Shown: positions 1 through 64,000 of the stretch, one piece after another
Numbering within the stretch: position 1 is the first letter of the stretch
How the letters are laid out: every line of letters begins with the position of its first letter
DNA from: Bacteroidota bacterium
GTDB lineage: Bacteria > Bacteroidota > Ignavibacteria > UBA10030 > UBA6906
Assembly (NCBI GenBank): GCA_030835135.1
Contig: JAUQWO010000013.1
Span: 1-64,000 of the forward strand
Direction of reading: 5' to 3'
DNA length: 64,000 nt
Made by a program: the position numbers and the translations under genes
Notes under the pieces: generated by a model
Database searches by the model: none
What the model was told of the DNA's origin: nothing
What the model saw: only the letters and a program-made list of their open reading frames with translations

Positions 1-1273
1 GTCGAAGTAGGATGTGACAAGCGGCACGAGCAGCCCCGGCACCAGCGTCGTCCCGATCACATACCAGAGCTTGATCACCGATGGGACGGCAAGCGCAAGC
101 CCGATCGCCAGCACCGCGCTCACCACCATCCCCCACTGCACGCGCCGCTGCTCACGCCTCCCTGCCTCCTCCCGTTCCACGGCATCTCCGTACCGCTCTC
201 CGCCCCCCGGCCCACCGTCGATCCGGTGTGCCGGGCTGCCGCCCTTCATCAATCTCACCATGTCCCGCCCGAGCATCGTCCCCGAGACCAGCATCAGCGT
301 ATTGAGCGTGGACATCATGGTCGCGAGCAATCCAACGAAGAAGAATCCTTTCGCTACCGGAGGCAGCAGCGCTTCGGCGATGAGCGGGTACGCCATCACC
401 GGATGCGCAAGTCCGGGCAACGCGGCGCGCGCATACAATCCGACGGTCGCGGTCATCATGTCGAATACCAGCCAGAACACCACCGACCAGAGGATCCCCT
501 TGCGCGCGACCTCGGGAGACGAGGCCGCGGCACACCGCTGATAGAATGACGGATCGACGAGGGTCCACAGCGCAATGAAGAACCAGACGATGATGAATTG
601 GGGCGATGCTCCCCCGTGCCACGCCAGATGCAGCGGAGGGAGATGCGTCGTAAGGAAATCCCACCCGCCGTACGCTTGCACCGCAAAGGGTATGATGAGT
701 CCGAAGCCGGCGAACATCAGTATGAACTCGTACACATCGGTGTACACATCGGCCCGGAATCCACCGGCAAGCAGAAACACGCCGGTGACGATCGTGCCGC
801 CGAGGATGCAGAGCGGCAGCCCCCACCCGGTGATCATCTGCAGGAGGACCCCGATCATCAGGACATACGGAGCCGGCGTCATGAGCAGAAAGGTCAGCCA
901 CGCCCCCAGGAAGGCGGTGCGACGGTCATACACCTGTTCGAGACGGTCAGGAATGGTGGTCCCCCCGGCAGCGCGGATCCTGCCAGCCAGGAGGAACGCA
1001 AAGAGAATGGCAAAGATGTAGTACGGCACACCCTGCATCACCCAGGTGGCAATGCCGACGGTGTACGTGAACTCGCCGACACCGAGGATGCCTCCGTACC
1101 AGGTGGACACCAGGGTCATCACGAACACCGGCACGGTGAGCGTGCGTCCGGCAAGCAGGAATTCCACCGCACTCCGCGCACGCTGCCGGCGGGCGGCATA
1201 CCAGCCGATACCAAGCACGCCGATCACGTAGAGCAGCACCACGGCGATGTCCCACGGCGAAAACCGGATCATG
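1..1273 (-). CDS. SSS-family sodium:solute symporter (3' end outside window)
   Basis: The reverse-strand frame is open from an ATG at 1273 to the window edge, so the C-terminus is missing (about 424 residues visible). The protein starts MIRFSPWDIAVVLLYVIGVL and has about ten hydrophobic segments. STWYGGILGVGEFTY, early in the chain, resembles the Na+/substrate region of sodium:solute symporters, and a later segment reads ATMMSTLNTLMLVSGTMLGRD, also typical of the family. It lies 28 bp downstream of thiamine pyrophosphokinase and behind the TPP riboswitch. By context it is the inner-membrane step for thiamine or a thiamine precursor. The family assignment is firm; the substrate is inferred only from the operon. 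Confidence 0.85.
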
Positions 1274-1301
1274 CGCCGCTCCCGCTTTCATCCCGGAGCA
1301 T

Positions 1302-1931
1302 TCAGTCCTCTCCAAACCGCGTCAGTACGAGCACCAGGAGCCGGCCGTGCCTGACACTCACGGAGAACGACCGTCCGCGAACGACATTGCTGACGGCTAC
1401 ATCACCGGTGCGGAAGGATCCCTCGACGAGCGGATACCGGAGTCCGCGAAGCGTGACCCCGGAACACGACCCGAAGGGGACCAGGCTGACCTTTGTACCG
1501 GACGGCGCAACAAAGCGCCGGAGGCCGGTGATCGGCACGGCATACCAATCCTCCCCCACGAAGCAGATGTCCATGTCAGGCAGGTAGTGCCAGCACACGG
1601 AGAGGTTCGCCAGTGTCATGTCCAGCCTGCGCCCCGTGGCCCCGGCGATGATCATCGCCGTATCGCCTTCGGCAGCGCAATGGTCCAGGGCCTTTTCGAG
1701 GTCGGTGTTGTCCTGGCTCGGGATATGGATCGTGGGCACGGTGCGGAAGGTCCGGCGCGTGGCAGGCGTCACCGAATCGAGGTCGCCAAGGATAAGGTCC
1801 GGCACGAGTCCGGCCGAACGGACCGCGTTGGCACCGCCATCCGCAGCCACCAACCGGTCGGCCCGTGTGAGCATGCGTCGCACAAGATCACGCGACGGCG
1901 GCTCACCATTGCACACAAGCAGGGTTGTCAT
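1302..1931 (-). CDS. thiN: thiamine pyrophosphokinase
   Basis: A 209-residue protein of the size usual for bacterial thiamine pyrophosphokinase, which transfers pyrophosphate from ATP to thiamine to give TPP in the cytoplasm. Visible family motifs are AADGGAN, GDLDS, QDNTDLEKAL and GATGRRLDMTLAN, which cover the ATP/Mg and substrate sites of the N-terminal domain; a C-terminal beta-rich thiamine-binding domain follows. It sits between an outer-membrane receptor (16 bp upstream) and a sodium symporter (28 bp downstream), all behind a TPP riboswitch. This fits salvage of imported thiamine: the product TPP would shut the operon down. Confidence 0.93.
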   Translation of the reverse strand: MTTLLVCNGEPPSRDLVRRMLTRADRLVAADGGANAVRSAGLVPDLILGDLDSVTPATRRTFRTVPTIHIPSQDNTDLEKALDHCAAEGDTAMIIAGATGRRLDMTLANLSVCWHYLPDMDICFVGEDWYAVPITGLRRFVAPSGTKVSLVPFGSCSGVTLRGLRYPLVEGSFRTGDVAVSNVVRGRSFSVSVRHGRLLVLVLTRFGED

Positions 1932-1946
1932 GAGAAGCTCCTCCTG

Positions 1947-4364
1947 TCAGAGCATGATCGCGATCTGAAAGAACGCGTTGCGTTCCGCACCCACGAAGAA
2001 CTGATCGCCCTCACCATACGCAGCGTACAGCGTGTCGAAGATGTTGTTCACCTGCAGCTTCGCCTCGAGGTCCACATCCTGCAGGACGCCCTGGAACAGC
2101 CAGGAACATGCCGCATCGGCGACGAAGAACGGATCTACCGTGCGTGCATCGTCCCGGAGATTATCGGTGTATTGCTTCCCAATGTACCTCCCGGAAACTG
2201 AAAATGAAAATGGCCCGTGCCGGTGCCCCACTCGGAGGTTGGCGAGGAACGACGGGAATCCCGCGATCGGGTTGCCATCGAGGGACTGGCCGGTGCCGGA
2301 GGAGAAATCCGTGTGCCGGACGAAGACATTCCGGCTCAGGGTCGCATGGGCCTCTACATCCAGTACCTCGCCGATCCGCACCCGGCCACCCGCCTCCACT
2401 CCGAGATGACGTGTCCGGGCCGCGTTCCCCGTGATCGGCTGACCGAACCTGTCCACCTGGCCACTCTTCACGATCTCATCGGTGAATTCCATCCAGTACA
2501 GGTTCGCCGAGAACCTCATGTCATCGCCTGTGTAGCCGCCTCCGAGTTCCACATCCAGCAGCCCCTCGGGCTTGACCAGCGGGGCGCTGAGATCGAATCT
2601 CCCTGCTGGATCCTGCCGGAACTGCGGCGTCACGCCACCCCATGAGGACGGAGTGCTCGCTTCAGCGGCATCATACAGGTTCTTCAGCCGGGGTTCGCGC
2701 CGGGTGTACCCGATACTCGTGTAGATGTTCCAGAACGGGTCGAGGTTCGCGTTCACACCGATGCGCGGATTCACGAAGTGGTACGGCACCGTGAAGTCGG
2801 TCCCGACGAATTTCTCATCGTACAAGCGGTACCGGTTGTACGCATACTGCAGTGAACCCATGAGCGTCATCGCCGACGGCATCTCCTGGACCATATGGAC
2901 ATATGCCGATACCATATCCTTGGCCCCCCGGTATTGGTAATACCGATGGTCCAACGGGACCCCCGCCGGTACCTCCTGTGCCCATTGCACGCGCCCCCAG
3001 TGTTCGGAACGATGCACCCGCACTTCCCCGCCGACGATCACCTCACCGGTCCCATGTTTCCACGTGAGGCGTGGGAGAAACCCCCACTGCCGGTTCTCCA
3101 CCTTCGCGCGGATGAGGGCTCCGGACAGAAAGAGCGTGTCCGGGTCGCCGCTCACCGCAAAGCCGTTCTCCCGCGTGATGCGGAAATACGAATACGGTGC
3201 CCAGGAACCGTCATAATCAAAAAACCCCTCGCCCAGGACGAGGAAGGCCGTAGAGTTCAACGTCAGGGCCGGTGTGAGATGCCACTCATGCAGTATCTCG
3301 TAATGCGGCTGTGAGAAATTCTCGATCTCTTCCGGCCGTGCGATGGGATTGGCCCGCCGCCGGTCGCGGTCCCCCACATCCGCTTTCGGGATGCCATAGT
3401 ACGCAAGACCATCGGACACGGGTCCGCCGTAGATGTGCACCTGCGTGGTCATCGTCGCATCATAGCGCGCAAACCCGAAGAAGTAGCTGTTGAAATCTGC
3501 CCAGGCCCGGTCGCGATACCCGCTGCTCATGATCTTCGACACGCGTGCGTGCAGGGCGTACGTGTTGTCCAGGAGTCCGGAGGAAAATGACGCCGCATAT
3601 TTCCTGGTGTTGTAGCTCCCGATGCCCGCGAGGAGTTGCACCGATCGGTCGCGCCCGAAATGTGAGGTGACCAGGTTCACGGACCCACCGATCGCCGGCG
3701 GACCGTAGAACGAACTCCCCGCCCCCCGCTGAACCTGAATATCCTCCACGCTCGCAGCGATGTCCGGAAAGTCCAGCCAGTACACATTGTGGTCCTCCGG
3801 ATCGTTCTGGGGGATGCCATTCACCATCACCGCGATACGGCGTGCGTCGAAACCCCGGATGTTGAGATAGGTGTAGCCGATCCCGTTGCCGCTCTCGGAG
3901 TAGTAGGTGGTGGAAGGCAGCTCGGCGAGGAGTGCCGGGATATCCTGGACCGTGTACCGTTCCCTGAGCGACTGTCCTTCGAGGGTCGCAAATGCGGCCG
4001 GGGTCTCCCGCTCGCGTCCGCGCGTGGCGGTAACGGTCATGGGTTGACCCGGCAGGACCGTGGGCATGAGCACCACGACCACATCGAGCGGTACATCATC
4101 GGTGACCGTGATGCCGGAGACGGAAGGGGTGTAGCCCACGAAGGTTGTGCGCAGCGTGGTGAGGCCCGCCGGAACTCCCGTGAACACGCAGGAGCCGCTG
4201 CTGTCGGTCTCTCCTGCGATCGATGCCGTCCCGATGACGCAATGCGCGCCGGCGAGCGGACGTCGATGTTCGCCATCGCGCACGGTGACGCGCACCGTGC
4301 CCGACAGTGCGTCACCGATGGCGATCGTCAGAATGGCACAGACAGTAAGAAGTGTTCGATGCAT
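1947..4364 (-). CDS. TonB-dependent outer-membrane receptor, probable thiamine uptake
   Basis: An 805-residue receptor. Residues 1-22 are a signal peptide. Residues about 23-105 form a carboxypeptidase-regulatory-like beta domain (GAHCVIG...GLTTLRTTFVGYTP), common on FCB receptors. The plug follows at about 110-235 (LRERYTVQDIPALLAELPSTTYY, then NIRGFDARRIAVMVNGIPQNDPEDHNVYWLD), then a 22-strand-type barrel to the C-terminus. The ATG at 4364 is preceded by a strong GGAGGGAGG ribosome site at 4370-4378. It is the first gene behind a TPP riboswitch and terminator, so the transported compound is most likely thiamine or a related molecule. Substrate is inference; family is clear. Confidence 0.9.
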   Translation of the reverse strand: MHRTLLTVCAILTIAIGDALSGTVRVTVRDGEHRRPLAGAHCVIGTASIAGETDSSGSCVFTGVPAGLTTLRTTFVGYTPSVSGITVTDDVPLDVVVVLMPTVLPGQPMTVTATRGRERETPAAFATLEGQSLRERYTVQDIPALLAELPSTTYYSESGNGIGYTYLNIRGFDARRIAVMVNGIPQNDPEDHNVYWLDFPDIAASVEDIQVQRGAGSSFYGPPAIGGSVNLVTSHFGRDRSVQLLAGIGSYNTRKYAASFSSGLLDNTYALHARVSKIMSSGYRDRAWADFNSYFFGFARYDATMTTQVHIYGGPVSDGLAYYGIPKADVGDRDRRRANPIARPEEIENFSQPHYEILHEWHLTPALTLNSTAFLVLGEGFFDYDGSWAPYSYFRITRENGFAVSGDPDTLFLSGALIRAKVENRQWGFLPRLTWKHGTGEVIVGGEVRVHRSEHWGRVQWAQEVPAGVPLDHRYYQYRGAKDMVSAYVHMVQEMPSAMTLMGSLQYAYNRYRLYDEKFVGTDFTVPYHFVNPRIGVNANLDPFWNIYTSIGYTRREPRLKNLYDAAEASTPSSWGGVTPQFRQDPAGRFDLSAPLVKPEGLLDVELGGGYTGDDMRFSANLYWMEFTDEIVKSGQVDRFGQPITGNAARTRHLGVEAGGRVRIGEVLDVEAHATLSRNVFVRHTDFSSGTGQSLDGNPIAGFPSFLANLRVGHRHGPFSFSVSGRYIGKQYTDNLRDDARTVDPFFVADAACSWLFQGVLQDVDLEAKLQVNNIFDTLYAAYGEGDQFFVGAERNAFFQIAIML

Positions 4365-4378
4365 GTCTTCCTCCCTCC

Positions 4379-4426
4379 AAAAAGCAACAAGCCGCTTCTC
4401 CGGCTGGGGTTCCCGGGAGAAACGGC
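4379..4426 (-). terminator. riboswitch-associated intrinsic terminator in the thiamine operon leader
   Basis: On the minus strand an 11-bp stem (arms 4416-4426 and 4391-4401, one G-U pair) encloses a 14-nt loop. A U-rich run complementary to 4379-4390 follows. It lies between the TPP aptamer and the receptor's ribosome site, so the leader most likely controls transcription by premature termination when TPP is bound. No antiterminator pairing was modelled. Confidence 0.78.
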
Positions 4427-4454
4427 GTGCATGGCGGAAGAACGCGACTGCATC

Positions 4455-4533
4455 CGTTTCCCTACGCTGGTATGGCCCAGATCAGGTTCCAGGGTGTGAT
4501 CTCAGTCCAACGCCGTGCGCCGGACACCCCTAA
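4455..4533 (-). promoter_or_regulatory. TPP riboswitch (THI box)
   Basis: Read on the minus strand, the leader contains the diagnostic THI-box blocks in order: GGGGTG, GGACTGAGA, ACCCT, GAACCTGATCTGG and ATACCAGCGTAGGGA. CTGAGA and ACCTGATC form the pyrimidine-sensing part, and the CAGCGTAGGGA block closes the pyrophosphate-sensing arm. It precedes receptor, thiamine pyrophosphokinase and symporter genes. Known behaviour of the class is repression of the downstream operon on TPP binding. Confidence 0.95.
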
Positions 4534-4543
4534 CGGTAATACT

Positions 4544-4574
4544 GCATGGTACCGCTCTCCGCGCTCAGAAGCAA
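4544..4574 (-). promoter_or_regulatory. promoter of the thiamine operon
   Basis: TTG (complement of 4572-4574), 20-nt spacer, then TACCATGC (complement of 4544-4551). The spacing equals that of the other promoters here; the -7 box is a weaker match to TAnnTTTG. Transcription would begin just upstream of the riboswitch. Confidence 0.5.
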
Positions 4575-4577
4575 GTC

Positions 4578-4608
4578 TTGACTACCACGTGCATTCTCCG
4601 CACATTTG
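4578..4608 (+). promoter_or_regulatory. promoter of the GAF/GGDEF-like gene
   Basis: TTG at 4578-4580, 20-nt spacer, CACATTTG at 4601-4608 (seven of eight positions match TAnnTTTG, counting n). It is divergent from the thiamine-operon promoter and lies about 35 bp before the ATG at 4643. Confidence 0.5.
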
Positions 4609-4613
4609 TGCGG
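4598..4613. promoter_or_regulatory. palindrome over the -7 box, possible operator
   Basis: CCGCACA-TT-TGTGCGG is a perfect inverted repeat with 7-bp arms. It covers the CACATTTG box of the plus-strand promoter, a position where a bound dimeric regulator would block RNA polymerase. No regulator gene is adjacent. Confidence 0.4.
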
Positions 4614-4642
4614 GATAAGGACTCATCAACCATCACCGGAGG

Positions 4643-5701
4643 ATGAATGTCATGCGCCCGTCCACAGAACGCTGTTTCCATTATAGCGCGGAGATCGTCC
4701 GCATTCTCCGATCCACCCAGCATTACGAACGTGTCCTCTCGCTCATCGTCGACCGGATCGTCCGCTCGCTCCAATGTCAGACCTGCGCCATCGCCCTGAT
4801 CGACCCACAGACCGAATACCTGCGCATCGACCAGTGTCACAACCTGTCGTTGACGTTCTGCAAATCGTTCCGGCGGCGGATCACGACCACGACCATCGGC
4901 CAGCTGCTCTGGACCGGGAAACCGGTGGTCATCGCGGACGCGGCCATGCAGCCCGAGCACGCCGCTGAAGTACAGCTGGAACACCCGTTCGGGTCGTGTG
5001 TGCTCGTCCAGATCGCGATCGATCAGCGTACGCTGGGATATCTCCACGTGGATGACAGTGCGCCGGGAAAATTCGATGACGCGGATGTCGAGATGCTCCA
5101 GCTCTTCGCCGACCTCTGCAGCGTGGCGATCAACAAGACCACCCTGCAGGAAGAGAACCTCCGCCTGGAGCGGGTCGACCGTGAGACCGGTCTCGAGAAA
5201 TTCGGCCCGTTCCTCGAACATGCCCGGAGCGCCGTTGAACGCGCCGATGAGTTCGGGGAACAGTTCACCGTACTCCTGCTGGACGTCGACAACTTCAAGG
5301 AGACCGTGAACACGTACGGCTATGCGGTGTCACGGCAACTGCTGCACGAACTCGGGAGCATCGTGCAGAGCCGTACCCGTCCGGTGGATGCCGCTGCCCG
5401 CTATGGGTTCGACGAATGCATCCTGCTGCTCTCCCGGACCGATCTCGACGAGGGGCTCGCTGCTGCGAATGAACTCCGGCAGAGGATCGCGGACCACGTC
5501 TTCACCGAACAGGGCATACGGAGCACGGTCAGTATCGGTGTGGGAGCGTTTCCAGGGAGCGGGAAGTCGATCGATGCCCTGCTCGTGGCAACCAAAGAGG
5601 CGCTCTTCGAAGCGCAAAGGCAGGGACGCAATATCGTCCACGCGGACAGGCCTGACCGGCACCATGCGCCGACACCGGTGCCATCGGCAACACTGAACTG
5701 A
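4643..5701 (+). CDS. GAF domain protein with degenerate GGDEF domain
   Basis: 352 residues with no signal peptide or membrane segment, so probably cytoplasmic. An N-terminal GAF sensor domain spans about 20-165 (YERVLSLIVDRIVRSLQCQT to LQLFADLCSVAINKT). A GGDEF-family fold follows at about 178-340: DRETGL, FTVLLLDVDNFKETVN, then STVSIGVGAFP. At the active-site loop the signature reads GFDEC instead of GG(D/E)EF. Diguanylate cyclase activity is therefore unlikely; a role as effector-binding or signalling partner is more plausible. It stands alone between a divergent thiamine operon and an Fpg-like gene 22 bp downstream, with which it may be cotranscribed. Confidence 0.85.
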   Translation: MNVMRPSTERCFHYSAEIVRILRSTQHYERVLSLIVDRIVRSLQCQTCAIALIDPQTEYLRIDQCHNLSLTFCKSFRRRITTTTIGQLLWTGKPVVIADAAMQPEHAAEVQLEHPFGSCVLVQIAIDQRTLGYLHVDDSAPGKFDDADVEMLQLFADLCSVAINKTTLQEENLRLERVDRETGLEKFGPFLEHARSAVERADEFGEQFTVLLLDVDNFKETVNTYGYAVSRQLLHELGSIVQSRTRPVDAAARYGFDECILLLSRTDLDEGLAAANELRQRIADHVFTEQGIRSTVSIGVGAFPGSGKSIDALLVATKEALFEAQRQGRNIVHADRPDRHHAPTPVPSATLN

Positions 5702-5723
5702 CCACGAACTGAGCTGACCACGG

Positions 5724-6602
5724 ATGCCGGAACTCCCCGATCTCCTCCATATGCAGAAATACCTCCGCGCGCATGTGATAGGACAGACCATCGTTGCCGC
5801 GGAAGTACGGCAGCCTATCGTCCTGCGCAATGCTGTGGGCGATCCGCCCGAACTCGCCCTCAAGTCCATGACGATCACCGCCGTGAACGCCGAGGGCCCG
5901 TTCATCCGTTTCACGATCGGCTCCACGCTCGAACTCATCACGAATCTCATGCTGGCCGGACGCATCCAGCACCAGCGCAAACCGGACTCAACGCTCGGAC
6001 ACCTGTGCATGGTGCTGCACCTGGCGGACGGCACGCGCCTGAACATCTGCGATGAGCAGAAGATGATGAAGATATATTTCGTGCATTCCGGGGTCTATAC
6101 GTCGATCCCGAACTACACGAAGCTCGGGCTCCCCATCATGGACCCCGCCTTCACGGCGGATGCCTTCATGGCCGCCGCCCGGGAGCATACGCGGAAGCAG
6201 GTCCGGGTTTTCATCAACGACCATACCGTCCTCAACAGCATCGGGAATGCGTACGCCGATGAGATCCTGTTCGCCGCCGGCATCCATCCCAAGACCATCG
6301 TCGCGTCCTTGACCGGGGAGGAACTCCACACGCTGCATGCTGCCATCGGCAGCGTGATGGCCGAGGGCGTCCGCGCGGTGGACGCCGCCGGTCAACCCAT
6401 CCACGTCAAGGTGCGCGACCATATGAAGGTCCGCAACCGGAAAGGTCAGCCCTGCCCCCGGTGCGGCACGATCATCCGCCGTGAAGGCGTCCGGGGCTAT
6501 GATGTCTTCTTCTGCCCCACCTGCCAGCCGGTCCGCCGCAAGGTGTTCATTGATTGGAGCACGCTCCCTCCACCGGAGGCCCCGGGGAAAGATTGCGAAT
6601 AA
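5724..6602 (+). CDS. Fpg/Nei-family DNA glycosylase-like protein
   Basis: 292 residues. The N-terminus MPELPD supplies the Pro2 nucleophile and Glu3 of Fpg/Nei enzymes, which remove oxidised bases and cut the abasic site. A helix-two-turn-helix follows (LNSIGNAYADEILFAAGI), then a C-terminal zinc finger (CPRCGT ... FFCPTCQP). Where Fpg normally has a GKY lysine in the N-terminal lobe, this protein reads AEGPFIRF, and the usual HLGM(S/T)G region reads NLMLAGR. Fold and likely glycosylase role are clear, but the substituted DNA-contact residues make its substrate uncertain. It lies 22 bp after the GAF gene. Confidence 0.87.
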   Translation: MPELPDLLHMQKYLRAHVIGQTIVAAEVRQPIVLRNAVGDPPELALKSMTITAVNAEGPFIRFTIGSTLELITNLMLAGRIQHQRKPDSTLGHLCMVLHLADGTRLNICDEQKMMKIYFVHSGVYTSIPNYTKLGLPIMDPAFTADAFMAAAREHTRKQVRVFINDHTVLNSIGNAYADEILFAAGIHPKTIVASLTGEELHTLHAAIGSVMAEGVRAVDAAGQPIHVKVRDHMKVRNRKGQPCPRCGTIIRREGVRGYDVFFCPTCQPVRRKVFIDWSTLPPPEAPGKDCE

Positions 6603-6623
6603 GGGAGATTCGCCGTATCTTTT
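6593..6623 (+). promoter_or_regulatory. promoter of the 6662 gene
   Basis: TTG at 6593-6595, 20-nt spacer, TATCTTTT at 6616-6623. It begins in the last codons of the Fpg-like gene and gives a leader of about 30 nt before the ATG at 6662. Confidence 0.6.
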
Positions 6624-6661
6624 CACCATAGACAGCAACGGTTCCTCCCACGGGCCTGATC

Positions 6662-7117
6662 ATGAACCTCCACGATCTGCTGACGCATCACGCGGACGAC
6701 ATCCTGCGGGATGCCGGCGATGCGATACAGCGCGCACATCTGCGCAGCTATGAAAAGGCCGGCAGCGAAAACACCCACCACCGGCTGAAGGCACTCTATA
6801 CGCTCACCGTGCGCGCGGCCGCAGAGAAGAACCTGGGTCCCATGATCGCTCACGCCGAGGGGATCGCCCGGGAACGATTCGAATCCGGGTTCGACCTCTG
6901 GGAAGTGCAGACCGCCTTCAATGTGCTCGAAGAAGCCATCTGGGTCCGCATCCTCAAAGAGCTTCCACCCGACGCCTACGCCGAGGCACTCGGACTCATC
7001 AGCACCGTTCTTGGCGTGGGGAAAGATACCCTTGCACGCCGGTATGTCTCGCTCGCCAGCCGATCCCGTGTGCCTACATTGAATCTGCAGTCCCTCTTCA
7101 CCGGAACCGAAGGTTGA
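6662..7117 (+). CDS. RsbRD_N-like helical protein
   Basis: 151 residues, predicted all-helical, no signal peptide. The layout (LHDLLTHHADDILRDAGDAI, a central segment ending RERFESGFDLWEVQTAFNVLEEAIW, then an RRYVSLA end) resembles the RsbRD N-terminal domain of stressosome RsbR-type proteins, without the C-terminal STAS domain. This is a similarity judged by eye, not a firm assignment. No STAS, RsbS or RsbT gene is nearby. It precedes an OmpA-family gene by 35 bp and may share its transcript. Confidence 0.6.
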   Translation: MNLHDLLTHHADDILRDAGDAIQRAHLRSYEKAGSENTHHRLKALYTLTVRAAAEKNLGPMIAHAEGIARERFESGFDLWEVQTAFNVLEEAIWVRILKELPPDAYAEALGLISTVLGVGKDTLARRYVSLASRSRVPTLNLQSLFTGTEG

Positions 7118-7152
7118 CCCCACGATCGTTCACCCGTAACCACGAGGATCGC

Positions 7153-8610
7153 ATGCGCCGTGTGCCCATGAGCTGCACCATCGTTCTTCTGACCCTGCTG
7201 TGCACCGCTTTCGCGTCCGGCCAGGATGCTATCCGGTCGCAATTGTTCGGAGAAACCGACACGTTGCTTGAAGCGGCCAAAGCAAAGAACGCCCATCTGT
7301 ACGCTCCTACCCAGTACGACAAGGCCATGGAGGCGTATCAGGACGCCGAGGCAGCCCTCAAGAAGGGCAAGGACCTGGAGGGGATCCGTGAAACACTCGC
7401 CGAGGCGAACGGCTATCTCCAACGCGCACTGGAGATCTGCAAGGTCGGTCAGGTCGCATTCACGGCAGTGATGAATGCGCGAAGCGATGCGATCAGCGCT
7501 GAAGCGGCACGGTTCTCCCCCGACCAATGGACGAGGGCCGAGGAGCAACTGAAAAGGGCCGCCATGGACCTCGAAGATGGCGATATGAACGACGCCAAAG
7601 CGAAAGCCGGCGAGGCCGAGGGGATGTACCGCACAGCGGAATTGGAAGCGATCAAGACGAACTACCTCGGACCGGCACGCGCACTCGTGGAGAAGGCGGA
7701 CGACATGGATGCGCGGGAGACCACCCCCGCAACCCTCGCGGCAACCGAGAAACTGATCCGCCAGGCGGAAGAACTCCTCAAGTCGAACCGCTACGACACC
7801 GACGAGGCCCGTCAACTCGCCCAGGAGGCGAAGTATGAAGGCCAGCATGCCATTACGCTCTTTCAATCGATCACGGCGTTCAAGAGATCCGAACGATCGA
7901 TCGAGGACCTCATCACGACCTACGAGGGCCACCTCGCCACCGTGGGGAAAGCCCTGGACATGACGGCACGGTTCGACGGCGGCCCGGATGCCGCGGTGAA
8001 CGCCCTGACCGCGGAGATCACCAAACGCGAAGCCGAGAGTGCCCGCGAACGCGAAACGATCAAACGGCAAACCGAGGAGATCGTGACGCTCAAACAACAG
8101 ATCGCGTCCATGGAAAGCCGTCTCGGCTCCCTCACGGAGGCCGAACGGGAACTGAAACGCCGCATCGAGATCCAGAAACGACAGGAAGAGACATTCACCG
8201 AGGTCTCCGCCATGTTCACCAAACAGGAGGGAATGGTGCTGCGCGACGGACAGAACGGGATCATCCGCCTCTACGGCCTGACGTTCCCCCCGGGCAGGAA
8301 CACCATCGAGCCACAATTCTTCGGCTTGCTGACGAAGATCCAGGAAGCCATCCGCAAGTTCGGCCGCTCCCAGGTGTCCGTGGAAGGTCACACGGATTCG
8401 CGCGGAAGCGATGAGGCGAACCAGAGACTCTCCGAAAGCCGCGCCCTCGCCGTCGCGGAATACCTCCGGGCCAATATGGGCGGCAGCGTCCCGATCGTCT
8501 CGCAGGGCTTCGGCGAAAGCAGACCGGTGGCGTCGAACGATACCGAGGACGGACGGTCGAAGAACCGCAGGATCGACATCATCATCGTGCCGGAATGGGC
8601 GGTGAAGTGA
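7153..8610 (+). CDS. OmpA-family protein with long helical N-terminal region
   Basis: 485 residues from the ATG at 7153; an upstream TTG at 7114 would only add 13 residues before the signal peptide. Residues 1-24 are a signal peptide (VLLTLLCTAFASGQ). About 25-355 is a charged, helical coiled-coil region with repeated AEEL/AEGMY elements. The last 120 residues are an OmpA_C peptidoglycan-binding domain: VSVEGHTDSRGSDEANQRLS, then SKNRRIDIII. It probably links outer membrane or periplasm to the cell wall. It follows the RsbRD_N-like gene and precedes a DinB gene by 61 bp. Confidence 0.9.
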   Translation: MRRVPMSCTIVLLTLLCTAFASGQDAIRSQLFGETDTLLEAAKAKNAHLYAPTQYDKAMEAYQDAEAALKKGKDLEGIRETLAEANGYLQRALEICKVGQVAFTAVMNARSDAISAEAARFSPDQWTRAEEQLKRAAMDLEDGDMNDAKAKAGEAEGMYRTAELEAIKTNYLGPARALVEKADDMDARETTPATLAATEKLIRQAEELLKSNRYDTDEARQLAQEAKYEGQHAITLFQSITAFKRSERSIEDLITTYEGHLATVGKALDMTARFDGGPDAAVNALTAEITKREAESARERETIKRQTEEIVTLKQQIASMESRLGSLTEAERELKRRIEIQKRQEETFTEVSAMFTKQEGMVLRDGQNGIIRLYGLTFPPGRNTIEPQFFGLLTKIQEAIRKFGRSQVSVEGHTDSRGSDEANQRLSESRALAVAEYLRANMGGSVPIVSQGFGESRPVASNDTEDGRSKNRRIDIIIVPEWAVK

Positions 8611-8671
8611 AGCGTTGACGAACGAAACGTGAAGAGAAACTCTCAACACAGAACCAACAAGAAGACCAGCG

Positions 8672-9175
8672 ATGATCAGATCGATTGTGGATTTTGAACG
8701 CATGTGGGCGACGGAGATCGAAGCCACACAGAAGATCCTCAAACATGTCACCACGGCATCGTTGACGCAGGTGGTGCACAAGGACGTCCGCACGCTCGGA
8801 CGCCTGGCCTGGCACATCACCACCTCCATCACGGAAATGGCGGAACGGACGGGGATCCATCCCGCCGGACCCGCACACGACGCACCCATCCCGGCGACCG
8901 CAAAGGAGATCTTCGACGCCTATAGCACCGCCGCCATATCACTCCTTGAACAGGTCAAGAAGAACTGGACCGATGAGACCCTGGCCGTGACGGATGACAT
9001 GTATGGAGAGAAATGGACGCGCGGGCAGACCCTCACCGTGCTCATCACCCATCAGATCCACCATCGGGCACAGATGACCGTCGTGATGCGTCTCGTCGGA
9101 CTGAGCATCCCCGGCATCTACGGCCCCACCCAGCAGGAATGGGCCGCCTACGGTATGCAGGCCCCCGCCGTCTGA
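8672..9175 (+). CDS. DinB-family protein
   Basis: 167 residues with the four-helix DinB/YfiT-like fold signature. Three histidines in metal-binding positions are visible: LAWHITTS and the HQIHHRAQMT motif near the C-terminus. Members are metal-dependent thiol transferases or hydrolases, mostly uncharacterised, and many are damage-induced. Two DNA-glycosylase-like genes lie within 3 kb on the same strand, but no shared operon is proven. The specific substrate cannot be read from the sequence. Confidence 0.87.
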   Translation: MIRSIVDFERMWATEIEATQKILKHVTTASLTQVVHKDVRTLGRLAWHITTSITEMAERTGIHPAGPAHDAPIPATAKEIFDAYSTAAISLLEQVKKNWTDETLAVTDDMYGEKWTRGQTLTVLITHQIHHRAQMTVVMRLVGLSIPGIYGPTQQEWAAYGMQAPAV

Positions 9176-9223
9176 CGTTCGCGGGCGGCCCGCGCCACAC
9201 AGTCTAACGAGAATGGCACGCAC

Positions 9224-9670
9224 GTGTTCCTGAAACCACGGTGGTATCAAGTCCTCCCCGAACATATCCGCCCTCCGGAAGAAAAACTGGAGGAGCTCGA
9301 GACATTGCGCCTGACACTCAGCATGCGGGAGGACGGGTTCCTCGCGGCGATCGCTACGACACCATGGGCCATCGTCCGCTCGCAGGAAGCGATCCTCGAG
9401 ACCATGCGTCAGCAATTCCCCGAGGCTGAGGACCGGCGGATCTGGACGGCGGTACTCATCGCCCGCTTCGAGATGAAGCTCGGCTCACCAGCCCCGTGGG
9501 ACCCGCCCGAGGAGGAGATCCGCCGGCGCATGGAGACGATCACCGAGATCGTGAAACCCATGGGCTCGTGGCAGGAGGTCCTTGCCTATATCCTGGAAAT
9601 GGACAAGGAAGGCATCAATCCGGATCCCACGGGACCGCACATGCTCATCGAGAAGATCCTCGCTTCATGA
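9224..9670 (+). CDS. hypothetical protein, overlaps downstream glycosylase
   Basis: 148 residues from a GTG at 9224; an ATG upstream at about 9213 is in another frame. Not recognised. It is acidic and helical, starting FLKPRWYQVLPEHIRPPEEKL, with a conserved-looking SPAPWDPPEEEIRRRM segment. No signal peptide or membrane segment. Its 3' end overlaps the start of the AlkA/OGG-like gene by four bases (ATGA at 9667), so the two are almost certainly translated together, suggesting a related function. Confidence 0.7.
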   Translation: MFLKPRWYQVLPEHIRPPEEKLEELETLRLTLSMREDGFLAAIATTPWAIVRSQEAILETMRQQFPEAEDRRIWTAVLIARFEMKLGSPAPWDPPEEEIRRRMETITEIVKPMGSWQEVLAYILEMDKEGINPDPTGPHMLIEKILAS

Positions 9671-10584
9671 GCAGCACCTTCCTCCTCCGCACACCACCCG
9701 ATTTCTCATTCTGGCGTACGGCCTACAGTCACGGCTGGTACGACCTCCTGCCCTTCCGCGCCGACCGTGAACACCAGACCCTCTCGAGGGTCCTCCGGTT
9801 GCACGATGGAACGCTCGCCGATTGCACCATGCGGACGGCACCCGGCGGTGTGCGGATCCACGCCGCGGCAACGATACCTCTGTCCGCAACCCACCGGAAG
9901 GAGATCCGCGCGGCCCTGGGCACATGCCTGCGGGTGGACGACGACCTCTCCGCCTTCTACCGCGCCATGCGCCGTCTTCCGGAGTATCGCTGGATCGCAC
10001 GGCACCGCGCCGGACGGCTTCTGCGCGCGCCGACGATGTTCGAAGACGCCGTGAAGATGATCTGCACCACGAACTGCACGTGGGCACTCACCGTGCAGAT
10101 GGTGCGTGGCATCGTGCGAACGTTCGGCCCCACCGACGGCACGCTGAATGCCTTCCCCGATCCCGCTTCCATCGCCGCTGCCACCGAAGCGACGCTGCGC
10201 AACAAATGTTCGACCGGCTACCGTTCTCCTGCCGTGCTCGAACTTGCAGACGCGGTCGCCTCCGGACGCCTGCCGATCGAATCGTGGCGCACGACTACCT
10301 GCAGTACGGAGGAACTCTTCGCAACGATGTGTACGGTCCGGGGCATCGGACCGTATGCAGCAGGCAACCTTCTCCGCCTGGCCGGACGCTATGAACACCT
10401 CGGCCTGGATTCCTGGGTCCGCAAGCAGTGGCGGATGTTGCATGCCCGTGGACGGGCCGTCAGCGATGCGCGGATCGAACGCTACTATGAACGGTATGGG
10501 GCGTGGCGGGGGTTGATGTTCTGGCTGGAGATGACGCGCGACTGGCACGATGAAAAGTTCCGAAAAGCGAAAGGCGGGCCGTAA
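9667..10584 (+). CDS. HhH-GPD DNA glycosylase (AlkA/OGG type)
   Basis: 305 residues starting at the ATG that overlaps the previous stop. The N-terminal half is an AlkA/OGG-like beta lobe. The C-terminal half is the HhH-GPD domain: TNCTWALTVQMVRGIVRTFG, then the hairpin CTVRGIGPYAAGNLL and LGLDSWVRK with the catalytic Asp. The lysine of bifunctional OGG enzymes is absent at GIGPYAA, which argues for a monofunctional, AlkA-like glycosylase that excises alkylated bases. Its stop codon lies inside a terminator hairpin shared with the convergent pfkA. Confidence 0.85.
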   Translation: MSSTFLLRTPPDFSFWRTAYSHGWYDLLPFRADREHQTLSRVLRLHDGTLADCTMRTAPGGVRIHAAATIPLSATHRKEIRAALGTCLRVDDDLSAFYRAMRRLPEYRWIARHRAGRLLRAPTMFEDAVKMICTTNCTWALTVQMVRGIVRTFGPTDGTLNAFPDPASIAAATEATLRNKCSTGYRSPAVLELADAVASGRLPIESWRTTTCSTEELFATMCTVRGIGPYAAGNLLRLAGRYEHLGLDSWVRKQWRMLHARGRAVSDARIERYYERYGAWRGLMFWLEMTRDWHDEKFRKAKGGP

Positions 10585-10605
10585 GACCCGCCTTTTGCTT
10601 CTTTC
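10566..10605. terminator. bidirectional terminator between the glycosylase and pfkA
   Basis: Arms AAAGGCGGG (10570-10578) and CCCGCCTTT (10587-10595) pair perfectly around an 8-nt loop. T-rich sequence follows on the plus strand, and CTTTCGCTTTTC follows on the minus strand. It sits between convergent genes. Confidence 0.8.
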
Positions 10606-10623
10606 ACCCCATGGAGCAGGGAC

Positions 10624-11709
10624 TCAGTCGCCGAGACACGTCCCGACCGCGCGCGCCGCGAACACCAGCTGCGAATCGGGAGCCACAAGGCGCTGACGTC
10701 CGACGGCATCCGCCAGCGGTACGGTCACCACGTCGTTCCGCTGCAGACTCGTCATGACGCCGAATTCACCGGCTGACGCCGCCTGCAGGGCGGCCGCACC
10801 GAAGCGCGTCGCCAGAATGCGGTCGAACGACGTCGGACTGCCGCCACGCTGCGTATGGCCGAGCACGGTGACGCGTGTCTCGACGCCTGTCTCATCTTCG
10901 ATGCGCTTGGCAACGAGCTCACCGATCCCACCCAGGCGGACCGGATCCGTGCGCTTGCTGTCCATTTCCTTCACCGACACCTCACCGCCCTTGGGCTTGG
11001 CACCTTCCGCGACCACCACGATGCTGAACTTCGCACCCCGGCTGCGCATGAGCACGGTGTCAAATACCTTGTCCCATGAGAACGGGATCTCGGGGATGAG
11101 GATGATATCCGCCCCGCCGGCAATGCCGGCACCCAGCGCGATCCATCCCGCATAGCGTCCCATCGTCTCCAGCACGATCACGCGGTGATGTGCGGACGCC
11201 GTGGTCTGCAACCGGTCGATCGCTTCGGTCGCGACCGAACGCGCCGAGTCGTGACCGAACGTGATATCGGTTGCCTCGAGATCGTTGTCGATCGTCTTCG
11301 GGACACCGATGACGTTGAGCCCCATCTGCGAAAGCTTGTGGGCGATGATCTGCGTGCCATCCCCACCGATCGTCACCAGGACGTCAAGCTTCATGTTCCG
11401 GTAATGATCGAGTACCTGCTGGGAGGCATCCACGATGCGGATGTTGTTGCGTTCCCCCATCGGGAAGTGGAAGGGGTCGCCTTTATTGGACGTACCCAGG
11501 ATCGTGCCGCCCTGGTTGATGATACCCGTGACATCGAGCGGCGTGAGCTCACGGTGAAGTCCCTCCACCATGCCTTCATAGCCATCCACGACGCCGATCA
11601 CCTTGGCATTGAAATGACGCATGGCCGGTTTGGCGATACTGCGAATAACTGCATTCAATCCGGGGCAGTCACCGCCGCCGGTGAGAATTCCAATGCGATT
11701 CAATTTCAT
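10624..11709 (-). CDS. pfkA: 6-phosphofructokinase, ATP-type clade with PKTIDND
   Basis: 361 residues, cytoplasmic; converts fructose 6-phosphate to fructose 1,6-bisphosphate. Motifs: LTGGGDCPGLNA (nucleotide site), TIGGDGT, GVPKTIDND (catalytic Asp), ETMGRYAGWIA, and VLGHTQRGGSP. The glycine in GGDGT points to ATP as donor rather than PPi, while the lysine in PKTIDND places it in the long-chain clade (often called group III) rather than with the E. coli enzyme. It has its own promoter and a 48-nt leader. It is convergent with the AlkA-like gene. Confidence 0.95.
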   Translation of the reverse strand: MKLNRIGILTGGGDCPGLNAVIRSIAKPAMRHFNAKVIGVVDGYEGMVEGLHRELTPLDVTGIINQGGTILGTSNKGDPFHFPMGERNNIRIVDASQQVLDHYRNMKLDVLVTIGGDGTQIIAHKLSQMGLNVIGVPKTIDNDLEATDITFGHDSARSVATEAIDRLQTTASAHHRVIVLETMGRYAGWIALGAGIAGGADIILIPEIPFSWDKVFDTVLMRSRGAKFSIVVVAEGAKPKGGEVSVKEMDSKRTDPVRLGGIGELVAKRIEDETGVETRVTVLGHTQRGGSPTSFDRILATRFGAAALQAASAGEFGVMTSLQRNDVVTVPLADAVGRQRLVAPDSQLVFAARAVGTCLGD

Positions 11710-11755
11710 CGCGTTTTTCGTCTCCTTGCTTGCTGTATGGCTTGAATTCCAGCAT

Positions 11756-11785
11756 CAAATATAACGTATTCAGGCAACGAAGCAA
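11756..11785 (-). promoter_or_regulatory. pfkA promoter
   Basis: TTG (complement of 11783-11785), 19-nt spacer, TATATTTG (complement of 11756-11763), a perfect TAnnTTTG box. It separates pfkA from the upstream operon. Confidence 0.75.
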
Positions 11786-11847
11786 CTTCCGTGGGTATCC
11801 GCTTACAGTATCGTCCAAAAACCGCCCTTCTTTAGCCATTTTCCCCA

Positions 11848-14160
11848 TCACTCCGCAATAAACAGCTCTACCTGACCGGTTTCAAGTGTTAGGTCGTGTG
11901 TCCGTGAGGCATCCCCTCCCCCCATCCGCCGCATGGGACGCGGCAGGGTCACGGTGCGCTGACCCTCGTCGGTGGCGACCAGCATCGCCGCGTCATGTGT
12001 CGCCGTGACGATATCATGTCGTGTGCTCCACAGCGGGACCCCCGCTTTCCCGGCAAGCGCACGAAGGATCTTAACCGGGATCGGCGCCGAACCGACATAG
12101 ACCGAGGTGAATCCGTCGTGGTCCTTGCGCGCGAATGCCGGACCGAGCCCATCCTGCCATTCGCCCAGGATCTCCGCCCCCCTGTCCTGGACGACGAAGC
12201 GGGGGAAGTGATGTTCCTTCACACCGAATCCGGCTTCGAGCGACCCGCCTGCACCGGGCATGGTGGTGCGGATGAGCATCGCTCCAGGATCCTCGCTCAC
12301 ACGGAACCGGAACCCTGTGAGCCGCTCCATCCGCTTCAGGTCCAACCGCTGCGGCGTAATGAACCCCGGCGCATAGTACCACACCACCGTCACGCCGCTC
12401 CCCCGGAGCTTCTCTTGCATCGCGCGCACCTCATCATCGGTCATGAGGAACGCATTCACCGCAAAGAACAACGCGTATCTCCGCACATCCTCACGCGTCA
12501 GATCGAATGTGAAGAGGGCATCGAGCGGTGCGCCCATCCGGCGCAACGACCGCATCTGAGTATTCACGAACCAATGATTGACATAGTCCGTGGACTTGAT
12601 CCCGTAACTCTCCCAGGGCAGGTCCGCAAGCCAGTGTGCGGTAGCGCTGAAACTCTGCTGATCGAACAGGACGCACATGTCCCCTTCACTGCTGATATCC
12701 ATCGCCGGTCTCCGCCCGGCCAGCGTCATCAGCGCACGGATCTCCCGGATGATGGGTTCGCCGGAATACCATCCGTCGGGGGCATGATTGAGCGGACCGA
12801 AATCGAACAACCAGCCGCCGACACCACCTGCCAGGACACCACCGATATCCCGCCGCAGGATGCGGAGGGAGCCTTCGACGGTGCCGCTTCCCAGCCCACC
12901 GTGGCCGCCGATCACATCGTGGGCCACCGTGTCGCGGTACGTGCTCGGATCCAGTTCGGCGATGAACATCTTGTTGCGTCGCTGCAACGACCCCATCGGC
13001 ATCCGGTAGGCTCCATCTCCTGCAACCCCACGGGCGTGCCCGAGCACGTTCCCGGCCCCGTCGGTCATCGTCACACGCACCCCACGCGCATCCGTGGTAT
13101 TCCCGGGTTGATACGAATACGGCGACGCGATGTAGTCGATGAAGGGAGAGTCGAGCACCGCGCGGGCGGCAAGGTATCCCCCCTCCTGCAGCCGTGGTTG
13201 TTCGGTGACATACCCGTAGAACACGCCACAGAGAAGCCGGTTGTGCGTGGCTTCCTTGATGGCACGGCAGATATGGATCACCGTGGCGGCAATGACCTCA
13301 TGATAGGCGGTGTAGAACCGCATGACATCGCCCTCGTATTCCGGGTTCCTGAGGAGGCCGTACGATGTCGTGCGTCGGGCAAGAGGGTCGGGAATGGCAC
13401 CGACAAGCTTCTTCATCGGCGCACTGTAGTCCGGCATGTTCATCTCGCCGCAGTAGTTCCACTCCGCGGTCCGCCCCGTCGTGGGATGATACCCGATCAC
13501 CCTGCTCCGGAGAGGCGAGGCCTCGATGTGGTCGATGAATGCCTTCAGCATCGCCGCGGTATCCTCGCGCCACACCCGGGAAGCGAACGACGCTTCACGC
13601 ACCTCCGCACCGATGCGCAGGACATAGCCACCCTCCAGCACCTGGAGGTCCCGCTTGCGGGCGATGTTGTATTCAGACTCCCTCGTCGGTAGGCCGTACA
13701 CGGTCAGTTCGTCCGGATGGGCATCCTTCCACCACTCCGGCGTGTCGAGCTGGAGCCGGGGAAGGAAATATGCCTCCGGGACCAGCGTGAGCAGGCGCGC
13801 GAGGAACCGGTCGATCTCCGTCCAATCGTACGAGTCCATCCCCCGCCACGCCGATTCCAGCCCGATCACCGGATGCAGCAGCGTGATCCCCGCCTCGCGG
13901 TAGTTGGTCGCAGTCTGCATCAGATGAAGACTGGTCCCCCAGAAGGGAACGGTCTCCCTGTCATTCAGGAACAAACGGGCACCGCCCCTCTCAGTGCGGA
14001 TCGCTGCCCGCACGGGCTGTTCACCCCGCAATGGGGCGAATGGATCATCATCATGGAGAGGGGCCTCATCGAGGAATGCAAGGTCTTTCATGCCGAAGGG
14101 CACAAGCGTGAATGCACCTGTTGCTCTCCCGAGCAGGCGATTGAATTCGCGTCGGTTCAC
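11848..14160 (-). CDS. Tat-exported glycoside-hydrolase-like protein
   Basis: 770 residues. The N-terminus MNRREFNRLLGRATGAFTL carries a twin-arginine signal (RREFNRLLG). The body looks like a TIM-barrel glycosidase of the beta-galactosidase/GH42-like type (WGTSLHLMQT ... YHPTTGRTAEWNYCGEMNMPDYS ... DYIASPYSYQPG), followed at about 525-660 by a trimerisation-like domain (AVNAFLMTDDEVRAMQEKLRGSGVTV is the core). EWNYCGEMN may hold an acid residue of the active site, but I cannot confirm catalysis or substrate. It starts 29 bp after the coiled-coil gene and is probably in its operon. Confidence 0.65.
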   Translation of the reverse strand: MNRREFNRLLGRATGAFTLVPFGMKDLAFLDEAPLHDDDPFAPLRGEQPVRAAIRTERGGARLFLNDRETVPFWGTSLHLMQTATNYREAGITLLHPVIGLESAWRGMDSYDWTEIDRFLARLLTLVPEAYFLPRLQLDTPEWWKDAHPDELTVYGLPTRESEYNIARKRDLQVLEGGYVLRIGAEVREASFASRVWREDTAAMLKAFIDHIEASPLRSRVIGYHPTTGRTAEWNYCGEMNMPDYSAPMKKLVGAIPDPLARRTTSYGLLRNPEYEGDVMRFYTAYHEVIAATVIHICRAIKEATHNRLLCGVFYGYVTEQPRLQEGGYLAARAVLDSPFIDYIASPYSYQPGNTTDARGVRVTMTDGAGNVLGHARGVAGDGAYRMPMGSLQRRNKMFIAELDPSTYRDTVAHDVIGGHGGLGSGTVEGSLRILRRDIGGVLAGGVGGWLFDFGPLNHAPDGWYSGEPIIREIRALMTLAGRRPAMDISSEGDMCVLFDQQSFSATAHWLADLPWESYGIKSTDYVNHWFVNTQMRSLRRMGAPLDALFTFDLTREDVRRYALFFAVNAFLMTDDEVRAMQEKLRGSGVTVVWYYAPGFITPQRLDLKRMERLTGFRFRVSEDPGAMLIRTTMPGAGGSLEAGFGVKEHHFPRFVVQDRGAEILGEWQDGLGPAFARKDHDGFTSVYVGSAPIPVKILRALAGKAGVPLWSTRHDIVTATHDAAMLVATDEGQRTVTLPRPMRRMGGGDASRTHDLTLETGQVELFIAE

Positions 14161-14189
14161 AGGGAACTCCTCTGCGGTGATCGGATCCC

Positions 14190-17100
14190 TTAGCGGGATG
14201 AAGGGAGGGAACGAAGGATCTCGTCCTGGTCGGAGGGACGGACCTGATACCGTTCGCGGATATCCTCGAGCGCCGCCGTGTCATCACGGCTCACACGACC
14301 GGAATTCAACGCGAGACTGAGGGCATCACGGTATGCCTCGATCTGCGCCTGGCCTTCGACATTGGCACAATCGGCATCATCGAGGCCAAGGGACGACTTT
14401 GCGACGTCGAGCATGATCCGCGCATCACGGGTCGGCGGACCGTCGATCCATGCCCGCTGGAGCATGGCATGATACATCTGCACCGATTCCCGTTTGAGTT
14501 GGTCCCGCTGGTCCAGGACACTCCGCTCGCGTCGCGCCTGGTCGCGCTGATATTGCTCACTTTGCTGGATGCGGCGCTGCACCACGGATTGCACCTCCTG
14601 GCGGCTCTTTTCCAGGCTCAGGATCGCCGTCTCGAGCTCCCGCGCGGTGGCATTGCCCGGACTCATGGCGTACACGGCTTCGATCTCGCTCAGGGCCTTC
14701 GCATGGTCACCGGCCCGGTAGGCTTCGGTGGCACGCTGGATCGCGTCGGTGATGTGGCGCTCGAGCCTGCTCCGCTGCCGCTCGAGCTCCTCGTCCTCGC
14801 GCGCCTGGTCCTTCATGCGCGATTGAATGCCTTCGAGCTGACGGCGGTGATCGTCCTGCAACCGCACGAACTCCTCACGGCGCCGCTGATGTTCTGAACG
14901 CGCGGCATAGATCGTCTGCTCGAGCTCACGGGCCGCACTATTGTCCGGCTCCAGCCGGAAGACACGCGAGACTTCGCTGAGCGCCTCTTCGAACCGGGCA
15001 CCCGCCAGATACTGCTTCGCCTGATCCACGTACGCCCGGATCTTCTTTGCCTGCGCCTGGCGGCGACCTTCTTCGATGGCGGCACGGACAGCTTCTTCGT
15101 ACTTCCGCGCATCCTCCTCGTTCTTCCGGCGGAGGGCCTCTGCTTCGGCAAGCTGCCGCTGCTGCTCGGCTTCACGCTGTTTCGTCCGGAGTTCGGCCTC
15201 TGCACGCTCACGCTCGGCGATATGCTGACGCTCCTGTTCCTCATACAACCCGCGCAGATCCGTCTCGATGCGGACACGTTCACTCTCCAGCGACTGCACG
15301 AACTCCTGCTCCCACCGGCGGCGCTCCTCGGCGAGCCGTTCGTTGAACTGCTCGGTCATCCGCCGTTCGGTCTCTTCCTGCAGACGCTTGCGCTCCTCCG
15401 CCTCCGCCTGCTGCTCCCGGGCCAGCCGTTCCTCAAAGCGCCGGCGCTCTTCGGCGATGCGCGCATCGCTCTCCGAACGGAGATACGTTTCCAGTTCGTT
15501 CATGCGGCGGTTGGCGTCCTCCTGCAATGAGAGGAACGCCTCGGCATGTGCCGTCTGGAGGTCGCCCTCCAGCTTCTTCCGGTCCTCCTCGAACCGTGCG
15601 GTCAACCGGTCCTCGAGCTCGCGACGCGATGCCTCATCCTGCTGGATGGCATCGCGCTTGACATCATCCAGCCGGCGGAGTTCGAGTTCCAACTGTTCGC
15701 GCTCCTGCTGCAGCTGTTCGCGCTCCCGCGACACGGCCGCATCGACATCGGCTGTGACCTGGCGGAGGATCTGATCGCGGACCATTTCCCGTTCGGCACT
15801 GACCTGCTCTTCGAGCGTGCGGCGGGCTTCCTCCGCGGCGCTCGCCCGCTCCTCATGTACCTGTCGCTCCGCCGCCTCACGATGTGCCTGCATCTCCCCG
15901 GCATGGGCGCGCTCCCGTTCCTCCAGGCGCGCCGCCAGATCGTCGCGTTCGCGCCGGATGGCCTCGACCTTCGCACTTTCGGCGGTCAGCCGGGCCTGCA
16001 TGTCCGTATCCATCTTCCGGAGGGCAGCCTCATGCGCGGCGGCCGTTTCTGTCTTCTGCTTATCGAACTCGAGTGTGAGCTCCTGACGGAGCCGGAGCAA
16101 GGCCTGGTCTGCAGCTGCTCCGCGCTCGGCAACGGCCTGTGCATGCGCGGCCTCCAGGCGGCGGACCTCGGCTGCCAGCCGCGTATCAAGTTCCTGCTGG
16201 AGTTGCGTGCGCGCTGATGCGGCGGTGGTCTGCACTTCCTGCAAACGTGCTGCCAGCTCTTCGTCGAACCGCCGCTCCATCTCCTCCTCACGACGCCGAT
16301 GGGCTTCGGCCTCGGCATTCAGCGCGGTCCGATGCTCGGCCTCGAGCCGGAGACGCTCTTCCTCGAGACGCCGCGCCCCTTCCGCCTCGAAGCGCGCACG
16401 CAGTTCATCCACGAGTTCGAGACGCTGCCGCTCCGCATCCTCCTGCTCCTGACGGCGGATCTCCTCCAGGCGGTTGATCTCCTGCTCCACCTTCCCGCCC
16501 AACTCAGACTCCACACGCTGACGGAGGAACTGTTCCAATTGACGGCGGTCTTCGCGTGCCGCAGCCTCGGATTCCTGATGCAGCGTCTCCAGGCGGGCAC
16601 GCTCTTCGGCGATGCGCCGCACCACTTCCGCCTCGAACTGCTGGCGCAGGGCCGCCTCCACACGCCGATGCTCCTCCGTGGCGCTGGAGTGCCGCTCCTG
16701 CCGGAGCTTCTCGATCTGCTGCCGCTCCTCCTCGATCCCCTTCGCCAGATCCTGCTCGAACTTCGCCGTCAATTCCTGCTCGAGCTTGAGCCGCTCGCTG
16801 GTGAGCGTTTCAAGTTGTTCACGATGCAACGCTTCAAGACGCGCCCGGTCCTCATCCATGCGCCGGGCAAACTCTTCCTCGATCTGACGGCGCTGTTCCT
16901 GCGCGGCAGCACGCTCTTCCTGCCGCAAGGCCTTCACCCGGACGATCTCTTCCTGAAGCCCGCGGATCGTCTCGGCCGACGTCTGTCGCTGCTGCTCTTC
17001 CGCCGCCTGCCAGCGCGCCGTGGCATCCTGCAGCCGGGTCTGGAGCTCATTCTTCCGCGCCAGCTCTGCATCGCGCTGCTCGCGCAGGCCTTCTTCCTGA

Positions 17101-17738
17101 CGGCGGTGCTGCTCGGTCAACTGATCGCGCTGCTCCTGCAGGCGTTCCTGCAGCTCCGTCATCGCATGGCGGCGAAGCGCTTCCTGTTTGTGCTTCTCGT
17201 CCTCGATCTGCTCACGGAGTTCGAGCAGCGCCGCGCGCGCACTCTCCAGCTCGGCAACGAGTGCCGGGTCGGGCGCGGAAGGGACGGGCGCCTTGGGCGA
17301 TGGCGCTGCCGGTGCGGGTGCGGGTGCGGCAGGGGGGGCGGGAGCGGGTTTGGCCGGGGGCACGGCTGCGGGTGGCGCATCCGCAGGCTGCGCCTTCTGC
17401 TCCTGCAGTTTGCGCTGGGCTTCCTCGAGTTTCTTCTTGATGTCCGCAAGCGCGGGCATGCCGGTGCGCGGAGGCTCGCCCGGCAACGGGGCACGGGGAA
17501 CCGCACGATCGGATGGGGGTGCGTCGAGTTTCTGATGGTCACGCTGCTCGATCGCGTACTTGATGCGCTCCTGATACGCGAGCGCATAGGCATTCTTCGG
17601 GTCGGCCTCCATGGCCATGTTCACCAGACGCGCGGCCCCTTCAAAGTCACTGCCTTTGAAGAGCTTGTCCGCCATCTTCAGGAGGTCCCCCGCCCGTTTG
17701 CGGCGTTCCTGCTGTTGCGCGTCTGTGATTTCAGCCAC
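14190..17738 (-). CDS. giant coiled-coil protein with terminal TPR-like repeats
   Basis: 1182 residues, no signal peptide or membrane segment. Residues about 10-60 form one TPR-like pair (LLKMADKLFKGSDFEGAARL). About 95-155 is a Pro/Ala-rich linker. About 160-930 is an almost unbroken, highly charged coiled coil rich in E, R, Q and L. C-terminal TPR-like repeats follow (YLAGARFEEALSEVSRVFRL and YRAGDHAKALSEIEAVYAM), then a short helical tail. The repeats match in style those of the TPR membrane protein encoded 30 bp upstream. It looks structural, a scaffold or filament-type protein. No family is recognised; the function is unknown. Confidence 0.8.
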   Translation of the reverse strand: MAEITDAQQQERRKRAGDLLKMADKLFKGSDFEGAARLVNMAMEADPKNAYALAYQERIKYAIEQRDHQKLDAPPSDRAVPRAPLPGEPPRTGMPALADIKKKLEEAQRKLQEQKAQPADAPPAAVPPAKPAPAPPAAPAPAPAAPSPKAPVPSAPDPALVAELESARAALLELREQIEDEKHKQEALRRHAMTELQERLQEQRDQLTEQHRRQEEGLREQRDAELARKNELQTRLQDATARWQAAEEQQRQTSAETIRGLQEEIVRVKALRQEERAAAQEQRRQIEEEFARRMDEDRARLEALHREQLETLTSERLKLEQELTAKFEQDLAKGIEEERQQIEKLRQERHSSATEEHRRVEAALRQQFEAEVVRRIAEERARLETLHQESEAAAREDRRQLEQFLRQRVESELGGKVEQEINRLEEIRRQEQEDAERQRLELVDELRARFEAEGARRLEEERLRLEAEHRTALNAEAEAHRRREEEMERRFDEELAARLQEVQTTAASARTQLQQELDTRLAAEVRRLEAAHAQAVAERGAAADQALLRLRQELTLEFDKQKTETAAAHEAALRKMDTDMQARLTAESAKVEAIRRERDDLAARLEERERAHAGEMQAHREAAERQVHEERASAAEEARRTLEEQVSAEREMVRDQILRQVTADVDAAVSREREQLQQEREQLELELRRLDDVKRDAIQQDEASRRELEDRLTARFEEDRKKLEGDLQTAHAEAFLSLQEDANRRMNELETYLRSESDARIAEERRRFEERLAREQQAEAEERKRLQEETERRMTEQFNERLAEERRRWEQEFVQSLESERVRIETDLRGLYEEQERQHIAERERAEAELRTKQREAEQQRQLAEAEALRRKNEEDARKYEEAVRAAIEEGRRQAQAKKIRAYVDQAKQYLAGARFEEALSEVSRVFRLEPDNSAARELEQTIYAARSEHQRRREEFVRLQDDHRRQLEGIQSRMKDQAREDEELERQRSRLERHITDAIQRATEAYRAGDHAKALSEIEAVYAMSPGNATARELETAILSLEKSRQEVQSVVQRRIQQSEQYQRDQARRERSVLDQRDQLKRESVQMYHAMLQRAWIDGPPTRDARIMLDVAKSSLGLDDADCANVEGQAQIEAYRDALSLALNSGRVSRDDTAALEDIRERYQVRPSDQDEILRSLPSSR

Positions 17739-17768
17739 GGAAACTGGTCCCCGGTGCGTTACGTGAGA

Positions 17769-20258
17769 TCATCGTGTCACAGAACGAAGGAATTCCTCGT
17801 CCGTTCTGAGATTGAACAGATCCATATCCACGATCGCCTGCAGGTCATACCGGATGTCCAGTGCCTGCGTCAGATACGTCATAGATTTTTCTTTGTCGCG
17901 CTGCAGCGCATACATACGCGCCGCGGCATGCAGCACACGGCTGTCACCCGACGCCAGCGAAAGCGCCCGCTCCATTGCAACGCCCGCATCCCGGAACGCA
18001 CCAAGGCGCGTCTGGGTCAGCGCCAGGAGCGCGAGCGACGGCGCGTCATCGGGGCCGGCCCGGAGTCTCTCCTCCAGCAGCGTGCGCGCACGCTCAAAGG
18101 ACGCCGTCCACTCCACCTTCGGCCGGCCGGCGGTCTGGGCCATGCGCCCGAACTGGTAGTGCGCCACCGGATCCGTGCGGTCGCGCGATGTCAGGTCCGC
18201 CACCACATTCAAGGCCTCATCCGCACGCTGCAGATACACCATCACACAGGCATGCAACTCCGCAACCTCCAGGTCCTGCCGGTCCTCCTGGATCGCCCGC
18301 CGGTACGACTCTTCCGCTTCCTTGAATTCGCCCCGGAACTGATGGACCAGGCCGGCCATGGCGTGCGACGACGGGTTGAGCGGATCGATCGCCACCGCAC
18401 GCAACGCGGCGTGCAATGCATCGTCCGTCTTGCCGCGCAACGTCAGGATGCGCGCAAGCTGCTTCAATGCCTCCGCATCGCTCGGCGAAACCTCTACCGC
18501 TTCCTGCATCCGCGCTTCCGCTTTGGCGTAGTCGCGGTTCATCAATTCGATCATGCCCCAGACACGGAACGTCTCCGCACGGTGCGCACCGTTCGTGACC
18601 GCATGCTGCACATAGGACAGGATGCGTGGCGTCTCGTGCGACGGCGATACGGTCAACCGGTCCAACACCAGGATGTTCGCCCAACCCAACCCCGCCCAGG
18701 CATCACCAAGCAACGAATCCTGCTGCACCGCCTGCTGGAACATGTCACGCGCGTCACCAAGCGCCGCGGGATCGCCCGTCTGGACGAGCGCCCGCCCGAC
18801 CAGATACGCATGGTACCCCGCCGACGACCGCCGGCTCGACGGCCTCAGCAGATACTGCTCCTCGTCGCCGATCTCGATATCCATCGCGGTCAACAGCCCG
18901 CGGGCAAGTTCGATGCGCCGTGCCGGCAGATCTTCGATCGCACATTCGATGCGCGTCTGCCACTTCGGCTCCAACGTCACGGTGTCCATCAGCGTGAAGC
19001 TCCCCGCGCACCGCTCACCATCGAACGCCAGATCCGATTGAATGAAGAAACCCGCCGCCAGACCACGGGCAACATGCGCCGGCTTCGCGGACCGCTCGCG
19101 CAGGGTGAACGAGGTCGTCGGACCAACGACACGGATCGATGCCACACTCGCAAGATCATGGATCAGGTCCTCAACGAACCCATCCGCGATCGCACCGTCG
19201 TTGGTCTGCCCCGGCGTGATCGTCGGCGGGAAGACACACACCACCCGATCGGGCGGAACGACCGCCTGCACCAACTGACCGATGACCAGCCAGGCGGCGA
19301 TCGCCACAACGGCGATGCCAACAACGGTGAGGATCGGTTTGACGGGGACCCTGACCTTCGATACGTGCGTGGCCAGACGATCGAGCGTCGGCTCCTTCGC
19401 TTTTCTGGGTGGCGCAGGAGCCGCGACGTCAGGGATACCGGCGATGGGATCAGCGCGGTCCATCGGCATTTCGGTCGGCCCCCAGAAATCGGAATCCTTC
19501 CCGCTGGCGGGCACGACCGGTTTTGGCGCGGGAGCAGGGAGCGGCTCCGCGGCACGGTGCCGTGCAGCTTCCTGCTTGATCACCTCGGCGAGTTGCCACG
19601 CATCTTCGATCTTCTGGCGCAAGGCGAGCGCTTCGGTATGTTCGGGGTCCAGAAGGAAGACCTGATTCAGGGTCTGCAGCGATTGCTCGTACTTCTCCTG
19701 CTCGTACAGCCCGTGCACTGAATCCAACAGATCGCTGATGCGCTCGTTCAGATGCGCGGAAGCAGCGGGAGCTGACGCAGGAGCCGATACCGGGGGCGGA
19801 GGAGGTGGAAGCGTTTCAGGGATGCTCTCCGGGGGTTCGGGTTCAGGGATCGCCTGCGGCGCGGCCTCTGCATCCAGCTCCCGGATGGCTGCGAACGCGA
19901 GCCTGTCGTGAAAGCCGGGCAACGAAGGATCGGCGGGATCCAGCGCCTCGAGTTCATCGAGGAGATCGCGGGCATTCTCAAGATTGCCACGGTCGATCGC
20001 GATGCCGAGACGCTCGCGAAGGATCACAACGCGCTGTCCGGTTTCGCTTTTCCCGGATACGGGTGAGGGGACCTGCCCCTGAAGTGTAGGAAATGGCGAC
20101 GAAGCTTCACCATCGGCATTCTGCCCGAAACCACCGCCCGAGGAACGCTCTTCTTCCTCGATGCGCTTCAGCTCATCTGCCTCGGCCCGCCGCCGGATCT
20201 CTTCCAACAACCGCTGACGGTCGTCGTCGTGTTGGGTGTTTGGCTCATTTGTCCCCAT
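17769..20258 (-). CDS. membrane-anchored TPR protein with TolB/FlgO-like domain
   Basis: 829 residues. The N-terminal 310 residues are cytoplasmic-looking: charged helix, Pro-rich linkers and a TPR-like unit (YEQEKYEQSLQTLNQVFLLD). One transmembrane helix lies near 313-335 (ILTVVGIAVVAIAAWLVIG). After it, FPPTITPGQTNDGAIADGFV to ASIRVVGPTTSFTLR resembles the TolB-N/FlgO-like domain of adenylate-cyclase-type TPR proteins, and about ten TPRs fill residues 480-829. The promoter is so close to the ATG that the mRNA is probably leaderless. It lies 30 bp before the coiled-coil gene, a likely partner. Confidence 0.8.
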   Translation of the reverse strand: MGTNEPNTQHDDDRQRLLEEIRRRAEADELKRIEEEERSSGGGFGQNADGEASSPFPTLQGQVPSPVSGKSETGQRVVILRERLGIAIDRGNLENARDLLDELEALDPADPSLPGFHDRLAFAAIRELDAEAAPQAIPEPEPPESIPETLPPPPPPVSAPASAPAASAHLNERISDLLDSVHGLYEQEKYEQSLQTLNQVFLLDPEHTEALALRQKIEDAWQLAEVIKQEAARHRAAEPLPAPAPKPVVPASGKDSDFWGPTEMPMDRADPIAGIPDVAAPAPPRKAKEPTLDRLATHVSKVRVPVKPILTVVGIAVVAIAAWLVIGQLVQAVVPPDRVVCVFPPTITPGQTNDGAIADGFVEDLIHDLASVASIRVVGPTTSFTLRERSAKPAHVARGLAAGFFIQSDLAFDGERCAGSFTLMDTVTLEPKWQTRIECAIEDLPARRIELARGLLTAMDIEIGDEEQYLLRPSSRRSSAGYHAYLVGRALVQTGDPAALGDARDMFQQAVQQDSLLGDAWAGLGWANILVLDRLTVSPSHETPRILSYVQHAVTNGAHRAETFRVWGMIELMNRDYAKAEARMQEAVEVSPSDAEALKQLARILTLRGKTDDALHAALRAVAIDPLNPSSHAMAGLVHQFRGEFKEAEESYRRAIQEDRQDLEVAELHACVMVYLQRADEALNVVADLTSRDRTDPVAHYQFGRMAQTAGRPKVEWTASFERARTLLEERLRAGPDDAPSLALLALTQTRLGAFRDAGVAMERALSLASGDSRVLHAAARMYALQRDKEKSMTYLTQALDIRYDLQAIVDMDLFNLRTDEEFLRSVTR

Positions 20259-20264
20259 TGCTCA

Positions 20265-20295
20265 AAAATATATCCAAAACACCCACGAATGTCAA
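20265..20295 (-). promoter_or_regulatory. promoter of the TPR/coiled-coil operon (leaderless)
   Basis: TTG (complement of 20293-20295), 20-nt spacer, TATATTTT (complement of 20265-20272). The ATG begins at 20258, seven bases from the box, so transcription should start at or within a few bases of the start codon. Confidence 0.7.
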
Positions 20296-20316
20296 TTCTA
20301 CCGGAAAATCGGCTTC

Positions 20317-20799
20317 TCAGGACCCCGCCTTGGCCAGAATGGCGAGAATATCGCCTTCCAGGGTCGTTCGGGGAATCTCAACGATCCGCCCGATCTCCTT
20401 CCCCCCCCGGAGGAAGATGAAGGTCGGCACTCGCTCAATGGCATACTTCTGTTCGAGCCCCTCCGGACTCTTCTTCTTCGTGTCCAACCCGTACAGTTCG
20501 AAATCGGCCGCGGTCATTCCACTCCCATCCGCGATGCGCAGGAACCGCGGCACATCCCGCTTGCTGTCGGAACACCACGTCCCCATGAACACGAGCACAT
20601 GCACACCGGGATGCGCCTGACGGATCATCGCCAGGAACGGTTCGCCGATGGGCTCCTCCGGATAGGCGTGGAGGAACGCATCGGACAATTGCGATCGCTC
20701 CAGCGGGCCCACCGGCGGCGGAGGCGGTTCACCTGGATTCGTGGAATGGCATCCGGCAAGGAGACTTGCGAGAAGGATCGTTACGAAGACTCGGGACAT
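20317..20799 (-). CDS. thioredoxin-fold lipoprotein
   Basis: 160 residues. The N-terminus has a lipobox (LLASLLAGC, Cys17), so it should be anchored by lipid, followed by a Pro-rich spacer. The rest is a thioredoxin-like fold: VLVFMGTWCSDSKRDVP at the active-site position and RVPTFIF with the cis-proline. The active site reads WCSDS, one cysteine instead of CxxC, so classical disulfide exchange is unlikely; a single-cysteine reductase, peroxiredoxin-like or binding role is possible. It is transcribed divergently from queF with abutting promoters. Confidence 0.82.
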   Translation of the reverse strand: MSRVFVTILLASLLAGCHSTNPGEPPPPPVGPLERSQLSDAFLHAYPEEPIGEPFLAMIRQAHPGVHVLVFMGTWCSDSKRDVPRFLRIADGSGMTAADFELYGLDTKKKSPEGLEQKYAIERVPTFIFLRGGKEIGRIVEIPRTTLEGDILAILAKAGS

Positions 20800-20815
20800 G
20801 CGGGGATTCCTCCGG

Positions 20816-20845
20816 TTGCATTTCGGCGCGAAAACGGTATATTTT
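20816..20845 (+). promoter_or_regulatory. queF promoter
   Basis: TTG at 20816-20818, 19-nt spacer, TATATTTT at 20838-20845. The -7 box directly abuts the -7 box of the divergent thioredoxin-like gene. Confidence 0.65.
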
Positions 20846-20876
20846 GAAATCTACGAAGCAGTGCAGGAAAAGACAA
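20846..20876 (-). promoter_or_regulatory. promoter of the thioredoxin-like lipoprotein gene
   Basis: TTG (complement of 20874-20876), 20-nt spacer, TAGATTTC (complement of 20846-20853). It is back to back with the queF promoter. Confidence 0.6.
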
Positions 20877-20890
20877 GGGTATCACCAGGT

Positions 20891-21298
20891 ATGACCGAAC
20901 CACTCGACCGCCGCTATGATGTGCAGGACATCTCCACCATCGATGTCGCTGTGCTCGAAACATTCCCCTACGAGTACAGCGGAAAGGACATTACGATGCA
21001 CATCGAGACCGACGAGTTCACGTCGGTCTGCCCCTGGTCCGGGCTCCCCGATTTCGCCACGATCCGCATCGACTACATCCCGTCGAAGGTCTGCATCGAA
21101 TTGCGTTCACTGAAGTACTATCTCCTGAGCTACCGGAATGTCGGCATCTATCAGGAGCACCTCGTCAATCGCCTCCTCGATGATCTCGTCGCATGCGCGA
21201 AACCCGTGTGGATGAAGGTGGTCGCTGACTACCGGATCCGCGGCGGCGTGCATACCGTGGCCAGCCGCGAATACCAGGCAAAGCAACGGCGCGGCTAG
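20891..21298 (+). CDS. queF: preQ0 reductase (NADPH-dependent 7-cyano-7-deazaguanine reductase)
   Basis: 135 residues from the ATG at 20891, the length of the short (YkvM-type) QueF. The enzyme reduces the nitrile of preQ0 to preQ1 in queuosine synthesis. The catalytic pair is visible seven residues apart in SVCPWSGLPDFATI (Cys47 forms the thioimide, Asp54 is the proton donor). The NADPH-binding motif is ELRSLKYYLLSYRN, with IYQEH following. The open frame extends upstream to 20741 but runs through the promoter, so it is not used. The next gene starts two bases after the stop. Confidence 0.95.
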   Translation: MTEPLDRRYDVQDISTIDVAVLETFPYEYSGKDITMHIETDEFTSVCPWSGLPDFATIRIDYIPSKVCIELRSLKYYLLSYRNVGIYQEHLVNRLLDDLVACAKPVWMKVVADYRIRGGVHTVASREYQAKQRRG

Positions 21299-21300
21299 CG

Positions 21301-21897
21301 ATGACATCGCTGCTCATCGGGGTGTACATCGCATGTGAGCTCATCGCCAATGTGACGGCGGCAAAACCTGTCGCGCTGTTCGGACTCGTCGCCCCGGGCG
21401 GCGTCTTCATCTACGCGCTCACCTTCACGCTGCTCGACCTCCTGCATGAGCGGCTCGGACACAAAGGCGTCCGCACCCTCGTCTACACGGCATTCATCGC
21501 CAATGGCCTGCTGGCAGGATATATCGCGTTCATCGCCGCCATGCCGGCACCACCATTCTACTCCAACCAGGACGCGTTCGTCGCCGTCCTCGGCTCCACC
21601 CCGCGCATCGTGGTCGCCAGCCTCACGGCCTATCTGATCAGTGCGTTGCTCGACGTGGAGGTCTATGCACGCCTCCGCGAACGGTTCGCCCATGGGACGT
21701 GGAGCCGCATCCTCCTCAGCAACACGGTCTCCACTGCGGTCGACAGTGCGGTCTTCGTGGTGATCGCCTTCGCCGGGATCATGCCGGTGATGCCGCTGAT
21801 CCTCGGTCAATACGCCATCAAGATGGCCGTGACCGTTGCCAGTCTCCCCCTCGCATACGCCGCGCGGTCGGCCCGGCGGTCCGTCAGCCAGGCCTGA
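21301..21897 (+). CDS. yhhQ: queuosine precursor transporter (YhhQ/VUT family)
   Basis: 198 residues with about six membrane helices. ANVTAAKPVALFGLVAPGG and FIYALTFTLLDLLHERLGH are characteristic of the vitamin-uptake-like YhhQ family, which imports preQ0/preQ1. The gene begins two bases after queF, so the two are cotranscribed and very likely coupled. This pairing supports uptake of preQ0 with reduction by QueF; no queC, queD or queE is in the window. Confidence 0.92.
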   Translation: MTSLLIGVYIACELIANVTAAKPVALFGLVAPGGVFIYALTFTLLDLLHERLGHKGVRTLVYTAFIANGLLAGYIAFIAAMPAPPFYSNQDAFVAVLGSTPRIVVASLTAYLISALLDVEVYARLRERFAHGTWSRILLSNTVSTAVDSAVFVVIAFAGIMPVMPLILGQYAIKMAVTVASLPLAYAARSARRSVSQA

Positions 21898-22007
21898 ACC
21901 CCTCCGGCTCGGTCAGCGTCTCCCGGACCCAAACCGCGTCCATGGACCGCATCCATGGACGGCCACGCCTCAGACATGCCTCCCCATCGACGCTGCCGTG
22001 GCCTCCT

Positions 22008-22040
22008 GAAAAAGAAAAACCCCGGGGAAAAGCCCGGGGC
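22008..22040 (-). terminator. terminator of the cold-shock gene
   Basis: On the minus strand the arms CCCCGGG and CCCGGGG (22033-22039 and 22020-22026) enclose a 6-nt loop. Two T5 runs separated by one base follow (complement of 22009-22019). Confidence 0.88.
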
Positions 22041-22070
22041 TGAAGCACGAACCATAGTATCAAGAGTGTG

Positions 22071-22271
22071 TTAGATCTTCGTGACGCGCAGCGCCTGAAG
22101 TCCCTTCGGCCCTTTCTCGACATCAAATTCAACACGGTCCCCCTCGTTGAGGGTCTTATAGCCTTCGCCGACGATCGCCTTATAATGCACGAACACATCT
22201 TCGCCGGTTTCACGCTTGATGAAACCGAAGCCCTTGGCTCCGTTGAACCACTTGACGACTCCCTTTTCCAT
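22071..22271 (-). CDS. cold-shock protein (CspA family)
   Basis: 66 residues, one cold-shock domain. RNP1 is KGFGFI and RNP2 is VFVHY, with the WFNGAKG start of the family. It binds single-stranded nucleic acid and probably acts as an RNA chaperone. AAGGAG lies nine bases before the ATG. The predicted promoter is about 220 nt upstream, leaving a long untranslated leader, as in E. coli cspA where the leader controls cold induction. A strong terminator follows. Confidence 0.95.
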
Positions 22272-22488
22272 CGGGGAGATCTCCTTGCAGATGTTCCTGG
22301 TATGCGTACGGCAACGCCGCCCTGGAGGGGCACCTGGTTTTTTGCCTCTTAAAAGCGCTCAGGTCGGGTAGCGGGTGCCAGACCTCGACGTTCACCGCTG
22401 ATACAAGCGCTTGCTGGACGACCCCAGAGAACACCACTTGCAGCAACGGAACCTTTTTAAGGGCGCAAAAAACGGTGTACTGTTGATT
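22272..22488 (-). promoter_or_regulatory. long 5' leader of the cold-shock gene
   Basis: About 215 nt between the predicted transcription start and the cold-shock ATG contain no ORF with a ribosome site. The length and position match the temperature-responsive leaders of cspA-type genes. I did not fold it. Confidence 0.45.
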
Positions 22489-22494
22489 GCGGGG

Positions 22495-22525
22495 GTAAGA
22501 TAGGATTTTCACATAGGAAGGTCAA
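22495..22525 (-). promoter_or_regulatory. cold-shock gene promoter
   Basis: TTG (complement of 22523-22525), 20-nt spacer, TATCTTAC (complement of 22495-22502). It lies directly after the terminator of the small ORF. Confidence 0.6.
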
Positions 22526-22564
22526 GAAAAAAGAAGGAGCCCCCATCCCACCTCGGGGGCTCCT
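22526..22564 (-). terminator. terminator of the 49-residue ORF
   Basis: On the minus strand a perfect 10-bp stem (arms 22555-22564 and 22535-22544, AGGAGCCCCC type) is followed by TCTTTTTTCTT. The T run is on the minus strand only, so it serves the small ORF. Confidence 0.88.
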
Positions 22565-22586
22565 GACACCGGTCCGTCAAAACCGG

Positions 22587-22736
22587 TCATTGAATCCAGA
22601 TCAGCGTCTCACCACCAAGCAGCGGACTCACGGTAACCGTATACCACGCTTGGATCTCCATCTCTTCCAGCAATATGGCCTCGAGTGCGGCCCTCTGTTC
22701 TCTCGTCAGCTTTTCGAATGTATACCGGATTCTCAT
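22587..22736 (-). CDS. 49-residue small protein of unknown function
   Basis: ATG at 22736, stop at 22587. It begins MRIRYTFEKLTREQRAALEA and ends GGETLIWIQ. GAGGAGA lies a few bases before the ATG, and a strong terminator lies 22 bp after the stop, so it has the parts of an independent gene. An amphipathic helix (LTREQRAALEAILLEEME) is followed by a short beta-prone tail. No family recognised. Confidence 0.6.
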   Translation of the reverse strand: MRIRYTFEKLTREQRAALEAILLEEMEIQAWYTVTVSPLLGGETLIWIQ

Positions 22737-22917
22737 TGTCTCCTCGCGTTTACCGATCACATATCATGATCACCTTCTCTGCTAAGGAATGCATCGAATT
22801 CCATGCCAGAAGATGGATCGCCCGAACCGTCAGAATTTCGACGATCCGGCGTTCACTAATGAAGACAGTGTGGTAAAAATTCCAGAGATGGGTGATACAG
22901 GGGGTAAAAACTACCGC

Positions 22918-23292
22918 CTATTCCTCGTGGAGTTCACTGCGAAGAAGCATCAGGATCGCGGATTGCGGAACGATGAGGTACTTTTCGTCCTCGTACTCGA
23001 CCTCGACCCCCTGCTCCCGCAGGAAGATCGCGTAGTCACCCTCGCGGGCCTGCAAGGGGATGTATTTCATGGGCTCTTTGTTGGTCGACCATGGTTCATC
23101 TTCGGTGTAGTTCGGGTTGGGAATGGGGTATCCAGGCCCCACTTTTGTGACCCGCCCCGTCGCTACCTTGTCCTTTTCGCGCACAGAGGCAGGAAGGTAC
23201 AACCCCGCCTTGGTCTTCTCAGATCCCTCATCCAGCGTCAGAAGCACCCTGTCGCCGACAACGATCAGCTCTTTTTTAACACGAATCGCCAT
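22918..23292 (-). CDS. GroES-like co-chaperonin
   Basis: 124 residues from the ATG at 23292; an ATG two codons upstream (23298) is also possible. The Cpn10 fold is visible: VVGDRVLLTLDEG, a mobile-loop-like EKTKAGLYLPASVREKDK, GRVTKVGPG, EGDYAIF and EKYLIVPQSAILMLL at the end. Compared with GroES it has an insertion of about 25 residues (from YPIPNPNYTEDEP to MKYIP) in the middle. No groEL is adjacent, so this may be a second, specialised co-chaperonin. It has its own perfect -33/-7 promoter. Confidence 0.82.
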   Translation of the reverse strand: MAIRVKKELIVVGDRVLLTLDEGSEKTKAGLYLPASVREKDKVATGRVTKVGPGYPIPNPNYTEDEPWSTNKEPMKYIPLQAREGDYAIFLREQGVEVEYEDEKYLIVPQSAILMLLRSELHEE

Positions 23293-23321
23293 GGTCATCC
23301 ATCCGGTTCACATTCTGCATT

Positions 23322-23352
23322 CAAAGATACCAAATCGCACCGTGAACCTCAA
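23322..23352 (-). promoter_or_regulatory. promoter of the GroES-like gene
   Basis: TTG (complement of 23350-23352), 20-nt spacer, TATCTTTG (complement of 23322-23329). This is a full match to the consensus of the window. Confidence 0.78.
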
Positions 23353-23496
23353 CCCTCCTCCTGAGTACGCTGCCAATCTGCAACCGCCGCTACGAACCAC
23401 CGCCCATGAGCACGGTCGTGCATCAACGCACTCCCTCACGGCACCCCCCCACACAGGGAGACACTCACGCACGAGCGTCAGCCCCCGTCATACACA

Positions 23497-23527
23497 GAGT
23501 GCAAGGAGCATCTCTCTCCTTGCACTC
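23497..23527. repeat. perfect 12-bp inverted repeat, hairpin
   Basis: GAGTGCAAGGAG and CTCCTTGCACTC flank a 7-nt loop. There is no clear T run on either side, so it may be a processing or pause hairpin downstream of the DUF6600 gene rather than an intrinsic terminator. Confidence 0.65.
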
Positions 23528-23665
23528 TCGTTCCCCCCATCCCCGGTCTTCATGCTCCGGTTTTCAATCCCCGATCTTCATGCTTCGATCTTCAGCCTCT
23601 TGATCTCTTGCCCTGGATTCACGATTCTCACTCTTCGATCTTCAATTGCTCCTGTCGTGTGAGGA

Positions 23666-24958
23666 CTAACGTCTTCCTCTCCCCTCACTCCTCCCACCCC
23701 CACTCCCCGAAGAACGCTCACCACGATTGCTGCTCCCTCCGTCCCGCATAACCGGCCGATCGGCACTCGGCCGCTCGCTCCGGTTGGCGTCCGGGGCACG
23801 GGAGACCCGACCTTCATTCCGGGGACGCTCACTGCGGTCCGCATCCTGGTTCCGCCATTCCCTGCGGTCGGGACTCGAACCGTTCCTGCGATCGACATCG
23901 GCGTTCCGGTCCACACGCCGATCGGGCTGCGTGCGATCTACGGACCTGCGATCGACATCATTCCGCGTATCATCGCGCCGTTCACGCGGCGCCACTTCAA
24001 ACCACCGGCTATTCCGATCGGCCGGACGGCCATCCGGATTCACTGTGCGCGGTTCCGTGCTCCTCGGCTGCATCCGGTCGATGGACCGCCCATCAGCACG
24101 CGCCTCTTCACGGCGCCGCACATCCAGCCGGCGCGTATCCAGCGATGGCATCCGCTCGTTCTCACGGACCGAGCCAGGACGTTCGACGCGTTCGTCACCA
24201 CGCCGGTCTTCAATGCGCGGACGGTAGACACCGATGCGATCATTCCCCTCGCCACGCATGCCCCGCACCCGATCCCGGTCTTCCACATCCACCAGCGTCG
24301 TGCGCGGAATGCGCACGTCCCCACGCCGCTCGATGTATTCCGGTTCCGGTCCGCGCGACAGTGCCCGCCCGTTACCCGGACGTACACTGCCGGCCGTCCG
24401 TGTCCGCCCGATGAACCTGGTGTTGTCTTCCGAACGATACACGTAGCGATGGATATCATGATGCATCATGTGACGGCAATCCACGAACGACCAATAGTGG
24501 TACGGTGTGACCCAGTGCCGCGAATAGTGGATGCCATAGTAGCCATTGTACACTGCATACGGACCGAGAGGAGCCCATCCGACATGGTCGCCTCCATACC
24601 GCCACTCCACCCAGGCCGGGGCCCAGTCATAACCGGGGATCCAGAGCCATCCATAGTAGTCGTCGAAGTACCAGCGGCCATAATGATACGTGGCCCAGCC
24701 CCAGGGCTCATCGGTGTCCCAGTACCATCCGTCGTCGGTCCATACCCACCGGCCGAATTGATATGGGCGCCAACCGGTTACCACGCGCATCGGGCGCCAC
24801 GCATACAGGCCCGCATCGACCGTGACCCATTCGCCATGCGGATCCAGGGACGAGTAGAACGCACCGAACGAGATCTCGAACCCGCCGAATGAGAATGCGC
24901 GGACACTCGCCAGACCACTCAGGGCCACCAGCGCCAGAACTATCAGTATACGTTTCAT
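23666..24958 (-). CDS. secreted DUF6600-type protein with Arg-rich tail
   Basis: 430 residues. A signal peptide (MKRILIVLALVALSGLASVRA) is followed by about 150 residues very rich in Trp, Tyr and Gly with repeated units such as WRPYQFGRWVWTDDGWYWDT and YHYGRWYFDDYYGWLWIPGY, typical of DUF6600. From about residue 200 to the end the chain is low-complexity and rich in Arg, Asp, Ser and Pro. It is probably an envelope protein with a disordered, highly charged tail. No enzyme motif is seen; the function is unknown. Confidence 0.85.
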   Translation of the reverse strand: MKRILIVLALVALSGLASVRAFSFGGFEISFGAFYSSLDPHGEWVTVDAGLYAWRPMRVVTGWRPYQFGRWVWTDDGWYWDTDEPWGWATYHYGRWYFDDYYGWLWIPGYDWAPAWVEWRYGGDHVGWAPLGPYAVYNGYYGIHYSRHWVTPYHYWSFVDCRHMMHHDIHRYVYRSEDNTRFIGRTRTAGSVRPGNGRALSRGPEPEYIERRGDVRIPRTTLVDVEDRDRVRGMRGEGNDRIGVYRPRIEDRRGDERVERPGSVRENERMPSLDTRRLDVRRREEARADGRSIDRMQPRSTEPRTVNPDGRPADRNSRWFEVAPRERRDDTRNDVDRRSVDRTQPDRRVDRNADVDRRNGSSPDRREWRNQDADRSERPRNEGRVSRAPDANRSERPSADRPVMRDGGSSNRGERSSGSGGGRSEGRGRR

Positions 24959-25112
24959 GGGAACCTCTCTCCGCTGTGACTGCTTTCACAGGGATATGCT
25001 CCAACAGGCATGCCAGACGGCAGATTGCCCTTTTCAGGGCACAGGGGCGAAAATGGCAGCGGGCACTGTCCACATTCGTGGCCAATGCCCACTTTACCGG
25101 ACAGCGCTCCTC

Positions 25113-26030
25113 TTATTGGATGGACCCGCCCAGCAAGGCGGCCATGATCCCATTCTGAACGGTTAGACGGTTGCGCGCCTGCTCCAGAGCGATGGAATTC
25201 GAGCCATCCAGGACCTCGCCGGTGATCTCCTCGCCGCGGTTCGCGGGGAGGCGATGCATGACAACGCAATCGGGTTTCGCGTGTTTCAGCAACGCCCGGT
25301 TCACCTGGTACGGCTTGAAGAGGAGCGCACGCCGTCCTTCCTCCACGCGCGGTGTGGCCTGCGGCCAGACATCCGTATACACCACATCGGCATCGGCCAC
25401 GGCGGCAATGGGATCGGAGATCATGTCGACCCGGCTGATCCCCGCGGTCTGCGCCTCGTCCAGAAAACGCGGATGCGGCTCATACCCCGCGGGACACGAA
25501 CACACCAGGTGGAAAGGCAGACGTGCGGCACACTCGAGCCAGGAGTTGGCCATGGTGTTACCATCACCCACATACACGATCTTCGTCGTCGGGGTGAACC
25601 GGCGCCGCTCCATCAGCGTGTACACATCACCGAGCACCTGACAGGGATGCAGCAGGTCCGTGAGTGCGTTGATCACCGGCACCGTCGCGCTCTCCGCCAG
25701 CTGCACACACGTCTGATGGCGGACAGTGCGTGCGATGATGAGATCGGTGTACTGAGAGACGATCGAGCCGATGTCGTGCACGGACTCGCGCGCCGCCATC
25801 CGTATGGTCGTGTCATCGAGGAAGACCGGATGGCCTCCCAGCTGCGCGATGCCGACCTCGAAGGAAACCCGCGTGCGGAGCGACGCACACTCGAAGATCA
25901 TCGCCGCGGTCCGGTGGGCGAGCGGTTGACGCACACGGCCACTGTCGGAGGCAAGCTCACGACTGATCCGCAGAACGGTCTGGAGCTCTTCCGCCGTCCA
26001 CAATGCAAAGGAAACAAGATCACGCTTCAT
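25113..26030 (-). CDS. argF: ornithine-carbamoyltransferase-like enzyme
   Basis: 305 residues, the size of OTCase, which makes citrulline from ornithine and carbamoyl phosphate. The carbamoyl-phosphate site is recognisable: ECASLRTRVSFE (family STRTR), LLHPCQVLGD, and YVGDGNTMANSWLE. Two expected OTCase motifs differ. The HCLPA motif reads MHRLPANRGEE, losing the usual cysteine, and the ornithine-binding SMG loop after TDVW reads PQATPR. The acceptor could therefore be something other than ornithine. It stands alone, without other arginine genes nearby. The symbol reflects family, not proven substrate. Confidence 0.78.
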   Translation of the reverse strand: MKRDLVSFALWTAEELQTVLRISRELASDSGRVRQPLAHRTAAMIFECASLRTRVSFEVGIAQLGGHPVFLDDTTIRMAARESVHDIGSIVSQYTDLIIARTVRHQTCVQLAESATVPVINALTDLLHPCQVLGDVYTLMERRRFTPTTKIVYVGDGNTMANSWLECAARLPFHLVCSCPAGYEPHPRFLDEAQTAGISRVDMISDPIAAVADADVVYTDVWPQATPRVEEGRRALLFKPYQVNRALLKHAKPDCVVMHRLPANRGEEITGEVLDGSNSIALEQARNRLTVQNGIMAALLGGSIQ

Positions 26031-26118
26031 GGAGATCCGTGTGTGTGGTCAGGATGGTCTGCAGGGGATACAGTACAGCGGATGCTGTACCGGAATACGT
26101 GGAATGAGCGATCGGGGA

Positions 26119-26472
26119 TCAGAGCCGTGACGAGAGCGATATCCCCGTGCCGCGGGTCATGATGTGACTGTACAACACCTCACACGAACCACATAGCCGC
26201 CGCGCAGGATCCACATCCAGAAGGTTCTGATCCACCGGACTCTTGCAGGCGAGACAGGTTCCGTAGCCACCTGCCTCGAGCCGGTTGAGAGCGCTGCGCA
26301 ACTCATCGATCCGGGCATCGCTCTTGAACGCCAGCAACGCATCGATCTCTCGATCCGACATCTGGTCCTGAACGAATTGCTCGGCCGTGGACTCCAGTCC
26401 GTAGGCGTCCTGCAAATGCGCATACAGACACTGCAGGATGCTCCGTCGCACCATTCGCTTGCTCTTCTTCAT
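26119..26472 (-). CDS. DksA/TraR-family zinc-finger protein
   Basis: 117 residues from the ATG at 26472 with GGGAG upstream; the longer open frame through the glutathione peroxidase region is a shadow. The N-terminal half is a helical coiled coil (FKSDARIDELRSALNRLEAGG) and the C-terminal half holds a C4 zinc finger: YGTCLACKS ... RRLCGSCEV. Members bind RNA polymerase through the secondary channel and modulate transcription, often with ppGpp. A promoter lies about 140 bp upstream. Confidence 0.85.
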   Translation of the reverse strand: MKKSKRMVRRSILQCLYAHLQDAYGLESTAEQFVQDQMSDREIDALLAFKSDARIDELRSALNRLEAGGYGTCLACKSPVDQNLLDVDPARRLCGSCEVLYSHIMTRGTGISLSSRL

Positions 26473-26608
26473 GACGGTAGCTCCCTCTCGCGGATATGCA
26501 TCACTGCTTCCACCGCTTACCCATGAGTTCGTCGTACGGCGTCCGCGAACTATGGGACCCTCGTACCGACTGCAAACGCCGTTCGATGAAAAGAACACAT
26601 TCCTGACT

Positions 26609-26639
26609 TCAGGATACAGACTGGGTAAATGAAAGTCAA
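26609..26639 (-). promoter_or_regulatory. promoter of the DksA-like gene
   Basis: TTG (complement of 26637-26639), 20-nt spacer, TATCCTGA (complement of 26609-26616). The -7 box is a weaker match. Confidence 0.45.
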
Positions 26640-26760
26640 GCAATACCGGCAAAATCGGATGCCGCCCCCCCGGAGGACGGCCGGGAACTCCCGCCGGGAG
26701 TGATTGTTTATATGATGTACGGTAATCGCTGAAATCACATGCGGTTGGAAAGGAGCCACG

Positions 26761-27345
26761 ATGAGGAGGGTCTTGACTATGAGCCTGATGGCATACATGA
26801 TGATGGTGGGTTCGCTGACGGGTACAGCGAAGGGATCGCGGACCGACGCCCCTGCGCCGGAGAGCGTCCATGAGTTCACGATGAAGAGCATCGACGGAGC
26901 CGATGTCCCGCTCGCCCGCTACAAGGGCAAGGTGCTGCTGATCGTGAACGTGGCATCGAAATGCGGCTACACTCCGCAGTACACCGGACTCGAGGAACTC
27001 TACCGGCGGTACAAGGACAAGGGACTGATGGTGCTCGGATTTCCGGCGAACAATTTCGGCTGGCAGGAACCCGGTACCGATGCGGACATCAAGACCTTCT
27101 GCTCGACGAACTACAATGTGACCTTCGCTATGTTCTCGAAGATCTCCGTCAAGGGCAGCGACCAGCATCCGCTCTACGCATACCTGACGTCCGAGGATGC
27201 GAATCCGGCGACAGCGGGTGGCGTGAAGTGGAACTTCACGAAGTACCTGGTCGGCAAGGACGGTCACGTGATCGCGAAGTTCGGGTCCGGAACGGAACCG
27301 CTGTCCGAAGAACTGGTGAAGGCGGTTGAAACCGCGTTGAAGTAA
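26761..27345 (+). CDS. secreted glutathione-peroxidase-family protein
   Basis: 194 residues with an N-terminal signal-like hydrophobic segment, so probably periplasmic. The catalytic tetrad of the GPx family is visible: Cys in NVASKCGYTPQYTGLEEL, Gln in FPANNFGWQEPG, and Trp and Asn in VKWNFTKYLV. It reduces peroxides using thioredoxin or another thiol in most bacteria. AAAGGAG lies just before the ATG. It is monocistronic, ends before a strong hairpin, and is divergent from the DksA-like gene. Confidence 0.93.
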   Translation: MRRVLTMSLMAYMMMVGSLTGTAKGSRTDAPAPESVHEFTMKSIDGADVPLARYKGKVLLIVNVASKCGYTPQYTGLEELYRRYKDKGLMVLGFPANNFGWQEPGTDADIKTFCSTNYNVTFAMFSKISVKGSDQHPLYAYLTSEDANPATAGGVKWNFTKYLVGKDGHVIAKFGSGTEPLSEELVKAVETALK

Positions 27346-27392
27346 GAATGAGGCCCGGGCAGAACATGCACGGGCCCGGGTATCCCAGAACA

Positions 27393-27432
27393 CACAGGGC
27401 ACACCAGCGATGCTGGTGTGCCCTGTGCTTTT
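27393..27432. terminator. perfect 16-bp terminator hairpin
   Basis: Arms 27393-27408 and 27412-27427 (CACAGGGCACACCAGC type) pair perfectly around GAT, with CTTTTCC following on the plus strand. It serves the peroxidase gene and may also act for the convergent lpd. Confidence 0.88.
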
Positions 27433-27450
27433 CCGTCCTGTCTGCTGCTG

Positions 27451-28863
27451 CTACTTCTTCTTGCTCATCACATGCGTCGCATGACCGTAGAACGCCTCGG
27501 CGCATTCCATCCACGTCTCGGAGAGCGTGGGATGGGGATGCACGGACTGCGCGAGATCATACGCGGTCGCGCCCATCTCCATGGCCACCACCGCTTCGCC
27601 GATCAGCTCCCCTGCCCCCGCACCGACGATGCCCGCACCGAGAATGCGCTCGGTGTCAGGGTCCACGATCAACTTCGTCATGCCATCGGTCCTGTCGAAA
27701 CTCAGCGCACGGCCCGAAGCGGTCCACGGGAACTTCACGACCTCGACGGTACGGTTCGACGCCTTTGCTTCGGCTTCGGTCATGCCCGCCCAGGCGATCT
27801 CCGGATCGGTGAAGACCACCGCCGGGATGATGATGTTCTCGAACACCGTATCCTCCCCTACGATCGCTTCCACGGCGATCCGCGCCTCCTTCGACGCCTT
27901 GTGCGCAAGCATCACCCCGCCCACCACATCGCCGATCGCAAGGATGTTCGGATCGGCGGTCTGCTGATGCTTGTCGACCGTGATGTACCCCTTCTCGTCC
28001 CTGACGATCTTCGTATTCTCGATCCCCATGTCCGCGCAGTTGGGTGCACGCCCGACCGAGACGAGCACCCGGTCGTACATCTCCTGACGCTTCTCGCCGT
28101 TCATCTCGATGTCCACCTTGATCTGCTTGCCCGAGGTGGCCATCTTCAGGACTTTCACCGAGGTCCGGATCTCCTTGAACAACTTCGCCGCCCGGCGCAA
28201 CACCGGCCGCACCAGGTCCTGATCCGCCCCCGCCAGCACTGCCGGCATGGCCTCCACTACGATGACCTCGCTCCCCAGCGTGCCATACACCGTACCGAGT
28301 TCCATGCCGATGTAGCCGCCGCCAACGACCAGCAGCTTCTCCGGGATCTCTTCGATCTCCAGCGCTTCGGTCGACGTCATGACGCGCGGATTGCCAAGGT
28401 CGAACGCCGGCGGCATGGCCGGACGTGAGCCGACCGCCACAATGGCCTTCCCGAACGTGATGAACTGCTGTCCGGACGCGGTCTCCACACGCAAGGTCTT
28501 CGAGTCCTCGAAATGCGCCTTCCCTTCAAGCACCTGCACGCCACGCTTCTGGGCCAGTGTGCGCACACCGCCCGCCAGCTTCTCGATCACGCCGTCCTTC
28601 CACGCACGCATCTGGTTCAGATCGATGCGGGGAGCATCGAAATGGATCCCCCGGAAGGAGGACTCCTTCGCTTCGTCGATGAGCTTCGCTGCGTGCAGCA
28701 GCGCTTTCGAGGGGATGCAGCCGCGGTTGAGACACACGCCCCCCAGACGGGCGTCACGCTCCACCAGCACAACACTCTTTCCTTTATCGGCCGCATAGAA
28801 TGCCGCGGCATACCCGCCGGGGCCCGCGCCGATCACAACAACATCTGTGGTCATGGTATTCAC
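27451..28863 (-). CDS. lpdA: dihydrolipoamide dehydrogenase (E3)
   Basis: 470 residues. FAD-binding GAGPGGYAAAFYAAD, redox-active disulfide GGVCLNRGCIPSK, NAD-binding VVGGGYIGMELG, FAD site ILAIGDVVGG, and the C-terminal interface HPHPTLSE with the catalytic His. It reoxidises the lipoyl group of the E2 subunit with NAD+. It is the last gene of the pyruvate dehydrogenase operon, 13 bp after E2. Confidence 0.96.
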   Translation of the reverse strand: MNTMTTDVVVIGAGPGGYAAAFYAADKGKSVVLVERDARLGGVCLNRGCIPSKALLHAAKLIDEAKESSFRGIHFDAPRIDLNQMRAWKDGVIEKLAGGVRTLAQKRGVQVLEGKAHFEDSKTLRVETASGQQFITFGKAIVAVGSRPAMPPAFDLGNPRVMTSTEALEIEEIPEKLLVVGGGYIGMELGTVYGTLGSEVIVVEAMPAVLAGADQDLVRPVLRRAAKLFKEIRTSVKVLKMATSGKQIKVDIEMNGEKRQEMYDRVLVSVGRAPNCADMGIENTKIVRDEKGYITVDKHQQTADPNILAIGDVVGGVMLAHKASKEARIAVEAIVGEDTVFENIIIPAVVFTDPEIAWAGMTEAEAKASNRTVEVVKFPWTASGRALSFDRTDGMTKLIVDPDTERILGAGIVGAGAGELIGEAVVAMEMGATAYDLAQSVHPHPTLSETWMECAEAFYGHATHVMSKKK

Positions 28864-28876
28864 GTGTCTGTCCCTG

Positions 28877-30190
28877 TCAGATCTTCACATCGTCTTCGGA
28901 GAATTGCTCGAACTCGCGGACAAGGTCCACGATGAACCGTGCGGCATTGGCACCATCGATGATCCGGTGGTCATACGACAACCCGAGCGGCAGGATCGTG
29001 CGTTCAACGACCTTCCCCTCACGGATGACCGGTTTTGGCGCACTCCGGCCCATGCCGAGGATCGCCACTTCCGGGGTGTTGATGATCGGGGTGAAGAACC
29101 CGCCACCGATGCCGCCCTGGTTCGAGATGCTGAACGTACCACCCTGCATCTCCTCCAGCGCCAGCTTCCGGTCACGCGCCTTGTCCGCCACGGTCGTCAC
29201 ATCCGCCGAGAGCTGCACCAGGTCCTTCTTGTCGACGTCCCGGATCACCGGCACGATGAGCCCGTGCTCGGTGTCCACCGCAAGTCCGATATGATAGTAC
29301 TGCTTGAAGATCACCTCGCCCGTGGCTTCCTGCATGCTGGCATGGAACAGCGGATGCTTCTTCAGCGCGTTCGTCACGGCACGGAGCGCGAAGGAGGTGA
29401 GCGTCAGCCGCACACCCTTCTTCTCATACGCCGGCGCATACTTCTTGCGGAGTGCCATGATGGCGGTGACATCGGCCTCATCGAACTGCGTCACATGCGG
29501 CACGCGCGTCCACGACTCGACCATCCTGGTGCTGATGGTCTTCCGGAGCGTCGTGATCCGCTTGCTCTCCACCGGTCCCCATTTCGCGAAATCCACCACG
29601 GCCGGAACAGGCGCCGGTGCAGCACCCGCCGCCACACCACCCGCGGCAGGACGCGCACCGAGCGCGGTCTCCTGCAACCACTGGACGTACCGGCGCACAT
29701 CGGCGACGCCCACACGCCCCCCGGATTCCGTCCCCCGCACGCGGCGGAGGTCAATGTCCAGTTCCCGTGCGATCCTGCGCACGGTTGGAGACGCGGGCGG
29801 CTGCGGTCCGGTCGGTGCTTCGAGCACCGCTCCGGTCGGCTGCATCACCGGCCGCGCAGCGGCAACGGGTGCCGCGGGGCGTGCTGGTTCTTCCTCCGGC
29901 TCCTCATCGCCAACGCGGGCGTCCACCATGCGTGCAGAGGGTGCCCCGGCATCCGCCCCTCCGTCGCTCACGGTCAGCAGCAAGGCGCCGACCTTGATAA
30001 CGTCGCCTTCCTTGACATGTACACTTCCCACGACCCCCTCAACGGGCGAGGGGATGGATGCAACGGCCTTCTCGCTCTCCAACTCCAGGACGGGCTGATC
30101 TTTCGCGATGCGGTCGCCCTGTTTGACAAAGATCGTCGCGACGGTGCCGGAATCCGCTCCCTCACCCAGCCGCGGTAGACGTATCTCCAT
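28877..30190 (-). CDS. aceF: pyruvate dehydrogenase E2, dihydrolipoamide acetyltransferase
   Basis: 437 residues. One N-terminal lipoyl domain (ELESEKAVASIPSP, lipoyl Lys41), a Pro/Ala-rich linker, an E1/E3-binding domain at about 133-170 (RRIARELDIDLRRVRGTESG), another linker and the catalytic acyltransferase domain, whose active site reads SYDHRIIDGANAARF near the C-terminus. It passes the acetyl group to CoA. A single lipoyl domain contrasts with the three of E. coli. It lies between aceE (27 bp upstream) and lpd (13 bp downstream). Confidence 0.95.
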   Translation of the reverse strand: MEIRLPRLGEGADSGTVATIFVKQGDRIAKDQPVLELESEKAVASIPSPVEGVVGSVHVKEGDVIKVGALLLTVSDGGADAGAPSARMVDARVGDEEPEEEPARPAAPVAAARPVMQPTGAVLEAPTGPQPPASPTVRRIARELDIDLRRVRGTESGGRVGVADVRRYVQWLQETALGARPAAGGVAAGAAPAPVPAVVDFAKWGPVESKRITTLRKTISTRMVESWTRVPHVTQFDEADVTAIMALRKKYAPAYEKKGVRLTLTSFALRAVTNALKKHPLFHASMQEATGEVIFKQYYHIGLAVDTEHGLIVPVIRDVDKKDLVQLSADVTTVADKARDRKLALEEMQGGTFSISNQGGIGGGFFTPIINTPEVAILGMGRSAPKPVIREGKVVERTILPLGLSYDHRIIDGANAARFIVDLVREFEQFSEDDVKI

Positions 30191-30217
30191 GAATGCTCCT
30201 TTGCTTCGCCAGTGAAC

Positions 30218-32911
30218 TCAAACGATCGCGGGGAAATGCTTCTCCGGATCGACGCCCAGGTCCCTGATCGCCGCCGCTACCCGGGCAGGATCGTACTCTC
30301 CCCTGCGGGCGAGGGCATACAATGTTGCGATGACGATGCTCTCCGCATCGATCTCGAAGAACCGCCGCAACGCCGGACGGGTATCGCTCCGCCCGAATCC
30401 ATCCGTACCCAGCGTCGTCAGGCCGCCGGGAACCCACGGTGCGATCTGGTCGGGGACGAGCTTCATGTAATCGGAGACGGCGATGAACGGTCCCTTCTCC
30501 GCGTGCAGCACCTGTTCCACATACGAGGTCTTCGGGGGCTCCGTCGGGTGCAGCATGTTCCACCGCTGCACGTTCAATGCATCATTCCGCAGGGCCTTGT
30601 AACTCGTCGCACTCCAGATGTCGGCCGCGATGTAGAACTGGTCCGCAAGGATCTCCTGCGCGCGCAGGGCCTGACGCATGATTGGGCCGCTGGCGAAGAT
30701 CTGGGCGGTGTGCTGCCCCTTTCCTTCCGCCGCCCGGAACTTGTAGAGCCCCTTCAGAATGCCGTCCGTCACGCCGTCGGGCATGGGCGGCATGGGATAA
30801 TTCTCATTGTACAGCGTGAGGTAATAGAACACCGCCTCGCCTTCACCGTACATCCGCCGCAAGCCGTCCTGCACGATCACAGCGGTCTCATAGGCGAACG
30901 CCGGATCATAGGCCCGCAGGTTCGGCACGGTCGTGGCAAGCAGATGGCTGTGCCCATCCTCATGCTGCAGACCCTCGCCGTTCAACGTCGTGCGCCCGGC
31001 CGTCGCACCGAGCATGAACCCCTTGGCACGCATGTCGCCCGCGGCCCAGGCAAGATCGCCGATGCGCTGGAACCCGAACATCGAATAATAAATGTAGAAC
31101 GGGATCATGTTCACGCCATGGTTCGCATACGCCGTGGCTGCGGCGATGAAGGACGACATGGCACCCGCTTCGGTGATCCCTTCTTCGAGGATCTGCCCGT
31201 CCTTGGCCTCGCGATAATACAAGAGCGACTCCGAGTCCACCGGCTCGTAGAGCTGGCCCTTCGGCGAATAGATGCCGATCTCCCGGAAGAGCGGGTCCAT
31301 ACCGAACGTCCGGGCCTCATCAGGGATGATCGGGACGATGTTCTTGCCGATGGCCTTGTTCCGCAGGAGCATGCCGAGCATGCGCACGAACGCCATGGTG
31401 GTCGACACCTCGGTGTGCCCGGTCCCCTTGAGGAACTCCGCGAACTTCTCCAGCTCCGGGATCTCCATCGCGGGCGCATGCTCGGCCCTCCGGGGCAGAC
31501 CGCCGCCAAGGGTCTTCCGGCGCTCACGCAGATACGTGATCTCCGGACTGTCGTCGGGCGGACGGTAGAACGGCGTGTCGGCGACATCCTCATCGCTGAT
31601 GGGGATGCCGAACCGCGACCGGAACTCCCGCAGCTCCTTCTCGTTCAGCTTCTTCTGCTGGTGCGACACATTGCGGCCTTCGCCGGCCTCGCCCAGACCG
31701 TATCCCTTCACGGTCTTCGCCAGGATCACCGTCGGAGAGCCACGATGCTCCATCGCCGCCTTGTACGCAGCGTACACCTTGCGCGGATCATGACCGCCAC
31801 GCTGAAGCTTCCGGATCTGATCGTCGGTCAGCTTGAGTGCCCGCTTCGCAAGCTCCGGATACTTCCCGAAGAAATGCTTGCGCGTATAACTGCCGGTCTC
31901 GACGGAATACTTCTGGAAGTCACCATCGACCGCCTCTTCCATGCGCTTCATCAGGAGGCCATCCGCATCCTCTGCGAGAAGCGGGTCCCAGTCCGATCCC
32001 CACACCACCTTGATGACGTTCCATCCCGCACCACGGAACGCGGATTCCAACTCCTGAATGATCTTCCCATTGCCCCGCACCGGCCCGTCGAGCCGTTGCA
32101 GATTGCAGTTCACGATCCACACGAGGTTGTCCAGCCCCTCACGCGATGCCAGCGTGAGCGCTCCCAGCGTCTCCGGTTCATCCGTTTCGCCGTCGCCGCC
32201 AAAGGACCAGACCTTCGGCTCCTCGCCGGTGATGAAGCCACGGGCCTTGAGGTAGCGGTTGAAGCGCGCCTGATAGATGGACATGATCGGGCCCAGGCCC
32301 ATCGAGACCGTGGGGAACTGCCAGAAGTCCGGCATCAGGTACGGGTGCGGATACGACGACAGTCCGCCCGTCCGTGCAAGCTCCTGACGGAAATGATGGA
32401 GCTTCTGGGTATCGATGCGTCCTTCCAGGAACGCCCGGGCATAGATACCCGGCGACGCATGACCCTGGAAGAAGACCATGTCCGCAGGGCGGTCGCCATC
32501 GCCGCCACGGAAGAAATGGTTGAATGCGACCTCATAGAGCGTCGCCGACGAGGCATAGGAAGAGATATGTCCCCCGAGTCCGCCGTGCGCCCGGTTGGCG
32601 TTCACCACCATCGCCATGGCGTTCCAGCGGATGAAGCTCTTGATCCGGCGCTCGATCTCGCGGTCACCCGGATATTCAGGCTCGTCTTCCACGGGAATGG
32701 TATTGAGGTACGGGGTGCTTACCGAACGCGGGATCTGCATCCCGGCATCGCGCAATCGCGTCTTCAGTCGCTCGAAAAGCAGTGGCAGCTTCTCCGCGGG
32801 CTGGTCGCGGAGTACCGATTCCAGCACCAATTCCAGAGAATCCAGCCATCGTTCCTGTTCTGCGTGCGCCCCTTGCGGGGCGCCATCGGGTTTCGTAAGT
32901 TCTTTTTCCAC
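30218..32911 (-). CDS. aceE: pyruvate dehydrogenase E1, homodimeric type
   Basis: 897 residues, the single-chain AceE form rather than the alpha/beta form. The thiamine-diphosphate motif is VWSFGGDGETDEPETLGAL to VNCNLQRLDGP. ARTFGMDPLF and QHEDGHSHLL, further on, are characteristic AceE segments. It decarboxylates pyruvate and transfers the acetyl group to the E2 lipoyl arm. It is the first gene of the operon, with a promoter at 32937-32967, divergent from a lipoate-ligase-family gene. The need for TPP links it to the thiamine operon at the window start. Confidence 0.96.
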   Translation of the reverse strand: MEKELTKPDGAPQGAHAEQERWLDSLELVLESVLRDQPAEKLPLLFERLKTRLRDAGMQIPRSVSTPYLNTIPVEDEPEYPGDREIERRIKSFIRWNAMAMVVNANRAHGGLGGHISSYASSATLYEVAFNHFFRGGDGDRPADMVFFQGHASPGIYARAFLEGRIDTQKLHHFRQELARTGGLSSYPHPYLMPDFWQFPTVSMGLGPIMSIYQARFNRYLKARGFITGEEPKVWSFGGDGETDEPETLGALTLASREGLDNLVWIVNCNLQRLDGPVRGNGKIIQELESAFRGAGWNVIKVVWGSDWDPLLAEDADGLLMKRMEEAVDGDFQKYSVETGSYTRKHFFGKYPELAKRALKLTDDQIRKLQRGGHDPRKVYAAYKAAMEHRGSPTVILAKTVKGYGLGEAGEGRNVSHQQKKLNEKELREFRSRFGIPISDEDVADTPFYRPPDDSPEITYLRERRKTLGGGLPRRAEHAPAMEIPELEKFAEFLKGTGHTEVSTTMAFVRMLGMLLRNKAIGKNIVPIIPDEARTFGMDPLFREIGIYSPKGQLYEPVDSESLLYYREAKDGQILEEGITEAGAMSSFIAAATAYANHGVNMIPFYIYYSMFGFQRIGDLAWAAGDMRAKGFMLGATAGRTTLNGEGLQHEDGHSHLLATTVPNLRAYDPAFAYETAVIVQDGLRRMYGEGEAVFYYLTLYNENYPMPPMPDGVTDGILKGLYKFRAAEGKGQHTAQIFASGPIMRQALRAQEILADQFYIAADIWSATSYKALRNDALNVQRWNMLHPTEPPKTSYVEQVLHAEKGPFIAVSDYMKLVPDQIAPWVPGGLTTLGTDGFGRSDTRPALRRFFEIDAESIVIATLYALARRGEYDPARVAAAIRDLGVDPEKHFPAIV

Positions 32912-32936
32912 TCGTTCTCACCTGTAAAAGGACTGC

Positions 32937-32967
32937 GTAATGTACGCGTTTCTGCCTCTGCACACAA
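32937..32967 (-). promoter_or_regulatory. promoter of the aceE operon
   Basis: TTG (complement of 32965-32967), 20-nt spacer, TACATTAC (complement of 32937-32944). It lies in the short gap shared with the divergent lipoate-ligase-family gene. Confidence 0.58.
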
Positions 32968-32979
32968 TACCTAAGTGCA

Positions 32980-33699
32980 GTGCATTTCACTGACGAACAG
33001 CTCCACACTCCGGGAATGCAGCTGGCGTGCGACGACGTCTTGCTGGATCTCTGCGATGCGAGCCCCGGCCGCGAAACCCTGCGCGTCTGGAGCCCGGAAA
33101 CGTACTTCGTGGTCGCGGGGTACACGAACCGCATCCTGGATGAGGTCCGTGTCGATGCCTGCGTTGCCAGAGCGATCCCCCTCTATCGTAGAACAAGCGG
33201 TGGGGGTACGATAGTTCAGGCACCGGGATGTCTGAACTACTCCATCATTCTGCGCATCGATCGCGACCCGGCCCTCGAGAACATCACCTCCACCGGCACC
33301 TACGTCCTGGAACGTATCGCGGGAGCAGTCCACCACCTGACCGGCTTCCCCATCGACCGCCGGGGTCATACCGATCTCGTGCTCGGTGGCCGGAAATTCT
33401 CGGGGAATGCTCAACGCCGGAAAAGCCACGCGGTCCTGTTCCATGGCACCTTTCTCCTCGATGCGAACCTGGACATCATCGAGGAACTGTTGCCGATGCC
33501 GTCACATCAACCGGAGTACCGCAAAGGAAGGCCCCACCGGGAATTTCTGGTGAACCTCGGGCTGGATGCGGCAACACTCACGGCCGCATTGAAGGAGGAA
33601 TGGGGTGCTACAACCGCGTATGGACAGCTGCCGCTCGAAGAGATCCGTGCCCTCGCCGAATCACGTTACTTGAACCACGACTGGACGTATCGATTCTAG
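32980..33699 (+). CDS. lipoate-protein-ligase-family protein
   Basis: 239 residues of the biotin/lipoate ligase (LplA/LipB/BirA) fold. RRTSGGGTIVQAPGCLNYSI carries the family RRxSGGG motif, and LVLGGRKFSGNAQRR the catalytic lysine region. It probably attaches lipoate or octanoate to E2 or glycine-cleavage H protein. The likely start is a GTG at 32980; an ATG at 33016 would remove part of the first strand, and no strong ribosome site is seen. It is divergent from aceE, whose E2 partner is a natural substrate. Confidence 0.88.
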   Translation: MHFTDEQLHTPGMQLACDDVLLDLCDASPGRETLRVWSPETYFVVAGYTNRILDEVRVDACVARAIPLYRRTSGGGTIVQAPGCLNYSIILRIDRDPALENITSTGTYVLERIAGAVHHLTGFPIDRRGHTDLVLGGRKFSGNAQRRKSHAVLFHGTFLLDANLDIIEELLPMPSHQPEYRKGRPHREFLVNLGLDAATLTAALKEEWGATTAYGQLPLEEIRALAESRYLNHDWTYRF

Positions 33700-33702
33700 C
33701 GC

Positions 33703-33743
33703 CAATCAAGAATTGAGAATTCTTAGTTCTTAATTCTTAATTG
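33703..33743. repeat. AT-rich 17-bp hairpin of AAGAATT units
   Basis: Arms 33703-33719 and 33727-33743 pair over 17 bp with two G-U wobbles. The segment is very AT-rich in a GC-rich setting and built from AAGAATT/TTCTTAATT units. It may terminate the lipoate-ligase-family gene. Confidence 0.65.
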
Positions 33744-33773
33744 AGATCAGATCCGCTCCGCGGATCTGATCTC
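33743..33773. terminator. perfect 14-bp hairpin overlapping the batE stop
   Basis: GAGATCAGATCCGC and its exact complement (33743-33756, 33760-33773) flank TCC. The last codons and stop of batE form most of the stem. There is no T run, so termination by it is uncertain. Confidence 0.6.
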
Positions 33774-34502
33774 CACCCACCCGATCTTGCCGTCGAGGAG
33801 ACGTATGCGGAGCCACTGTCCGATCGAGTCGGTGATGCGCACCTTCAGTCCGGCGTGGATGACGAACGCATCGCTGCTCTTCGCGTCCGGTGAGTTCTTC
33901 GCCGTGGCGATCACGGCCGTGATCACGGCCTCTTCGTTGCTGTTCGCATCCATGATCTTCCCCCCGAGGATGGTCGTCCCCATCAGCAATGCCAGGCCTG
34001 TGACGATCGATGCGACCAGCCCCGACTTCCGCAGCACATAGGTCCGCGCCAGCAGGATCAGCGCGATCGACCCGAGGAACAGCACCACCAGGAGCCAGGT
34101 CAACCAGGTGATCCCATTCAGCGAGAACACATCCTTGATCCCGTCCCACCAGTCCCACAGGAACAACCGCGGCGCCGGATCGATCCTGTCCACGATCTGC
34201 AGGTTCGCCAGCTGGAGATTGTGCCGGACATCATCATCGGCCGGAAGGTACCGGAGGGCACGCTCGTAGTTCAGGATCGCCTTCCCCATGTTCCCGGTCT
34301 TGTAATACGCGTTGCCAAGATTGAAGCAGATCTCGCCACCGGTATACCCCGACTGCAGGATGGTCTCGTACGCCGCGGCAGCCTCGGCGAATTTCCCCTG
34401 CTGATACAACGCGTTCCCCTGCTGGTACCGCTGCTCCACCGTCTGGGCCTGGAGTCCGTAGGCCAGACACATCGCCACGCCAAGGAAGAGGATCCGTTTC
34501 AT
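33747..34502 (-). CDS. batE: BatE: TPR, two membrane helices, SH3-like domain
   Basis: 251 residues. Signal peptide to about residue 20 (AYGLQAQ), TPRs at 22-95 (YQQGNALYQQGKFAEAAAAY and CFNLGNAYYKTGNMGKAILN), two membrane helices at about 130-185, and a C-terminal SH3-like domain ending GQWLRIRLLDGKIGWVE. This is the standard BatE architecture of the aerotolerance operon. It overlaps batD by four bases and is the last gene of the operon. Biochemical role unknown; it probably forms an envelope complex with BatA-D. Confidence 0.9.
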   Translation of the reverse strand: MKRILFLGVAMCLAYGLQAQTVEQRYQQGNALYQQGKFAEAAAAYETILQSGYTGGEICFNLGNAYYKTGNMGKAILNYERALRYLPADDDVRHNLQLANLQIVDRIDPAPRLFLWDWWDGIKDVFSLNGITWLTWLLVVLFLGSIALILLARTYVLRKSGLVASIVTGLALLMGTTILGGKIMDANSNEEAVITAVIATAKNSPDAKSSDAFVIHAGLKVRITDSIGQWLRIRLLDGKIGWVEIRSAERI

Positions 34503-36340
34503 CGCGTCCTCAACGTCCGTTCAACGTCCACGATCACCCGCCGGGCATCGTCATAGGTCTTCTGCATCGCCGTCAGCTCGAGACTCGTTGGAGCGAACCG
34601 CGCCATATCACACGTCTCCAGCACCGACCGCAACGACGTCAGCAAGTCCTCCGACGCACCGCGCTCGCGGAGAACGGTGACCGCCCCTTCAACCGAAAAC
34701 TCGGCCTGCGGGATGTTCAACTTGTCGCCCAGATACTTCCAGAGTGCTTTCGAGACCTCCGCGTAAAACCGGAGCCGCTGGTTGGACGACGGCTCTCCCT
34801 TCCGCGGCGACTTTTCCTTCAACAGGTACTCCGCCTCACGCAACCCCTTCTGCGCCACCTTCATGGCCCGCCGGTTCCTGTACCCCGCCTGATCGGCCAT
34901 CACCACCTGACGCTGCCGCGCATACACCCATGCACCGGCCAGTCCGGCGAAGGGCAACACCATCAGCATGATGAAAATGGGGTCCGCATACAAGCGGTCA
35001 CCCGGACGCACGATCACCGGCGCCTGCATCTTGATGAACCGGATATCCTGACTCAGCAGCTTCACATCCTCACGGTTGACCCCCGACATCACCGTCGCAC
35101 TTCCCGCCGCCCCCTGCTCCACATTGAGGTCGATCTGCGGTGAGCGAAGATGCACATACTCACGCTTTTTGAGATCGAAATACGACATGGTGACCGGCTT
35201 GATGACCTTCAACCCCGGATACCGGGGGATCATCAGATACTCGAACGTCTTGCTGCCGCTGACACGCCCCTGCGACCGGTTGATCGACTCGGTGACCTTC
35301 GGACTGTATTGCTCGAAGTCCGGCGGCAATTCCAGTGCCGGTGCCTCCAGCAGCTTGATGTTCCCCGTGCCCGAGACCGTCACTTTCAGACTCACCGGCT
35401 CGTTCGCCCGCGTCGTCCTTTTGTCGATGGCCGTGCTCATCGCGAACTGCCCGATGGCACCCTTGAAGTCGGACGGCGCGCCGCCGGGAAGCGGGTCCAC
35501 CACAACCTTCACCGGATCGCTCGCCGCGGTGTAGCTGACGTTACGGCCGAACGGATCACGGAAGAAGGACTCGAACGGATCGTTCGACCGCGGACTCTGC
35601 AACTGCACGGTTGTTTGCACTTCCATCGGACCGACCTCGAGCGTGCCCGATTGTGTGGGGAACAACGCGACGCGCCGCAACACGCCCACACGGTACGTCT
35701 TGCCGTTGATGGTCTCGTTGGTCAGACTGATGTTCTTCGGGATCTCGACATCCTCACTCCAGAAGCCGGTCATCGCCGGATTCTTCGACACCGCGTAATT
35801 CACGACCGATACCCGGGTGTACAACTTGAAGACCAGGTTCACCTGATCGCCCTGCATCACGTGGTTGCGGTCCACCGCCGCACGCAGAAAGAGTTCTTCC
35901 GAGAGTCCTGCCGTGGGATCGCCACCCTGCTGCTGACGGTTCTGACGGGGGGCCGCCTTGACAACCTGAATGGCCACCGGCGAGCTCTTCAGCACGGCGC
36001 CACCCGCCTCGATCGACGCAGGCCCGATCGTGAACGTCCCGAGTTCCTTCGGCTGCAGCACATACGCGTAGGTGACCGACGACGACACGGACCCGTTGAT
36101 GATCTGCATGCTCGTGGACTGGTTCGGTCCGGCCATGATGTGGAACTTGCTCAGGTCGGGCAGCTGGAGGTTCTTCCCGCCGCCGGCAAATTGCCCCTCC
36201 AGCGTGAGCACGTAGTTGAATTGCTCGCCCTGACCGACGGTGGTGCGGTCCACCGAGGCCTCGAATTTCGCCGACTGCCCTGCGCCCACGGCCCAGAACA
36301 GCGCCAGGGCGGCAACCAATCCGGTCCATTGCCGTCCCAT
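34499..36340 (-). CDS. batD: BatD: oxygen-tolerance protein
   Basis: 613 residues from the ATG at 36340; a longer frame to 36415 would overlap batC. A signal peptide (GLVAALALFWAVGAGQSA) is followed by tandem immunoglobulin-like domains: FEASVDRTTVGQGEQFNYVL, then MSTAIDKRTTRANEPVSLKV. One C-terminal membrane helix lies near IFIMLMVLPFAGLAGAWVY, with a cytoplasmic helical tail. This matches BatD of Bacteroides-type aerotolerance operons. It overlaps batE and starts four bases after the batC stop. Confidence 0.92.
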   Translation of the reverse strand: MGRQWTGLVAALALFWAVGAGQSAKFEASVDRTTVGQGEQFNYVLTLEGQFAGGGKNLQLPDLSKFHIMAGPNQSTSMQIINGSVSSSVTYAYVLQPKELGTFTIGPASIEAGGAVLKSSPVAIQVVKAAPRQNRQQQGGDPTAGLSEELFLRAAVDRNHVMQGDQVNLVFKLYTRVSVVNYAVSKNPAMTGFWSEDVEIPKNISLTNETINGKTYRVGVLRRVALFPTQSGTLEVGPMEVQTTVQLQSPRSNDPFESFFRDPFGRNVSYTAASDPVKVVVDPLPGGAPSDFKGAIGQFAMSTAIDKRTTRANEPVSLKVTVSGTGNIKLLEAPALELPPDFEQYSPKVTESINRSQGRVSGSKTFEYLMIPRYPGLKVIKPVTMSYFDLKKREYVHLRSPQIDLNVEQGAAGSATVMSGVNREDVKLLSQDIRFIKMQAPVIVRPGDRLYADPIFIMLMVLPFAGLAGAWVYARQRQVVMADQAGYRNRRAMKVAQKGLREAEYLLKEKSPRKGEPSSNQRLRFYAEVSKALWKYLGDKLNIPQAEFSVEGAVTVLRERGASEDLLTSLRSVLETCDMARFAPTSLELTAMQKTYDDARRVIVDVERTLRTR

Positions 36341-36344
36341 CGGC

Positions 36345-37076
36345 CTACCAGTCCCTGTCTGTGCGCGCACGGCCAGCAGGCTTCGCCTGGCGTTTCTTCT
36401 GGATGTCTCGTTCATTGTTCTTCAGCACGTCGAGTATGCGTTCGGCGTCAGCCTTCGAGATCTGCTTCTCCCGCGGCTGCTGCTGACGCTGTTGCTGTTG
36501 ATCCTGGTTCTGGTCCTGCTGCTGTTGCTGCTTCTTCTGGTCCTGTTGATCCTTGTTCTGCTGCTGTTGCTGCTGGTTCTGCTTGTCCTTGTTCTGCTGC
36601 TTGTCCTTGTTCTGCTTGTTCTGCTGATTCTGCTGCTGTTGTTGCTGCTGGAGCATGCGGAGTGCGGCCGAGAGGTTGTACTTCGCTTCCTGGTCGTCAG
36701 GATTCAGCTTGAGCCCGTCCACGTACGCCTGAATGGCCTTCTGCGGCTGCTGCGCCTTCATCCAGGCGTTGCCGATATTGTAGGATGCATTCGCGCGGGT
36801 CTGACTCTCGGTCGCCACCTGCCGCGCCGCATCATACGCACGCACGGCCTCATCGTATTTTCCCTGACGGTACAGGGAGTTGCCAAGATTGAAATGACCC
36901 TGCACCAATTGCTGGTCCTGCTCCAGCGCCTTACGGTACTTGATCTCCGCGTCCGGATACCGCTGGTCATGATAGAAGTCATTCCCGCCATTCACCAGCG
37001 AACGGACCGATTGCGCATGCACCGGCAGGGCGCACAGTGCCAGACCGACGACCGCTACCACCGTTGCCCGTTTCAT
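36345..37076 (-). CDS. batC: BatC: TPR protein with Gln-rich tail
   Basis: 243 residues. Signal peptide (LALCALPVHAQ), then three to four TPRs at 28-140 (DFYHDQRYPDAEIKYRKALE, FNLGNSLYRQGKYDEAVRAY and an IGNAWMKAQQPQKAIQAYVD unit). Residues about 143-205 are almost only Gln, Asn, Lys and Asp, encoded by CAG-like triplet repeats. A short charged helix ends the protein. It overlaps batB by four bases. The tail is expected to be disordered or a coiled interaction region. Confidence 0.9.
   Translation of the reverse strand: MKRATVVAVVGLALCALPVHAQSVRSLVNGGNDFYHDQRYPDAEIKYRKALEQDQQLVQGHFNLGNSLYRQGKYDEAVRAYDAARQVATESQTRANASYNIGNAWMKAQQPQKAIQAYVDGLKLNPDDQEAKYNLSAALRMLQQQQQQQNQQNKQNKDKQQNKDKQNQQQQQQNKDQQDQKKQQQQQDQNQDQQQQRQQQPREKQISKADAERILDVLKNNERDIQKKRQAKPAGRARTDRDW
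36468..36655. repeat. triplet-repeat-like tract encoding the BatC Gln-rich tail
   Basis: Runs of CTG, TTG and CTT on the plus strand (CAG, CAA, AAG on the coding strand) fill about 190 bp inside batC. Such tracts can vary in length by replication slippage in frame. Confidence 0.75.
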
Positions 37077-38122
37077 GCCTTCACCTCCTCCTCGCGCCGC
37101 AGGAACCGCCCGAGCGACAGCCAGGGAGTCTTGTTCTCCGACAACAGCAGTTCCAGGATCAGCAGCAGCACCGCGAACGCAAGGAAGTACTGGAACCGGT
37201 CCTCGTAGTCCGTGAACTGCTTCACGCCGAATTCCCTCTTCTGCAGCGCATTCACATCCTTGTAGATGGCATCGAGCTCGTCCTGCGACGTCGACGACCG
37301 GAAATACTTCCCCTTCCCGATGAGCGCGATGCGCTCGAGTGAGGCTTCATCCAGCTTCGTCACAACCACCGCACCCATCCGGTCACGCTTGAAATCGCTC
37401 ACCCCCGCGTTCGTCACCAGCGGGATCGGCGCACCCGTCGGCGACCCCATGCCGATGGTGTAGAGTATCACGCCCCTGGCAGCCGCGGCCTCGGCCGCCT
37501 CGAACACCTCGCCGTCCGTATTCTCCCCGTCCGTGATCACCACGATCACCTTCGTGGTCGGGTCCTTGAGATCGAACGAGGCCATCGCCTGCTCGATCGC
37601 CGTGCCGATGGCCGTGCCGGGCGTGGACACCGCATCCACATCGATCACATCCAGGAACAGATTCGCCGCGCTGTAATCCGTGGTAAGCGGGAATTGCGTG
37701 TACGCCTTTCCGGCGAACACCACGAGCCCGATCCGGTCACCGCCCAGCCGGCCGATCAGATTGCGGATCTCGAGTTTCGCCTTTTCGAGACGGTTCGGCT
37801 TGATATCCTCGGCCTTCATGCTGAGCGAGAGGTCCAGCGCCAGGAAGATCTCCACACCCTCCTGCTTCACCTCTTCCAGTCGCGTCCCTACCTGCAGGTC
37901 CGCCAACGCAAGAATGAGAACGACAACGATGAACACCTGGATCCCGAATTTCACCGGACGCTTGTACCGGCTCGCCGCCGGTGCGAGTCGCCCGATCATC
38001 GCCGGCGTCGCAAATGCCGCCGCGGCTCCCTTCCGCATACGCCACACCCACCATCCCACGGCAAGCAGCACCGGGACGATGGCCAGGAGCATCAGGTACT
38101 CTTCATGCACGAACCGGACCAT
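37073..38122 (-). CDS. batB: BatB: membrane-anchored von Willebrand A protein
   Basis: 349 residues from the ATG at 38122, which shares a base with the batA stop. Two N-terminal membrane helices (YLMLLAIVPVLLAVGWWVW and QVFIVVVLILALADL) precede a VWA domain with a MIDAS site (LALDLSLSMKAED, later VITDGENTDGE). A C-terminal membrane helix follows near FLAFAVLLLILELLL. It pairs with BatA as in other Bat operons; metal-dependent ligand binding is expected. Confidence 0.92.
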   Translation of the reverse strand: MVRFVHEEYLMLLAIVPVLLAVGWWVWRMRKGAAAAFATPAMIGRLAPAASRYKRPVKFGIQVFIVVVLILALADLQVGTRLEEVKQEGVEIFLALDLSLSMKAEDIKPNRLEKAKLEIRNLIGRLGGDRIGLVVFAGKAYTQFPLTTDYSAANLFLDVIDVDAVSTPGTAIGTAIEQAMASFDLKDPTTKVIVVITDGENTDGEVFEAAEAAAARGVILYTIGMGSPTGAPIPLVTNAGVSDFKRDRMGAVVVTKLDEASLERIALIGKGKYFRSSTSQDELDAIYKDVNALQKREFGVKQFTDYEDRFQYFLAFAVLLLILELLLSENKTPWLSLGRFLRREEEVKA

Positions 38123-39120
38123 CACGGCACCTTCCTGAGGATGACCCCGGAGACCAGGAGTTCGAGGAGCAGCACCGCCAGCGCCAGCCACGCCCATGGC
38201 GCGAACCGTTCGGTGTACGAACGGTACGACTTCACTTCGATGCGGGTCTTCTCGAGCTGATCGATCTCTGCATAGATCTGCTTCAACGCACGGTTGTTCT
38301 TCGCACGGAAGTACTGCGCACCGGTCATCGTGGCAATGGACGACAGGGTCTTCTCATCCACGTCCACCGGCACGTTCTGGTACCGCGTCCCGAACGGCGT
38401 CTGCACGGGATACGGTGCCTCACCCACCGTGCCCACCCCGACGGTGTAGATCCGGATGTCGAACGTCTGGGCGATCTGCGCCGCCGTGATCGGGTCGATC
38501 TCTCCCCGGTTGTTCACGCCGTCGGTCAGCAGGATCATGACCTTGCTCTTCGCCTTCCCGTCCTTCAGGCGGTTCACCCCCTGCGCGATGGCCATGCCGA
38601 TCGCGGTGCCGTCCTCGACCATCCCCGGCTCCACCTGGCGCAGAAGGTCCTTCAACACCCGGTAGTCGGTGGTCATCGGACACTGCGTGAAGCTCTGCCC
38701 GGCAAATATCACGAGACCGATGCGATCGTTGCGCCGGCCGTCGATGAACTCCTGCGCCACGGCCTTCGCCGCCTTGATGCGGTTCGGCTGGAAATCCTCC
38801 GCCAGCATGCTCCCGCTGATGTCCAGCAGCATGGCGATGTCGATGCCCTCGGTATAGATGTCCTCTCCCTGCGATGTCGTCTGCGGCCGGGCCATGCCCA
38901 CGATCACCGCCGCGATCACGATCATCCGGAGCACCAGCGGGGCATGGCGCAATCGCTCGCGCCAGGTCGGCGTCGCGTCCGCGAATGCCGCCAGCGTGGA
39001 GAACCGCACATCACTGAACGCCCGGCGATGGCGCCGGATGTACCAATACACCAGGACCGGGATGATCAGCAGCCCCCACAGGAACTCCGGGTTGGCGAAC
39101 GTCGTGTTAGGATGCCACAT
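38122..39120 (-). CDS. batA: BatA: membrane-anchored von Willebrand A protein
   Basis: 332 residues from the ATG at 39120, with GGAGAAGGG upstream; a GTG three codons earlier is less likely. N-terminal membrane helices (FLWGLLIIPVLVYWYI and LVLRMIVIAAVIVGMA), a VWA domain with intact MIDAS (MLLDISGSMLAED, LLTDGVNNRGE) and a C-terminal helix. It overlaps the preceding gene by 14 bp and batB by one base. The five Bat proteins probably assemble together at the inner membrane. Confidence 0.92.
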   Translation of the reverse strand: MWHPNTTFANPEFLWGLLIIPVLVYWYIRRHRRAFSDVRFSTLAAFADATPTWRERLRHAPLVLRMIVIAAVIVGMARPQTTSQGEDIYTEGIDIAMLLDISGSMLAEDFQPNRIKAAKAVAQEFIDGRRNDRIGLVIFAGQSFTQCPMTTDYRVLKDLLRQVEPGMVEDGTAIGMAIAQGVNRLKDGKAKSKVMILLTDGVNNRGEIDPITAAQIAQTFDIRIYTVGVGTVGEAPYPVQTPFGTRYQNVPVDVDEKTLSSIATMTGAQYFRAKNNRALKQIYAEIDQLEKTRIEVKSYRSYTERFAPWAWLALAVLLLELLVSGVILRKVP

Positions 39121-40087
39121 CGCTCGCACCCTTCTCCGGTGCCACCGGCGTCATGTCCACGATCTTCGTCCGGTCCACGAACACATGCACCGCGTCCATC
39201 GCCTGCTCATGGTCACTCATCGAGGGCGTATGCTTCGCGAACTTCACCAGGTCCGCCAATCGCAGAACGGATTCGGTGCTGCGCAGCAGCTCGGTACCCG
39301 GACGGAGTGTGCGCAGGCCATCCATGATCTCGTCGGTGGTCTCCTCGAGCGCCGGCATGGAATACCGGTTCTCGAAATACCGCCGGAGGATCTCCGTCAA
39401 CTCCGAGTAATACTCTTTCACCTGACCGGCCTGCCAGAGCTTCTTCGCCTTCAGGGTACCCAGTTCTTCAAGTGCGATGACATGGGCAGGGCGCTGCGGC
39501 GGCCCGGATTCCTCTGCGCCATGGTGGGGTGTGCGCCTCTTCCAATACCGGTATCCCAGGAACGCGAGGGCAAGAACGATAAGCATGATCCCGCCGTACA
39601 GCGCGATATCCTCCCAGGCAAGCGGGAGCGACATGATCGGACGGAGGTCCTTGATGTCCTGCGACGTGTCGGGCGGCACGGTGGTGATGGTCACCTGCAA
39701 CTCGTTCGTCCGGGCATAGTGCGACGCCGTGTCCCCCGGGAGGAAGTACAGGAACGGCATCGACGGGATGGTGGCATCGCCGGAGTCGTACTTCGCGAGG
39801 ACGAACTCCGCCCGCGCCGTGGAATCGGTGACCTTCTGCATCCCCGATTGGCCGAGCACCGTGAAACCGCCAAGGGAATCGGGCACGAGGGGTTGCAGCG
39901 TCAGGCCGGGCGTGTGCGCCACATCCACATGCACGATGATGCGGTCGCCGATCACGTACACCGTGGAGTCGATATGCGCACGCGCCGATGCACGTTGCGC
40001 ATGCACGGGACTCAGCGGCCCCTGCACCACGAGCACGGCGGCCACCAGCACACTGAGAGCCGCCAGGCGGCGTCCACCGGTCATCAT
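39107..40087 (-). CDS. BatD-like/DUF4381-like membrane protein of the Bat operon
   Basis: 326 residues. Signal peptide (VLVAAVLVVQGPLSPVHAQ), a periplasmic beta domain to about residue 160 (VYVIGDRIIVHVDVAHTPGL), one membrane helix (IALYGGIMLIVLALAFLGYRYW) and a cytoplasmic helical domain (VKEYYSELTEILRRYFENRY). This order is common for the gene between DUF58 and BatA in Bat operons and for DUF4381 proteins. Overlaps: four bases with the DUF58 gene and 14 with batA. No catalytic motif is visible. Confidence 0.8.
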   Translation of the reverse strand: MMTGGRRLAALSVLVAAVLVVQGPLSPVHAQRASARAHIDSTVYVIGDRIIVHVDVAHTPGLTLQPLVPDSLGGFTVLGQSGMQKVTDSTARAEFVLAKYDSGDATIPSMPFLYFLPGDTASHYARTNELQVTITTVPPDTSQDIKDLRPIMSLPLAWEDIALYGGIMLIVLALAFLGYRYWKRRTPHHGAEESGPPQRPAHVIALEELGTLKAKKLWQAGQVKEYYSELTEILRRYFENRYSMPALEETTDEIMDGLRTLRPGTELLRSTESVLRLADLVKFAKHTPSMSDHEQAMDAVHVFVDRTKIVDMTPVAPEKGASDVAS

Positions 40088-40959
40088 AGCCTGCTCTCCC
40101 GGCGCTTGAAGAAGTCCACGATCGGTTTGATGTACGGCCGGTCGATACGGACCGGGATGGCATCCACCTTGCTCCGGAGGAAGAGCGTCCGGCGCTGCTC
40201 GCGACGCTCCTTCCAGTACTTCACAAATGCTGCACGGACCGCACGGTCCGACGTATCCACCCAGCGTTCATTGCCGGATTCCGCATCGGTGAGCTTCATG
40301 AGGCCCGCTTCGGGCAGCGCCTCTTCCCGCGGGTCGGACAACTCCACCGCAATGACGTCGTGCTTCCTGCTGATGATCCGGAGGATCTGATCGTACCCAT
40401 CATCGATGAAGTCCGAGATCACGAACGCGATCGTGCGCTTCTTGTGCACGTGGTGCAGATACTCCAGCGCGCCGCGGATGCTGGTCCCGCTCCCCTTCGC
40501 CTCGAACGAGATCAGCTCACGGATGATGCGGAGGATGTGCGCACGCCCCTTCTTCGGGGGCACGAACTTCTCGATACGGTCGGTGAACAGGATGAGACCG
40601 ACCTTGTCGTTGTTCTTGATGGCGGAGAAGGCGAGCACGGCACAGATCTCTGCCGCGATCTCGTTCTTCATCGCCTGCGCCGTGCCGAACTGCCCGGACC
40701 GGCTGAAGTCCACCACCAGCATCACCGTCAGTTCGCGCTCTTCCTCGAAGATCTTCACGAACGGATGGTTGAAGCGCGCCGACACATTCCAGTCGATGCT
40801 CCGGATATCGTCGCCGTACTGGTACTCCCGTACCTCGGAGAACTCCATGCCCCGTCCTTTGAAGACGGAGTGGTATTCGCCCGAGAAGACCTGATTGACC
40901 AGACCGCGGGTCTTGATCTCGATCTGCCGGACCTTCTTTAAGAGATCGCGCGTTTCCAT
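40084..40959 (-). CDS. DUF58 domain protein
   Basis: 291 residues, cytoplasmic. The DUF58 signature is clear: YHSVFKGRGMEFSEVREYQY, DDIRSIDWNVSARFNHPFVK, then a VWA-like core (LVVDFSRSGQFGT). It is typically encoded next to MoxR ATPases, whose partner it is thought to be. It begins six bases after the moxR stop and overlaps the next gene. Confidence 0.93.
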   Translation of the reverse strand: METRDLLKKVRQIEIKTRGLVNQVFSGEYHSVFKGRGMEFSEVREYQYGDDIRSIDWNVSARFNHPFVKIFEEERELTVMLVVDFSRSGQFGTAQAMKNEIAAEICAVLAFSAIKNNDKVGLILFTDRIEKFVPPKKGRAHILRIIRELISFEAKGSGTSIRGALEYLHHVHKKRTIAFVISDFIDDGYDQILRIISRKHDVIAVELSDPREEALPEAGLMKLTDAESGNERWVDTSDRAVRAAFVKYWKERREQRRTLFLRSKVDAIPVRIDRPYIKPIVDFFKRRESRL

Positions 40960-40965
40960 GAGGTC

Positions 40966-41955
40966 TTACGGCACTTCGATCTTGTTCAGCACTTCCTGCA
41001 CCACCGCCTCGGAGGTCACTTCTTCCGCCTCGGCCTCGTACGTCACCGCCACGCGGTGCCGGAGCACATCCAGACTGACCGCACGGACATCTTCCGGGAT
41101 CACATACCCACGGCGTTTGATGAAGGCATAGGCCTTCGCGCCCAGCGCAAGATTGATCGACGCGCGCGGCGAGGCCCCGTAGCTGATGAGCTGCGTCAGG
41201 TTCGTGAGGTTGTATGCTTTGGGGTTCCGCGTCGCGAACACGATATCCAGGATGTACCGCTCGATCTTCTCATCCATATAGATGTCACCCACCGCAGCAC
41301 GCGCACTGATGATATCCTCCGGCTTGACCACCGGCGTCGGCGTCGCCAACAGCCCCCCGACGTTCGCACGCATGATCTGCAATTCCTCTTCCTTCGAGGG
41401 ATACCCGATCCTCACCTTCAGCATGAACCGGTCGACCTGGGCTTCCGGAAGCGGATACGTCCCCTCCTGCTCGATCGGGTTCTGCGTCGCCAGCACCAGG
41501 AACGGCTCGGGAAGTTTGTACGTGTTCTCACCGATCGTCACCTGGCGCTCCTGCATGGCTTCGAGCAATGCGCTCTGCACTTTCGCGGGGGAACGGTTGA
41601 TCTCGTCCGCCAGGATGAAGTTCGCGAAGATCGGACCCTTCTTCGTCTGGAAGGACGCGTCCTTCTGATTGAAGATCATCGTGCCGACAAGGTCGGCAGG
41701 CAACAGGTCCGGAGTGAACTGGATCCGCTGGAACTTCGCCTGGATCGCCGCGGCCAGGGTCTTGACGCTCAGCGTCTTCGCCAGACCGGGCACGCCTTCA
41801 AGAAGAATGTGGCCATTGGAGAGGAGCCCGACCAGGAGCCGCTCGACCATGTATTTCTGGCCGACGATCACTTTGCCAAGCTCGGTCTGCAGAATATCCA
41901 CGAACGCGCTCTCGCGCTGGATCTTTTCGTTGATGGCCTTGATGTCGAATGCCAT
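40966..41955 (-). CDS. moxR: MoxR-family AAA+ ATPase
   Basis: 329 residues from the ATG at 41955, preceded by GGAGG; the frame extends upstream to 42138 but runs through the promoter. Walker A is LLEGVPGLAKTLS, Walker B FILADEINRSPAK, sensor 1 LVLATQNPIEQEGTYPLPEA, and GASPRASINL carries the sensor 2 arginine. MoxR ATPases act as chaperones for VWA-domain proteins, here BatA and BatB. It is the first gene of the operon. Confidence 0.95.
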   Translation of the reverse strand: MAFDIKAINEKIQRESAFVDILQTELGKVIVGQKYMVERLLVGLLSNGHILLEGVPGLAKTLSVKTLAAAIQAKFQRIQFTPDLLPADLVGTMIFNQKDASFQTKKGPIFANFILADEINRSPAKVQSALLEAMQERQVTIGENTYKLPEPFLVLATQNPIEQEGTYPLPEAQVDRFMLKVRIGYPSKEEELQIMRANVGGLLATPTPVVKPEDIISARAAVGDIYMDEKIERYILDIVFATRNPKAYNLTNLTQLISYGASPRASINLALGAKAYAFIKRRGYVIPEDVRAVSLDVLRHRVAVTYEAEAEEVTSEAVVQEVLNKIEVP

Positions 41956-41999
41956 GGAGCCTCCAGGTGTCACAGGGGATCGTTGCTGAAATCGAATAG

Positions 42000-42030
42000 A
42001 AAATTTACGAAAATGGGGGGTGAAATGAAA
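42000..42030 (-). promoter_or_regulatory. promoter of the moxR-bat operon
   Basis: TTT (complement of 42028-42030), 20-nt spacer, TAAATTTT (complement of 42000-42007). The -33 triplet departs from TTG. Confidence 0.5.
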
Positions 42031-42266
42031 GAAGCCGGGCAGAACACACCAATGCCGCACAATTCCCCGGATCGCATATTGGACACGCTCCAGGGCCGCA
42101 AGGTTGACTGATACGATCCTGGCCGGAGGATTTTGCATTCCTCACACTTTCCCCTCCCTCCGGCCCGACATCCATCAGGGCGCCCCCCCCCGGAGTTCTC
42201 GGCAGACCGGAACATGCTGCGGCAGGGATCATTCGATATCGATGTCCATTTTCCGGTGGACTCTGG

Positions 42267-42303
42267 CGGCGCCATACGGTATCGTTGATGCAGTATGGCG
42301 CCG
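42267..42303. promoter_or_regulatory. 11-bp inverted repeat around the ada -7 box
   Basis: CGGCGCCATAC (42267-42277) and GTATGGCGCCG (42293-42303) are perfect complements separated by 15 bp. The 15-bp gap contains TATCGTTG (42280-42287), a plausible -7 box. A dimeric regulator bound here would cover the ada promoter. Confidence 0.55.
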
Positions 42304-42337
42304 TTGCCGTACGATCGGTTGGACATCATGAAGGATC

Positions 42338-43387
42338 ATGCCCATGCACACACTTCCCTCACGCACCGTGATGGAGCGCGCCTATCTGCAGAGCGACGTC
42401 ACCTACGACGGCGTGTTCTATCTCGGCGTGCGCACGACCGGAATATTCTGCAAGCCATCGTGTGGCGCCCGCAAGCCCCTTCCGAAGAACGTGGAGTTCT
42501 TTGCGACCACAAGGGAAGCGCTCTTTGCCGGATACAGACCCTGCAAGCGCTGTGCGCCGATGAGCACAGCGGGAACTCCGCCTGCATGGGTCGCCGACCT
42601 CCTGACGCTGGTCGACCGCGCACCCGATGCACGGGTGCGCGATGGGGACATCCGCACGCGGGGCATCGATCCGGCACGCGCACGACGCTACTTCCAGAAG
42701 AACTACGGCATGACGTTCCAGGCATACAGCCGGGGTCGACGGCTGGGCAAAGCATTCGAGCAGATCAGACTGGGGAAACGACTGGATGACGTGACGCTCG
42801 GGCATGGCTACGAATCGCACAGCGGATTCCGTGAGGCGTTCACGAAGACCTTCGGCAACCCACCCGGAAGGGCCCACCGGTCGGCATGCCTTCTGGTCAC
42901 CTGGATCGAAAGTCCACTGGGACCGCTCATCGCCGGTGCAACGCAGGACCATCTTGTTCTGCTGGAGTTCACGGACCGGCGGATGCTGGATGCGCAGTTC
43001 ATGACCCTGCGCCGCGCATTCAAGCGCCCGATCGTACCCGGCACCAACGCCATTCTCAGGCAACTTACGGATGAGCTCGCACTGTACTTCAGGGGGAAGC
43101 TGAAGAAGTTCACGGTCCCGCTCGCATATCCGGGAAGCCCGTTCCAGCAGAAGGTGTGGGATGAACTCCGCCGCATACCCTACGGCACAACGATCTCCTA
43201 TGAAGAACTCGCGGACCACGCGGGAACACCACACGCGCAGCGCGCAGCCGGAAGCGCGAACGGCAAGAACCGTCTTGCCATCGTCATTCCCTGTCACCGC
43301 GTGGTGAACAAGAACGGGAAACTCGGCGGCTACGGCGGCGGACTCTGGAGAAAACAGCGGCTTCTGGAGATCGAACAGGGTCTCTAG
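42338..43387 (+). CDS. ada: Ada: methylphosphotriester sensor and O6-alkylguanine methyltransferase
   Basis: 349 residues (an ATG at 42344 is an equally good start). The Ada zinc domain is at 25-75 with four cysteines in GIFCKPSCGARKP and AGYRPCKRCAP; the first is the methyl acceptor. An AraC-type helix-turn-helix region follows (ARRYFQKNYGMTFQAYSRGR to GYESHSGFREAF). The C-terminal methyltransferase has AIVIPCHRVVNKNGKLGGYG with the acceptor Cys. It repairs alkylated DNA and activates its own regulon. It lies downstream of a notable inverted repeat. Confidence 0.95.
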   Translation: MPMHTLPSRTVMERAYLQSDVTYDGVFYLGVRTTGIFCKPSCGARKPLPKNVEFFATTREALFAGYRPCKRCAPMSTAGTPPAWVADLLTLVDRAPDARVRDGDIRTRGIDPARARRYFQKNYGMTFQAYSRGRRLGKAFEQIRLGKRLDDVTLGHGYESHSGFREAFTKTFGNPPGRAHRSACLLVTWIESPLGPLIAGATQDHLVLLEFTDRRMLDAQFMTLRRAFKRPIVPGTNAILRQLTDELALYFRGKLKKFTVPLAYPGSPFQQKVWDELRRIPYGTTISYEELADHAGTPHAQRAAGSANGKNRLAIVIPCHRVVNKNGKLGGYGGGLWRKQRLLEIEQGL

Positions 43388-43407
43388 CGCGACCGGATCG
43401 GTCGCGC
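43387..43407. terminator. hairpin between ada and the CHAD gene
   Basis: GCGCGACC and GGTCGCGC pair perfectly around GGATC between the convergent genes. No T run follows. Confidence 0.55.
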
Positions 43408-43412
43408 CGCTG

Positions 43413-44423
43413 CTATCGTTCCCCGACCGGCCCCGCCGGATACCTGGTTTCCAGCTCCCCCGCCCGCACCAGAAATGCCGCCAATGCACTGTTCTTGCGC
43501 ACTGCAAGCGCTTCCTGCACGGCGATCATGGGGATCCGCCGGCCCGTCACCGGCGTCGACGCGAAACGGCGTGCCCCGGCGATCATGACCTCACAATCCT
43601 GCACGTTTCCCATGAGCGTCTGATACTCGCCCATCCATCGTTTCGTTGCCTTCGGGACGCCGCCGAGCAAGGGCGCAAGAACCTCTGTTGTATAGCGGAG
43701 CTTCTTGAATGAGACCCGCAAGCGATGGATCGTGGTGGCATCGGCGGCATTCACGTTCCGGAGCGCACGCACAGCCCGGACATACACGCGTGCCATCGCA
43801 CCGCGCAACACCGCCGGCATCGCTCCTGCGATCGCCGGATCTGCCGCGGCGGCGAACAACGATTGCTGTACGGTGGCAACCGAACGCTCGACGGATCGAT
43901 CATCGATCGCCCGTAACGAACCGGAACATTCGCGCAGAAGGGTCACTTCGCGTCTGCGCAAGGCCCCCATGTACGCCCGCACCGTGGGGACCGACCGCTG
44001 AAGCGCACCCATCGCAAGCAGCGAAATGTGGATGTCGCGTACCGCGTTGAACCCCTTGAGCGATTTGCGGAGTCGCCGGCGCAGCGATGGCATCCCCGCA
44101 TCGGGAACGATCTCACCTGCAAGATCCAGGACCGCAATGAGCCTCCGCATCGATACCCGGAGGTCATGGATCGCAGGCTCTGTTGCACGCCTCCTCGCCT
44201 GACGAAGCCGGACCATGAACACACCGAACCTGTCATCCAGCGCCTCGTTCACCACCTTCACGGCATCGCCGTGAGTCCAGCGGACCACGTCCACCCTTCC
44301 CACCCGATGCGGCACGGGCCTCGCATGTGCCCGCGTCCGTTCCCCTGCCCCCGCCCGCGACCCCATTGTCGCGCCCTTCGTGGTCGTGCCCCTGCTCCCT
44401 TGACGTTCCCGTTTCTGTGTCAT
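43413..44423 (-). CDS. CHAD domain protein
   Basis: 336 residues from the ATG at 44423, which overlaps the ppx stop (ATGA). After a basic, low-complexity N-terminal stretch, two helical CHAD bundles are visible with their conserved basic motifs: AIHDLRVSMRRLIAVLDLAG and TIHRLRVSFKKLRYTTEVLA. CHAD domains bind inorganic polyphosphate through these Arg/Lys/His faces. The preceding gene encodes an exopolyphosphatase-family enzyme, a coherent polyphosphate pair translated together. Confidence 0.92.
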   Translation of the reverse strand: MTQKRERQGSRGTTTKGATMGSRAGAGERTRAHARPVPHRVGRVDVVRWTHGDAVKVVNEALDDRFGVFMVRLRQARRRATEPAIHDLRVSMRRLIAVLDLAGEIVPDAGMPSLRRRLRKSLKGFNAVRDIHISLLAMGALQRSVPTVRAYMGALRRREVTLLRECSGSLRAIDDRSVERSVATVQQSLFAAAADPAIAGAMPAVLRGAMARVYVRAVRALRNVNAADATTIHRLRVSFKKLRYTTEVLAPLLGGVPKATKRWMGEYQTLMGNVQDCEVMIAGARRFASTPVTGRRIPMIAVQEALAVRKNSALAAFLVRAGELETRYPAGPVGER

Positions 44424-45931
44424 TCGCCCACCACCAATTTCACGCCGTAGACCTCCTCGAACATATCGGCCTTCTTCGCGAGCGCCCATTTCTCCAGCAA
44501 CAGGTCACCATCACCCCGCAATGTGAGCATGAACTTCGGCTTCTTATACTCGGTCTCGATGGTGTGCACTTTCGATGCGTGCTCATTGTCCAGCGCATCC
44601 GCCATGCGCAGCAATGCGGCAAGCTTGGAGACGATCACGCGTTCTTTCGGCGACAACGCCCGGTAGGCATCGTGCTGTTGCTTCGGCAGCGATTTCCGGT
44701 GGTACCGCGCAATGGTCGCGATCACCGCCACCTGGTCGCGTGTCAGCCCGATCATCGGCGTCGCCAGCAGCAGATACTGCGTATGCTTGTGATGGTCCGC
44801 CGCCCCGATGAACTGCCCGATGTCGTGCAGCAGTGCTGCGACCTCCAGGAACAATCGATGCTCGGGACCGAGGCGGTGCAGGTCTTTCGTCCGGTCGAAC
44901 AGCTGACCGGCGATGCGGCACACCGTCAGCGCATGCGCCTCGTCGAACTGGTACTTCCTGCCCACCTGCACCGCCGACGCCACGACCTGATCGCGCCGGA
45001 GATGCTTCCGTTCGCCATACAGGTCCTCGATGATGTCGAGCAGCAACCCGTCCTTCAGCCCAACCCTCGGGACGACCAACTGACCGGCGCGACAGATCCG
45101 CAGGATCTTCTGAATGATCAGTGCCGCAGGCACGATCACATCGGCACGATCCGGACGAAGCCGCAGCTGCTGCACCCGCTCCTGGTACGTCAGGGAGGTC
45201 AGCTTCGTCACAAGCGCATCCAGTTCCTGTGCGGGGATCACGGTGTCTTTGTCGGCCCCCAGGAACTCCTTCCGCAGATCGCCGAGCGATTCCAGATTCC
45301 CTCCGGTCCCGATGCACAGATCGATCTTCCGGTCGCCGATCTCCCGGCTGATGCGCCGCTGCGTCGCGTCCACATACTCCTGGATCAATTGCTGCACCTG
45401 ACGCTCGTCCACGGACCGCTCACCGAGCGTGCGGAGCAGCCGCACGGACCCCATGCGGTAACTTGCCGTCGACAGGATCTCGCCGTCTGCCGCCAGCGTG
45501 ATCTCCGTGCTCCCGCCACCGATATCCACCAGCACCGCAAAGCGGTCGTGCAGGTCCACACGGTCCTTCACGGCAAGATGGATGAGCCGTGCTTCCTCCT
45601 CGGACCCGATGATGCTGATCTCCAAGCCTGTGGCCTGCTGCACCCGGTCCAGGAAGATCTCGCGGTTCACGGCATCGCGCATGGCACTGGTGGCGACGAC
45701 ACGGACATGCTTCGCTCCATGACCGTCGATCGCCTGCCGGAAACGCAGCAGCGCATCGCAGGCGACCTCCATGGTCCGCTCGGCGATCACACCCGTGGTG
45801 AAGACATCCTGCCCGAGGCGGACGGGCTCCCGCAACAGGTCAAGGAGAGTGATCTGCTTCCCCGCATCGACGGACGCGATGGCGAGGCGCATGGCATTGG
45901 AACCAATATCGAGAGCAGCAAGTGTGGGCAT
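44420..45931 (-). CDS. ppx: Ppx/GppA phosphatase with HD domain
   Basis: 503 residues from the ATG at 45931; a longer frame crosses into the divergent gene. The N-terminal Ppx/GppA domain (about 1-300) has LAALDIGSNAMRLAIA, VVATSAMRDA, LVDIGGGSTEI and IGTGGNLESL, the sugar-kinase-fold phosphate sites. The C-terminal HD-like domain reads LEVAALLHDIGQFIGAADHH. It should hydrolyse polyphosphate or pppGpp. It is coupled to the CHAD gene. Confidence 0.93.
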   Translation of the reverse strand: MPTLAALDIGSNAMRLAIASVDAGKQITLLDLLREPVRLGQDVFTTGVIAERTMEVACDALLRFRQAIDGHGAKHVRVVATSAMRDAVNREIFLDRVQQATGLEISIIGSEEEARLIHLAVKDRVDLHDRFAVLVDIGGGSTEITLAADGEILSTASYRMGSVRLLRTLGERSVDERQVQQLIQEYVDATQRRISREIGDRKIDLCIGTGGNLESLGDLRKEFLGADKDTVIPAQELDALVTKLTSLTYQERVQQLRLRPDRADVIVPAALIIQKILRICRAGQLVVPRVGLKDGLLLDIIEDLYGERKHLRRDQVVASAVQVGRKYQFDEAHALTVCRIAGQLFDRTKDLHRLGPEHRLFLEVAALLHDIGQFIGAADHHKHTQYLLLATPMIGLTRDQVAVIATIARYHRKSLPKQQHDAYRALSPKERVIVSKLAALLRMADALDNEHASKVHTIETEYKKPKFMLTLRGDGDLLLEKWALAKKADMFEEVYGVKLVVGE

Positions 45932-45952
45932 GATGGTCGATGATAGTGTGAC

Positions 45953-45983
45953 CGAATATACATATCCACCCGATGAAAAACAC
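45953..45983 (-). promoter_or_regulatory. candidate ppx promoter
   Basis: GTG (complement of 45981-45983), 20-nt spacer, TATATTCG (complement of 45953-45960). It is a weaker match, about 20 bp before the ppx ATG. Confidence 0.4.
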
Positions 45984-45997
45984 GCGGCGCACGGCGT

Positions 45998-46028
45998 TTG
46001 CCTTCCGTGCGGAAATGGGGTATCATAC
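45998..46028 (+). promoter_or_regulatory. candidate promoter of the EamA gene
   Basis: TTG at 45998-46000, 20-nt spacer, TATCATAC at 46021-46028, about 28 bp before the GTG start. Confidence 0.45.
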
Positions 46029-46056
46029 GGGATGAGAACCCGCACACAGTCCCCCC

Positions 46057-46953
46057 GTGAGTGATTCCCCCCCGCCATCCGGCCGGCCGTACTATGGCGC
46101 ACTCTTCGCGGTTGTCGTGTGGGGTGCATCGTTCATCGCCACCAAGATCGCCCTGCACGAAGTGCAAACGATGACCGTCGTCTGGCTCCGCTTTGGCATC
46201 GGGTTCCTGGTCCTGGCCATCGCCGTCCCGCTGCGCCGCGAGTTCTTCATCCCGAAGGCCGCCGACCTCCGCAGCTTCGCCCTGCTCGGCCTCCTTGGCA
46301 TCACCATCCACCAGTGGTTGCAGGTAGGCGGACTCGAAACGTCGCTTGCATCGACCACCGCCTGGATCATCACAGCGATCCCGCTGGTCACGGCCATCGT
46401 GGCCCGCATCGTTCTCGACGATCCCTTGCACCGCAATCACATCCTCGGGATCCTCGTGGGAGCTCTGGGAGTCCTGCTCGTGGTTTCGCGCGGCGATTGG
46501 CACCGCCTCGCCGATGGGGCCTTCGGTGCACCCGGCGATCTGCTCGTCGGACTGAGCACGATCACCTGGTCGCTCTTCTCCGTCTATTCGCGCAAAGCTT
46601 TGCACCGACACCGCGCAGCACCGATGACGCTCTATGTCATGGGGAGCGGGTGGCTGTTCACGTCGGTCTTGTGGCTGATGAAAGACGGACCCGCCGATCT
46701 CGCCAAGCTCTCGACGGAAGGATGGATCGCGATCGGCTTCCTGGGGGTGCTGTGTTCCGGACTCGCCTACATCTACTGGTATGACGCGCTCAAAGCTCTG
46801 CCGGTCGCACAGGTCAGCAGCCTGCTGTACGTCGAGCCGATCGTGACGATGTTCGTCGCCGCTGCCCTCCTGAACGAACCGGTCACCATTGCGGCTCTGC
46901 TGGGGGGAGGGGTTATCATGGTGGGGGTGAAGATCGCTACATGGAAGAGGTAG
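46057..46953 (+). CDS. EamA/DMT-family transporter
   Basis: 298 residues from a GTG at 46057, with ten membrane helices in two EamA repeats: YGALFAVVVWGASFIATKIA opens the first and LLVGLSTITWSLFSVYSRKA the second. It is a drug/metabolite-type inner-membrane exporter or permease. The substrate cannot be told. It stands alone, divergent from ppx, and lacks a recognisable terminator of its own on the plus strand. Confidence 0.92.
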   Translation: MSDSPPPSGRPYYGALFAVVVWGASFIATKIALHEVQTMTVVWLRFGIGFLVLAIAVPLRREFFIPKAADLRSFALLGLLGITIHQWLQVGGLETSLASTTAWIITAIPLVTAIVARIVLDDPLHRNHILGILVGALGVLLVVSRGDWHRLADGAFGAPGDLLVGLSTITWSLFSVYSRKALHRHRAAPMTLYVMGSGWLFTSVLWLMKDGPADLAKLSTEGWIAIGFLGVLCSGLAYIYWYDALKALPVAQVSSLLYVEPIVTMFVAAALLNEPVTIAALLGGGVIMVGVKIATWKR

Positions 46954-46996
46954 GAGAGCAGCAGAGCGGGTCCAGGCCCACCGGGAACACCCGGAT

Positions 46997-47053
46997 GAAA
47001 AAAGAAAAGGGCGCGACGACAGCCGGAGATTCTCCTGGCTTTCATCGCGCCCC
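46997..47053 (-). terminator. terminator of the 47095 lipoprotein gene
   Basis: On the minus strand GGGCGCGA (47045-47052) pairs with TCGCGCCC (47009-47016) around an inner stem. TTTTCTTTTTT follows (complement of 46998-47008). Confidence 0.8.
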
Positions 47054-47094
47054 GCTTCCCATGGCAATGCCGGACGCATCGCGTCCGGTGTCGA

Positions 47095-47646
47095 TCACTT
47101 CGACAGCGATCCGACCAGCGCTTCGAATTCCGTCTCTGCCGATGCGATGGTCTTCTCCGGACCGGTCATTTTGAAGAACACCGACCCCTGCGGTCCCGCG
47201 ACAATGGCACCCAGCAGACGGTAGCCATCCTTCTTACCCATCGACTGCATCATCGGACCGGACGGATTCAGGTATGCGCCGCCGATGCGCACGGTGGTCA
47301 CATCCATGCCATTCACCTGCTTCGTCCCACGGTCCGGACCACTCGTCGCTTCGAACTGGCCGACCCAACGGTCGATGTTCGATGTCACATCCCCACCCGC
47401 ACCGGGGCCGAAATAGAACACAGCGCACTCGGCACCTTCCGTGTCACCTTCCGCGGCCGGGATCGCGTACGTCGCAGCACGCATCGGCCTCTCTGCACCC
47501 GGAACCCAGCGCTTCGGCACGCCCCACGACACACCTGCGACCGATCCCTTCCCCTCTCCCATCGCCACCGAACCGGTGGTGTCTTTTTTGCATCCGGCGA
47601 GCACCAGCAATCCTGCCGCAAGCGTGAGCGCTACGAGCTGTTTCAT
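47095..47646 (-). CDS. lipoprotein of unknown function
   Basis: 183 residues from the ATG at 47646, chosen because AAAGGA lies about eight bases before it; an ATG three codons upstream abuts that site. Lipobox VLAGCKK puts the mature Cys near residue 19. The rest (VSWGVPKRWVPGAERPMRAA, then VFFKMTGPEKTIASAETEFE) looks like a small soluble domain, probably periplasmic. No family is recognised with confidence. Confidence 0.78.
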   Translation of the reverse strand: MKQLVALTLAAGLLVLAGCKKDTTGSVAMGEGKGSVAGVSWGVPKRWVPGAERPMRAATYAIPAAEGDTEGAECAVFYFGPGAGGDVTSNIDRWVGQFEATSGPDRGTKQVNGMDVTTVRIGGAYLNPSGPMMQSMGKKDGYRLLGAIVAGPQGSVFFKMTGPEKTIASAETEFEALVGSLSK

Positions 47647-47696
47647 ACGCAACATCCTTTCAACGTTTGAATGAACAGATGTGACAATAGACGAAT

Positions 47697-48638
47697 TTAT
47701 AGGGCGATATGCAACTCCACGCCAACCCGTCCCTCTGTCAGCAATGGATTGATCGTCATCGATGGCTCACGACCGTAACGGGTACTGTCATCGAACACGC
47801 TCGCCGAATGCACCGCAAGTTTCCCGATCAGATGCCCCAGAATGATGCCAAGCGGAAAATCACTGTACCAGTGCATCCCCGCATTCGCAAGCCCGAATCC
47901 CACCGCCCCGATGATCGCGTACGACACCGGCCTGAGCCATGTCGCTTCCGGATAACTCTCCATGAGCACGGTCAGCGTCGTGGTCGTCGTGGCGATATGC
48001 CCCGAAGGGAACGCATCGAATGCAGGTATGTTCTTGTGATACTGCCGCTGATCCGGAAATGGCCGCCAGCTCCCACGCGGACGCGTGGCGTGACTCGGCC
48101 GCTGCCTGCCGAAGGTGCGCTTGAGCGTCTGCACAAGCAGCCCGGTTCCGAGGATCGCGCGTACCATGGCCGACCCTGTACGCAATGCCCGGCGGTCGGA
48201 TGTGGCGAACCCGAAGACCGCGAACGCACCCGCCAGCCCCAGATGAGGAGCACCATCCCCCATCATCACGAATGAATCGCTCAGGTTCCGCTCTTTCGGT
48301 GAGCGTGCATACCAGCGCTCGGAACGCCGGGCCGTGTGATCGTCTGCCGTGATCAGGACCGCCGTCAGAAACCCGGCACCGATCAGCTTTTCCATCAGCG
48401 TCGGACGCAGGGACGTATGCATCATGAGATTCGGTTGCGCATGCGGCTCCACGGCGAACTGCAGGCTCTCTTCCATCCGTGACGAGAACTGCAGGTCCAG
48501 CAGCATCATCGAAGAGTCCGCCCGCGTCCGCCCGAGATCATGTCGCCGGAATGCCGGCATGTCCTGTCCACTCGCTGTGCACACCAGGGCGCAGAGCACC
48601 AGAAGACACACCGCAAGACCTGCAGAAACATTGAGCAT
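47697..48638 (-). CDS. PAP2-family membrane phosphatase, copy 1
   Basis: 313 residues from the ATG at 48638, after the upstream paralog's stop. Signal-like N-terminus (VCLLVLCALVCTASGQ), then a PAP2 core with the three motifs: KRTFGRQRP, FPSGHIATTTT and GMHWYSDFPLGI. Such enzymes dephosphorylate lipid phosphates (phosphatidic acid or undecaprenyl pyrophosphate) at the membrane. It follows a close paralog with the same length and motif order, so this is a tandem duplication. Confidence 0.88.
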   Translation of the reverse strand: MLNVSAGLAVCLLVLCALVCTASGQDMPAFRRHDLGRTRADSSMMLLDLQFSSRMEESLQFAVEPHAQPNLMMHTSLRPTLMEKLIGAGFLTAVLITADDHTARRSERWYARSPKERNLSDSFVMMGDGAPHLGLAGAFAVFGFATSDRRALRTGSAMVRAILGTGLLVQTLKRTFGRQRPSHATRPRGSWRPFPDQRQYHKNIPAFDAFPSGHIATTTTTLTVLMESYPEATWLRPVSYAIIGAVGFGLANAGMHWYSDFPLGIILGHLIGKLAVHSASVFDDSTRYGREPSMTINPLLTEGRVGVELHIAL

Positions 48639-48645
48639 GGTGGCC

Positions 48646-49533
48646 TCAGAGATCGATCCGGACAGCGATCCCCGCTCCGTACGGACCGACGAGCGGGAGG
48701 ACGGAGACGGGCACATCATTGTTCGTTGGAACCAACTCAGGATGGGATGCGATCATGCCGAAGGAATAGCCGAGCGCGATCCCCAGAGGATAATCGCTGT
48801 ACCAATGAATGCCGGTGTTCGCCATGGCGATGCCGATCAATGCCACGATCGGATACCCGACAGGCCGGACCCACGTCCACTCCGGATAATTCTCCGCGAC
48901 AACGGTGACCGCCGCCATGGCCGTGGCAATGTGGCCGGAGGGATAGGCGTCGTAGTGCGGCACATGTTTGTGGTACTCGATCTGGTTCGGAAAGAAACGC
49001 CAGAGACCACCAGGGGCGGTCGATACCAGCGGACTCTCACGGCCGGTCGTGTGCTTGAGAACCTGGATCACCACGCCGGTGGCCAGGATCGCCTCCACCA
49101 ACTGGCTCGCCGTCCGGAGAGACCGCGTGTCGTCCGCCACGAATCCCCAGACCGCAAAGGCCCCGGCCAGTCCGAACTGCGGCCGGCCATCACCCATGTA
49201 CTCGAAGAAATCGCTCGTCTCCTTCACCGTGGAGGAGCTGGTATACCATCGGTCCGATGCTTTCCACGTCGCATCGTCCGTGGCAATGAGCGCCCCGGTG
49301 AGCGCAACCATCCCGAGGATCCCCGGGATGTTCTGCACGGTGAACGTCGTCCGGCCATACCGCACCCAATCCCCCGGAATGTTCGTGATCATGCTGTGCC
49401 ACCGGAGAGGGGGAGGCTGCATCACCACGCTGCTGTTGCTGCCATCCTGCACCGTGTCGGATGATGACACGATGAGATCGGATTGAGCGAACATCTGGAG
49501 CGGAATGGCGAGCAGAACAACGATACACAACAT
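48646..49533 (-). CDS. PAP2-family membrane phosphatase, copy 2
   Basis: 295 residues. Motifs: KHTTGRESP, AYPSGHIATAMA and GIHWYSDYPLGI. Long stretches can be aligned with the next gene (YMGDGRPQFGLAGAFAVWGF here, MMGDGAPHLGLAGAFAVFGF there). The first motif reads RESP where PAP2 has RP, which may alter phosphate binding. The N-terminus is hydrophobic but lacks basic residues, so the start is not certain. A promoter lies at 49609-49639. Confidence 0.87.
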   Translation of the reverse strand: MLCIVVLLAIPLQMFAQSDLIVSSSDTVQDGSNSSVVMQPPPLRWHSMITNIPGDWVRYGRTTFTVQNIPGILGMVALTGALIATDDATWKASDRWYTSSSTVKETSDFFEYMGDGRPQFGLAGAFAVWGFVADDTRSLRTASQLVEAILATGVVIQVLKHTTGRESPLVSTAPGGLWRFFPNQIEYHKHVPHYDAYPSGHIATAMAAVTVVAENYPEWTWVRPVGYPIVALIGIAMANTGIHWYSDYPLGIALGYSFGMIASHPELVPTNNDVPVSVLPLVGPYGAGIAVRIDL

Positions 49534-49608
49534 GAACGGGAGGCGGATACCATTTCTCCTGTCAGGTGAAGATCATCGGACCACGTGGCGGTAATGACAG
49601 AGTCGTAG

Positions 49609-49639
49609 TAATGATACGACTACCCGCCATTGAAATCAA
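49609..49639 (-). promoter_or_regulatory. promoter of the PAP2 pair
   Basis: TTG (complement of 49637-49639), 20-nt spacer, TATCATTA (complement of 49609-49616). Confidence 0.52.
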
Positions 49640-49658
49640 GAGTGCAACAGTCCCCTTC

Positions 49659-50312
49659 TCACCGTACGGCCTGACGGTGCCGGTCTATCCACGCAGCCCA
49701 CAGAACGAACAACCAGCTGGCGTTCCCCGCGATCCCGATCATCCCCACGTCGGGAGGCGGCGGGCCGACAACATTGGCCACATAGATGCCCACCAGAACC
49801 ACCAGAAGCCCGGCCAATCCGTACGAACCGGTCCGGTCCTTCGCCTTCGTAGCACCCACATACAGGAAGGTGCCAACGGCAAGAAGCCCGAGTTCCAGGA
49901 CCAGCGTCAACGGCAGCGAATTCCACAGACCGAGTCCGACCCGCGGTTCTCCCGTGAAATGCAACGGGAGGTCCGGTCTGTGGACGATAAGGTCCAATAC
50001 CCAGTGGCTAACCACAGCCAGTCCGACGACCAGGGAATTCGTCCACGATCGCCTGAGAGCAAAGTACACGCCACCAACGATCCCGCCCCACAGGAGTACC
50101 CCCACCAGACTGTGTGACACGGGATAATCGTAGAAGTCGAGCGGTGTGACCACGGTGTTCCCTGGATCGAGACGTACATGCTCGACTCCGGCCAGGAGGA
50201 GGAGCGGCCAGAGGAGATCGATGAACTGTGACGCCATCACCAGCGTACCAAGCGACGCGTTCGGCGCGACACGCTTCGCACTCAGCGCAACAGCATAATG
50301 ACCGAGGAACAT
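49659..50312 (-). CDS. YdjM/DUF457-like membrane protein
   Basis: 217 residues from the ATG at 50312; the frame extends further upstream but without a start site or promoter. Five to six membrane helices. The family histidine/aspartate pattern is visible: MFLGHYAVALSAKRV, SQFIDLLWPL, YDYPVSHSLVGVLLWG and SHWVLDLIVHRPDLPLH. Members are called membrane-bound metal-dependent hydrolases, but few have been tested. It is divergent from ychF. Confidence 0.82.
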   Translation of the reverse strand: MFLGHYAVALSAKRVAPNASLGTLVMASQFIDLLWPLLLLAGVEHVRLDPGNTVVTPLDFYDYPVSHSLVGVLLWGGIVGGVYFALRRSWTNSLVVGLAVVSHWVLDLIVHRPDLPLHFTGEPRVGLGLWNSLPLTLVLELGLLAVGTFLYVGATKAKDRTGSYGLAGLLVVLVGIYVANVVGPPPPDVGMIGIAGNASWLFVLWAAWIDRHRQAVR

Positions 50313-50495
50313 GGAGGAAGCCTTTCCCTCATTGAGTGATCCGATCGGCAGTGCAGGGACACTCCGATCATGCAGGAAATATCCAATCAGAACACCCGGG
50401 ACGCGCAAAGAGTTGCAGGGGCGACGGCCTGAGCAGAAATCCGGGAAAATCCGTATCTTGTGCCGCACTCATACACCCACTCAGCGGACCTTGCT

Positions 50496-51581
50496 ATGCA
50501 GATCGGTATCGTCGGACTCCCATTTTCCGGAAAATCAACGCTCTTTCAGGCCATCACGCGCACACACATCGATCCCGCCTCACTGTCGCGGGGAGAGGCG
50601 CATCAGGGGGTCGTGAAAGTACCCGATGTCCGCCTGGAGAAGCTCACCGAGTTCTTCTCACCCAAGAAAACGGTCCATGCGACGATCGAGTTCGTGGATG
50701 TGGTCGGCCTGAAGAAAGGCGAATCGGGCTCCACGCAGTTCACCACGAACTTCCTCGGGAACGTGAAGAACGTCGATGCCATGGTGCAGGTCGTCCGCCT
50801 CTTCGCGGACCCCTCTGTCCCTCACCCCGACGGCTCGGTAGATATGATGCGCGACATCGCAACCTTCGAGACGGAGTTCATCCTGGCCGACCTCGGCATG
50901 CTGGAGAATCGCATCGACAAGATCAGGAAGCAGCTCCAGAAGCTCCAGGATGAAGCACTGAAACGCGAACTCCCCCTGCTCGAACGCTGCCATGGATTCC
51001 TCGAACAGGAGAAGCCGCTGCGCGACCAGGAGTTCACAAAAGAAGAACTCGTGATGCTGCGGACCTACCAGCTGCTGACACTCAAGCCGATGCTCATCGC
51101 TCTGAATTTGGACGAGACCCAGCAGGCCACGGCCGCACAGGCCGTCGCCGACGTCGCCGCAAAGAAGGCCGGCACACAGACGAAGGTCCTCGCCTTCTTC
51201 GGCAAGATCGACATGGAGATGTCCGAACTCTCCGCGGAGGAAGCAAAAGCATTCATGGGGGAATATGGCATCACCGAATCGGCGCTCGACACACTGATCC
51301 GTGAATCCTATCTCCTCCTGGGCCTGCAGTCGTTCCTCACCGCAGGCGAGGACGAGTGCCGCGCATGGACCATCCGCAAAGGGATGACCGCACAGGAATC
51401 GGCCGGGGTGATCCACTCCGATTTCTACAACAAGTTCATCCGTGCGGAGGTCGTTCACTATGATGACCTCGTCGCCGCCGGAGGGTCGTTCGCGAAAACG
51501 AAGGAAGCCGGTGTGTGGCGGCTCGAAGGGAAGGAATACATTGTGAAGGACGGCGATATCATCTCGGTGCGGCACTCCTGA
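50496..51581 (+). CDS. ychF: YchF/OLA1-type translation-associated P-loop ATPase
   Basis: 361 residues from the ATG at 50496; the frame extends 12 codons upstream. G1 motif GIVGLPFSGKSTLF, G3 FVDVVGLKKG, and ALNLDE at the G4 position where YchF lacks the usual NKxD, giving ATP preference. A coiled coil lies at about 130-200 and a C-terminal TGS domain reads EYIVKDGDIISVRHS. It binds ribosomes and modulates stress responses. The loop reads GLPFSGKST rather than the usual GLPNVGKST. It is convergent with the next gene across a hairpin. Confidence 0.93.
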   Translation: MQIGIVGLPFSGKSTLFQAITRTHIDPASLSRGEAHQGVVKVPDVRLEKLTEFFSPKKTVHATIEFVDVVGLKKGESGSTQFTTNFLGNVKNVDAMVQVVRLFADPSVPHPDGSVDMMRDIATFETEFILADLGMLENRIDKIRKQLQKLQDEALKRELPLLERCHGFLEQEKPLRDQEFTKEELVMLRTYQLLTLKPMLIALNLDETQQATAAQAVADVAAKKAGTQTKVLAFFGKIDMEMSELSAEEAKAFMGEYGITESALDTLIRESYLLLGLQSFLTAGEDECRAWTIRKGMTAQESAGVIHSDFYNKFIRAEVVHYDDLVAAGGSFAKTKEAGVWRLEGKEYIVKDGDIISVRHS

Positions 51582-51603
51582 CCCGGCCCACCGGACGTAT
51601 CTC

Positions 51604-51633
51604 CTGACGCCGCCCCTCCCCGGGCGGCGTCAG
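51604..51633. terminator. perfect 12-bp hairpin after ychF
   Basis: CTGACGCCGCCC and GGGCGGCGTCAG flank CTCCCC between convergent genes. There is no T run. The right arm overlaps the stop codon of the minus-strand gene. Confidence 0.65.
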
Positions 51634-52769
51634 CGTATCAGCGCGATCTTCCGCACCGCGGTCCCGGCATCCGTCCGGATCCGCGCAAGATACATCCCCG
51701 AGGCCAACCCCTCCGCGTTGAACCGCACACGCACGATCTCCCCTCCCCCGGCAACGCCGTCATACACCACCCCGATCTCCTGCCCGAGCAGCGTATGCAC
51801 GGTCAGCGTGACGTGGCCGGTCTGCCGCACGGCAAAGGGAATGGTCGTCGTACCGTTGAAGGGGTTCGGATAATTCGCCATGAGCGTCATGGCCTCGGGC
51901 AACAGCGAAGGCGTCTCCACCGACGTCGGCCCGAGCAAGCCCGCCTGGTGCCAGGCATACTGCCAGAGCGAGGCGAGCACGACGGTCGCGTCCTGCACAA
52001 GCTGTATGGTCATCGTGTCGGTACTCGCCCAGAGACTCGCATAGTACGTCGACGAATAGCTCCCGCCACTGGCCAGCTTCGCACGCGTGTCCGCGTGCAG
52101 AATGGAATCCACGAGCACCTGCGACCGCAGGATGTACCCGAAGATATACTGATACGGATCGGTGACCTGCTGCAGTTGTCCCTTGCTCACCACAAGGGCC
52201 GACTTGTACGTGCTGATCATGCTCGATTCATACCGCGCATGGATGCCGCTGTTGCCGGTCATCGCCCCATCATAGTTCTGCGTGCAGTGCAGCGGCTGAA
52301 AGACATCACCCACATAATGCCCGATGTCCGCCGCCGACTGGTACGCTTTCGTCCAGTCCCCGCGCTTCGCCTGCGCCGTGAGCGAGTCCACCGCCCAGAG
52401 CGTCGCCCACGGCAGGATCCCATTCTCCTTCACGATCGTCCACCCATAGGTGGTGATCAAGGACGGGAGCGACGGCGTGAGCTGCGTGAAGTTGGGATAC
52501 CAGTCGATGTCCAGATAGTGCTTCGGCGCCTCGGCAGTGTCAGCCGATTTCCGGCTGTCCGCATCGCTGGCGTGACTCGCCAGGTACGACTGCTGGGCGG
52601 CAAACGTGGCCATCTCCGCCGGCAAATGGATCACCGCATTCCGGTTGATGATCTGATGCACGGTGCTCCCCCATCCGAATGCAACCCCGGGAACGCCTCC
52701 GGCGAGGATGAGAGCACACAATGCGACGAAGCGAAGACGGGGAGGCATGGCGATCGGGAATGACATCAT
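51630..52769 (-). CDS. type IX-secreted S1/P1-nuclease or phospholipase-C-like enzyme
   Basis: 379 residues. The signal peptide ends near VAFG, leaving a mature N-terminal Trp (WGSTVHQIINRNAV), as in zinc phospholipase C and S1/P1 nucleases where Trp1 binds zinc. Further candidate zinc ligands: HYLDIDWYP, ADIGHYVGDVFQPLHCTQ and GIHARYE. About 290-379 is a type IX secretion sorting domain: MANYPNPFNGTTTIPF, then GLASGMYLARIRT. It is therefore likely released to, or attached at, the cell surface. The exact reaction (nucleic acid or phospholipid) is not resolved. Confidence 0.85.
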   Translation of the reverse strand: MMSFPIAMPPRLRFVALCALILAGGVPGVAFGWGSTVHQIINRNAVIHLPAEMATFAAQQSYLASHASDADSRKSADTAEAPKHYLDIDWYPNFTQLTPSLPSLITTYGWTIVKENGILPWATLWAVDSLTAQAKRGDWTKAYQSAADIGHYVGDVFQPLHCTQNYDGAMTGNSGIHARYESSMISTYKSALVVSKGQLQQVTDPYQYIFGYILRSQVLVDSILHADTRAKLASGGSYSSTYYASLWASTDTMTIQLVQDATVVLASLWQYAWHQAGLLGPTSVETPSLLPEAMTLMANYPNPFNGTTTIPFAVRQTGHVTLTVHTLLGQEIGVVYDGVAGGGEIVRVRFNAEGLASGMYLARIRTDAGTAVRKIALIR

Positions 52770-52793
52770 GGACAGGTACCGTCGATTGACAGT

Positions 52794-53309
52794 TCAGTGA
52801 GGAAGCGAAGCGAGAACCCGCTTCGCGCGGGCATGGAACGCACCGGTTCCATAGGGGAGATGCTGTTCAATGACCAGCCGGAGCTCGCGGGCGAGTTCCG
52901 GTTCTTCACGCACCACGCGTTCGAGCACGGTCATGGCACACGCCCTGACCGCTATGGGCGAAGCGGGCGACGCCAGCTCATCGAAACAGACCGTCGCTAC
53001 TTCGCCGAGCAACCGGGGCGGGATGTCCACGAATTGCAGGGCCCGGACGACATTCCGCCGGGCGGCATCATGAACGCCTGGCTCGCGCATCTTCTTCATC
53101 AGCTTCGCAAGCCACGGCTTCAGGAGATACCCGCGGTCGTCCGCCAGCACCCCCACCACCCACGCCGCCCGCTGGGTCAGCAGCGGGTCCTTACCCAGAA
53201 ACACCTCCATTACGGCCTTCACCCGCACCGGATCATGACCGATCCATCGCACGATCCGGTCCGTGTTCTTTCTCGAATGCTCCACCAGCAGCTGGTTTGC
53301 TACGTCCAT
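52794..53309 (-). CDS. HEAT-repeat-like protein
   Basis: 171 residues, all-helical, no signal peptide. The chain resembles HEAT/armadillo repeats: KDPLLTQRAAWVVGVLADD, ARRNVVRALQFVDIPP and AVRACAMTVLERVVREEP. Such repeats mediate protein binding. It lies 73 bp after agmatine deiminase and 24 bp before the type IX-secreted enzyme on the same strand; functional link unknown. Confidence 0.75.
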   Translation of the reverse strand: MDVANQLLVEHSRKNTDRIVRWIGHDPVRVKAVMEVFLGKDPLLTQRAAWVVGVLADDRGYLLKPWLAKLMKKMREPGVHDAARRNVVRALQFVDIPPRLLGEVATVCFDELASPASPIAVRACAMTVLERVVREEPELARELRLVIEQHLPYGTGAFHARAKRVLASLPH

Positions 53310-53382
53310 TGTGCGACCCCGCGCATAACGCAACGCTCTGCTTCGTTGTCTTCTGTCGTTAACCTTGGTCCTCCGGCGGCCC

Positions 53383-54459
53383 TCAGGCCTCCGACGGCTG
53401 TTGCTGCGTCAAACAATGCAGCGTCCCCAGCCCCCACACCAGATCCACCGCATGGATCCCCACCACCGGCCGGTCCGCGAACAGTTCACCCAGCGTTCCG
53501 AGAGCGATCCGGTCATTCGGATCGTTGAACGTCGGTACGATGACCGCGGCATTGGCAATGTAGAAGTTGGCGTAGCTCGCAGGAACTCGCTGTCCGTCGA
53601 AGATCAATGGTGCGGGCATCGGCAACGATACGACATCCGGCCGCGTGCCGTCCGCCAACCGCGCACCCTGCAATCGTTCGAAGTTCTCCCGCGTGATCCG
53701 GTGGTTCGGATCCTTCGGGTCCTTTTCATCCACCAGCACCACGGTGCGCTCGTTGACGAACCGGCAGAGGTCGTCGACGTGCCCGTGCGTATCGTCCCCC
53801 GCAATGCCATCGCCGAGCCAGATCACCTGCTCCACGCCGAGATGCGCGCGGAATACCTCTTCATAGTCAGCACGGGTGAAGCCGGGGTTGCGGACCTGGA
53901 GGGTCGGATGCATCAGGCATTCTTCCGTCGTCAGCAGTGTTCCCGTGCCATTCACATCGATGCTGCCGCCTTCGAGCACCACCTCGCGGCCGTTGTGCTT
54001 CACCGTGGTCAACGGCTTCTTCAGCTTCAGTGCCGCGCGCACCGGCACGCCGTCATCCTTCTTCCAGTCGGGGTACTTCGCCCATGCGGAGAACCGGAAC
54101 CGGAGAACGGCTGTGGAGCCCCGCTCATTGCGCACGAACATCGGCCCCATATCCCGCGTCCAGCCACGGTTCGTCGGGAACCGGAAGAATTCCACCTGCC
54201 GGAGATCCACGCCCGCGCGTGCCAGGACCCGGCGCGCCTTCCCTTCATGGGCAGCATCATGCACGATGATGCGAAGGATCTCGCCCGGTGTGATCTTGCG
54301 TGCCATTTCCCCGAAGACCCAGGGAATGGGCGCGAACTTCCCCGGCCAATCCGTGACGTTCGCCGGCCACCCGATCCACGTGGCCTCATGCTTTGCCCAC
54401 TCGGCCGGCATGTGCGATGCTGCGCGCATGGTCTTCGTCATCCTCCGTCCGTCGTTCAT
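53383..54459 (-). CDS. aguA: agmatine deiminase
   Basis: 358 residues from the ATG at 54459, two bases after the aguB stop; ATGs at 54441 and 54429 are alternatives. The family landmarks are present: MPAEWAKHEATWIGWPAN, NRGWTRDMGPMFV, EGGSIDVNGTGTLLTTEECL, DGIAGDDTHGHVDDLCRF and the catalytic Cys in GLGTLHCLTQQQP. It hydrolyses agmatine to N-carbamoylputrescine. It follows aguB directly, giving the two-step route to putrescine. Confidence 0.92.
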   Translation of the reverse strand: MNDGRRMTKTMRAASHMPAEWAKHEATWIGWPANVTDWPGKFAPIPWVFGEMARKITPGEILRIIVHDAAHEGKARRVLARAGVDLRQVEFFRFPTNRGWTRDMGPMFVRNERGSTAVLRFRFSAWAKYPDWKKDDGVPVRAALKLKKPLTTVKHNGREVVLEGGSIDVNGTGTLLTTEECLMHPTLQVRNPGFTRADYEEVFRAHLGVEQVIWLGDGIAGDDTHGHVDDLCRFVNERTVVLVDEKDPKDPNHRITRENFERLQGARLADGTRPDVVSLPMPAPLIFDGQRVPASYANFYIANAAVIVPTFNDPNDRIALGTLGELFADRPVVGIHAVDLVWGLGTLHCLTQQQPSEA

Positions 54460-54461
54460 GC

Positions 54462-55352
54462 TCAACGATAGTACCGGCGTGTGATGTCGCCATACATGTC
54501 GATCCGCCGGTCGCGCAGGAATGGCCAGTTGCGGCGGATGTTCTCCAGATGCGCCGGATCCACGTCCGCCACCAGCACTTCTTCCTTGTCCTGGGATGCT
54601 TCCGCGATCACGACGCCCTGCGGATCGCAGATGAATGACGAACCCCAGAACTCGATGCCGGGCGAATCGGCGACCTGCTTCTCCAGCCCGATGCGGTTGG
54701 CGGCGGCAACATACACGCCGTTCGCTATCGCGTGCCCGCGCTGCACGGTCTGCCACGCCTCACGCTGCGCCTTCCCATACTGCTCTTTCTCGGAAGGATG
54801 CCACCCGATGGCCGTAGGATAGAAGAGCACCGACGGATCCTGCAATGCGGAAAGGCGGGCCCCCTCCGGGAACCACTGGTCCCAGCAGATGAGCGTCGCC
54901 ACACGTCCAAACTTCGTGGTGCATGCCTGGAACCCGCGGTCGCCTGGCGTGAAGTAGAATTTCTCGTAATACGCCGGATCATCAGGGATGTGCATCTTCC
55001 GGTAGAACCCCACCGTGGACCCGTCGGCATCGATCGTGGCTGCACTATTATAGTAGACGCCGGCGCCGGCGCGCTCGAAGATAGGTGCCACGATGGCAAT
55101 GCCGTGCTCGCGGGCAACGGCCGCGAGTGCCTCGGAGGTCGGGCCCGGGAAGGTCTCGGCGAGGTCGAAGAGTGCCACGTCTTCCCGCTGACAGAAATAC
55201 GGCGAGCGGAAGAGTTCGGGCAAACAGATGACCTGCGCACCCTTCCGGGCCGCCTGGCCGATCATGGCGATGGCTTTGGCGAGATTGGCACCGGCATGGG
55301 AGGACATCGACATCTGTACGAGGCCGATACGGAACGGCGTATGCTGCGACAT
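54462..55352 (-). CDS. aguB: N-carbamoylputrescine amidase
   Basis: 296 residues from the ATG at 55352, with AAGGTGG upstream. Nitrilase-fold triad: Glu in ICLPELFRSPYF, Lys in FYRKMHIPDDPAYYEK, Cys in TLICWDQWFPEGAR. It converts N-carbamoylputrescine to putrescine, CO2 and ammonia. It lies directly before aguA on one transcript. A weaker promoter is at 55386-55416. Confidence 0.95.
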   Translation of the reverse strand: MSQHTPFRIGLVQMSMSSHAGANLAKAIAMIGQAARKGAQVICLPELFRSPYFCQREDVALFDLAETFPGPTSEALAAVAREHGIAIVAPIFERAGAGVYYNSAATIDADGSTVGFYRKMHIPDDPAYYEKFYFTPGDRGFQACTTKFGRVATLICWDQWFPEGARLSALQDPSVLFYPTAIGWHPSEKEQYGKAQREAWQTVQRGHAIANGVYVAAANRIGLEKQVADSPGIEFWGSSFICDPQGVVIAEASQDKEEVLVADVDPAHLENIRRNWPFLRDRRIDMYGDITRRYYR

Positions 55353-55385
55353 GGGTTCCACCTTCACGATACTGGGCAAAGTGCT

Positions 55386-55416
55386 GTAACATACGCAAAA
55401 GAGATGAGAGGGGAAA
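55386..55416 (-). promoter_or_regulatory. candidate aguB-aguA promoter
   Basis: TTT (complement of 55414-55416), 20-nt spacer, TATGTTAC (complement of 55386-55393). Confidence 0.42.
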
Positions 55417-55554
55417 GTGCGACATTGATGGACGAGCCCCTGAACGGGGTCACAAAGGACCCCAGGCTCGCAACAAGAAAGGCGGTCCCTGTGCTGTCGC
55501 CGTGGGTGGATGGGGTCTCAGGATGGCCGGTCAGTCAGAAACATGAGGAGGGCT

Positions 55555-55585
55555 TTGTGGAGATGCACGATTGTTGCTATATTGC
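55555..55585 (+). promoter_or_regulatory. promoter of the M28 peptidase gene
   Basis: TTG at 55555-55557 (TTTG from 55554), 20-nt spacer, TATATTGC at 55578-55585, about 30 bp before the ATG. Confidence 0.62.
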
Positions 55586-55613
55586 ACGATCTCTCACCAC
55601 GCACGAGGTACCG

Positions 55614-57317
55614 ATGGCACGCCGCACCGTGACATTCCTGCTCCTCCTGGTCTCGGCTTCACTCCTGAGCGCTCAACCTGAACGCATCGATAGCACCGCC
55701 GTAGCGCTCATCAAAGCAGAGGGCCTTCAGCACTCACAGGTGATGCCGCTCCTCTCATCGCTCTGTGATGTGTACAGCCCGCGCCTCACATGGTCGCCGG
55801 AATATACCCGCGGCGCAGAGTGGGTCAAGAAGACATTTTCCTCCTGGGGGATCACGAAGGTCACGTACGACCGCTGGGCACCACTCGGCCGGGGTTGGAC
55901 ATTGAAGAACTTCTCCGCGATGGTCACCGCTCCCGTCCCCTTCCCGGTCATCGCCTACCCCTCAGCCTGGTCGCCGGGCTTCAAGGAGAAGGAAGCCGAC
56001 GTCGTGTACCTCAACGCCTCCACGCCGGCAGACCTTGAACAGTACAAAGGGAAGATCAAGGGAAAGTTCGTCCTCCTCTCCGATCTCGCCGACGTGCGCC
56101 CGCACTTCACACCGCAGGCGACACGCCTCGCGGACTCGGTGCTGCTCCGGATGGCGAACGCTGATATGCAGGGCGGACGCCGCGGCGCACGCCGCTTCCC
56201 ACGCCTCGACCGCATGACGCCTGCGGCGATCGACTCGGCCCTCGCAGCCATCATCCAGATGTCACCCGATGCTGATACCGCCGCGATGCGCGAACGCTTC
56301 GCCGGCATGCGCATGACCCCGCGCAAACTCCTCTTCGCCCAGGAAGAAGGCGCGATCGCCGTGATCACCCCGGGCTCCGGCGACGGCGGCACAATGCTCG
56401 TCCAGTCCGCAACGGTCCCACAACCCCAGGAGACACCCAGGGAACAACGCACCCCCGCGTACGACGCGAAAGCAACATCCTTCATCCCCCAGATCGTCTT
56501 CGCTGCCGAACACTACAACCGCATCCTCCGCTCGATCAAGCTCGGCGAAAAGGTGACGCTGGAGATGGAACTGCAGGTCGAGACCACGAAGGCGGATTCC
56601 AGCTTCAATGTGATCGCGGAGATCCCCGGCACCGACCTCACGGACGAGATCGTGATGATCGGCGGACATTTCGACACGTGGCACGCGGGCACGGGAGCAA
56701 CGGATAACAACTCCGGCGTCGCCGCATGCATGGAAGCAGCACGCATACTGAAGGTGCTTGCAAAGGAGCACGGACTGAAGACGCGCCGGACGATCCGGAT
56801 CGGGTTCTGGGGCGGCGAAGAGCAAGGTCTGTTCGGGTCGCGCGAGTACGTCTCTGAATTCTTCGCACAACGCGAAGGCGAACAAGGGTTCGGTGGGTTT
56901 GGCGGTCCCGGCGGACCGGGTGGCCCACCCCGGATCACAACGAAGGCAGAGTTCGATAAGCTGTCCATCTACTTCAACCACGACAACGGCACCGGCCGCC
57001 TCCGCGGCATCTACCTCCAGGGCAATGAAGCTGCCCGCCCGATCTTCCGCCGCTGGCTCAGCGCGTACGGCGACCCCACGGCCCAGACCGTCACGATACA
57101 GAACACGGGCGGTACGGACCACCAGTCGTTCGACGGCGTAGGGCTTCCCGGCTTCCAGTTCATCCAGGACCAGATCGAATATGATTCCCGTACCCACCAC
57201 TACAATATGGATGTGTACGAGCGGCTCATCGGCGATGACATGAAACAGGCGGCAACCATGATCGCCTTTTTCACCTGGCAGGCCGCCAACCGCGACGGAA
57301 AATTCCCCCGGAAATAG
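55614..57317 (+). CDS. secreted M28-family metallopeptidase with PA domain
   Basis: 567 residues from the ATG at 55614 (GAGG upstream); the open frame extends 294 codons further back but is antisense to aguB. Signal peptide (VTFLLLLVSASLLSAQ), a protease-associated insertion at about 120-290, and the M28 catalytic domain: MIGGHFDTWHAGTGATDNNS, FWGGEEQGLFGS, YFNHDNGTGR and GGTDHQSFDG give the two-zinc ligands. A Gly/Pro-rich loop (GFGGFGGPGGPGGPP) interrupts the catalytic domain. It is probably an aminopeptidase or carboxypeptidase in the periplasm or outside. Confidence 0.92.
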   Translation: MARRTVTFLLLLVSASLLSAQPERIDSTAVALIKAEGLQHSQVMPLLSSLCDVYSPRLTWSPEYTRGAEWVKKTFSSWGITKVTYDRWAPLGRGWTLKNFSAMVTAPVPFPVIAYPSAWSPGFKEKEADVVYLNASTPADLEQYKGKIKGKFVLLSDLADVRPHFTPQATRLADSVLLRMANADMQGGRRGARRFPRLDRMTPAAIDSALAAIIQMSPDADTAAMRERFAGMRMTPRKLLFAQEEGAIAVITPGSGDGGTMLVQSATVPQPQETPREQRTPAYDAKATSFIPQIVFAAEHYNRILRSIKLGEKVTLEMELQVETTKADSSFNVIAEIPGTDLTDEIVMIGGHFDTWHAGTGATDNNSGVAACMEAARILKVLAKEHGLKTRRTIRIGFWGGEEQGLFGSREYVSEFFAQREGEQGFGGFGGPGGPGGPPRITTKAEFDKLSIYFNHDNGTGRLRGIYLQGNEAARPIFRRWLSAYGDPTAQTVTIQNTGGTDHQSFDGVGLPGFQFIQDQIEYDSRTHHYNMDVYERLIGDDMKQAATMIAFFTWQAANRDGKFPRK

Positions 57318-57343
57318 CACGTGTAGCATTTTTCAACACTTTC

Positions 57344-57397
57344 TCCGCCCCGTCGCAGAGATGCACGAAAAAATCTTGCATTTCTCGATGGGGCGGA
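57344..57397. promoter_or_regulatory. long imperfect inverted repeat at the hydrogenase promoter
   Basis: Arms 57344-57365 and 57377-57397 (TCCGCCCC ... ATGCA) pair over about 20 bp with two G-U pairs and one bulge. The right arm covers part of the -33 triplet and nearly all of the promoter spacer. It may be an operator, or a terminator hairpin for the M28 gene. Confidence 0.55.
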
Positions 57398-57406
57398 ATA
57401 CTTTCC
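57376..57406 (+). promoter_or_regulatory. promoter of the hydrogenase operon
   Basis: TTG at 57376-57378, 20-nt spacer, TACTTTCC at 57399-57406. This implies a leader of about 120 nt. A TTGACA-like box at 57453-57458 without a good partner is an alternative. Confidence 0.5.
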
Positions 57407-57532
57407 ACCGTACTCGCCACACCCTCACCACGTACACGCTACCCCTGTTCTCTTGACATACCCTTTCTCCCGTCAGCGCTTAGCGTAACTCACTCCCACT
57501 CGCACTCCGTTCCACCAATGCTGGAGGTGTGT

Positions 57533-58654
57533 ATGCTGGAACACCCTCTCACGATGTGGCAACAGATGGAGTCGCTCGGCTACACGCGCCGCGACTTCCT
57601 GCGTTTTGCATCATGGCTTGCGGCCGCCGCAGGTATCGAAGCATCCGGTATCGGCCAGGTCGTCCATGCCATGGAGACCAAGCCCCGCATCCCTGTCCTG
57701 TGGCTGCACTTTCAGGAGTGCACATGCTGCAGCGAATCGTTCATCCGGAGTTCCCACCCGATCGTCGCTGACGTGCTGCTCGACAAGATCTCGCTCGATT
57801 ACACCGAGACGCTCATGGCGGCAGCCGGACATCAGGCGGAGAAGTCGCTGCACGACACCATGAAGAAGTACAAGGGCGAGTACCTCCTGCTTGTCGAAGG
57901 CGCCATCCCGACAAACGATGACGGCGTCTACTGCTGCATCGGCGGCAGAAGCGCACAGGATATCCTCACGGAAGTCGCCGAAGGCGCGAAGGCGATCGTC
58001 TGCTGGGGAAGCTGTGCCTCCAACGGCTGCATCCAGGCCGCCAGCCCTAACCCCACCGGCGCCACCCCGGTCCACACACTGATCTCCGGCAAACCGATCA
58101 TCAACGTGCCCGGCTGTCCGCCGATCGCCGAGGTGATGGCCGGTACCATCGTGCATCTTCTCGCCTTCGACCGCATTCCGCAACTCGACGGCCTCGGCCG
58201 CCCGAAGGCATTCTTCTCCCGCCGCGTCCATGACACGTGCTACCGCCGTCCGAATTACGACGCCGGCCTCTTCGTCGAATCCTTCGACGACGAGAATGCG
58301 AAACGCGGCTACTGTCTCTACAAGATGGGGTGCCGCGGACCGGTCACCTACAATGCCTGCGGCGTGATGCGCTGGAACAACGGCGTTTCGTATCCCATCC
58401 AATCAGGCCACGGCTGCATCGGCTGCAGCGAGGAGAAATTCTGGGACTACGGCCCCTTCTATCAGCATTTGGCCTCCTTCCCGGGGTTCGGCATCGAGAC
58501 CACCGCGGACAAAGTGGGTGTGGCACTCGGCATCGCGACCGCCGCCGGCATCGCGACGCACGCGATCAGCACCAACATCAGGAAACGGAAACAGATCCAG
58601 CAGGAGATCGCCGGCAGCGATACGATCGCCGATGACACGAAAGGAGGCGCCTGA
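57533..58654 (+). CDS. hyaA: [NiFe] hydrogenase small subunit, six-Cys proximal cluster
   Basis: 373 residues from the ATG at 57533, placed just after GGAGG; an ATG at 57518 lies before that site. Tat signal YTRRDFLRFASWLAAA. Iron-sulfur ligands: proximal ECTCCSESF (Cys63, 65, 66), WGSCASNGC (Cys161, 166) and NVPGCPP (Cys195); HDTCYRRPNYDAG, GYCLYKMGC and HGCIGC serve the other two clusters. The extra cysteines at 65 and 166 match those of oxygen-tolerant group 1 enzymes with a [4Fe-3S] cluster. A C-terminal membrane helix (GVALGIATAAGIATHAI) anchors it, periplasmic side. Confidence 0.95.
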   Translation: MLEHPLTMWQQMESLGYTRRDFLRFASWLAAAAGIEASGIGQVVHAMETKPRIPVLWLHFQECTCCSESFIRSSHPIVADVLLDKISLDYTETLMAAAGHQAEKSLHDTMKKYKGEYLLLVEGAIPTNDDGVYCCIGGRSAQDILTEVAEGAKAIVCWGSCASNGCIQAASPNPTGATPVHTLISGKPIINVPGCPPIAEVMAGTIVHLLAFDRIPQLDGLGRPKAFFSRRVHDTCYRRPNYDAGLFVESFDDENAKRGYCLYKMGCRGPVTYNACGVMRWNNGVSYPIQSGHGCIGCSEEKFWDYGPFYQHLASFPGFGIETTADKVGVALGIATAAGIATHAISTNIRKRKQIQQEIAGSDTIADDTKGGA

Positions 58655-60372
58655 TGCCCAACCGTATCGTGGTTGACCCGATCACCCGCATCGAGGGACA
58701 CCTCCGCATCGAGGCCGAAGTCAAAGATGGCAGGATCGTGGATGCCTACAGCGCCGGCACGATGGTGCGCGGACTGGAGATCATCCTCAAGGGCCGTGAC
58801 CCGCGCGACGCATGGGCGTTCACCGAACGTACCTGCGGCGTATGCACAACGGTCCATGCACTCGCATCCGTCCGCACCGTCGAGAACGCCCTCGGCATCG
58901 TTGTCCCACCAAATGCCGAACTCGTCCGCAACCTGATGTTCTGCGCACAGTACCTGCAGGACCACGTTGTCCACTTCTATCATCTCCATGCTCTCGATTG
59001 GGTGGATGTGGTCAATGCGCTCAAAGCCGACCCGGTCAAGGCCTCCGGGATCGCCCAGTCCATCTCCAACTGGCCGAAGAGTTCGCCGAAGTATTTCGCG
59101 GACGTCCAGAAACGCATCAACACGTTCGTGGCCAGCGGCCAGCTCGGCATCTTCAACAACGGCTACTGGGGCCATGCGGCGTATGCGCTGCCCGCCGAAG
59201 TGAACCTCATCGCGGTGGCACATTACCTCGAAGCGCTCGAGTGGCAGAAGGAGATCGTGAAGGTCCATACGATCTTCGGCGGCAAGAACCCCCACCCGAA
59301 TTATCTCGTCGGTGGTGCGCCCTGCGCCGTGAACATCGACGAGGCAAACGCCCTCAACGCCGAGCGTCTGGCCTACGTGGGCCGTTTGTTCGATGAAGCA
59401 GCGACATTCGTGGAGCAGGTCTATCTCCCCGATCTCCTTGCGGTGGCGGGATTCTACAAGGACTGGGGTGCCATCGGTGGCGGACTCACGAACTTCCTCG
59501 CCTATGGCGATCTGCCGGTCGCCGGCTACAACGCACCCGAAAGCTTCAAATTCCCCCGCGGTATCGTCCTCAACGGCGACCTGAGCAAAGTGCATGAGGT
59601 GGACGGCAAGGACGCTGACCAGATACAGGAATTCATCGCGCACTCCTGGTATGAATACGAGGGCGGCGATGCGGTCGGCAAACACCCCTGGGCGGGTGAG
59701 ACCAAACTGAAATACTCCGGCCCCAAACCACCCTATGACCACCTGGACGTGGATCAGAAGTACAGCTGGCTGAAGACGCCGCGCTGGAAGGGCCAGCCGA
59801 TGGAGGTCGGCCCCCTCGCACGCATGATCGTTGCCTATGCGGCCGGCAACAAGGAAGTGCAGGAACTCGTCAACGGGACACTGAAATCACTCGACGTGCC
59901 GGTCACGGTGCTCTTCTCGGCGCTCGGCCGCACAGCGGCACGCGGATTGGAAACGAAGCTGGTGGCAGGCTGGGCAAAAGAGTTCTTCGGCACACTCGTC
60001 GGCAACATCAAGAACGGCGATACGCGCATGGTGAACAACGAACGCTGGGACCCGGCAACATGGCCGGCACAGGCGAAGGGCGTCGGGATGACTGAAGCCC
60101 CGCGCGGCGCGCTCGCCCACTGGATCGTGATCGACAACACCAAGATCGCGAACTACCAGCTGGTCGTCCCCAGCACCTGGAATGCTTCACCACGCGATGC
60201 GCAGGGACAACGCTCGGCATATGAAGCAGCACTCATCGGCGTCCCCGTGGCGGACCCGGAGCAGCCGCTGGAACTCCTGCGCACGATCCACTCGTTCGAC
60301 CCGTGCCTCGCCTGTGCGGTGCACCTGTACGATGAACGCGGATCGTACGTCCACCGCATCGAGAGCTTCTAG
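58654..60372 (+). CDS. hyaB: [NiFe] hydrogenase large subunit
   Basis: 572 residues; TGATG overlap with the small-subunit gene, AAGGAGG upstream. Nickel ligands: ERTCGVCTTVHALASVR (Cys61, Cys64) and DPCLACAVH (Cys551, Cys554). The 15 residues after His557 (LYDERGSYVHRIESF) form the peptide removed by the maturation protease encoded last in the operon. It oxidises H2 in the periplasm together with HyaA and passes electrons to the cytochrome b. The Hyp proteins needed for the Fe(CN)2CO site are not in the window. Confidence 0.97.
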   Translation: MPNRIVVDPITRIEGHLRIEAEVKDGRIVDAYSAGTMVRGLEIILKGRDPRDAWAFTERTCGVCTTVHALASVRTVENALGIVVPPNAELVRNLMFCAQYLQDHVVHFYHLHALDWVDVVNALKADPVKASGIAQSISNWPKSSPKYFADVQKRINTFVASGQLGIFNNGYWGHAAYALPAEVNLIAVAHYLEALEWQKEIVKVHTIFGGKNPHPNYLVGGAPCAVNIDEANALNAERLAYVGRLFDEAATFVEQVYLPDLLAVAGFYKDWGAIGGGLTNFLAYGDLPVAGYNAPESFKFPRGIVLNGDLSKVHEVDGKDADQIQEFIAHSWYEYEGGDAVGKHPWAGETKLKYSGPKPPYDHLDVDQKYSWLKTPRWKGQPMEVGPLARMIVAYAAGNKEVQELVNGTLKSLDVPVTVLFSALGRTAARGLETKLVAGWAKEFFGTLVGNIKNGDTRMVNNERWDPATWPAQAKGVGMTEAPRGALAHWIVIDNTKIANYQLVVPSTWNASPRDAQGQRSAYEAALIGVPVADPEQPLELLRTIHSFDPCLACAVHLYDERGSYVHRIESF

Positions 60373-60393
60373 AACCGGAGAAGGAGACCACCC

Positions 60394-61068
60394 ATGCAGC
60401 ATGCGCAGATCAGCCGTGTCTATGTATGGCAGCTCCCGGTCCGGTTCTATCACTGGATCAACGCATTGTCGGTCCTCGTCCTGGTGATCACCGGCTACCT
60501 CATCGGCAGTCCCCCCGCAGTGCAGAGCGGGAGCGAAGCATCCTTCGGCTACTGGTTCGGCACCGTGCGCTTCGTGCACTTCCTGGCAGCGTTCCTGTTC
60601 TTCTTCAATTTCGTCTACCGCATCTACTGGGGATTCGTCGGGAACCGGTACGCACGGTGGCAGAACTTCATCCCGTATCGGAAGGAACAGCTCGAGGAAG
60701 TAAAGGAGGTCCTGAAGGTGGACATCTTCCAGCGGTCCGTGAAACCACTGGAGTCCGTGGGCCACAACGCGTTGGCAGGCATCACGTATTTCATCTCGTT
60801 CATCGCCTTCCTCTTCCAGTGCATCACCGGGTTCGGGATGTATGCCGCCATGAGCAAGGCCGCACTGCCGGCACTCTTTGCCTGGATCGTACCCCTGATG
60901 GGCGGCGATTTCGCCGTGCGCCAGTGGCACCATGCCATGATGTGGTTCTTCGTGCTGTTCAGCATGATCCACGTCTACCTGGTGTTCTACCACGACTACG
61001 TCGAAGCACGTGGCGTGACCAGCTCGATGGTGGGCGGGTGGAAGTTCGTTGAGAAACACAAACTGTGA
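60394..61068 (+). CDS. hyaC: Ni/Fe-hydrogenase b-type cytochrome subunit
   Basis: 224 residues with four membrane helices. Candidate haem ligands: RFYHWINALSVLV, RFVHFLAAFLFFF, and RQWHHAMMWFFVLFSMIHVY. It anchors the hydrogenase dimer and transfers electrons to the quinone pool. GGAGAAGGAGA precedes the ATG. It lies 21 bp after hyaB and overlaps the protease gene. Confidence 0.95.
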   Translation: MQHAQISRVYVWQLPVRFYHWINALSVLVLVITGYLIGSPPAVQSGSEASFGYWFGTVRFVHFLAAFLFFFNFVYRIYWGFVGNRYARWQNFIPYRKEQLEEVKEVLKVDIFQRSVKPLESVGHNALAGITYFISFIAFLFQCITGFGMYAAMSKAALPALFAWIVPLMGGDFAVRQWHHAMMWFFVLFSMIHVYLVFYHDYVEARGVTSSMVGGWKFVEKHKL

Positions 61069-61550
61069 GCGGACCGCTGCCGGCGTCGCCCCGCCCGGGG
61101 ATCCTCATCCTGGGGATCGGCAATCTCCTCCTCGGCGATGAAGGGGTCGGCGTGCACGCCGCACAACACCTCGCGGCGCTCCCGTGGCCGGAGAACGTCA
61201 CGGTCGTGGATGGCGGCACCGGAGGGTTCCATCTGCTGTCGCTTTTCGCGGACCACGATATCCTGGTCCTGATCGATGCGACACTGGACGACAACCCTCC
61301 AGGCACGGTCCGGGAACTGCGTCCGCGCTTCGCGAACGACTACCCACGGACGTTGAGCGCGCATGATATCGGTCTGCGCGACCTGGTGGAGACGGCCGCC
61401 CTCACGGGCGCGCACCCGGATGTCCACCTGATCATCGTTTCCATCAGGTCCGTGCAGAATATGTCCACGGAACTCAGCCCTGAAGTCGCTGCCGCCCTCC
61501 CCGACGTCGTCGCCCGCGTGCACCGCATCCTGCACACGCTCGCCCCGTAG
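61065..61550 (+). CDS. hyaD: hydrogenase maturation endopeptidase
   Basis: 161 residues from a GTG at 61065 that overlaps the hyaC stop (GTGA). HyaD/HycI family: GIGNLLLGDEGVGVHAAQ with the metal-binding Glu26, LVLIDATLDD with the Asp, and LSAHDIGLRDLV with the His. It removes the C-terminal peptide of the large subunit after nickel insertion. A hairpin overlaps its stop codon. Confidence 0.93.
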   Translation: MSGPLPASPRPGILILGIGNLLLGDEGVGVHAAQHLAALPWPENVTVVDGGTGGFHLLSLFADHDILVLIDATLDDNPPGTVRELRPRFANDYPRTLSAHDIGLRDLVETAALTGAHPDVHLIIVSIRSVQNMSTELSPEVAAALPDVVARVHRILHTLAP

Positions 61551-61576
61551 GGGCGTCCCGCGATCGGGACGCCCCT
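61549..61576 (+). terminator. hairpin at the end of the hydrogenase operon
   Basis: AGGGGCGTCCCG and CGGGACGCCCCT pair perfectly around CGAT. The stem begins within the TAG stop of hyaD. No T run follows, so termination may need a factor. Confidence 0.65.
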
Positions 61577-61597
61577 GCGAATGAAGTCCGCACCCCT

Positions 61598-63196
61598 TCA
61601 GAACTTCTCATCGTACTTCGTCCACAACAGGTCCCCGAGCCTCCACCCCTCCATCACACCCCTCTCTGCCCACGTGTTCGTGTACCGCGTGAGGTATGCA
61701 ACCGCGCGCGACGGCGACGCCCGCCATAGCCGCAACGCTTCCCGCTCCGTCTCGTCCTGCTGCTGGAACATCTGCTTCTGCAACGGCCCGAGCACCCTCT
61801 CGATGTCGTGACGCATGTCGCCCCACCGCTGCGATGCCAGCGTGGAAAGATGGTTGTACGCCCACCACGCACACCGCCGGTCATATCCCGTCACACGCCC
61901 ATCCACCTTGAACGACGCCGGCAGAGCGGTCACACCACAGTACACCGGTGTGTACAATCCCGTGGCTGCATTGTCCCACGCCAACCACACCACACCCCCG
62001 ATGGGATCAGGCAACCACCCGCGCGACTGCGTGATCGTGGCATACACCGTGAACCACCGCGCGATGGTCCGCTCTCCACGCCACCCCCACCCCCCGTTCA
62101 CATGGAACAGCTTGAGCATGTCGTAGGGCATGAACGGCGACGCCATCGGCGAGATCTCGGTCTTCCCCTGCGGATTCACCCACGTGATGTTCTTCACCGG
62201 GTAGAACTCCGTCCCCTCATAGCTGTCCTGAAATATCGTCACAAGCTTCCCGGGCGTCACAGCCGAATCGGGCTTCACGGAGAACGGATAGTTCTCGGCA
62301 TTCGGCGATAGCTTCAACGATGGCGCAAGCAGATCCAGCACCCGCCATTCCCTCCGCCGGCTCGCGAAGGATTGCCGTCCATCCGGATCGTAGGCATAAC
62401 AGAATTCGAACGGCCCCGCCGCCGGATCCCACCACCCGTTCTCCCGCGCTACGCTCATGCAATTCGCGGACACAAGGAACATGGTGGTATCCTCCGGATG
62501 CACCTGTCGGATCCGGCTGGCATTGGCGTTCACCGCTACGTGCCCGTCCGGCACGCGCTGCGCAGCCCATACCGAGCCCACACGGCCGGTCCCGGGACCG
62601 ACGATCTCGAAATGCCACACTTCCGCCGTATCAGCGATCGTCAGGCACTCCCCGACATCCCGCCACCCGTACCGGCCGGTCAGTTCCCCCGCCAGATGGA
62701 TCGCTTCACGGGCGGAGGAACACCGCTCGATGAGCAACCGGACAAGCCGCCACAGATCGATGAGCCCTTTGGCGGAGACCAATTCCTCCCGTCCGCCGAA
62801 GGTGGACTCGCCAATGGCAAGCTGCTTCTCATTCATGCACGGCAGGGATGTGTTGATGTAGCCATAGGTCTGGCGGACCTCAGGGATCGTCCCCAGAGCA
62901 CGCTGTGCATACGACGGCATGGCTGTCGTGTCACAGTCCGCGATCCGGTAGCAGGTGAACGTCTCACCCGCCGCGTACTTCCTCGCCGGACGGATGTCCA
63001 CCGTGGTCTGCGAGCGATGGTCATCGAGCGTGTGCGATGTGATGACCGATCCATCCGCCGAGGCTGCCCTGCCGACCGTGATGGTCGTGCATGCCTCAGG
63101 TCGGATCGGAGCGGAAGGTCCCTCCTCTGCCGCAGCATGAACGAGAGCCAGCGTGCAGACGATGGAGAGCACAAACAAGCGGGAGCGGTGGATCAT
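61598..63196 (-). CDS. secreted C69-family dipeptidase
   Basis: 532 residues. A signal peptide of about 24 residues is followed by a short propeptide-like stretch and the nucleophile Cys36 in EACTTITVGRAASADGS, the N-terminal-nucleophile arrangement of C69 (PepD-like) peptidases. Other family features: TSHTLDDHRSQ, NEKQLAIGESTFGGR and NANASRIRQV. It probably cleaves dipeptides in the periplasm or outside. Promoter at 63307-63337. It stands alone. Confidence 0.92.
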   Translation of the reverse strand: MIHRSRLFVLSIVCTLALVHAAAEEGPSAPIRPEACTTITVGRAASADGSVITSHTLDDHRSQTTVDIRPARKYAAGETFTCYRIADCDTTAMPSYAQRALGTIPEVRQTYGYINTSLPCMNEKQLAIGESTFGGREELVSAKGLIDLWRLVRLLIERCSSAREAIHLAGELTGRYGWRDVGECLTIADTAEVWHFEIVGPGTGRVGSVWAAQRVPDGHVAVNANASRIRQVHPEDTTMFLVSANCMSVARENGWWDPAAGPFEFCYAYDPDGRQSFASRRREWRVLDLLAPSLKLSPNAENYPFSVKPDSAVTPGKLVTIFQDSYEGTEFYPVKNITWVNPQGKTEISPMASPFMPYDMLKLFHVNGGWGWRGERTIARWFTVYATITQSRGWLPDPIGGVVWLAWDNAATGLYTPVYCGVTALPASFKVDGRVTGYDRRCAWWAYNHLSTLASQRWGDMRHDIERVLGPLQKQMFQQQDETEREALRLWRASPSRAVAYLTRYTNTWAERGVMEGWRLGDLLWTKYDEKF

Positions 63197-63306
63197 GGCG
63201 AGGTTCCTTCACGGTAGATTCCTGCAGCACGCTGCCCGGGAAGGTCCAGGTACTGCATGTTCGAGGGCTACAGTGATCTCCTTCTTCCCTCGTTTCTGCT
63301 TCACCA

Positions 63307-63337
63307 TGAAGATACTCAGTCCGGCACCGGAACGCAA
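63307..63337 (-). promoter_or_regulatory. promoter of the C69 dipeptidase gene
   Basis: TTG (complement of 63335-63337), 20-nt spacer, TATCTTCA (complement of 63307-63314). Confidence 0.58.
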
Positions 63338-63349
63338 AAGGAATCGTGC

Positions 63350-64000
63350 TTACACCCGCCAGAGATACGACATCTTGAAGAAGAGCCCGCGCTGCATCTC
63401 ATGGAACACCGGACTCTCGACGAATCGGTCCTGACGCCACTCCTGCTTCTCATACAGCGATCCGTACCCGAAATGGACGACCGTGCCGGGCACGTACGTG
63501 AACGACGCCAGGAGATCGGTCAGAAGCTGCCGGCGGTACCGGTTGTACTCCACGACGCCGCGGAAGAACAGGAAGCGGTTCACCTGATAGGTCAACCGCC
63601 CGCGCATGATGGGATACTCGTACACACGGCTCCCATCCCGGTCACTGATGAGGTCACTGAAGGTCATCGACGCCCGCGCCTCGATGTTGTCGGTGGGCTG
63701 ATAGATCACCTGGGCCGTTACCCTCCGCCCCCGTCCACCGAAAGGATCAGCGGAGTAGTAGATCGCCTTGCCGTCCGTATAACTCATGTTCCCCGATAGC
63801 TTCCTCGTCCACTGCCCACCGACAAAGATCAGGAACCCATCCGTTCTGAACCGCCGGCCGGCGAAGACTTCATTCGCAATGGCGTACTGCACGAACGTCT
63901 GCATGGTCCCACCCCATGCCACCTGCGCCGACAACGCATTGTATGTCTCCCACAAGGACGACGCCCGGTCGTGGGTCTGCACGGAGAACAGCTGGAAATC
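63350..64000 (-). CDS. DUF5916-type beta-barrel protein (5' end outside window)
   Basis: At least 217 residues; the frame is open to the window edge, so only the C-terminal part is seen. It is rich in alternating beta strands (ADPFGGRGRRVTAQVIYQPT, YEYPIMRGRLTYQVNRFLFF) and ends FFKMSYLWRV, an outer-membrane barrel-like end. TDLLASFTYVPGTVVHFGYG is typical of the C-terminal region of DUF5916 proteins, whose N-termini often carry a CBM9-like domain. The N-terminal domain is not visible here. Confidence 0.75.
   Translation of the reverse strand, partial: DFQLFSVQTHDRASSLWETYNALSAQVAWGGTMQTFVQYAIANEVFAGRRFRTDGFLIFVGGQWTRKLSGNMSYTDGKAIYYSADPFGGRGRRVTAQVIYQPTDNIEARASMTFSDLISDRDGSRVYEYPIMRGRLTYQVNRFLFFRGVVEYNRYRRQLLTDLLASFTYVPGTVVHFGYGSLYEKQEWRQDRFVESPVFHEMQRGLFFKMSYLWRV

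Follow-up and report, generated by a model that had tools for sequence, protein, structure and literature searches.

The locus raises the question of which solute is moved by an SSS-family Na+:solute symporter that is encoded behind a TPP riboswitch, a TonB receptor and thiN. The window (the whole 64,000-nt stretch of DNA that was analysed) carries these elements on its minus strand, in the order TPP riboswitch, TonB receptor, thiN and SSS symporter.

Gene content of the operon

Genes were identified from matches above curated Pfam cut-offs and, for ThiN, above the NCBIfam cut-off as well. The first gene (1947..4364, minus strand) encodes an 805-aa TonB-dependent outer-membrane receptor with PF00593, PF07715 and PF13620 domains; receptors hold the equivalent place in related operons, and this one is a candidate thiamine receptor (OMthi-like). 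After a gap of 15 bases, thiN (1302..1931, minus strand) encodes a thiamine pyrophosphokinase of 209 aa (TIGR01378, PF04263, PF04265), with a TIGR01378 score of 144.3 bits against a curated cut-off of 76.4. A further 29 bases separate thiN from the symporter gene (1..1272, minus strand), a candidate thiamine importer that scored 81 bits in a profile search with PF00474 (cut-off 22.8) and matched TIGR00813 below its cut-off only. This last gene runs off the contig, base 1 of the window being the start of contig C65, so that the 424 N-terminal residues are present and the C-terminus is absent. An earlier note on this DNA had called the three families from motifs and described a three-gene operon; the profiles bear out the family calls and the gene order stands, but the symporter is incomplete.

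Divergently from the operon, positions 4643-5701 of the window encode a GAF-GGDEF protein (a candidate diguanylate cyclase). Beyond it lie genes for an Fpg-type glycosylase, a protein without assignment, an OmpA-domain protein and a DinB-family protein.

Riboswitch and transcription switch

The TPP riboswitch aptamer (THI element; 4442..4541, minus strand) was matched by RF00059 over the full model length with 65.4 bits (gathering score 54.3, E 1.4e-10), which confirms the clear THI box described in the earlier note, and it is the sole copy in the 4.9-Mb genome. It is followed by an intrinsic terminator hairpin (4391..4426, minus strand) with an 11-bp stem, in which GCCGUUUCUCC pairs with GGAGAAGCGGC (4426-4416 with 4401-4391, one G-U pair), and then by a U-rich tail read directly from the sequence (UUGUUGCUUUUU; 4379..4390, minus strand). 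The 3' strand of P1 and its flank, GGGAAACGG (4454..4462, minus strand), can instead serve as the 5' half of an antiterminator; it was recognized from constrained folds and from folds of growing transcripts. Its partner is CCGUUUCUC, which lies within the 5' arm of the terminator, and the two halves form 9 bp (4462-4454 with 4425-4417). In the folds of growing transcripts, the GGGAAACGG/CCGUUUCUC helix belonged to the best structure until the 3' arm of the terminator was complete. In the full leader, P1 and the terminator were favoured (−70.8 kcal/mol vs −64.5 kcal/mol with the antiterminator enforced).

The leader therefore has a terminator and an antiterminator that exclude each other, the latter drawing on the 3' strand of P1. 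This is the anatomy of a transcription-terminating TPP off-switch, with termination itself predicted from the folds. The earlier note had rested the off-switch on an 11-bp terminator with a U tract. The 11-bp stem holds and the antiterminator is added to it; the U tract falls short of perfect, and the folding energy of the leader is not extreme for its composition (z −1.3). The off-switch shows better in the 9-bp antiterminator than in the U tract or the overall folding energy. At low TPP, the 3' strand of P1 would capture the terminator's 5' arm, giving antitermination and read-through into the operon; with TPP bound, P1 would hold, the terminator would form and transcription would stop.

Related leaders share this logic. 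TPP riboswitches in related loci were searched by using our own model rather than that of Rfam, and the 35 leaders with a recognized core, the window's included, were scored. A terminator with a U-rich tail plus an antiterminator of 7 bp or more was present in 19 of these 35, with 0.2 expected from shuffled leaders; 19 is a low figure, because the core motif could not be located in seven further leaders, which were left unscored, and several hairpins that are evident by eye did not satisfy the rule. One related locus (L085; G254:C190) carries two TPP riboswitch matches on a contig of 4.7 kb, the end of which truncates one of the two.

Distribution in the class and exchange with PnuT

Orthologues of the symporter were counted at E 1e-20 or better and were present, generally in single copy, in 226 of 294 genomes of the organism's class, most likely Ignavibacteria. 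TPP riboswitches were found in 283 of these genomes, ThiN in 276, ThiC in 37 and PnuT above cut-off in 28. Adjacency could be checked in the 108 genomes with positions printed for both genes, and the symporter adjoins thiN in 100 of them. The other eight all belong to family f7, with the two genes on separate contigs in seven genomes and approximately 185 kb apart in one. These genomes are G001, G012, G022, G032, G042, G052, G061 and G075, and in G001 the TPP-TonB-thiN part is separate from the symporter. Two initial batches, the second partly picked by eye, gave 40 symporter loci; alongside the symporter, all had a TonB receptor and 39 a thiN match. The genome search proposed at the outset, for SSS symporters behind TPP riboswitches with thiN and a TonB receptor, thus recovered the arrangement as the rule in the class; the rarity that the earlier note had implied does not hold, and the arrangement had also been reported before from Caldithrix (PMC5317091).

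The order TPP-TonB-thiN-SSS was also found in loci named Kryptoniota, KSB1 and Marinimicrobia, and in the tree the Kryptoniota-named symporters cluster with those of the class. When contigs were searched for the symporter, an alignment query gave matches and a single-protein query gave none. Three loci named Armatimonadetes or Chthonomonadales (L159:82-3096, L167:205-3187 and L186:5247-8422) have a prepilin-like protein between the TPP riboswitch and thiN-SSS, in the usual place of the receptor; these proteins carry an N_methyl motif and DUF1559 (the latter below cut-off in L186). In genomes G004, G015 and G054 (family f9), which have two or three TPP riboswitches, searches for thiN, PnuT, ThiC and the symporter gave no match; ThiE is present in G004 and G054. 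Two apparent gene fusions were rejected. A ThiN-SSS fusion in L055/L111 (683-aa frame) has two N bases at the junction, an assembly gap, and inspection of the TonB-ThiN candidate in L063 suggests that the receptor part shifts frame before ThiN.

Co-occurrence within the class was evaluated using Fisher tests that treat genomes as independent and ignore shared ancestry: SSS and PnuT occur together in only three genomes (4.5e-15; one of the three has a weak symporter match), SSS and ThiC in four (2e-20), and SSS and ThiE (E below 1e-20) in 13 (6e-17). Genomes without the symporter have PnuT in the same slot or their own thiamine synthesis. PnuT lies directly 3' of thiN in 10 of the 11 checkable genomes without SSS, in agreement with the proposal that the symporter fills the inner-membrane slot of PnuT.

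In the window's genome (completeness given as 100%), ThiC, ThiE, PnuT, ThiT and ThiB were searched and gave no match; no PF04973 match was returned that would place the symporter with PnuT, and the symporter belongs to PF00474. A 26-bit partial match was not counted as ThiG. In these searches, both ThiE and ThiC are missing from 213 of the 226 symporter genomes, the window's included. In the known route, ThiE joins HMP and thiazole. Where ThiE is absent the two cannot be joined in this way, and intact thiamine is then most likely required; for the window's organism this would mean thiamine and not its precursor HMP.

These data bear on two other possible cargoes. The symporter might import not thiamine but HMP, or a related pyrimidine precursor, as proposed for ThiV of SAR11, an SSS protein behind a TPP riboswitch and the likely HMP importer (PMC11452348), and a precursor could be the cargo in the 13 SSS genomes with ThiE. 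We regard this as improbable, since the 213 genomes lacking both enzymes could not turn HMP into thiamine by the known route, the neighbouring ThiN acts on thiamine, and PnuT, which otherwise fills this slot, is a thiamine transporter (PMC5613172). Uptake of phosphorylated thiamine (TMP or TPP) would suit a genome that needs some preformed thiamine compound, and these esters may be available from the environment. The conserved ThiN would be superfluous for TPP import, though, and the data appear to hold no pointer to a phosphate-binding pocket; the chance that the operon takes up these esters is very slight. Thiamine itself, the substrate that had first been deduced from the position of the gene, is the likely cargo in a genome that has no known route of thiamine assembly.

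Relatives of the symporter and a proposed uptake route

A tree was built with 14 SSS paralogues of the window's genome, E. coli PutP and PanF, three plasmid SSS proteins and two choline transporters as references, many of which have long branches whose order is unsure. The 54 operon-type symporters formed one clade (SH-aLRT 99), apart from the 14 paralogues, PutP and PanF; clustering with sugar or amino-acid transporters that are not linked to riboswitches, named beforehand as evidence against a thiamine importer, was not seen among these references. The plasmid SSS matches were rejected as proxies for ThiV, as no thiamine genes lie beside the three that were inspected, and a Proteus match was rejected as SiaT, being PutP-like in appearance.

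An AlphaFold model of the full-length L110 orthologue (pLDDT 93) has an SSS-type fold, which together with the PF00474 match places the symporter in the SSS (SLC5) family. Human CHT1 was the best structural match (Z 40.0, 2.7 Å over 457 residues, 19% identity), followed closely by SiaT and SGLT (Z 34 to 40 over all three). In a profile alignment to sfCHT, counterparts of CHT1 W62, Y91, Q259, R260 and R47 are conserved (W62 and Y91 are kept in 28/30 and 29/30), and W406 aligns to a conserved tryptophan. The aromatic choline box (W62, Y91, W141, W254, W406) is incomplete, with three of the five aromatics conserved, W141 replaced by V/M/T/S and W254 without an aligned column. At the predicted counterpart of the sfCHT Na+ site the symporters have S, T and Y, with E or Q in the position of Q226. 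Since choline, like thiamine, is a cation bearing a hydroxyethyl group, a choline-type pocket reshaped for thiamine is plausible.

CHT1/sfCHT are the best match in fold and, among solved structures, in sequence, and share several pocket and gate residues with the operon symporters; at approximately 19% identity, however, the latter lack counterparts of W141 and W254 and are linked to thiN. The symporter could still move choline or another organic cation and stand in the operon for a different reason, given that its nearest solved relatives carry choline and that part of the aromatic pocket is kept. The lack of these two choline-site residues, the way the symporter stays linked to thiN and the TPP riboswitch, and its exchange with PnuT favour thiamine and leave the choline reading with a low probability.

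A thiamine-linked symporter of this kind is not unusual: the arrangement is standard across the class and was reported earlier from Caldithrix, and other SSS symporters under TPP riboswitch control are known (ThiV of SAR11, Dur31 and SSSP/SSSQ). The name ThiV is reportedly from Rodionov 2002. In Caldithrix abyssi, a 2017 account placed a TPP riboswitch, a TonB receptor, a sodium-solute symporter and a thiamin pyrophosphokinase in one locus (Cabys_3975-3977), the same components as in the window, in an organism with an incomplete thiamine pathway (PMC5317091). That account concerns one species of another phylum and assigns thiamine transport to the TonB receptor; the portion of it consulted holds no symporter survey and no PnuT exchange (PMC5317091). 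The OMthi-pnuT-tnr3 operon of Bacteroides, in which OMthi and PnuT were tested genetically, likewise combines a TPP riboswitch, a TonB receptor, an inner-membrane transporter and a pyrophosphate-forming enzyme, but with PnuT instead of SSS, and B. thetaiotaomicron also synthesises thiamine (PMC5613172). SSS symporters behind TPP riboswitches are described from SAR11 (ThiV), algae (SSSP/SSSQ) and other lineages (PMC11452348, PMC4260697). They resemble the window's symporter by description, in family and in TPP riboswitch control, and differ in the link to HMP uptake in SAR11 and in that the sections of these sources at hand report no TonB-thiN operon (PMC11452348, PMC4260697). Residues Y78, D139 and F254 (SiaT numbering) are given for ThiV/SSSP in the excerpt of one of them (PMC11452348). 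Dur31 of Candida is SLC5/SSS-type, under TPP riboswitch control and shown to transport thiamin; it is likened to the window's symporter by description, and differs in being fungal and DUR3-related (PMC5997356).

Overall, the operon is most likely one of TPP-repressed thiamine uptake and activation, with the symporter as a candidate Na+-coupled thiamine importer that replaces PnuT. The TonB receptor would carry thiamine across the outer membrane and the symporter, driven by Na+, across the inner membrane; ThiN would convert it to TPP, which would retain thiamine in the cell and close the feedback loop. Na+-coupled thiamine import is the best reading of the symporter, with its substrate, Na+ coupling and inward direction all predicted. 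Points that weigh against it are the eight f7 genomes in which the symporter and thiN lie apart, the lack of conserved counterparts of W141 and W254, and the presence of ThiE in 13 symporter genomes. For the wider group, we lean towards the view that these symporters constitute an SSS clade of their own, close to the choline transporters, and that Ignavibacteria, together with parts of Kryptoniota, KSB1, Marinimicrobia and Armatimonadota, rely chiefly on it for Na+-coupled import of intact thiamine, the clade having swapped places with PnuT.

What this analysis adds is the exchange with PnuT across the class and the argument for thiamine rather than HMP as cargo. If true, a thiamine importer would be named for a large, mostly uncultivated group of auxotrophs, and a symporter annotated merely as generic SSS would be given a substrate. 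PnuT would then be an exchangeable part of the thiamine operon, and the prediction of which community members depend on the thiamine of others would be aided.

Follow-up and report, generated by a model that had tools for sequence, protein, structure and literature searches.

The window, by which we mean the whole 64,000-nucleotide stretch of Bacteroidota DNA analysed here, encodes a protein derived from ornithine carbamoyltransferase (OTC, ArgF) that, on balance, appears to have lost ornithine recognition and most likely carbamoylates a different amine. Its sequence marks it as a carbamoyltransferase that works like those of the unknotted OTC branch, and its gene, by tree and by location, is a relocated descendant of argF restricted to the window's family (f1), a group of uncultured bacteria close to Ignavibacteria. 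More tentatively, we propose that argF, after relocating and acquiring a new function, gave rise to an undescribed carbamoyltransferase class, recognisable by HRLP and a free-form 240s loop, whose acceptor, probably one bearing a carboxylate, is used by no known carbamoyltransferase.

The features on which this argument depends are collected in the table. A preliminary description of this DNA had reported that the carbamoyl-phosphate side of the protein is OTC-like, that HRLPA stands where OTC has HCLPA, and that PQATPR replaces the SMG loop. The translated reading frame bears out all of these statements. Its motifs are SLRTR (S50-R54), LLHPCQ, GDGNTMANSW, YTDVWPQATPRVEEGRR and MHRLPANRGEEIT, and the 240s loop reads D220-V-W-P-Q-A-T-P-R; the SxRT and HPxQ motifs of the carbamoyl-phosphate site are present, with residues invariant across both alignments used here (A1, 40 rows of HRLPA, argF and carbamate-kinase-clade proteins; A2, the 16 HRLPA proteins). 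We also found a third altered site, absent from that description: the lysine of FxKxSxRT has become Cys48.

Table. Features of the HRLPA carbamoyltransferase gene and its neighbours, in window coordinates
Feature	Position	Strand	Basis
HRLPA carbamoyltransferase gene	25113..26030	(-)	305 aa + stop; Pfam OTCace_N and OTCace
S50-L51-R52-T53, carbamoyl-phosphate phosphate site (SxRT)	25872..25883	(-)	Invariant, 40 rows of A1 and 16 rows of A2
Cys48, where OTC has the lysine that contacts the ornithine carboxylate	25887..25889	(-)	Lys of FxKxSxRT in every argF and CK-clade OTC compared
R101, carbamoyl-phosphate-binding Arg	25728..25730	(-)	Invariant in A1 and A2
H128-P-C-Q131 (HPxQ), carbamoyl site	25638..25649	(-)	Invariant in A1 and A2
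D220 to F238, 240s (SMG) loop, here without SMG	25317..25373	(-)	Loop entropy; pLDDT
H259-R-L-P-A263 motif	25242..25256	(-)	Motif read-out, alignment
R288 of NRL, OTC Arg contacting carbamoyl phosphate (equivalence by alignment)	25167..25169	(-)	Invariant in A1 and A2
DksA/TraR-like gene for a small protein with four cysteines, directly upstream	26119..26472 (P0001 26119-26469)	(-)	DksA model, weak match (34.9 bits; cut-off 105)
DUF6600 gene, directly downstream	23666..24958	(-)	PF20245, 109 bits
Divergent glutathione-peroxidase-like gene, a flanking marker by which the locus was recognised	26761..27345	(+)	PF00255, 147 bits

The OTC equivalog model, NCBIfam TIGR00658, accepts the protein (293 against a cut-off of 280.85 bits), so automatic pipelines will call it an ornithine carbamoyltransferase. 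Its closest relatives of solved structure are OTCs, and its AlphaFold model (pLDDT 92.7 overall, 62 in block 221-230) finds its best fold match in the unknotted AtOTC 8qeu (TM 0.94). It shares with ArgF that fold, the carbamoyl-phosphate site, length and ancestry, and it is 45-51% identical to argF proteins from its own order and class. It differs from ArgF in reading HRLP for HCLP, in a loop that has lost SMG and become hypervariable, in not keeping the FxKxS lysine, and in being encoded outside the arg operon. HRLP is read in all 16 genomes with an intact gene; the lysine, missing from the window protein, is kept in 8 of the 16 members of the clade; and the DxxxSMG loop, a criterion from PMC4581275, occurs in none of the 17 family rows. 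Because the protein lacks the loop and lysine that this source gives for OTC, we have not filed it as one.

The altered motifs recur across f1. We surveyed 150 relatives and the best 80 loci of named genomes, phyla beyond Bacteroidota being covered solely through the latter; of the 112 loci fetched, a match could be read in 111 at the chosen E-value, and the one without a match, L003, is the aspartate enzyme. HRLPA without SMG was read in 17 of the 111 relatives, all from f1: 16 genomes plus L033 (Ignavibacteriae bacterium fen_1255), whose motifs are identical to those of L007 from G016. HCLPA with an SMG loop was read in 93 (L048 reads SMC and L030 reads SLD). The remaining row, L021 from G006, was mis-parsed, and L128, which has HCLPA and SMG, was used instead. 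Intact orthologs, 59-74% identical, occur in 16 of the 21 f1 genomes, a recurrence that excludes chance or sequencing error. When 395 genomes drawn evenly from the phylum were searched for the HRLPAxRGEE DNA pattern, three carried it, all in f1. Elsewhere in the family, the G009 locus is interrupted by a contig end, G011 (70% complete) gave no match, and the copy in G014 (92% complete; L129, about 9600-10300) is a pseudogene with frameshifts and an internal deletion that removes the stretch with the 240s loop and HRLPA. G008 yielded no HRLPA gene; its DUF6600 match is 44% identical and begins 317 bases from a contig end, so that the locus probably lies outside the assembly, and we rejected this genome as proof that the gene can be lost.

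We compared the 16 HRLPA proteins with 25 argF and 36 carbamate-kinase (CK)-clade OTCs of the order. At S50, R52, T53, R101, H128, Q131, D220, W222 and R288, neither A1 nor A2 shows any variation. C260 and H264, 100% conserved in the argF and CK-clade OTCs, are replaced by R260 in 16 of 16 HRLPA proteins and by N264 in 15 of 16. Lys48 and the loop residues S, M, G and E, 98-100% fixed in the argF and CK-clade OTCs, are variable in the HRLPA proteins, where position 48 is K in eight, R in five, and C, L or H in one each. Q110, S114 and H186 are new invariants of the 16. Entropy within the loop (223-237) is 2.07 bits, against 0.87 elsewhere in the HRLPA proteins, and the same loop in argF has 1.27 against 1.11; no conserved new acceptor-binding motif was found in the 240s loop of the 16. 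The dN/dS is about 0.02-0.11 (NG86, five close pairs; a sixth pair gave no dS) and resembles that of CK-clade pairs from the same genomes. Together with the invariant carbamoyl-phosphate site, this implies that the gene is not decaying. These comparisons indicate that purifying selection holds the protein while its acceptor loop varies freely. That the altered sites, by alignment, fall on three ornithine-recognition elements (the lysine, the SMG loop and the cysteine) supports a new acceptor.

The phylogeny points to an origin in the arginine operon. In a tree of 98 proteins (quick IQ-TREE, SH-aLRT only; built without four distant rows and without L021, for which L128 was substituted), the 16 HRLPA proteins form one clade (SH-aLRT 100) on a long stem (0.43). 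This clade lies within OTC and apart from the CK-linked OTC clade: it groups with the argF proteins encoded in the operons of f3 and G006 (98), and the whole group falls within the set of operon-encoded argF (99). The preliminary description had named placement inside the OTC clade, coupled with normal ornithine activity, as what would tell against its proposal, and on placement the tree goes that way. The arg operon of the source genome (G000) runs argC-argJ-argB-argR-argG-argH without argF, leaving a gap of 21 bases between argB, which ends at 7027, and argR, which starts at 7049 (L152); in G006 a normal argF lies between argB and argR. Among the matches listed, no OTC lies in the arg operon of any HRLPA genome in which the operon was located, and none of the 21 f1 genomes has both a canonical argF and the HRLPA gene. 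In a tree of ArgB, ArgG and ArgH (quick method, SH-aLRT only), G006 stands beside 11 f1 members, with G012, G017 and G019 outside on a long branch.

At its present site the gene lies just upstream of DUF6600 in every genome inspected (nine relatives' loci and the window), and a DksA-like gene was called before it in four of the nine and in the window; the window's DksA/TraR-like protein has no Pfam match. In G006, the one genome of this kind, the site holds glutathione peroxidase, the DksA-like gene and DUF6600 with no carbamoyltransferase between them. This empty site may be ancestral, or the HRLPA gene may have been lost there. All three neighbours are present in G006 without the carbamoyltransferase and indicate no pathway, and we rejected any deduction of the acceptor from them.

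If the HRLPA protein does not make citrulline, another enzyme should be available to do so. G000 (4.9 Mb, 88 contigs) has three carbamoyltransferase matches: the HRLPA protein, an aspartate enzyme, and a normal SMG/HCLPA OTC (L002) encoded directly 5' of carbamate kinase. This CK-clade OTC is present in 15 of the 16 genomes with an intact HRLPA gene, and at least three of argB, argC, argG and argH are over cut-off in 14 of the 16. The genome without a CK-clade OTC, G013 (95% complete), has an intact HRLPA protein and no match over cut-off for any of the four arginine genes; these genes are likewise not over cut-off in G014, where the HRLPA gene is pseudogenised. Only one arginine-pathway genome of f1 is without a CK-clade OTC, namely G006, which keeps its normal argF, and none of the 21 has the pathway while lacking both CK-clade OTC and canonical argF. 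As an ordinary OTC is always available in these arginine-pathway genomes, the HRLPA protein need not be one. In the wider order, 24 genomes have argB and argH both over cut-off; 13 have operon argF, and in the other 11 (G027, G029, G030, G032, G035, G039, G043, G045, G049, G052 and G058) CK-clade OTC is the sole type among the matches listed, G027 and G035 each having a second, weaker match outside these. No arcA was over cut-off in any of the 21 f1 genomes; the CK-linked OTC is therefore not tied to the classical arginine deiminase pathway, and we rejected arginine deiminase as its partner.

Two further gene sets were seen in the source genome. On contig C45, the normal OTC, carbamate kinase and a cobW-like nucleotide-binding protein lie in a row (L140, 11224-14584), an order repeated in G004 (L144). 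On contig C49, L223 (5558-11373) is a LysW-type lysine gene set with a 57-aa carrier protein ending EDWGE, followed by genes that we take, from features of their sequences, to be homocitrate-synthase-like, LysX-like and argD-like. The set includes argC-like and argB-like matches, and a similar argC/argB pair is present in G001.

The HRLPA protein can also be set against carbamoyltransferases of known specificity. In the motif tables of PMC4581275 and PMC4016543, the variable residue of HxLP is C in OTC, putrescine carbamoyltransferase (AguB/PTC), AOTC and SOTC; C, A or V in the YgeW type; P in aspartate carbamoyltransferase (ATC); D in the diamino acid enzymes; and S or T in ureidoglycine carbamoyltransferases and pseudo-ATCases. 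Arginine appears in neither table, and literature searches for HRLP in a carbamoyltransferase and for OTC of Ignavibacteria, which mostly covered sources other than subscription journals, found nothing. PTC is the closest parallel in several respects: it is OTC-like, its SMG loop is replaced with the loop Asp kept, the lysine before SxRT is replaced in both proteins, and the 240s-type loop sets the acceptor within an OTC-like fold (PMC3282769). However, the window protein has PQATPR rather than the (Y/W)(G/W)(V/L/I)x motif of the PTC 230 loop, ends at residue 305 without the 20-residue C-terminal helix, has HRLP where PTC keeps HCLP, and scores 242 against a cut-off of 500 bits with the PTC model TIGR04384. 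The L-2,3-diaminopropionate and L-2,4-diaminobutyrate carbamoyltransferases (DPTC/DBTC) also belong to the OTC branch and have the HxLP residue swapped along with the loop, but they read HDLP and (T/S)RWQ where the window protein reads HRLP and DVWP. Ureidoglycine carbamoyltransferases and pseudo-ATCases share a swapped HxLP residue (H[ST]LP or HPLA), but lie on the ATC branch with another loop. The protein shows neither the RxQ loop motif nor the HPLP of ATC (TIGR00670, 117 against 236.95 bits), and G000 has a separate ATC (407 bits, cut-off 263).

How far the altered residues affect ornithine use can be gauged from studied OTCs. The lysine two residues before SxRT meets the ornithine carboxylate (PMC3282769, PMC4581275), and in E. 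coli OTC the Cys thiolate is reported to form a salt bridge with the ornithine delta-amino group (PMC7004355). A cationic Arg260 would, by analogy, oppose that bridge; in human OTC the identical substitution, C303R, is among the known disease mutations (PMC6098936, PMC4235886). For the E. coli enzyme, one study put the cost of changing the Cys to Ala at about 3-fold and cites older work with a value of about 25-fold, and losing the Asp equivalent to Asp220 costs 450-580-fold (PMC7004355). Because the Cys-to-Ala change is mild under some conditions, loss of the cysteine is not decisive on its own.

The protein could still be an anabolic OTC, its argF having moved and its ornithine site having drifted, so that Asp220, backbone contacts and as yet unrecognised residues would bind ornithine. 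We consider this unlikely. Asp220 is kept and the OTC equivalog cut-off is passed, three or more of the four tested arginine genes are present in 14 of the 16 HRLPA genomes, and the G014 pseudogene occurs in a genome where those genes are not over cut-off, as expected of a role in arginine synthesis; all of this counts against a new acceptor, as do the lack of a conserved new binding motif in the loop and the fact that the neighbours indicate no acceptor or pathway. Nesting in argF and mutual exclusivity with canonical argF also favour continued OTC function. Against it stand a second OTC with full SMG and HCLPA motifs in almost every HRLPA genome, the 11 arginine-pathway genomes of the order in which, among the matches listed, that CK-clade OTC occurs alone, its separation from the classical deiminase pathway, the joint loss of SMG, Lys and Cys with a loop now hypervariable, and the intact protein of G013, which lacks the pathway. 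Rather improbable, in our judgement, is a non-catalytic paralog that binds carbamoyl phosphate in a regulatory or structural capacity, perhaps by joining the CK-linked OTC or the aspartate enzyme in mixed trimers, its acceptor pocket filled by Arg260. Invariant carbamoyl-phosphate residues beside a hypervariable acceptor loop, the poor ordering of that loop in the predicted model and the stable co-occurrence with a second OTC are all consistent with such a role, but strict retention of Asp220, W222 and HxLP with the following RGEE exceeds what binding alone needs, and G013 has no CK-clade OTC to act as pairing partner.

The preliminary description had also connected the protein with succinylornithine, and this part of its proposal is not supported. 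A carbamoyltransferase acting on N-succinyl- or N-acetylornithine, of the kind that Bacteroides or Xanthomonas has, is suggested by the organism's place in the FCB group, judged by its nearest named relatives, and by the possibility that Arg260 could hold a succinyl carboxylate. However, the operon includes argJ (502 bits, cut-off 351), which releases free ornithine and makes succinylornithine use unlikely; the AOTC model NF003384 fails (127 against 288); the protein has ordinary OTC length, an unknotted OTC as its nearest fold and a position nested in operon argF; and by length, fold matches and model score it shows none of the knotted fold, proline-rich loop or extended 120s loop of AOTC and SOTC. 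Given argJ and the failed knotted-family model, we rejected succinyl- and acetylornithine as acceptors, and regard an enzyme of this kind as very improbable. The broader suggestion of a new acceptor holds up better, since the changes are real, f1-wide, maintained by purifying selection and located on three ornithine-recognition elements, and genome content shows that the protein is not required as an OTC.

Under our preferred explanation, a changed acceptor, the intact CK-linked OTC would have taken over citrulline synthesis and so freed argF. Carbamoyl phosphate would still bind in the N-terminal domain, with the acceptor entering the cleft. The fixed Arg260, where OTC has its Cys thiolate, may bind a carboxylate near the amine that reacts. 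The invariant Asp220 would keep the part it plays in OTC and PTC, holding an amino group, and the site would be closed by the variable 240s loop without specific contact between loop and acceptor. The reaction would release phosphate and yield an N-carbamoyl (ureido) amino acid. As a first guess at the acceptor, we suggest a small amino or diamino acid.

Since curated models name this protein OTC, metabolic reconstructions of these bacteria probably contain a wrong or doubtful step. If its acceptor is indeed new, the protein would extend the short list of carbamoyltransferase specificities by one. The family also offers a natural experiment, in which G006, with an operon argF and an empty site, can be set against relatives that have the relocated, altered gene and a second OTC that apparently covers the step.
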